Virus record (IMG/VR): IMGVR_UViG_3300025132_000368
Location: 1-21,499 of that record
Direction: 5' to 3' (one strand)
DNA length: 21,499 bases
DNA from: a virus
The notes under the pieces are model-generated. The model was not told where the DNA came from and did no database searches. It was given only the letters and a program-made list of their open reading frames with translations. Shown one piece after another: positions 1 through 21,499 of this stretch (within the stretch, counting starts at the first letter, position 1; each line of letters begins with the position of its first letter). The position numbers and the translations under genes were made by a program.

Positions 1-541
1 TAACTTCATCAACATCAACAACTAAAGATTCATCTAGTATTACTTCACCATCTTCTTCTAATAAAGAGAAAAGTTCTTTTAATAAATCATCTTCGGTTGA
101 TTCTTGTAATAGCCCTTCAAGACCACCAAGGTCACCTCCTCCAGCATCTTCACCACCTTCGGCAGGAGCTTGTTCAGCAGGAGCAGCACCAACATCAGCA
201 GCAAGGGATTCTGTATCCTGTGGCTCTTCTCCAGCGCTTTCAGGATCAGCTTCAGCTTGTTGTTTTATAGATTCAAGATCTAGTCTAAAATCTTCTGGAT
301 TAAATTCAAACTCCATTTCTAATTCGACAGGCTTATCATCTGCAAGAGAAGGATCAGAAGCGTAAGGAACTTCCATTTCTTCGTTAATTGTTTCTTGAGG
401 TTCATTACCTTCTAGTAATTCGTCAACAGCTGCTTTTATTTCTGTTGAATATTTATCAATTACGGCTTGTTCCGCATTTTTAAGTGCAGCCTCTTTTAGA
501 GCCTTTGCATCAATAATAGCTTGTTCTAACATAGATGACAT
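1..541 (-). CDS. Acidic scaffold-like head protein, C-terminus outside window
   Basis: This reading frame is open for 180 codons and runs off the window without a stop, so the C-terminus is missing. The ATG at 541 has a good AGGAG ribosome site just upstream. The visible protein is strongly acidic and rich in Ala and Glu, with an Ala/Lys-rich helical N-terminus (about residues 1-45). A Gly-rich stretch near residues 137-147 (GGEDAGGGDLGG) is followed by acidic helical segments. I recognise no domain. In T4-like phages the gene after the prohead protease normally encodes the prohead core or scaffold protein (gp22), then the major capsid protein. Composition and position fit a scaffold, though several fibre-like genes intervene here. 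The Gly-rich piece resembles a tract in the portal protein at both protein and DNA level. The role is inferred from context. Confidence 0.6.
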   Translation of the reverse strand, partial: MSSMLEQAIIDAKALKEAALKNAEQAVIDKYSTEIKAAVDELLEGNEPQETINEEMEVPYASDPSLADDKPVELEMEFEFNPEDFRLDLESIKQQAEADPESAGEEPQDTESLAADVGAAPAEQAPAEGGEDAGGGDLGGLEGLLQESTEDDLLKELFSLLEEDGEVILDESLVVDVDEV

Positions 542-559
542 CTATACTCTCCTATTTAA

Positions 560-571
560 ATAAACGTTTAT
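560..571. repeat. 12-bp perfect palindrome in leader of the scaffold-like gene
   Basis: ATAAACGTTTAT is a perfect inverted repeat lying between the CTATTTA motif and the ribosome site of the gene that starts at 541. It could be an operator or a weak hairpin, or it may be chance in AT-rich DNA. Confidence 0.3.
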
Positions 572-576
572 CACAA

Positions 577-583
577 TAAATAG
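577..583 (-). promoter_or_regulatory. CTATTTA intergenic motif upstream of the scaffold-like gene
   Basis: The minus strand reads AACTATTTATT here, the same 11 bases found ahead of the portal gene. It lies between a weak terminator-like hairpin and the ribosome site of the gene starting at 541. It is one copy of a recurring intergenic word and may be a promoter element or a leader signal. Confidence 0.4.
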
Positions 584-593
584 TTTAACAATT

Positions 594-615
594 AAGAAAA
601 GACATATTCAATGTC
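594..615 (-). terminator. Weak terminator-like hairpin at the end of the 281-residue fibre gene
   Basis: On the minus strand GACAT, a TGAAT loop and ATGTC form a 5-bp stem followed by TTTTCTT. The stem overlaps the stop codon of the upstream gene. It is short and AT-rich, so it would be a weak terminator. TTGACA also occurs here, but no good -10 box follows at 16-18 bases. Confidence 0.35.
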
Positions 616-1459
616 AAGACAGACTAATAGACCCTGATTTAAGTTGTCCATCGGAGTACTTGACTCTAACTTTTAGTTGGTTGTTACCTTCGTCTAAATA
701 GAAAGATATACTTTCATTGGTCAAGTAGTCAGAAGGTGTCTCAGAACCAGTAGCCTGAATTATCACTCTTCCCTCAAGTATACAATCTCCTTCCACATGT
801 AGGGTGGTGTCTGGTGAAGTTGTTCCGATGCCAACACTACCAGATTGCGTTATTACCATTCTAGTTGATGTGTCAGTTTTGAAAGTAAGATTATCGTTAG
901 TGTAATCATTATAAACAATCCATTTTCTTGTTCCGTTCTCATATAGTTCAAGACCGGGATGACTATTGCTATCTCCGTTAAGCTTAATTCTAACATCATC
1001 CCCATCAAATCTACCATTACCACCAACATGCAAAAATTCTGATGGGTTAGTGTTATTAACACCAAGAGCTCCGTTTGAACCTATCCTCGCTCTTTCAGCA
1101 GTACCATCACCACCGGTAGTAAAGAAACCGAGACTTTTTCCATTGGTTTGATTACCAATAACAAGGTGTTCTGAGGAATTAATTTGTATGAAGCCGGCTT
1201 CTGAACCATCGTTTTCAAATTGTATTTCTCTATAATTTGCGTCATTTTTTGATATCCTTAAGCCCGCTGTTACGGAAGCACTTATATGCAATGGAGTGGT
1301 TGTAGTTATAACACTATTTTCAATCTTGAGTCTTGTTGAACCACTTGTTTGAAATTCTATTTGGTCTTGTCCAAAATCTATTAATGTATCTCTTTGAGTA
1401 TCATCCGCAGCTTTTAGGTCTCCGATAACTTGAGCACCTTTTGAATATTTATATGACAT
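614..1459 (-). CDS. Phage fibre/appendage-like protein (281 aa) with GIGTTSP motif
   Basis: I place the start at the ATG at 1459. It has a strong GAGGAGA ribosome site at the right distance, whereas a longer in-frame TTG start at 1477 would lie upstream of that site. The protein is beta-rich and Ser/Thr/Asn-rich. It contains SGSVGIGTTSPDTTLHVEG in its last third and a weaker version earlier (GALGVNNTNPSEFLHVGG). Such repeats are common in phage tail fibre and structural proteins. The N-terminus (MSYKYSKGAQVIGDL) resembles that of the 496-residue protein encoded just upstream (MAYKFQLGAAVLSGSL), which suggests a shared attachment module. The gene stands alone between a terminator with a CTATTTA motif before it and a weak hairpin after it. 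The exact virion location is unknown. Confidence 0.7.
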   Translation of the reverse strand: MSYKYSKGAQVIGDLKAADDTQRDTLIDFGQDQIEFQTSGSTRLKIENSVITTTTPLHISASVTAGLRISKNDANYREIQFENDGSEAGFIQINSSEHLVIGNQTNGKSLGFFTTGGDGTAERARIGSNGALGVNNTNPSEFLHVGGNGRFDGDDVRIKLNGDSNSHPGLELYENGTRKWIVYNDYTNDNLTFKTDTSTRMVITQSGSVGIGTTSPDTTLHVEGDCILEGRVIIQATGSETPSDYLTNESISFYLDEGNNQLKVRVKYSDGQLKSGSISLS

Positions 1460-1477
1460 AATTTTTCTCCTCTTCAA

Positions 1478-1484
1478 TAAATAG
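1478..1484 (-). promoter_or_regulatory. CTATTTA intergenic motif upstream of the 281-residue fibre gene
   Basis: The minus strand reads TTTCTATTTATTGAAGAGGAG. The word follows directly on the T-tract of a terminator and sits only about 6 bases before the ribosome site. A promoter restarting transcription after the terminator would fit, though the leader would be very short. Confidence 0.4.
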
Positions 1485-1511
1485 AAAAAGGTCGAGCAAA
1501 AACCCGACCTT
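1485..1511 (-). terminator. Rho-independent terminator after the 496-residue protein gene
   Basis: On the minus strand AAGGTCG pairs with CGACCTT (7 bp, 10-base loop), followed by TTTCT, about 35 bases past the stop codon at 1546. It separates the 496-residue gene from the next fibre gene. Confidence 0.65.
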
Positions 1512-1545
1512 CTTTGAGAACATAAGATAATAATCTTTTAATAAA

Positions 1546-3036
1546 TTATACGATTGACCATCTACCGTCATGACATCTCAAAAGAGTAATAGCGGCATTA
1601 TCAGATTCTAACAAAACAGTGGATGAACCATCAATTTTTTCAGAACCAGAAGCATGAACAGTTAGATTAAAGTCCGATGCATTAGAAGGTGCTTTAATAT
1701 AAAGAACCATACCATTTGACCATCCTGAAGCACCACCAGATAAGTGTAATGCAGTAGCATGAGATGCAGATACAGGGTTGGATGCAGTAGATCCAGAAGG
1801 AGCATAAAAACCAGTACTACCATCAGCATTTGTTGCTGTTGCTGTATTGATGTTATAAGCATTATAACTAAAACCACCAGCAGAATCAGCAGTTACGCCT
1901 TGTTGGAAGAAAGTTCTTAAATTACCAGCAGTAATTTTCTTTGGAGCTCCAGCAGCACCATCATCAACGACAAATAAGTCAGCAGCTTCTAAGGTATCTG
2001 AGTTTAATGAAGAAGCACAGTTGTTAATTCTTAATGAATCACCATCTACAAGAACAGTAGAAGCAAGAGCAGTAGCAGAAAGAATTGAAACACCATTAAT
2101 TCTATAGTCACCACCAGTTTGAACATCAAAACCAGCAGAAGAACCAGAAGCCTTAAATCTACCACCATCAGCAGTAAGCAATAAAGATGCATCGTTTGGT
2201 TCAGTTGAACCAGAGAAGAAGAATCCAGCACCAGAGTTAGATGCTCTACCTTCTGAACCAGTAACAACATTAAGCTCAATAGTTTTGTCTTTTACCATCA
2301 AAGTACTTGACTCAACTGTAGTAGTTGTACCATTAACAGTTAAATTACCTTGAATAGTGACATTTGGTTGAATAGTTACAGCAGTATCAGTAACAGTGAC
2401 TCTTGAGATATTGTTAGTGTCAATAGTGATTGAACCATCAGCAAAGTTAATATCATCATTACCAGAAACTCGACCAACAACTAATGAATTGTGCTTAAGA
2501 GAACTGATACTAGTTTGAGCAGAAGTCAAAGTAACAGCACCACCATTACTAACAGCAGCAACGTCACCACTTAAAGATTGAACAGTTGCTTGATTAGCCG
2601 CATTACCTAAAATAAAACTTCCACCAGCTACTGCTGCTAATTTAGTTAAACCAATTGCAGCATTTGAAGCTATCTGAGCATTTGCAAGGTTAGATACGCT
2701 AAGAACGCCGTTTGATGCTGCAAGTGCACTACCAGTCATCCCACTTACTAGATCAGAAATACTACCAGATCTAATGTTACCACCAGCACCACCAACAGCA
2801 GCAAAAAAGATTTTATCTTGGTTCATAGTGAAGTCTGTACCCATCATTCCATCCATCGATAGTTCGAGTGTACCATCACCAGAGTCAGCAAGACCACCAC
2901 CGGTTTCAGCTAAACCAGAAGCATCTGTTATACCAATTGAAGAACCTGAAACTTTGCTATCTTTAGCAAGAATTTGTCCTTCTTGTGTAAGGGAACCACT
3001 TAAGACAGCAGCTCCTAATTGAAATTTATAAGCCAT
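1546..3036 (-). CDS. Phage structural fibre-like protein (496 aa)
   Basis: The ATG at 3036 has a strong GGAGG site about 8 bases upstream. The protein is Ala/Ser/Gly/Thr-rich with almost no long helical stretches, as in beta-structured phage appendages. A central segment around residues 228-255 (VTIQGNLTVNGTTTTVESST, then MVKDKTIELN) is a pattern I know from many marine phage structural proteins. The C-terminus (SGSEKIDGSSTVLLESDNAA, then a stretch ending in WSIV) parallels the last 30 or so residues of the 376-residue protein encoded upstream, so the two probably end in the same small domain. The N-terminus resembles that of the 281-residue protein. A terminator follows the gene. Whether it is a tail fibre, head fibre or other appendage cannot be told from sequence alone. 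Confidence 0.7.
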   Translation of the reverse strand: MAYKFQLGAAVLSGSLTQEGQILAKDSKVSGSSIGITDASGLAETGGGLADSGDGTLELSMDGMMGTDFTMNQDKIFFAAVGGAGGNIRSGSISDLVSGMTGSALAASNGVLSVSNLANAQIASNAAIGLTKLAAVAGGSFILGNAANQATVQSLSGDVAAVSNGGAVTLTSAQTSISSLKHNSLVVGRVSGNDDINFADGSITIDTNNISRVTVTDTAVTIQPNVTIQGNLTVNGTTTTVESSTLMVKDKTIELNVVTGSEGRASNSGAGFFFSGSTEPNDASLLLTADGGRFKASGSSAGFDVQTGGDYRINGVSILSATALASTVLVDGDSLRINNCASSLNSDTLEAADLFVVDDGAAGAPKKITAGNLRTFFQQGVTADSAGGFSYNAYNINTATATNADGSTGFYAPSGSTASNPVSASHATALHLSGGASGWSNGMVLYIKAPSNASDFNLTVHASGSEKIDGSSTVLLESDNAAITLLRCHDGRWSIV

Positions 3037-3056
3037 ATTTTAATCCTCCATGAATA

Positions 3057-3085
3057 ATATGTACATATGAGAGATACTATCTCTC
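3057..3085. repeat. Adjacent palindromes in the 5' leader of the 496-residue gene
   Basis: Two perfect inverted repeats abut: ATATGTACATAT (3057-3068) and GAGAGATA-C-TATCTCTC (3069-3085). On the minus strand they lie in the leader between a CTATTTA motif and the ribosome site and lack a T-tract. On the plus strand the second hairpin is followed by GGTTTTT, which would look like a terminator for reverse-direction transcription. Confidence 0.5.
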
Positions 3086-3091
3086 GGTTTT

Positions 3092-3098
3092 TAAATAG
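3092..3098 (-). promoter_or_regulatory. CTATTTA intergenic motif upstream of the 496-residue gene
   Basis: The minus strand reads TTCTATTTAAAAACC, 20 bases after the stop of the 376-residue gene and about 56 bases before the next ATG. It is a copy of the recurring intergenic word, followed here by a hairpin-forming leader. Confidence 0.4.
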
Positions 3099-3118
3099 AA
3101 ACTAGTTTTTCAATCGAC

Positions 3119-4249
3119 CTAATAAATGAAGAATTTATTTGTACCATTGGAATATATATTTACTGCTGCGTATGACGACTCTAACGTTATTAAACTTTCT
3201 CCATCGATGGTTTGAGACCCACTAGCCAACACTCTTATGTTCTTTGTGTTAGCAGCACCACTTTCATCTTTTACAGTAAAATATTGACCTGCTGAGTATG
3301 CAGCGGCAGAAGGAAGTCTTATGTCAATTGCTGTTGTTCCTGATACTCCTAGTATAGATGAAGTTACGGAAGCTGTGGTTGTAGAAAGAACTGCGTCTCT
3401 AGAAAAATTAATACCACCAGGAATAGTTACAGTTATGTTTTCTCCGCTTGGCTTAGTTGCAGTAACACCAGTACCAACAAAGTCAAAAGAAACGGCTTCT
3501 GTTGATAAGCTAGAACCTTCATCTTTAACTGTTATTGCACTTCCACCACCTTCTCCAATAGAAGAAGACAGGTCTGTTAATTTTTCATCTAGGTATTTTC
3601 CAACATAAAGATAAGCAGAAGCTGTTACAGGTATCTTAGAAGCATCATAGTCTTGAATGAATATGATTCCTGAATAATAATCAAATTGCCAATCTATTGG
3701 AGAAGTTTCAGATATTTTATTAGAAGGGTTGGTTGGATCTCCTGTGTATAATTCTACAAAATAGTTGTTATTACCACTAGAACCAGGCAAACCAGCATCA
3801 GTAGTAAATGGAGGTACTAGCTGTAAACCACCACGAGATAAATAAAGTCTTTTATCATTGACAAAATTTCCAGAACCAGTTAATGGATTAGAGGAAGTAG
3901 TTTCATAATTTGATGGAAGTTTTAGATAATATGCGTGATTACCTTGAGATTGGGACTCATCTCCACCATCAGCAGCTGCGGCATCGGCATCATAAAAGCC
4001 ATCTGATATGGCTATACAGTCAAAATAAACTCTTTCAACAGTAGCAGGAGAACCAGCAGAAGCTGAATATAAAGTAAAAAATTCTGTACCAGGTTCTCTA
4101 GGAATAGTTTCTGAAAAAACACCAGCACCGGGAACAGAAACATTCGACGGAAATGCTTCTTGAGCATCAGTTAAAGATGGTCGAACCTGTGTTTTACCAA
4201 GAAGTTTTTTTGCTGCAAAGTTTGTAGATGTAACATTAGTTTTTGCCAT
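3119..4249 (-). CDS. Phage structural protein with C-terminal VKDESG/IDG domain (376 aa)
   Basis: The start overlaps the stop codon of the 1469-residue gene by one base (TAATG), so translation is probably coupled. The N-terminal two thirds are unrecognised and include FFTLYSASAGSPATVERVYF and an Asp/Ala-rich loop near residues 87-96. The middle has AITVKDEGSSLS, then FDFVGTGVTAT and ITVTIPGG, an arrangement I know from phage structural proteins. The C-terminus (YFTVKDESGAANTKNI, then ASGSQTIDGESLITLESSYA) is a small terminal domain seen in many marine phage fibres and echoed in the neighbouring 496-residue protein. It is likely a virion appendage or adaptor working with the large protein encoded upstream. 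Its precise place is unknown. Confidence 0.65.
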   Translation of the reverse strand: MAKTNVTSTNFAAKKLLGKTQVRPSLTDAQEAFPSNVSVPGAGVFSETIPREPGTEFFTLYSASAGSPATVERVYFDCIAISDGFYDADAAAADGGDESQSQGNHAYYLKLPSNYETTSSNPLTGSGNFVNDKRLYLSRGGLQLVPPFTTDAGLPGSSGNNNYFVELYTGDPTNPSNKISETSPIDWQFDYYSGIIFIQDYDASKIPVTASAYLYVGKYLDEKLTDLSSSIGEGGGSAITVKDEGSSLSTEAVSFDFVGTGVTATKPSGENITVTIPGGINFSRDAVLSTTTASVTSSILGVSGTTAIDIRLPSAAAYSAGQYFTVKDESGAANTKNIRVLASGSQTIDGESLITLESSYAAVNIYSNGTNKFFIY

Positions 4250-7200
4250 TAGTATGTCACCTCAATTCGTGAAAGATATCCAGTCCAATCTTCATGAGCA
4301 GAAATCTTAACTACAACATATTGGTTTTGTTTAATTCTGTAATTTCCAAGGGTTAGAGATAGGGCTAAGCCTCCCGAATCTATTGTTTGGTCTTCTCCAG
4401 TAAAATCACCAGTTCTAATACCAGCACCATCATTGTTTGGTTGGTTTCCACTTTCAAATATTTTAGCACAATCAGCCCATCCTGTTGATTGGTCATCCGC
4501 TCCAGGATAATTTGGATCATAAGGTATCTTTAATTCAACAAAGCAGTTTTTATTTGCTCCTAGGGTAGCAGCATAAGTACCTGTTTTTCCTACTAATGTA
4601 GCATCTCCTCGAAGAGTTAATGTAAAACTGGCAACAGTTGAAGCTGAAGTGTATTTGAAATATCTATAATAGGTTCTTGTGTTGTTGGTAGGGTTTGAGT
4701 AATCTGGATTTCCAGCTGGAACTTGAAGCGAAGCATGACCAGTATTCCCAGCAACTCCAATTTGTAAAGGTGAAATGGCATAACCAGCTGCCGTTACCAT
4801 TCCATCGTCATGATTTCCACCGTTATCCATAGCAGTTTGAGAATTCCAGCTATTAGCAGAAGAGGTAACTGCTTCTTGATTTGCATAATTTCCTGAAACA
4901 ATCCTATATGTTTCTAATCCAAAATATTCTGCTGTATTTAAGTTGGTCGACCCAAGAGAACCAGAATAAACAAATAGATTGTTTTTTGAGGCACCGCTGG
5001 TAGTTTTGTCTGATTTAAATGGGTGTAATATTTTACCTGTCACAGTTACATCTTGATCAGTAAATAAACTAAGCCCTCCACTTATTGAAGGCGTTGCTCC
5101 ATCATACAACATAGTTCCTGTTACTTGTATATCTGTTAAGTGACAATTGCTTGAACTATTCAATAGAGCCATATTGGAGCTTGCGGCAGCCACAGTTGTT
5201 GTAGTGATGCCAGACCCAGACATTCTTATATTAGTAACTGTACAATTAGTTGTGGTTGGAAAACTAATAGCACTTCCTGTTGCGTAAACATTTCTATAAA
5301 AATTAGAACCTGAGAAACTAAAACTTGCTGTTGGGTTTGTAGCATAGTACCCAATGCCTGATTGATAATATAAATCTGTATGTCCAAAATCAGATAATGT
5401 TGGTGTAGAAACTGCCGTATCATCTGTTGAACCAGATGGGTCAACAACCCATTCAACATAACTTGTTAGTGTATCTGTAGCTCCAATCCTGTGAATTACT
5501 CTTGCGTAGTTCCATCCAGCATTTTGTTGGTTTGTACCTATACTATATGTGCCTGTTCTGTATGGTTTGGTGTAATCTGGGATTCCGTCACTAGTGGTCG
5601 AAAACCCAACAGCATCAAGACTAAAACCAGTATTTGATGATAAATTGTTACCAGCATCAAGGCTATCTAAGGCCATTGTACTTGCAGTTACTTCATTTAC
5701 TATTAGCAACAAAGAACCAGTGTAGGCATCTTTAAAAGAATTCGATGGATAGTTTGAACCATTACCAATAATGTTCTCATTTAGTTTACCACCCATAACC
5801 TCAGCAGCTTTAAAAACTCCTCTCCTGGTTCCACCACTTTTATTGTAAGTAGAGTTTATATTAAAATCGCTTAAACCTATTGAGGAACCAGTCGCGTTAA
5901 TATACTCAGCTACATTGTTATTAGCACCAAAAGAAAGTTTAGCAACTTCAGACCCCACATTATCTAGAAGAATATTATCTAACTCAATACCAGTGTTTGT
6001 GGCTGTGTTTGTAGTGGCACCAACTGAAAAAGATAGTTCGGAAAGATAACCACCCCACGACTCATCTGCCAGTATTTTGATCATAACATGATCGCCATTA
6101 GAAACAGATTGTGTTCCAAAAGAGATAAAATGTGTTGAGTTCCCGTTATCGGTACTACCTGTATTACTGTTGTTTGTAGCTGTGGTAATTAAAGCCCCAT
6201 TTCCATCTAAAGTTGATCCATAAGCAAAAGGTTGGGATATATCCATCCAGCCTGTTGATCCTGGAATTTTTGCAAAAAAGTGAACATTTGAAGCACCGAG
6301 TGTTAAGTTGTTATATCTAGTACTATTTTTTGTAGATACTATTTTCATATCTCTTTTAGCAACACCACTAGAATTAGATACAACACGATAAAATGTCCTT
6401 GTACCAACAATTGTAGAATAGTTTGGTTGCCCTGATGAAACATTAGATATTGCTCCAAAATTACCACCATTTGGTATGTCACCATCAACAGGACTGTAAA
6501 GCCTTTGATTGTGAAATAACAAACCATCTGTGTGTCCTGTTGCTCCACCGCCAGTCATATGGTTTTCAGAGTTCCAATTAGAAGCAGCTGCGGTTACTGA
6601 TCCTTGCGTGTCATACGAACCTGATGTTTTTCTATAAGATTCATCATGAAATTTTTCTTCTAAGTCAGTGCTAGCTAGGGTTCTGTTATCAATCAAGAAA
6701 CTATTACCCGTAGTCGCAGATCCAGTGTTTGTTATAGTAGTTTTGAGTGGATGAGTAACGGTTGTGTTGCAAGTTATGGTTCCATTAAATAAAGTAGAGC
6801 CATCAAAATCAAGCGATGCTGTTACACCTAGTATTTTTGATTTATCATCCGATCCACCTAAATCAGTAACAGCTGCTGATGAAGGGTTTGGGCTATTGGT
6901 AGCTGTAAAAGATATTGGAGTACCACTTGCTGCATATACATTTGAATATAAATTTATAAGATCAACTTTATATTTTGCTGTAGCGTCTGTATTATATTCT
7001 ACGCCTGATAAATATTTAGAGCCAACTAAGACTATATCTTCGATTCTTCCATTAGATGCTGACATGTTAGCAACACCAGCTGCTCCTGATGGATCGTTTA
7101 TCCATTCAATGTAGTTTGTTTCATTATCGGATGCTAAAGAATGTATTACTCTAACATAATTCCATCCTACTTTTTGCTGATCTGTATCTACTTTAAACTT

Positions 7201-8658
7201 CGCAGTCCTATATTTGAATATATACCATTCCGAATTGTTTCCGTCAAATGACGAAGCTGTGACTGAAACATTTGTAAATCCAGACTGGTTAGTTAATGAA
7301 TTAGCAGATCCTGTATTAGGATTTCCGGAACCGGCTAAACCAGATAGAGCAACAGAGTGAATTACCGTGCCGTTTAATTCTAATTTTAAAGTACCCTCGT
7401 TAGCATTTCCAAAAGCATCGTTAGAATAAGCCATATATCCATTTGTTAACGATTCAACAACGTGATAATTTATTTCACCAGTTATATCTTGTGAGCCATC
7501 ATAAACACCAAGTCTGAAATTAGACCCGGAAACGCTTGCAGAATATATGCCAGTAGCATCTACAGCGGTAAACCCAGCTGTTGTAGCAGAAGAAGTATAT
7601 CCAGAAACAACTTTTGATGATCCAAAAGAAAGTTTAGCTGCAACTCCAGTAGTGTTTGAAGATGTTATTCTTGATACTGCTGGGGCTGGTGTTGGAGCAA
7701 GTATCTTAAGAACTTCGTTGAACCTGTCGATTGGTGTACCAATTGCAGTTGAAGTTGTAAAATCAGTAAAAAGTCCGTCATCATATCCACCTTCATCTTC
7801 AGCTTCTCCGATAGTCCCACCAGTACCACCAGAAGATGATGTTAGTACTACGTTGTTATTAGAATCTAAAGCTAAATAGCTTGATGTCGTCGCAGTACCA
7901 GCAGATATTCCATACAAATTCATTGCTGATGCTGTTAAATTAGAAGAAGAGCTTACATCACCAGTTACTGTTAACGTTGTACCGTCAAATGTCAAATTAG
8001 ACTCAGCAGACATAGTTCCATCACCGTCAGCAGTTAACATTCTGTTTGCACCATCATTTGCTATATTAACTGATGTTATACCTGTCAAATTGGATCCATC
8101 ACCATAATAAACAGAGGCAGATATACTGTTTGAAGCAGTCAAATTTGCATTTACAAAAACACTACCAGTAAATTGATGTGTGTCGTCTGCTGTATCTCCA
8201 AACTTTGTCGAACCAGTTATTGATATGTTTGCTACAGATTTGTTTGTAACATTTATATTCAACTCATTTGCATTAACAGCTCCAGAAACATTAAGAGTTC
8301 CAGTTAAAATCATGATTGAACCATCAAACGTCAAGTTTGGTTCTGCTGTCATGGTTCCATCACCATCAGCAGTTATCATTCTGTTTGCACCATCTGTCGC
8401 TATATTAACTGATGTTATACCTGTCAAATTGGAGCCATCACCCCAAAAAGCAGAAGCGGATACTTCAGCCGAAGCAGAAATTCTTCCTTTTGTTAAAACA
8501 GCGCCTGTTACCTTTAGGTTAGCATTGGTATCAAAGACAAGAGTACCAGAACCACTAAAAGCAGTCGATCCTGCTTCTCTTAATTGTACTGATCCATCTG
8601 TTCCTTGTGCAGCGGATACATCACTTCCACTAATATATGCCCAACCAAATTCACCCAT
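4249..8658 (-). CDS. Giant fibre/appendage protein (1469 aa) with large internal duplication
   Basis: The ATG at 8658 has GAGG upstream and lies 9 bases after the previous stop. The N-terminal 270 residues look like a fibre base: two near-identical segments (about residues 73-103 and 186-216) contain GDGSNLTGITSVNIA and GANRM with TADGDGTM. Residues about 338-876 and 903-1469 are two diverged copies of one long unit. Matching landmarks are AKLSFG, GWNYxRVIH, EWxxDPSG, SWNS/NWNS and a closing WxGYLS. The protein is Ser/Thr/Asn/Gly-rich, consistent with beta-structured appendages. I see no catalytic motif. It sits among head genes and begins a run of four fibre-like genes, so it could be a long tail fibre, head fibre or whisker. 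The fibre-like class is well supported; the location is not. Confidence 0.7.
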   Translation of the reverse strand: MGEFGWAYISGSDVSAAQGTDGSVQLREAGSTAFSGSGTLVFDTNANLKVTGAVLTKGRISASAEVSASAFWGDGSNLTGITSVNIATDGANRMITADGDGTMTAEPNLTFDGSIMILTGTLNVSGAVNANELNINVTNKSVANISITGSTKFGDTADDTHQFTGSVFVNANLTASNSISASVYYGDGSNLTGITSVNIANDGANRMLTADGDGTMSAESNLTFDGTTLTVTGDVSSSSNLTASAMNLYGISAGTATTSSYLALDSNNNVVLTSSSGGTGGTIGEAEDEGGYDDGLFTDFTTSTAIGTPIDRFNEVLKILAPTPAPAVSRITSSNTTGVAAKLSFGSSKVVSGYTSSATTAGFTAVDATGIYSASVSGSNFRLGVYDGSQDITGEINYHVVESLTNGYMAYSNDAFGNANEGTLKLELNGTVIHSVALSGLAGSGNPNTGSANSLTNQSGFTNVSVTASSFDGNNSEWYIFKYRTAKFKVDTDQQKVGWNYVRVIHSLASDNETNYIEWINDPSGAAGVANMSASNGRIEDIVLVGSKYLSGVEYNTDATAKYKVDLINLYSNVYAASGTPISFTATNSPNPSSAAVTDLGGSDDKSKILGVTASLDFDGSTLFNGTITCNTTVTHPLKTTITNTGSATTGNSFLIDNRTLASTDLEEKFHDESYRKTSGSYDTQGSVTAAASNWNSENHMTGGGATGHTDGLLFHNQRLYSPVDGDIPNGGNFGAISNVSSGQPNYSTIVGTRTFYRVVSNSSGVAKRDMKIVSTKNSTRYNNLTLGASNVHFFAKIPGSTGWMDISQPFAYGSTLDGNGALITTATNNSNTGSTDNGNSTHFISFGTQSVSNGDHVMIKILADESWGGYLSELSFSVGATTNTATNTGIELDNILLDNVGSEVAKLSFGANNNVAEYINATGSSIGLSDFNINSTYNKSGGTRRGVFKAAEVMGGKLNENIIGNGSNYPSNSFKDAYTGSLLLIVNEVTASTMALDSLDAGNNLSSNTGFSLDAVGFSTTSDGIPDYTKPYRTGTYSIGTNQQNAGWNYARVIHRIGATDTLTSYVEWVVDPSGSTDDTAVSTPTLSDFGHTDLYYQSGIGYYATNPTASFSFSGSNFYRNVYATGSAISFPTTTNCTVTNIRMSGSGITTTTVAAASSNMALLNSSSNCHLTDIQVTGTMLYDGATPSISGGLSLFTDQDVTVTGKILHPFKSDKTTSGASKNNLFVYSGSLGSTNLNTAEYFGLETYRIVSGNYANQEAVTSSANSWNSQTAMDNGGNHDDGMVTAAGYAISPLQIGVAGNTGHASLQVPAGNPDYSNPTNNTRTYYRYFKYTSASTVASFTLTLRGDATLVGKTGTYAATLGANKNCFVELKIPYDPNYPGADDQSTGWADCAKIFESGNQPNNDGAGIRTGDFTGEDQTIDSGGLALSLTLGNYRIKQNQYVVVKISAHEDWTGYLSRIEVTY
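4252..5952 (-). repeat. Second copy of the internal duplication in the 1469-residue protein
   Basis: It encodes about residues 903-1469. It aligns by eye with residues 338-876: VAKLSFG with AAKLSFG, NQQNAGWNYARVIH with DQQKVGWNYVRVIH, VEWVVDPSG with IEWINDPSG, and AHEDWTGYLS with ADESWGGYLS. The copies are clearly diverged, so the duplication is old. Confidence 0.75.
6031..7647 (-). repeat. First copy of the internal duplication in the 1469-residue protein
   Basis: It encodes about residues 338-876. It shares ordered landmarks with the second copy, including LDFDG...HPLK (second copy LYDG...HPFK), ESYRKTSGSY (second copy ETYRIVSGNY) and SNWNS (second copy NSWNS). Confidence 0.75.
8011..8103 (-). 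repeat. Direct DNA repeat encoding GDGSNLTGITSVN module, copy 2
   Basis: This is a nearly identical 93-base match to 8350-8442 and encodes residues 186-216 of the giant protein. Nucleotide identity is far higher than in the flanking DNA, so it looks recent or maintained by recombination. Confidence 0.8.
8350..8442 (-). repeat. Direct DNA repeat encoding GDGSNLTGITSVN module, copy 1
   Basis: It encodes residues 73-103 of the giant protein and is paired with 8011-8103. Differences include ATC for TTA at the Met-Ile/Leu-Thr site and GTC for AAT near the start. Confidence 0.8.
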
Positions 8659-8667
8659 CTATACCTC

Positions 8668-9072
8668 TTAAGTTCCTACTATAGTAGAAGTAGCAGCAAA
8701 CAAAACATCATCTGCGTGTAGTGTACCACTTGCTTTAAAATAAATTCTATCCAAACCACTAATATCAATAGCTTGAGCACCAATTTTATAGACAGTTGCA
8801 TTATCAGCTGTTATTGTAACACTTGCACCACTAGAGTCTTTTACTACAAACCACTCACCAAAAGCATGTATGTATCCATAGACTGTTATTGTCCTTGATG
8901 TGTTTTGGCTCTCAGTAAAATGAAGATGAAGTGACTTTTGACCTTCTGTTGCATATCCATCTGCTGCGGCTGAAGGGTTGGATGTAGAAGTTTCTGCTTC
9001 TGTTCCGTGTTTTCCTGCAATATTTTTTGGCTGCCTTGTTCGACCCCAACTGCTATGTTTATGTATTGACAT
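8668..9072 (-). CDS. Small phage structural protein (134 aa)
   Basis: The ATG at 9072 follows an AAGGAG site 7 bases upstream and a CTATTTA motif 24 bases upstream. The first 50 residues are polar and basic to neutral (SSWGRTRQPKNIAGKHGTEA), then the sequence turns beta-rich. The segment GEWFVVKDSSGASVTITADN resembles the YFTVKDESGAANTKNI stretch of the 376-residue protein, though here it is mid-protein. The C-terminus (ISGLDRIYFKASGTLHADDV) looks like a beta-sandwich end. I do not recognise a named family. Gene order, directly before the giant fibre-like gene, suggests a virion component such as a decoration protein or a fibre attachment piece. That function is inference only. Confidence 0.6.
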   Translation of the reverse strand: MSIHKHSSWGRTRQPKNIAGKHGTEAETSTSNPSAAADGYATEGQKSLHLHFTESQNTSRTITVYGYIHAFGEWFVVKDSSGASVTITADNATVYKIGAQAIDISGLDRIYFKASGTLHADDVLFAATSTIVGT

Positions 9073-9095
9073 TATTAACTCCTTAAAAACTACTG

Positions 9096-9102
9096 TAAAT
9101 AG
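9096..9102 (-). promoter_or_regulatory. CTATTTA intergenic motif upstream of the 134-residue gene
   Basis: The minus strand reads GACTATTTACAGTAG, beginning just after the stop of the bS21 gene. It resembles the copy at 11139 (TACTATTTATAGTA) over a longer stretch, CTATTTA(C/T)AGTA, with partial dyad symmetry. Confidence 0.4.
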
Positions 9103-9103
9103 T

Positions 9104-9310
9104 CTATTTTCTTCGTTTTTTCTCTTCTTTTATTCTTCTGCGAATTGCTCTTTCTTTAGCTCTTCGTCTTTTTTCCGAGGGCTTTGTATAATGTTGACGA
9201 TCTTTTATCTCATCAATGATCCCAAGTTTTTTACATTTCTTGATAAATCGTTTAATAACTCTATCAATATTATCTTTTTTTCTGACTTTATACGTATAAT
9301 TATTTGCCAT
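9104..9310 (-). CDS. rpsU: Phage-encoded ribosomal protein bS21 homologue (68 aa)
   Basis: This very basic 68-residue protein aligns along its length with bacterial bS21. It has the RFIKKCKKLGI segment (E. coli: RFKRSCEKAGV), an EIKDRQHYTKPSEKRRRAK segment (E. coli: EVRRREFYEKPTTERKRAK) and a Lys/Arg-rich tail. Bacterial bS21 binds the 30S platform near the 3' end of 16S rRNA and helps initiation; phage copies are known and are thought to exchange into host ribosomes. The ATG at 9310 overlaps the end of the 137-residue gene by 11 bases, so translation is probably coupled. It sits in the head-assembly cluster, suggesting expression with virion genes. The family assignment is strong. The effect on host translation is inferred. 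Confidence 0.9.
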   Translation of the reverse strand: MANNYTYKVRKKDNIDRVIKRFIKKCKKLGIIDEIKDRQHYTKPSEKRRRAKERAIRRRIKEEKKRRK

Positions 9311-9713
9311 CTTTGCCTGCCATTTTTTGCCATATCAGAGAAGATTTTCCCATAAATGAAGAAATATCAACACCAGGGTCTCTTGGGTCAACATCCGATA
9401 AGGCTCCTTGCCCTTGTTCTTTTGGAGCAGGAGTAGTTCCTTCAAACAAATTGATGCCATTATAAGCATCTTTACCCACAGCTTCCATCATTTTTTTTCT
9501 TTGTTTGTTTAATCTTGTTCTAGCTTGTTCTTCTGTTTCATATTGAGGTTGTGTTTTCTTTGGGAACCTTTGTTTTGTTTCAACAATAGGTTCTCCAACT
9601 CCTTTTACAACTTCACTTATAATTGAAGAAAGAGTACCATCTTCGAAGATTACTTCTTTGATACACTCTTTTATTAATGGTTTTAAAATTTTTTTTAATT
9701 CTTGCTTATTCAT
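9300..9713 (-). CDS. Unknown head-region protein with Lys/Ile-rich N-terminal helix (137 aa)
   Basis: The ATG overlaps the protease stop by one base (TAATG) and has a GAGGG site about 6 bases upstream. The N-terminal 25 residues (MNKQELKKILKPLIKECIKE, then VIFEDG) form an amphipathic Lys/Ile-rich helix, loosely reminiscent of the N-terminal tag on the 106- and 114-residue proteins but not the same. The rest is polar, with a basic region (TRLNKQRKKMM, about residues 66-76) and a Pro/Gly-rich segment before a C-terminal GKSSLIWQKMAGK. No domain is recognised. Its place between the prohead protease and bS21 suggests a head-associated or internal protein. A CTATTTA word lies about 20 bases upstream, inside the protease gene. 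Confidence 0.6.
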   Translation of the reverse strand: MNKQELKKILKPLIKECIKEVIFEDGTLSSIISEVVKGVGEPIVETKQRFPKKTQPQYETEEQARTRLNKQRKKMMEAVGKDAYNGINLFEGTTPAPKEQGQGALSDVDPRDPGVDISSFMGKSSLIWQKMAGKDGK

Positions 9714-10342
9714 TAGTCCCTCAAGATCTTATTAAATAGATTATCAATTTGGTTTTCTTTACCCTCAGCAATTTTAAATTTCATTGCTCCTCTGTTTATT
9801 CCTGATTGATTATTTTTTGGATAAACATAAGCATTAGGAGTTGAAGGTTCAGCTACGATATCAAAACAAATTAGCTGAAAGTCTTCTTCGACAACTGTAT
9901 CACCCATTGATTCTTTTACAGAACCAAGACCTCTAGAAGAAATGCCAAGTTTTACACCAGCATTTATTAAGTCTTTGAGAATACGACCAGAAGGTGTGTC
10001 AAGAACTTTAATCTTACCCATGACATCCTTGCCTTCCCACCAACAATCAGTAATCATGTGAGATACGTTCTTTAAGTTAATCACTGAATCATCAGGGTGG
10101 TCTAGTTCACCTGTAGCTCTTCCATCAGCAACAATTTTTTTGTAATTGTCTACTTCTTTTTTAAGAACCTTCATTGGATAAACACGTCCATTTCCGTTTT
10201 TCTTGTCTGCTGATTGTATTCTTCCAACAAGATAAACAGCTCCCTCTTGGATTACCTCGCGCTTTTGTGCTTCGCTTAAGCGATCAAGGCAACGTCCATC
10301 GGGACATAATTCAAAAAATTCTGTTAATAATTGTTTACTCAT
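9713..10342 (-). CDS. Prohead core protease, T4 gp21-like (209 aa)
   Basis: The length matches the T4 prohead protease (about 210 residues). Visible family features are VGRIQSADKKNGNGRVYP (about 39-56), the GELDHP motif with the likely catalytic His82, GISSRGLG (133-140) with the likely catalytic Ser at 135 or 136, and FDIVAEPSTPNA (160-171). In T4 this enzyme works inside the prohead. It degrades the scaffold and trims the capsid and internal proteins after a Leu/Ile-X-Glu pattern. The ATG at 10342 has an ideal GGAG site with 6-base spacing. A GC-rich hairpin lies just upstream of that site. Likely substrates nearby are the scaffold-like protein at 1-541 and the two small tagged proteins. 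The assignment is firm; the substrates are inferred. Confidence 0.88.
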   Translation of the reverse strand: MSKQLLTEFFELCPDGRCLDRLSEAQKREVIQEGAVYLVGRIQSADKKNGNGRVYPMKVLKKEVDNYKKIVADGRATGELDHPDDSVINLKNVSHMITDCWWEGKDVMGKIKVLDTPSGRILKDLINAGVKLGISSRGLGSVKESMGDTVVEEDFQLICFDIVAEPSTPNAYVYPKNNQSGINRGAMKFKIAEGKENQIDNLFNKILRD

Positions 10343-10356
10343 CTCTTTCTCCTTTG

Positions 10357-10375
10357 AAGCGGGCGCAACCCGCTT
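10357..10375 (-). promoter_or_regulatory. GC-rich hairpin directly upstream of the protease ribosome site
   Basis: On the minus strand AAGCGGG pairs perfectly with CCCGCTT around a TTGCG loop. CAAAGGAG follows rather than a T-tract, so it does not look like an ordinary terminator. It could block 3' decay, mark RNA processing, or tune protease translation. Confidence 0.55.
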
Positions 10376-10378
10376 GAG

Positions 10379-10432
10379 TCAGCTGCCTGAACAGCAACGA
10401 CGAACTGGTTGTAGCATCCATCTTTTATTCAT
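10379..10432 (-). CDS. Candidate 17-residue Cys-Cys microprotein
   Basis: The frame reads MNKRWMLQPVRRCCSGS then TGA. The ATG has a GGAG site exactly 6 bases upstream, inside the last codons of the 109/104-residue membrane protein gene, and overlaps its stop codon by 8 bases. That geometry is the same translational coupling used by neighbouring genes. The peptide is basic with adjacent cysteines. A stable hairpin follows 3 bases after the stop. The patch 10357-10421 is about 57% GC by direct count, well above its surroundings. I do not recognise the peptide and it has no proven function. It may instead be an accidental frame in a structured leader of the protease gene. Conservation in related phages would decide. 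Confidence 0.45.
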   Translation of the reverse strand: MNKRWMLQPVRRCCSGS

Positions 10433-10739
10433 CTTTATCTCCAATTTTTGAAATGCGAAAGCCGAAGTCATCAACCAACATAGAAATTAAATATGACGTT
10501 CCAGCAGAGATCCAACCGCAAATAAAAAAATTGGCGATTGTATAATCAAATGTAAATAGTTCTGTCCAACGGTTAATGCAAAATAAAAAACATCCAACCC
10601 AGAAGCCTATACACAAAGGGCAATGGAAAAGTGTGTTCCACTTTTTTGTGTAATCTTTTTCGGGTCGGATGTCTTCAAATATTTTGCCGTAGACAAGAAT
10701 AAATGTCAAGCCATAAGCGGCAAGAATGAAATTAAGCAT
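10425..10739 (-). CDS. Small membrane protein with CPLC-GFW motif (104 aa, DUF1360-like)
   Basis: The protein has two or three hydrophobic segments (about residues 3-18, 44-56 and 68-86). Between the first and second is HCPLCIGFWVGCF, which resembles the Cys-X-X-Cys and Trp-Gly motif of DUF1360-type membrane proteins. The C-terminus is charged and ends in GDKDE. I chose the ATG at 10739. A TTG at 10754 and a GTG at 10751 would add five or four residues, but none of the three has a well-spaced ribosome site. AAAGGA sits unusually close to the ATG, so the start is uncertain. The gene lies between a tagged small protein and the micro-ORF, ahead of the protease. It probably acts in the host inner membrane; the role is unknown. 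Confidence 0.6.
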   Translation of the reverse strand: MLNFILAAYGLTFILVYGKIFEDIRPEKDYTKKWNTLFHCPLCIGFWVGCFLFCINRWTELFTFDYTIANFFICGWISAGTSYLISMLVDDFGFRISKIGDKDE

Positions 10740-10763
10740 ATCCTTTTGCACCAAACATATATT

Positions 10764-11108
10764 TTAGTACTTTCCTCGTGACCTGTAGTCCATAGCACTA
10801 TCAAGTCCTGCATTTGGATCTTTTTGAGCTGCTCTGACTTCAATATCATTTGGTGAAACCTGTGACCCTACTTTTTGGGAAACTTGTTTTGCCAACTCCA
10901 TCTTTGCTTGTCTATTACCAGTCAAAGCTCCAGCTAAGGGCTTGTAATATTCATGCTGCCCTTTAGTGACATACATAATTGTCTTCATTCCCAGCTTAAC
11001 TTCTACGCCTTCATCACTAAATTCAGCTGTATACTTAGTGGCTTCATTCAGAACATTCTCAAGTTCTTCCTTGATTATTTGTCTTAATTGTTTGTTTGTT
11101 AGTTTCAT
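10764..11108 (-). CDS. Small tagged head-region protein (114 aa), candidate internal protein
   Basis: The N-terminus, MKLTNKQLRQIIKEEL then ENVLNEA, is almost the same as that of the 106-residue protein at 16233-16553. The remaining sequences show no visible similarity. The tag is an amphipathic helix ending in Leu-Asn-Glu followed by Ala, which fits the Leu/Ile-X-Glu site cut by T4-type prohead proteases. T4 internal proteins carry a comparable N-terminal capsid-targeting sequence. The body (about residues 23-114) is mixed and includes KMELAKQVSQKVGSQ and a C-terminal DYRSRGKY. The ATG at 11108 has an AAGGAG site and a CTATTTA motif 31 bases upstream. The proposed role, a protein packaged inside the head and trimmed by the protease, is an inference. 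Confidence 0.65.
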   Translation of the reverse strand: MKLTNKQLRQIIKEELENVLNEATKYTAEFSDEGVEVKLGMKTIMYVTKGQHEYYKPLAGALTGNRQAKMELAKQVSQKVGSQVSPNDIEVRAAQKDPNAGLDSAMDYRSRGKY

Positions 11109-11138
11109 TTTAGATCTCCTTTGTAAAACAATTTACTA

Positions 11139-11145
11139 TAAATAG
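11139..11145 (-). promoter_or_regulatory. CTATTTA intergenic motif upstream of the 114-residue gene
   Basis: The minus strand reads TACTATTTATAGTA, a dyad with 5-bp arms, in the 39-base gap before the tagged gene. It is 17 bases ahead of the AAGGAG ribosome site. Confidence 0.4.
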
Positions 11146-11147
11146 TA

Positions 11148-11828
11148 TTAATAAGTGTAACGACCATACAAATATGGCGCAAAAAGACCATGTTGAACAA
11201 TTGATCCTTTTTCTTCTGAATGCGGCACTTCACCTAATTTTGTGTGGTTCTCTTCATCAGGCTCTAGTTGAGCATCTTGCATCATATCATCATGTCCTTT
11301 TTTCATTTTTGATGACGGAGCTTCAGACTTTATCCATTCAGATAACTGATAAATTGCAGATTTCATTGGATCTCTTTCTTTTGATTCGTGTATCTTGCCT
11401 TCAAGAGAACCGTAAACATTACCACCTTGAATTGAGTCATACTCAATAATACCATTGTGCCTCATCCATTCCATAAGACGAGACTCGGCTCCATAAACAA
11501 CTTCTGACATCAAGTCTTTTGGAAAAGCAACAATCTTCTTTTTTTCAACCATCAAGACAATATCAATGTCAGCATGATCAAAAACTAACAAATCACCATT
11601 AAGAGCTTTGCGAACATTCATTTCAAATTTTGTAGTTCTTGCATTGTTGTTAACGATATCCACAGTAATTTGTGGTTTTATGTAAATGTCTTTACCTCTT
11701 TCTATATCTATACCTATGTCTGTGTCAGATTCTGGAGGTTTAAAGTCAATACCTGTTGGTGTTTGAATATCAATACCAATATCTTCTTGTAATAAATCCG
11801 AAACTATATCTTGTGGCTTTTTATACAT
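11148..11828 (-). CDS. Unknown head-region protein with DIGIDI repeats (226 aa)
   Basis: The ATG directly follows the stop of the 264-residue gene, with GGAG about 12 bases upstream. The first 60 residues are acidic and contain DIGIDI twice (about 16-21 and 37-42) in a beta-prone, Pro-spaced stretch. The middle (about 70-145) looks like a folded mixed domain with FEMNVRKALNGDLLVFDHAD and AESRLMEWMRHNGII. The C-terminus is charged and ends in PYLYGRYTY. I recognise no family. It lies two genes after the portal, where T4-like phages carry small head-assembly genes, so a prohead component is a reasonable guess. No enzyme motif is visible. Confidence 0.6.
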   Translation of the reverse strand: MYKKPQDIVSDLLQEDIGIDIQTPTGIDFKPPESDTDIGIDIERGKDIYIKPQITVDIVNNNARTTKFEMNVRKALNGDLLVFDHADIDIVLMVEKKKIVAFPKDLMSEVVYGAESRLMEWMRHNGIIEYDSIQGGNVYGSLEGKIHESKERDPMKSAIYQLSEWIKSEAPSSKMKKGHDDMMQDAQLEPDEENHTKLGEVPHSEEKGSIVQHGLFAPYLYGRYTY

Positions 11829-12623
11829 TTACTTAATCTCCGATAAAAGTTGTTGAATATGGAAGACATCTTTAATTACTTCCTCAGTCAAAGGTTTCTT
11901 TTTGAAATCTTCAAGCCTCTCTTTAACTAGTTTTATTTTATCAGACCATTGCCCTTCACTTAAATTTTCGCACTGTTCTTTTAATCTTCCAATTTCTTCG
12001 TTCATAAACATCTTAAGTCCAAGACCATTGTCAGAAAATGACGTGATATAATTGGTCAACAACTCTCTTTGTTCTTTCAAAAGAGTTTCTTTATACGCAT
12101 CATTGAATTTAGAAACAAATGTTTTATATGTGAGTGCATCAACAGTCTTTAATTTATCCTCTTTAATCGCTTGAGGATGCGAAATAACAAGCGTTTTAAG
12201 TTTTTCTTCTATCAATAGACGGGTCTTTGCTTTAACGCCATTAGAATTGAAATACTGCCCGACTGTTGCTATTGATTTATAATTAGAGATAAAGTTTCCA
12301 AATGCTTCTGGAAGCTTATGGTTAAACTCTTTTATCAAACTAGTTTGCTCGTTAAAGATTTCTTTTCTATCAAGAGCTTCCCAGTCTTCTTTTACTTCTT
12401 TCATGTAACGAAGCCCAAGAGATTCCTCAAGCTTCTGTGGCTCCATCAACTGTTTGTATAGTTGTAAATCGTTATAAAGAGGTTTTCCTTTAGAGAAATA
12501 TCTCTTTAAGGTCTCAACAATTTGTTGTTTCTTTTCAAGCTCTCCTCTTACAACAGCCTTTGTCATTTCTTTGATAAGGCACTCGTAAAGAAAAGCGGTA
12601 TTTCTTTTCTTATTATGTTTCAT
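11829..12623 (-). CDS. Helical head-region protein following the portal (264 aa)
   Basis: The ATG at 12623 overlaps the end of the portal gene by 11 bases, with AAGGA about 10 bases upstream. The protein is highly charged (Lys/Glu-rich) and appears almost entirely alpha-helical. Likely coiled-coil stretches are around residues 20-45, 175-200 and 215-262 (FMNEEIGRLKEQCENLSEGQ, KLVKERLEDFKKK). There is no signal peptide or membrane segment. I do not recognise a named family. Tight coupling to the portal gene and the helical, charged character suggest a prohead core component or an assembly chaperone. This is inference from composition and position. Confidence 0.6.
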   Translation of the reverse strand: MKHNKKRNTAFLYECLIKEMTKAVVRGELEKKQQIVETLKRYFSKGKPLYNDLQLYKQLMEPQKLEESLGLRYMKEVKEDWEALDRKEIFNEQTSLIKEFNHKLPEAFGNFISNYKSIATVGQYFNSNGVKAKTRLLIEEKLKTLVISHPQAIKEDKLKTVDALTYKTFVSKFNDAYKETLLKEQRELLTNYITSFSDNGLGLKMFMNEEIGRLKEQCENLSEGQWSDKIKLVKERLEDFKKKPLTEEVIKDVFHIQQLLSEIK

Positions 12624-14577
12624 CGATTGGTTCCTTTTTGTTTAATGATTCAATAAGCATCTCAACTTCGCGAGATACAGTTTCTAATTTTTGCTCTTCT
12701 TCTAAATATCCACCAGCAGCTTGAGAAAGAGAGTATTCGTTTCCAACATAGCCTTTATATATGTTACGACCAGTTGCTCTAGATGCCTCAATCCCTGTTG
12801 CTCCGAGCATAGATTTCTTCATGCCGCCTTTGTCATAGGAGGATTGGTGTGATTTGTATGGACCACGTTTTCGCAAATCAGGGTTGTTAAATCCTTTCTT
12901 TCTTGGAATATCCACATACGGAGGTGTGTCATCTCGTTTTGCAGAGGGTTCGGCGAGCAGATCGGTGTCACCTCCTTCGTCGCCGCCGACATCTCCTCCA
13001 CCGGTGTCTCCACCGCCAAGGTCACCTCCAAGGTCACCTCCCATATCATCACCTCCTCCTCCACCAAGATCATCCATTCCACCAGCAAGGCCACCGCCTC
13101 CACCAGCATCTTCACCAGCTTCACCACCAGCAGTAGCTGCTTCAAGTTTAGCAGCAAACTTCTTATCAAAGAACATTTCTCTCTGATTACGAAGAAACTC
13201 GTCCTCGGACATACCAAAAACATTTTCTGAAATCCATCGTTTTGAAAAGTACCCTTCGGTTGCAGCACCAGCAACAGAGAATTTTTTATTCCAATGCTCT
13301 AGCTCTTGCAACTCAGCAATTTTTGATGGATTGTTTAATTGTAATTTAAAAGTTAACAAATCATCATTTCTATAGCCTAGTGTGTAAAGATGGATAATGC
13401 CAATTTTTTCTAGTTCAGAAATAGCAACACGTTGTAATCTTTGTATTGTTCTTGCAAAACGAATATCTTTCTGTGCAAGTGTTGTTTTATCTTCTGTTGC
13501 ACCTTCTCCCATTGTCAAATAAGATTGTGGTATCTTCAACGCGGCAAACAATTTGTCTCTCAAATATTTAACATCATCAATACCACCATTATAGGCAGCC
13601 CCGGGGAGAGAGGTAATATCAGTTGAAGACTGTCCTCCACGGATAGGAATATAATAATCTTCTTCAATAGACAGAGGATTGTAACGCAAATCAACACGAC
13701 CAGTAGATGGGTCAACAACAGAATGTCTTTTTAGTTGTGTCATGACTTTCTGCATATATTGTTCAACGTCTTGTGGAGGTATTCCGCCAACGTCAATTTT
13801 AAACAATCTTCTCTCAGGAGCACGAACAATTCTGTAAGCCATCATAGCATCTTCTAATAGTATAAGTTGACGGTGAATTCTTCTACAGGCTTCAAGCACT
13901 GATGTTCCGTAAGGAGAATGTTTATCATTACCAAGGATTCTGAAGTGGGCAACTTGCCAATTCTCCAGAGTTAGTCCGGCTGTATTCCACTGGTACTGAA
14001 CGTAATTAGGATTACTTTGGTCTTCTCCCTCAAGGCGCTCGATCTCTCTAGTAGGTAATCCAATTGCAGATCGAATTCCCATATCTTCATCAATGTCAAG
14101 ATATAAGAAAAAATCACCGTACTTACACATTGTTCGTGCCCAACCAAAAAGGTTGTGCTCAATGTTTAACACATTATGATATAAATTATGGAGGATGTGT
14201 TTGATTTCTTCGTTCGCACACTTAATGTTAAGCATTGGACGAAGTGCAGTATGAGTTGTCATCTCATCGGCATAAATGTCTAAGGAAGATGCTATTTCTG
14301 GCATATATTCCATTTCATCAAAGTCAACATAACGCTCAGCTCTACCTCTATTTGATATCATATTAAGAGTGGTGTTATTCATTGGGTTATATTCCCATTT
14401 TTTAAACTGTGCACCAGAAGCTGATTTGAACTTACTTGCGTAATCATCGAGTTGTCTTCTTCGCAACATTCGACCTGTTTGTGTTCTTCGTTGTGTTATT
14501 GGACCAGAGAACAGTTTTGTTAAAGCCTTAAATAAATCTGATTGTGGATTATAAGGCGACTTTTTATATTTTGACAT
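12613..14577 (-). CDS. Portal protein, T4 gp20-like, with Gly/Asp-rich insert (654 aa)
   Basis: The portal is the ring at the head vertex through which DNA enters and leaves. Recognisable gp20-type landmarks are EMEYMPEIASSLDIYADE (88-105), the APERRLFKIDVGGIPPQDVE run (253-272), VVDPSTGRV (287-295), EDYYIPIRGGQSSTDITSLPG (306-326) and VKYLRDKLFAALKIPQSYL (336-354). T4 gp20 is about 520 residues; the extra length is mostly C-terminal. It includes a tract of nearly pure Gly and Asp (483-537) and a charged tail. The ATG at 14577 has AAAGGA upstream, preceded by a CTATTTA motif and a perfect sigma70 promoter. The gene overlaps the next by 11 bases. The assignment is firm; the function of the Gly/Asp tract is unknown. 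Confidence 0.92.
   Translation of the reverse strand: MSKYKKSPYNPQSDLFKALTKLFSGPITQRRTQTGRMLRRRQLDDYASKFKSASGAQFKKWEYNPMNNTTLNMISNRGRAERYVDFDEMEYMPEIASSLDIYADEMTTHTALRPMLNIKCANEEIKHILHNLYHNVLNIEHNLFGWARTMCKYGDFFLYLDIDEDMGIRSAIGLPTREIERLEGEDQSNPNYVQYQWNTAGLTLENWQVAHFRILGNDKHSPYGTSVLEACRRIHRQLILLEDAMMAYRIVRAPERRLFKIDVGGIPPQDVEQYMQKVMTQLKRHSVVDPSTGRVDLRYNPLSIEEDYYIPIRGGQSSTDITSLPGAAYNGGIDDVKYLRDKLFAALKIPQSYLTMGEGATEDKTTLAQKDIRFARTIQRLQRVAISELEKIGIIHLYTLGYRNDDLLTFKLQLNNPSKIAELQELEHWNKKFSVAGAATEGYFSKRWISENVFGMSEDEFLRNQREMFFDKKFAAKLEAATAGGEAGEDAGGGGGLAGGMDDLGGGGGDDMGGDLGGDLGGGDTGGGDVGGDEGGDTDLLAEPSAKRDDTPPYVDIPRKKGFNNPDLRKRGPYKSHQSSYDKGGMKKSMLGATGIEASRATGRNIYKGYVGNEYSLSQAAGGYLEEEQKLETVSREVEMLIESLNKKEPIDET
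12967..13131 (-). repeat. Low-complexity Gly/Asp-coding tract in the portal gene
   Basis: It encodes residues 483-537 of the portal, almost only Gly, Asp and a few Ala, Leu, Met and Thr. GGAGGTGACCTT-type units recur. It is locally GC-rich, and one piece matches DNA in the scaffold-like gene near 120-155. Confidence 0.8.
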
Positions 14578-14595
14578 AGCTCATCCTTTTCGTAA

Positions 14596-14602
14596 TAAAT
14601 AG
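14596..14602 (-). promoter_or_regulatory. CTATTTA intergenic motif upstream of the portal gene
   Basis: The minus strand reads GAACTATTTATTACG, 4 bases after the -10 box of a sigma70-type promoter and about 7 bases before the ribosome site. It therefore overlaps the expected transcription start. Confidence 0.45.
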
Positions 14603-14606
14603 TTCT

Positions 14607-14635
14607 ATTATAGCATAAAGCATTTGGTTTGTCAA
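14607..14635 (-). promoter_or_regulatory. Perfect sigma70-type promoter upstream of the portal gene
   Basis: On the minus strand TTGACA (14635-14630), a 17-base spacer and TATAAT (14612-14607) match the bacterial consensus at all 12 positions with ideal spacing. The -35 box abuts the terminase stop codon. Transcription would begin near 14600, about 20 bases before the portal ATG. A host RNA polymerase could therefore transcribe the head operon directly. Confidence 0.85.
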
Positions 14636-14636
14636 G

Positions 14637-16223
14637 CTAACCTTTGAAAATCCAAGCAAAGTCCTTATAAGTTTTTTGGAAATCTTCAAGAGCCTCTTCA
14701 GTTTTTGTACCAGCATAACCTCTCATACCTTTGATAGCTGTATTCATAGTGGTTTGAGATGACTTAATTGAGGTAATCATTGCCTCTTGATACATTCGAT
14801 CTTTTTCCGATACTTCTAGGGCTGTATCTCGAACCCAACACGCTATAGCCAAAGACATAATTAGATCATCATGATAGGATCTCATAGCTTGTGGCTTACC
14901 ATTGTTCCATATAAAAGTTTTCATTTCGTGGAAAAGTCGAGATGATTTAGGTTTTACTAATTTGTTTCTTATATATTCTTCTAACTTAGCTACAATCAAA
15001 GGTCTTGTCTTCATAGAGGTCGTAAACCCTATAACAGCTCTATCATTATATTCACCTTCAAGAGAATCAACATACTCATGTGTTGATTTGATTGAGTAAT
15101 AAAGATTTGGATACCCAAGATCTCTTACTTTTTCACAAGCTGCTATTCCTATGCCAACATTTTCAATTACCATAAGGCAATTACCATACTCTTTTCCTGC
15201 ATCAAATAGTATTTTTGCAAAATAATCCATTGTTGGTTTGCCTTGATATTCAGCAACAACATCCATCGTATCTGTGCGAAGTACGTGAAACACAGAAGAG
15301 TCCGCTCCATCACCTCTTGCAACATCAGCAACGAGAAGATATGGTACACCTTCTTGATACTTTTCCCAAATCCACAAGTTTCTATCCCAACCAGTTTTGT
15401 ATTCTGGATCTGATATATTTTCAAATATCCAGTGTATATCATCTGGGTGTATAACTGTTTCTCCGGACGTATTAAAATTACACTCAAGTTCTTGTGCTAT
15501 TTGTCTCCTTGACATATTTTTTGTTTCTTTCTCGAACCAAGCCTGGTCACGTTCAGGGTGAACATCCCAAGGCAAAGAAACATGATGAAACTCATTGTCT
15601 CCATTCTCTGCGTCTATGTAGGTTCTGTGAAACCAGTTTCCAACACCCATAGGAGTTGATAAAGCGATACAGCGACCCCCTGTTGATAGCGTAGGGTAAA
15701 GACCTGCCCAAAGGTCATCAAGACCATCAACGTGAGCTGCCTCATCAATAATCAACAAAGACAAAGCTTCTGAACGACCAGCATCTGCCGATGTTCCAAC
15801 TGCTTTGATTGTTGAACCATTAGAGAGCTCAAACGATGTTCTGTTGTCGATTGTAATGTCAGCAACCTTCATCCATGGTGGGAGGTTCTTCATTACCATT
15901 TTTACTTTCTTTACTAGATTGGCAGCAGTTCCAAATTTGGTTGCCATAACAAGTATGTTTTTTTCTTTGTGGAATAGCATAAACCACACAGCATAAGCAG
16001 CTGAGATCGTAGAGATACCAAGCTGTCTTGCTTTGAGGATAACAGTAAAGCGATAATCATTAAAGTCTTTTACTAAATCGTCTTGATAAGGATATGTATT
16101 AAAAGGAATTAAACCCTTAAGAGGGTGTGAGATCCGACAATAGTTGTTTATAAAGTATAATGGATCTTTTCCGCTTTTAAGGATTTCTTTTATTATATCT
16201 TGCTTTGATAACTTAAGTGACAT
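14637..16223 (-). CDS. terL: Terminase large subunit, T4 gp17-like (528 aa)
   Basis: This is the DNA-packaging motor: an N-terminal ATPase pumps DNA and a C-terminal nuclease cuts it. Visible motifs are a Walker A-type KARQLGIST (64-72, like the Arg-Gln-Leu-Gly form of T4 gp17), Walker B LLIIDEA (156-162), coupling motif LSTP (188-191), and nuclease acidic residues in VADVARGDG (Asp300), VIENVG (Glu354) and SYHDDLIMSLA (Asp452/Asp453). T4 gp17 is about 610 residues, so this is a somewhat compact version. The ATG at 16223 has GAGG upstream and follows the 106-residue gene by 9 bases. No small terminase subunit is recognised; one of the upstream unknown genes may fill that role. The protein docks on the portal encoded next. 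Confidence 0.95.
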   Translation of the reverse strand: MSLKLSKQDIIKEILKSGKDPLYFINNYCRISHPLKGLIPFNTYPYQDDLVKDFNDYRFTVILKARQLGISTISAAYAVWFMLFHKEKNILVMATKFGTAANLVKKVKMVMKNLPPWMKVADITIDNRTSFELSNGSTIKAVGTSADAGRSEALSLLIIDEAAHVDGLDDLWAGLYPTLSTGGRCIALSTPMGVGNWFHRTYIDAENGDNEFHHVSLPWDVHPERDQAWFEKETKNMSRRQIAQELECNFNTSGETVIHPDDIHWIFENISDPEYKTGWDRNLWIWEKYQEGVPYLLVADVARGDGADSSVFHVLRTDTMDVVAEYQGKPTMDYFAKILFDAGKEYGNCLMVIENVGIGIAACEKVRDLGYPNLYYSIKSTHEYVDSLEGEYNDRAVIGFTTSMKTRPLIVAKLEEYIRNKLVKPKSSRLFHEMKTFIWNNGKPQAMRSYHDDLIMSLAIACWVRDTALEVSEKDRMYQEAMITSIKSSQTTMNTAIKGMRGYAGTKTEEALEDFQKTYKDFAWIFKG

Positions 16224-16232
16224 TATGCCTCA

Positions 16233-16553
16233 TTAAAAAGCGGCAGTTGGACCAACTTCCTCGTAACCCATCGCTAGTAATTTTTGTCTAGATTCTGTTG
16301 CATGATCTCCGCCTGCTGTATTATCGTAAGCAAAATAGTTTTCGCCATCTCTTCCTCTAGCTATTAATTTGTCATCACCAACAAACTTAAACTGTCCAGG
16401 AGCTAAATCGGCATATTGATTTCTTTCTTCTGGTCGCATATTTTGGTTAACACTAAGAGGTATATGTTCGTTTGTATCGTCTATATACTCATTCATTAAA
16501 TTATCTAATTCTTCTTTAATAATTTGTTTTAATTGTTCATTTGTGAGTTTCAT
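16233..16553 (-). CDS. Small tagged protein next to terminase (106 aa), candidate internal protein
   Basis: The first 22 residues (MKLTNEQLKQIIKEEL, then DNLMNE) match the N-terminus of the 114-residue protein at 17 of 22 positions by direct comparison. The remainder (acidic, with QYADLAPGQFKFVGDDKLIA and DGENYFAYDNTAGGDHATES) shows no similarity to it. The shared leader fits a targeting sequence trimmed by the prohead protease. The tag offers Ile-Lys-Glu and a Met-Asn-Glu near its end. The gene starts inside the stop of the previous gene (ATGA overlap), so translation is coupled. What the body does is unknown. Alternatives are a terminase-associated protein or a small virion protein. Confidence 0.65.
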   Translation of the reverse strand: MKLTNEQLKQIIKEELDNLMNEYIDDTNEHIPLSVNQNMRPEERNQYADLAPGQFKFVGDDKLIARGRDGENYFAYDNTAGGDHATESRQKLLAMGYEEVGPTAAF

Positions 16554-17104
16554 TTTTGATTCGCTCCTTTTTTGCGTTTATCGTTTGGTGGACGTTTGTC
16601 CGAAAATTGTTCTAAAAATTTTCTTGTAATATCTCTTGTTGCATCAACCGAAGGGTCGAGAATTGGCATAGCCTCTATGTTGCCAATTTTAAAGTGTTGA
16701 TTAGCTTCAACAAAGGAACGAACTCTTGATGTTGATTGTACAAGGATGCTTGGTTCGCTTTTGGCTGTGAGAGTTACTGATTTACCTGTAACTTTTCTGT
16801 ATTCTTTTTGAAGAAACTTTTTGATATCATTTAACATAGATTCAATATCTTGTTCAAATTTACCACCATATACTTCTTTAAGAAGAATATCTGATTGATA
16901 AGAAAGAATCATGGAATCTCCATAAAAACGAACTTTAAATCCGTCCATAACACGTTTGTCCATTAAGGCACAACCTTCTTCTCTTTTTAAGCCCATTGTA
17001 CGCTCTTCTCCATCATAAGAAAATCTTTTGTCGTGAGCTCCATCATAAACGTTTGCGGCTGCTTGAGCAAGCCCTTGTATAATTTCTAGTGTTGTATTAC
17101 TCAT
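16550..17104 (-). CDS. Unknown protein upstream of terminase (184 aa)
   Basis: The start overlaps the stop of the zinc-ribbon gene by 8 bases. The protein begins with a helical stretch (LEIIQGLAQAAANVYDGAHD), then GEERTMGLKREEG. A mixed alpha/beta segment follows (VRFYGDSMILSYQSDILLKE). A helix (about 84-102, IESMLNDIKKFLQKEYRKV) leads into beta-prone sequence, and the tail is basic (DKRPPNDKRKKGANQK). I recognise no family. In T4-like phages the small terminase (gp16) precedes the large one and is about 164 residues, so a small-terminase or DNA-binding role is conceivable from size, position and basic tail, but there is no motif to support it. Confidence 0.55.
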   Translation of the reverse strand: MSNTTLEIIQGLAQAAANVYDGAHDKRFSYDGEERTMGLKREEGCALMDKRVMDGFKVRFYGDSMILSYQSDILLKEVYGGKFEQDIESMLNDIKKFLQKEYRKVTGKSVTLTAKSEPSILVQSTSRVRSFVEANQHFKIGNIEAMPILDPSVDATRDITRKFLEQFSDKRPPNDKRKKGANQK

Positions 17105-17471
17105 TTGGTCTCCATCCTTTTAGCCATCGTTCCTCACGATCTTCAACCCACTGTATATAACACTTTTCACAACAATCAAATTTTGCCATATAAACATCAT
17201 CGTTTGATTTAAATGAATAAGTATTGCAAACAGGACAAGAACGCTTAGATTCTTTCGTAATTAGTTTCTCTGGAATAAAAACGCCACTAACCTCAACTTG
17301 GATATCATCTTTTTGATTAGAATCTTTGTAAAGGTCTTTTAATTGTTTTACATATTGCTTCTCTTTATCATCAGTCCAATATTGTTTTGGATTTTGTATT
17401 GTTTCTTCACCATATTTTTCTGAAATTGCTTTTTCTACTTTAATGATATAGTTTGGATCTTTATTTTTCAT
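17097..17471 (-). CDS. Small zinc-ribbon protein (124 aa)
   Basis: The C-terminal third carries four well-placed cysteines: CPVC at 79-82 and CCEKC at 100-104. This is a typical two-knuckle zinc ribbon, followed by YIQWVEDREERWLKGWRPNE, rich in aromatic and charged residues. The N-terminal 75 residues are charged and helical (KVEKAISEKYGEETIQNPKQ). The ATG overlaps the previous stop by one base (TAATG). Phage zinc ribbons of this size serve varied roles, including DNA or RNA binding, transcription control and assembly. I cannot assign one. It sits in a run of small coupled genes upstream of terminase. Confidence 0.65.
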   Translation of the reverse strand: MKNKDPNYIIKVEKAISEKYGEETIQNPKQYWTDDKEKQYVKQLKDLYKDSNQKDDIQVEVSGVFIPEKLITKESKRSCPVCNTYSFKSNDDVYMAKFDCCEKCYIQWVEDREERWLKGWRPNE

Positions 17472-17860
17472 TAGTTCACCGCATTTGCTATAGCTATTGT
17501 AATTCCTATACCACTAATTAGTCCAAAAGAAAACCAAAATTTCTTTTTTGGGGGTGTTTTTAGTTTTTCTAATGCTTCTATTCTTGTCTCGAGAGCTTGG
17601 ACTTCGGCTTCAAGCGTCCCTTTATCGAGTTTATGTTGAGACTTAAGTTTGTTTATTTCTTGTTCTTTCTGTGCTAAAGCAACACCAACTTGGTAATCAA
17701 GCTCAATGAGACATCTGTCTGTTGCGTTTGCGACTTGATCTGCTAACAATTGTGATGCTGTATCATTAAACAAGCGACCAGAGAATGGAGCTTCCATTCC
17801 TCTTTCAAGATAAGTGTACTCTGGTACGTCTGCAAATGCTAAAGATAATAGAAAGATCAT
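17471..17860 (-). CDS. Coiled-coil envelope protein with short signal and C-terminal membrane helix (129 aa)
   Basis: The N-terminus MIFLLSLAFA, followed by DVPEYTYLERG, looks like a very short secretion signal with an Ala-X-Ala type end. No in-frame upstream start exists, because a TAA lies two codons before the ATG. Residues about 60-98 (EQEINKLKSQHKLDKGTLEA) are a coiled coil. The last 25 residues (KKFWFSFGLISGIGITIAIA) form a membrane segment after a Lys-rich stretch. The start overlaps the stop of the previous gene (ATGA). With the two upstream membrane genes it could form a lysis or spanin-like cassette spanning the periplasm. No lipobox Cys is present, so it is not a classic outer-membrane spanin. 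The role is tentative. Confidence 0.55.
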   Translation of the reverse strand: MIFLLSLAFADVPEYTYLERGMEAPFSGRLFNDTASQLLADQVANATDRCLIELDYQVGVALAQKEQEINKLKSQHKLDKGTLEAEVQALETRIEALEKLKTPPKKKFWFSFGLISGIGITIAIANAVN

Positions 17861-18192
17861 TTCTTTTTAATCCCTATATTTTGAAACACATCATCAGGAG
17901 CTGCGTGTTCTTTTTCCAGTTCTTCAATTCTGTTTTTTCTTTCTGCTTCCAGCGCTGCTTTAACGGCTTTTGCTTTTTGCTCAGCTCGTTTATCTCGAAC
18001 TTGTTTTGCTTTTTGTAAACGCTCAAGCTCTTCGTTCTCTTTCTTGTATTGGTCTTTGGCTAAATATGCCATTTCCAAATAGTTTTGGTTTGATCGTCTT
18101 CCAAGCACATAAGACAATATAAACAAACCCACAAGAACCAGCCAGTTCTTATGAGCTACAATCCAATTCTTTGCTTTGTATAACCAAATCAT
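17857..18192 (-). CDS. Inner-membrane coiled-coil protein, i-spanin-like (111 aa)
   Basis: I chose the ATG at 18192, which follows the previous stop by 2 bases and has GGTGG upstream. A GTG at 18213 would add seven residues but lacks a ribosome site. One membrane segment (NWLVLVGLFILSYVLG, about 19-34) precedes a long Lys/Glu/Ala-rich coiled coil (about 45-95), and the tail ends in IKKK. This single-pass architecture resembles inner-membrane spanins (Rz type), which join inner and outer membranes during lysis. Many phage membrane proteins share this shape, so the assignment rests on architecture and the neighbouring envelope genes only. No endolysin is visible in the window. Confidence 0.5.
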   Translation of the reverse strand: MIWLYKAKNWIVAHKNWLVLVGLFILSYVLGRRSNQNYLEMAYLAKDQYKKENEELERLQKAKQVRDKRAEQKAKAVKAALEAERKNRIEELEKEHAAPDDVFQNIGIKKK

Positions 18193-18194
18193 GA

Positions 18195-18470
18195 CTAACC
18201 ACCGTGTCGCCACATTTTGGCAAAGTCAACAGCGGTTTGACCACCGATATACATCATAGCAATCATTCCCCAAGTTTCAGGGTCTAGCTGTGCGTTCCAC
18301 AATAGAGCTGTTGCTGATATAAATACAAGTAACTTTCTCGAAATTGCCTTTTCTTGAATTGCATCAAGAACCCCTTTGTTCTTGTTATCAAGATATAAAT
18401 CTTTTTTTAATTTTTCTTTTCTTTCTTGTTCCATTTTTTCTCCTGCCTCTAAAAATTCTTCTCTTGTCAT
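18195..18470 (-). CDS. Two-helix membrane protein, holin-like (91 aa)
   Basis: I chose the ATG at 18470 because the GGAG site lies just ahead of it; a TTG at 18482 would place that site inside the gene. The first 45 residues are highly charged and helical (KMEQERKEKLKKDLYL). Two hydrophobic helices follow (about 46-60, LLVFISATALLWNA, and 66-83, TWGMIAMMYIGGQTAVDF), and the tail is short and basic (RHGG). Size, two helices and a basic tail fit small phage holins, but the charged domain is N-terminal and no holin family is recognised. It is the first gene after a strong terminator, with CTATTTA words upstream, so it probably starts a transcription unit running to terminase. Confidence 0.5.
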   Translation of the reverse strand: MTREEFLEAGEKMEQERKEKLKKDLYLDNKNKGVLDAIQEKAISRKLLVFISATALLWNAQLDPETWGMIAMMYIGGQTAVDFAKMWRHGG

Positions 18471-18485
18471 TGTGATCTCCAAAAG

Positions 18486-18522
18486 AAAAAAGCCTAAATA
18501 GCTTTCACACTAAATAGGCTTT
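18486..18522 (-). terminator. Rho-independent terminator after the Mre11/Rad50-like gene
   Basis: On the minus strand AAAGCCTA pairs with TAGGCTTT (8 bp), with a further TAG/CTA pairing inside after two mismatches, followed by a T-tract and C. It lies about 11 bases past the stop codon at 18533. The stem contains two copies of CTATTTAG (18510-18501 region), so terminator and motif overlap. Confidence 0.8.
18495..18517 (-). promoter_or_regulatory. Two CTATTTA copies within the terminator ahead of the 91-residue gene
   Basis: The motif occurs at 18511-18517 and 18495-18501 on the minus strand, 16 bases apart, both as CTATTTAG. They fall inside the terminator loop and stem, upstream of the TTGGAG ribosome site. 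Confidence 0.4.
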
Positions 18523-18532
18523 GGAAATAGAT

Positions 18533-21499
18533 TTAGCAGTTTACTTTAGCATAACCGCCAACTTTCTGTATATCTATTGTTTTATCAACACAATCCTTTA
18601 AAACATCAAGATGCGAGATCAATAACACCGTCTTGAATTTATCTTTTATCATGTCTATCAAACGAACAAAACCTTCCATGTGTTCCTGATCTAGAGCTGT
18701 CGCTGGTTCATCCATAATGAATATAGTGGATTTAGGCAAGTTTGTTATCTCAATAAGAGCAAGACGGATAGCCATAGCTGCTATGGTCTTCTCTGCGCCT
18801 GAGCCCATAGAGATAGGGCGGGAATCATACTTAGGGTGCTTAATGTTAATATCTAGATTACGACCATCTTCCTCAAACATAACTTCAAAATCAACAATGT
18901 TTGCGAGACACTTTTGGATCTCCTCATTGATAAGAGAGAGTTTTTGTTTGATAATCTCATAGGCAATTCCATTAGGGTGCATACATCTCATAAACAACTC
19001 ATAAGCAATAAATGATTCTTCTAATTCATCTTGTTCTCGTTTCTCAACGCGAAGACGTTTTATAGTACTCTGCACAGCTCCAAGCTCAACAAGATAGTCT
19101 TGAATCTTTTTGTCACACTTTTCTTTTCTTTGCTTAGCTTCAGACATTTTTATCTTAACAGCATTCTTTGATTTAACTAAAGAAGAGAGGTTTTCAATTG
19201 CTTGACGGTTTGCGTTGTATTCGTCTCTTTGTTGCTCTAAAGAAGCTTTCTGATTCTTCAGCAAAGATATCTTGGACACAAGAGATTCGTTTGTTATTTC
19301 TAAATTATGGTTTTTGGATAAGAAGCTGCTGCGTTTATCAACATTCTTTTTAAGAACTTCTAGTTCTTTCTCAGCACTTTCTTTGTCAAGTCCAAAGATC
19401 TTTAGTTGCCAACCATCAATTATCTTTTCTACTTCCTCAATCTCTTCTTCAAGAGTCGGAAGATAATCTTTTGCTTTTGTAGCATCTTTAACAAACTTGT
19501 TATCACAGCAATATTTGCAGTCAGGATCATACTCATGGTCATGAAGCATATTAATTTTTTTATGCGCTTGTTTTTCTTGTGTTTTAAGGCTCTTGAGCTC
19601 CTGTTCAGAGGCTTTTAAAGACTCTTCAAACTCAACACACTGCTCTATGATTTGCGTGAGCCTATGCTTGTTTATGGAGCTTACAATGTCATCAGCTTGT
19701 TGAATAGCAAGAACATTTTGTTTTATTATAAGCTTGTTATCAGACACTTTAACACCAGCTTTATGTATTTCGACTTCCAAACGATCAATTTCATCTTCTA
19801 GCTCATCAATGTCAATAATGTTTTGAGGAATAGAGTTTATCTCCTCTTCTATTTTTAAAAATTCTTCGAGCAACTCTTCGTATCGAGTGTTGTGTTTTTT
19901 GCATAAATCTGTTTGATGGTCTATATCATCGTTAATTTCTTCTACTTCTTCTTGCTTAGCAACAAGCAACTCAGCAATCTTTTTAGATTTAAGTCTTTTT
20001 ATTAAAGTAGATATCTCTGAAGAGTCTTTCTTTGCAAAGTTTAACTTTTGATCAAAGATATCAAGATCAAGAAACTTAGCTAGTTTGTTCTTGCGCTTTG
20101 TTGATCCTTCTTTTATAAAAGCAAGAGAGTCTAGTTGTGAAGCCATAGAAGTTATCATAAAGTCTTCAATATTGCCAAAGATTTTTCTTATATTAGCCTC
20201 AGTGTCTTTTACAGAATCGCCGTTGCAAGAACTATCGGTAGTGAGATTGTGAAAATCAAGATCACCAGAGGCCACAGGGACGGACTTTCCTCGTTGGGTC
20301 TTATAAGATTTATTAAGATTCCTAGTGATTTGGAAATCTTGACCGTCTGCTTCGACCACCATCTTGATAGAGGCTTTAGTTTTATTTTGATTGACGAGGT
20401 GAACGTTTTTCTTCTCGGCTTTGCTGGTTCCGCCATAAATGCCATAAAGAGCAGAATCAATAACAGAAGACTTCCCACTGTAGTTCTTCCCAAAAATGCC
20501 AACGATTCCAGAGAGATTTGCAAAATCCAAAGTATTGTTTTGTCCATAATTAAATAAATTTGAGAACTCCATCTCTTTAATATTCCATTTGACGTTTCTT
20601 CGGACTTCTTCAACTTTTTCCACCTCTTTATTGTATTTAGTATTTAAATCTAGCACTTGACTCATCAAGTCCTCATTTAACTCATAATCTTCCAAATATT
20701 CTCGAATATACCTTTCTTGAACGGAAACATCGCGCATGTTTTCCATTTTATGCTCTTGTCCGTCCGAGGATGTAAAATTAGACGTTCCTTTGTTTAGGAA
20801 GGATAAAGACACCGGATTGTATTTAGAACGCGCTAAATCAGTAATCTTGCGGATAGAAGAGCTATCCATGTTTACAGTTGAGATCATCCGTAATCTACAC
20901 CCATGCGGTATATGATAATGTGATGGAATTTGTCCTTGTTTGTCAAGATTGACTGTTATAAATGGTCGTGGGTTTGTAAAGATAACATGTTGAACATCAA
21001 AATCATCTTTAGATCTAATTGTCCAAAGTTTGTATCCTTTTCTTCCGTCCTCCGAAAAATTCTGTTGTATCGTAGACCCTGCATATTGTACACGACCTTC
21101 TGTGTCTAGAATTTGTGGTTTATGAATATCTCCAAGCATAACGTATTGATGATCTTTAAAGATTTCTATGTCATCGTCTCCGTGCTCCATAGCCCATCCT
21201 GATCCTGTTGTTGATCCCATAACAGCACCATGATAAAGAGCAATGTTTATATCTCCAGTTTTTGGTCGCATCCAAGCATCTCTATCAAAGATGGAGAGCA
21301 CGTTGAACGATAGACCAGGTTGTGGTGAGACACGCCCCGAGTTCTTTAATAAGAATAACTGTGGGTGATTTAAGGCATTCACAATAGGAGACACAGCATC
21401 TTCTCTATCAGAGTTCTTTAGATTACCATCATGGTTCCCAAGAATAACGTAGGTTGGTGCTATATCTGCTAGGTTCTTTAAGAACTCTGAAGCCAAAGC
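18533..21499 (-). CDS. Single-chain Mre11/Rad50-like (SbcD-SbcC, T4 gp47-gp46) recombination nuclease-ATPase, N-terminus outside window
   Basis: The frame is open to the window edge, so the first nuclease motifs are missing. At least 988 residues are visible (numbered from the codon at 21496). Residues 1-180 are the end of an Mre11-type metallophosphoesterase: LGNHDGN (19-25), ALYHG (86-90) and MLGDIHKPQ (120-128). After a linker comes a Rad50-type ATPase: Walker A GKNYSGKSS (336-344), long coiled coils, a zinc hook CKYC (659-662), signature MGSGAEK (897-903), Walker B IFIMDEPATALD (925-936) and LISH (965-968). In T4 the separate gp47 and gp46 resect DNA ends for recombination-dependent replication. 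Here both activities are in one chain without any stop. A terminator follows. The family call is firm. Confidence 0.93.
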   Translation of the reverse strand, partial: ALASEFLKNLADIAPTYVILGNHDGNLKNSDREDAVSPIVNALNHPQLFLLKNSGRVSPQPGLSFNVLSIFDRDAWMRPKTGDINIALYHGAVMGSTTGSGWAMEHGDDDIEIFKDHQYVMLGDIHKPQILDTEGRVQYAGSTIQQNFSEDGRKGYKLWTIRSKDDFDVQHVIFTNPRPFITVNLDKQGQIPSHYHIPHGCRLRMISTVNMDSSSIRKITDLARSKYNPVSLSFLNKGTSNFTSSDGQEHKMENMRDVSVQERYIREYLEDYELNEDLMSQVLDLNTKYNKEVEKVEEVRRNVKWNIKEMEFSNLFNYGQNNTLDFANLSGIVGIFGKNYSGKSSVIDSALYGIYGGTSKAEKKNVHLVNQNKTKASIKMVVEADGQDFQITRNLNKSYKTQRGKSVPVASGDLDFHNLTTDSSCNGDSVKDTEANIRKIFGNIEDFMITSMASQLDSLAFIKEGSTKRKNKLAKFLDLDIFDQKLNFAKKDSSEISTLIKRLKSKKIAELLVAKQEEVEEINDDIDHQTDLCKKHNTRYEELLEEFLKIEEEINSIPQNIIDIDELEDEIDRLEVEIHKAGVKVSDNKLIIKQNVLAIQQADDIVSSINKHRLTQIIEQCVEFEESLKASEQELKSLKTQEKQAHKKINMLHDHEYDPDCKYCCDNKFVKDATKAKDYLPTLEEEIEEVEKIIDGWQLKIFGLDKESAEKELEVLKKNVDKRSSFLSKNHNLEITNESLVSKISLLKNQKASLEQQRDEYNANRQAIENLSSLVKSKNAVKIKMSEAKQRKEKCDKKIQDYLVELGAVQSTIKRLRVEKREQDELEESFIAYELFMRCMHPNGIAYEIIKQKLSLINEEIQKCLANIVDFEVMFEEDGRNLDINIKHPKYDSRPISMGSGAEKTIAAMAIRLALIEITNLPKSTIFIMDEPATALDQEHMEGFVRLIDMIKDKFKTVLLISHLDVLKDCVDKTIDIQKVGGYAKVNC

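Follow-up and report, generated by a model that had tools for sequence, protein, structure and literature searches.

A probable capsid-targeting leader shared by unrelated proteins in a lineage of T4-like phages

Why should two small proteins of an uncultured T4-like phage, with bodies that bear no likeness to each other, begin with nearly the same 22 residues, and could that shared start be an address that sends proteins into the phage head? The question is raised by a 21.5-kb IMG/VR record, which was analysed whole and is called here the window (21,499 nucleotides). The sea is rich in T4-like phages, and the function of most of their genes is not known. Bacterial defences first encounter the proteins that are injected with phage DNA; to our knowledge, such proteins are not recognisable outside a few model phages.

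The initial annotation had the coordinates of the two ORFs right, and our one correction to it is that all genes lie on the minus strand, including the tagged genes, the protease and the entire head module. In transcription order, an SbcC/gp46-like ORF and several small ORFs lead to TagB (16553-16233), the T4-type terminase large subunit (16223-14637 (-); Pfam and PHROGs matches), the portal protein of T4 gp20 type (14577-12613 (-); Pfam PF07230, E 9.5e-78), conserved proteins of 264 and 226 amino acids, TagA (11108-10764), a 109-residue protein, the protease (10342-9713), a conserved 137-residue protein directly 3' of it (9300-9713 (-); matches in many fetched loci), bS21 and large fibre-like proteins. 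A gp22-like scaffold N-terminus (401-541 (-); tblastn E 1e-9 to a relative's scaffold) continues past the window end. The gene for ribosomal protein bS21 (9104-9310 (-); Pfam PF01165, E 5.8e-15) sits within the head-gene block, and in Microcystis phage Mel-JY01 the gene at the equivalent place carries the annotation RpsU.

TagA (114 amino acids) begins with MKLTNKQLRQIIKEELENVLNE, followed by AT, and TagB (106 amino acids) with MKLTNEQLKQIIKEELDNLMNE, followed by YI. As first claimed, 17 of the 22 residues are identical; among 200,000 composition-preserving shuffles the maximum was 12 identities, seen once. BLASTP aligned residues 1-29 alone (E 2e-10) and found nothing between the two bodies, in agreement with the earlier reading that the likeness stops at the tag. 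The codons differ at 6 of 13 identical residues and the DNA upstream of the two tags is unrelated, so the resemblance is kept at the protein level. Translation bears out that the TagA leader ends in Leu-Asn-Glu before Ala; that of TagB ends in Met-Asn-Glu before Tyr, with Met at P3 and Tyr at P1'. Predicted cuts after Glu22 would divide TagA into a leader (11043-11108 (-)), delimited by translation, the profile of 563 proteins described below and site statistics, and a basic body of 92 amino acids (10764-11042 (-); pI 9.2). TagB would likewise be divided into a leader (16488-16553 (-)), delimited by translation and a search of its own genome, and an acidic body of 84 amino acids (16233-16487 (-); pI 4.6).

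Neither protein matched Pfam or PHROGs, homolog searches with the TagA body were negative, and a relative of the TagB body was searched for and not found. Whole TagA, whole TagB and the leader consensus had no real tblastn match in 50,697 phage records, and the relatives of TagA in IMG/VR resemble it mainly within the first 20-60 residues. Single-sequence AlphaFold models were poor for TagA (pLDDT 58), with a low-confidence leader helix at 5-22, and usable for TagB (pLDDT 74), where a helix at 5-28 is followed by a separate small domain of predicted beta-beta-beta-alpha topology. A fold search with the models gave no match below E 0.001.

A search for other proteins with the same start, which the initial annotation had proposed as a check, found hundreds in related phages, with unrelated bodies. 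In the IMG/VR loci fetched, a profile of this start (leader 1) identified it on 563 distinct proteins of otherwise unrelated sequence, at a threshold that 0 of 34,953 shuffled starts reached; the leader is thus a module. A degenerate DNA pattern of the tag occurs in more than 120 IMG/VR stretches, several with two to four copies, and has no match in 84,980 bacterial and archaeal genomes. Each of twenty large contigs has between 1 and 12 leader-1 matches. In a set of 80 loci fetched through portal similarity, independently of the tag, 51 have leader 1 or a second leader described below, versus 0 of 169 random viral loci (Fisher 1e-32). Leader 1 is absent from four random S77-bearing contigs and from T4 by profile search, and is therefore lineage-specific. 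Our literature search found no paper with the tag, with the leader peptides or with a marine capsid-targeting leader, and no virion proteomics for any leader-carrying phage, phage immuto included.

The leader-1 consensus is M-K-I-T-K-x-Q-L-K-Q-I-I-K-E-E-L-E-x-V-L-x-E. The information content stays high through residue 16, drops to a weaker but distinct signal at 19, 20 and 22, and is close to noise from 24 onwards, so that conservation ends sharply at residue 22 in a [Leu/Ile/Met]-x-Glu site, the cleavage pattern of T4 gp21. This site, with Glu at 22, is present in 41% of 492 nonredundant carriers, versus 3.2% (maximum 5.3%) when residues 17-27 of the carriers were shuffled. Within residues 19-26, 62% of carriers have [LIM]xE, compared with 6-11% in control windows, and about 38% lack a clean site there. 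P1' is mostly Gly, Ala, Gln or Ser. Between copies in one genome, the same residue has a different codon in 23-46% of comparisons and the upstream DNA differs, and selection therefore acts on the protein. The leader is amphipathic, with a moment of 0.37-0.39.

Some longer ORFs have internal copies of leader 1 (L273:3827-4915 (-), and ORFs in G013, G030 and G042); in L273, the 362-residue ORF right after the protease has copies at residues 1 and 142. Such copies are not explained by a removable N-terminal leader and may represent cargo fusions or an additional site for docking. Two shortened relatives, MKLNSRTLKDMIKEVLSE before EN (L281:14348 (+)) and MKAEELRALIREVLAE before QD (L285:3776 (+)), have the middle deleted and the terminal LxE kept. 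The N-terminus of the 137-residue protein, IKECIKEVIFE, is loosely like leader 1 and ranks by profile within the top 2% of untagged ORFs, a range in which generic helices score alike; as a sequence likeness it is only suggestive of an origin of leader 1 from this conserved protein.

The nearby gp21-like protease named at the outset proved to be a clear Peptidase_S77 member (ORF 9713-10342 (-); Pfam PF03420, E 1.4e-32, 113 bits against a curated cut-off of 27; PHROG 207; alignment), that is, a prohead core serine protease of T4 gp21 type. It has an LxE site in its own N-terminus (MSKQLLTE) and is presumed to remove the leaders. S77 was found in 24 of 39 tag-fetched contigs, among them all eight of at least 120 kb, and in 12 of 13 contigs with leader 3 (see below), versus 4 of 21 contigs drawn at random and 60 kb or longer (p 0.0017 and 4e-5, respectively). 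It was not found in the other 15 of the 39, many of which are fragments. Portal_T4 is present in 26 of the 39. The major capsid protein in 13 related loci has an invariant LL[KR]E before [ASTV] near residue 59, the relative place of the T4 gp23 cut, where cultured relatives have [VI]SE before AN. Intein sequence interrupts two genes of a large phage on a 244,715-base contig (IMGVR_UViG_3300036766_002181, here L292): the S77 protease has one insertion (L292:9830-11557 (-)), and the T4-type portal ORF of 2361 amino acids has several intein-splicing stretches together with LAGLIDADG and HNH domains (L292:12630-19715 (-)).

Leader 1 is not alone. Leader 2, M-K-L-[LI]-[LMF]-E-N-W-R-K-[FY]-L-x-E, was first spotted in the gene maps of relatives and is found on 95 nonredundant proteins; it ends in [LIV]xE, with Glu in 72%, and conservation stops there. 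It shares genomes with leader 1, and the genes that have it are grouped in tandem, three or four to a cargo island. Leader 3, MxNFDLKKFLVENKLTxNS[KR]LLxE, comes from Flavobacterium phage immuto, the closest cultured relative, and IMG/VR has 111 nonredundant proteins with it, of which 76 have the site at motif position 21 and another 20 have it at position 20. Phage immuto_2-6A encodes an S77 protease and has leader 3 on at least three annotated proteins, gp003, gp076 and gp077 (in gp077 the expected cut would follow LLKE); tblastn places the leader at four sites there, and gp080 opens with a leader-1-like start. The three leaders differ in sequence and have the same terminal hydrophobic-x-Glu site, which would be hard to explain otherwise and therefore argues for a shared protease. 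A possible fourth leader, MKKQILSEQFRRMQKLAGIITE before SQ, was seen in a single instance, phage immuto gp083 (L466:6676-7140 (+)).

Leaders 1 and 2 exchange with each other. In nine pairs of homologous bodies one member has leader 1 and the other leader 2, for example at L207:960 and L202:2947, where the bodies are 67% identical over 109 amino acids, and in the P-loop kinases of L086 and L038. Cargo domains start just past the site, as in MRRLFENWKNYMVE followed directly by NKLRVFDFDDTL. The cargo includes P-loop enzymes (polynucleotide-kinase-like and zeta-toxin-like), GNAT, NUDIX, HAD-like, protein kinase, exonuclease, nucleotidyltransferase, DUF2608, pentapeptide repeat and YkuD families, and many leader carriers lie in cargo clusters away from the head module. 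Most cargo bodies are outside known families; no replisome or tail family was among those listed for the scanned carriers, most of which have no known family. L280:7361-7705 (-), with YHITRSENIPLIMKDG, was read by eye as an ADP-ribosyltransferase, and this was dropped when Pfam support was not significant. Proteins of the family CPxATQDLELNTKNRD...IQYGPLNV have leader 2 at L134:8865-9344, L251:9730-10173 (-) and L280:1201-1644 (-), and a different start in L005, L008, L025, L095, L118, L119 and L148, which offers a natural comparison for targeting.

The closest known parallel is in T4, where Mullaney and Black reportedly described in 1996 a capsid targeting sequence (CTS) of the internal proteins IPI, IPII and IPIII. 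Like the CTS, leader 1 is short, lies at the extreme N-terminus, is common to unrelated bodies and ends in hydrophobic-x-Glu (both window copies have [LM]NE); its cargo is diverse and fast-changing, and the window phage and its relatives have an S77 protease and a T4-type portal. It differs in having 22 residues instead of 10, in reaching as many as 12 leader-1 matches on a contig, in sharing genomes with another type of leader, and in sequence, since the leader-1 profile has no match in T4 and only the terminal LxE layout is in common with the IP leader MKTYQEFIAE. Leader 2 is nearer in layout: the IPIII leader resembles it, and, in a comparison set of the N-termini of Alt, gp22 and gp24, gp24 (MAKINELLRE before S) and Alt (MELITELFDE before D) are laid out as in MKLLLENWRKYLNE before S, a likeness that does not imply homology. 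Foreign proteins enter the prohead when given no more than the 10-residue IPIII leader, which gp21 cuts off after Glu; cargo with such leaders is injected and able to inhibit restriction (PMC9026906, PMC3012670). Removal and targeting are known for the T4 CTS, and we infer them for leader 1 by analogy.

Other phages offer looser parallels. In the giant phage SPN3US, short N-terminal propeptides of head proteins (gp45, 20 amino acids; gp225, 24 amino acids) are removed by an S77-type protease after x-x-Glu, and gp53 and gp54 are diverged proteins with identical N-termini (PMC5694885, PMC10052503). Here too an N-terminal leader with an x-x-Glu end is common to diverged proteins, although the SPN3US motif is AxE on few proteins, whereas the leaders here have LxE on hundreds. 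In phage P1, the N-terminal 30 residues of DarB direct the protein into the head for delivery to the host (PMC9024508). Leader 1 would be a similar N-terminal head-packaging signal, but the P1 Dar proteins have no such consensus and the DarB sequence is unrelated.

We consider it likely that leader 1 is a lineage-specific capsid-targeting leader that acts in the manner of the T4 CTS. While the head is assembled, the leader's short amphipathic helix would dock the precursor on the scaffold core inside the prohead, and the S77 protease would cut after [LIM]-x-Glu at residue 22; the freed small body, unrelated from carrier to carrier, would remain alongside the DNA in the head and, most likely, enter the host by ejection, with which the enzyme-like cargo is consistent. 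The head-targeting interpretation of the initial annotation is supported, and for docking, cleavage, packaging and ejection the T4 system is the guide. Against this reading stand the roughly 38% of carriers without a clean site, the Met at P3 and Tyr at P1' of TagB, the internal copies, the lack of detectable sequence similarity to the T4 CTS, a cargo that is mostly without known family, and the 15 of 39 contigs, many of them fragments, in which S77 was not found.

Some of the same facts would suit a leader that is not removed at all, an uncut helix retained on the mature protein and docking to the head surface, the portal, GroEL or other machinery: the leader is amphipathic and modelled as helical, LxE is missing from some carriers, and internal copies exist. 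Yet conservation ends at the Glu of LxE in three dissimilar leaders, the capsid proteins of the clade have the same kind of site, and the S77 association is strong, which makes an uncut helix improbable. A better case can be made for proteins of the prohead core or scaffold, which would give the head its shape and then be degraded or expelled as it matures instead of being injected. TagA, between portal and protease, occupies the T4 slot of core genes 67/68, and the 137-residue protein encoded next after the protease starts in a loosely similar way; this account could apply to TagA and TagB themselves, both of which have orphan bodies. As an account of the carriers we nevertheless think it rather unlikely: their bodies are unrelated to one another and in many cases orphan, some are enzymes (P-loop kinases, NUDIX, GNAT, HAD-like), and many carriers are encoded in clusters away from the head module.

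A shared start that is no protein signal could come from DNA that moves or was duplicated, or from a signal for translation initiation, and this would fit the many tandem copies in one genome, often overlapping the preceding stop. It is, however, the amino acids that are conserved, through residue 22, and the codon differences between copies in one genome, whose upstream DNA differs as well, lead us to reject both versions of this very improbable account. Coincidence, or the plain common ancestry of two paralogues, is hardly credible: it has in its favour that the window holds two tagged proteins only, and is rejected by the counts, with 17 of 22 identities unequalled in the shuffles, dissimilar bodies and hundreds of further carriers.

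Building on the capsid-targeting reading, we suggest as a possibility, although a doubtful one, a modular system of address labels, in which several leaders, two of them co-occurring and interchangeable, share one protease motif and supply each head with a dozen or more effectors; the choice of leader might determine which layer of the core a cargo reaches, or its copy number. If so, these phages would be carriers of large injected effector sets that could be listed from sequence alone.

On the best reading, then, this is a system of a known kind, the T4 CTS, and what is new is the different leader sequences and a much larger cargo set. The leader very probably sends its carriers into the phage head and therefore marks candidate injected proteins. 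Leader 3 is present in cultured immuto phages, which puts the idea within reach of laboratory tests. Exchange of leaders shows a route by which phages can recruit new cargo, and the cargo covers enzyme classes used against hosts or their defences, namely kinases, acetyltransferases, NUDIX and HAD-like enzymes and nucleases. With a leader that can be read from sequence, hundreds of orphan genes become listed candidates for proteins that lie inside the head and are injected.
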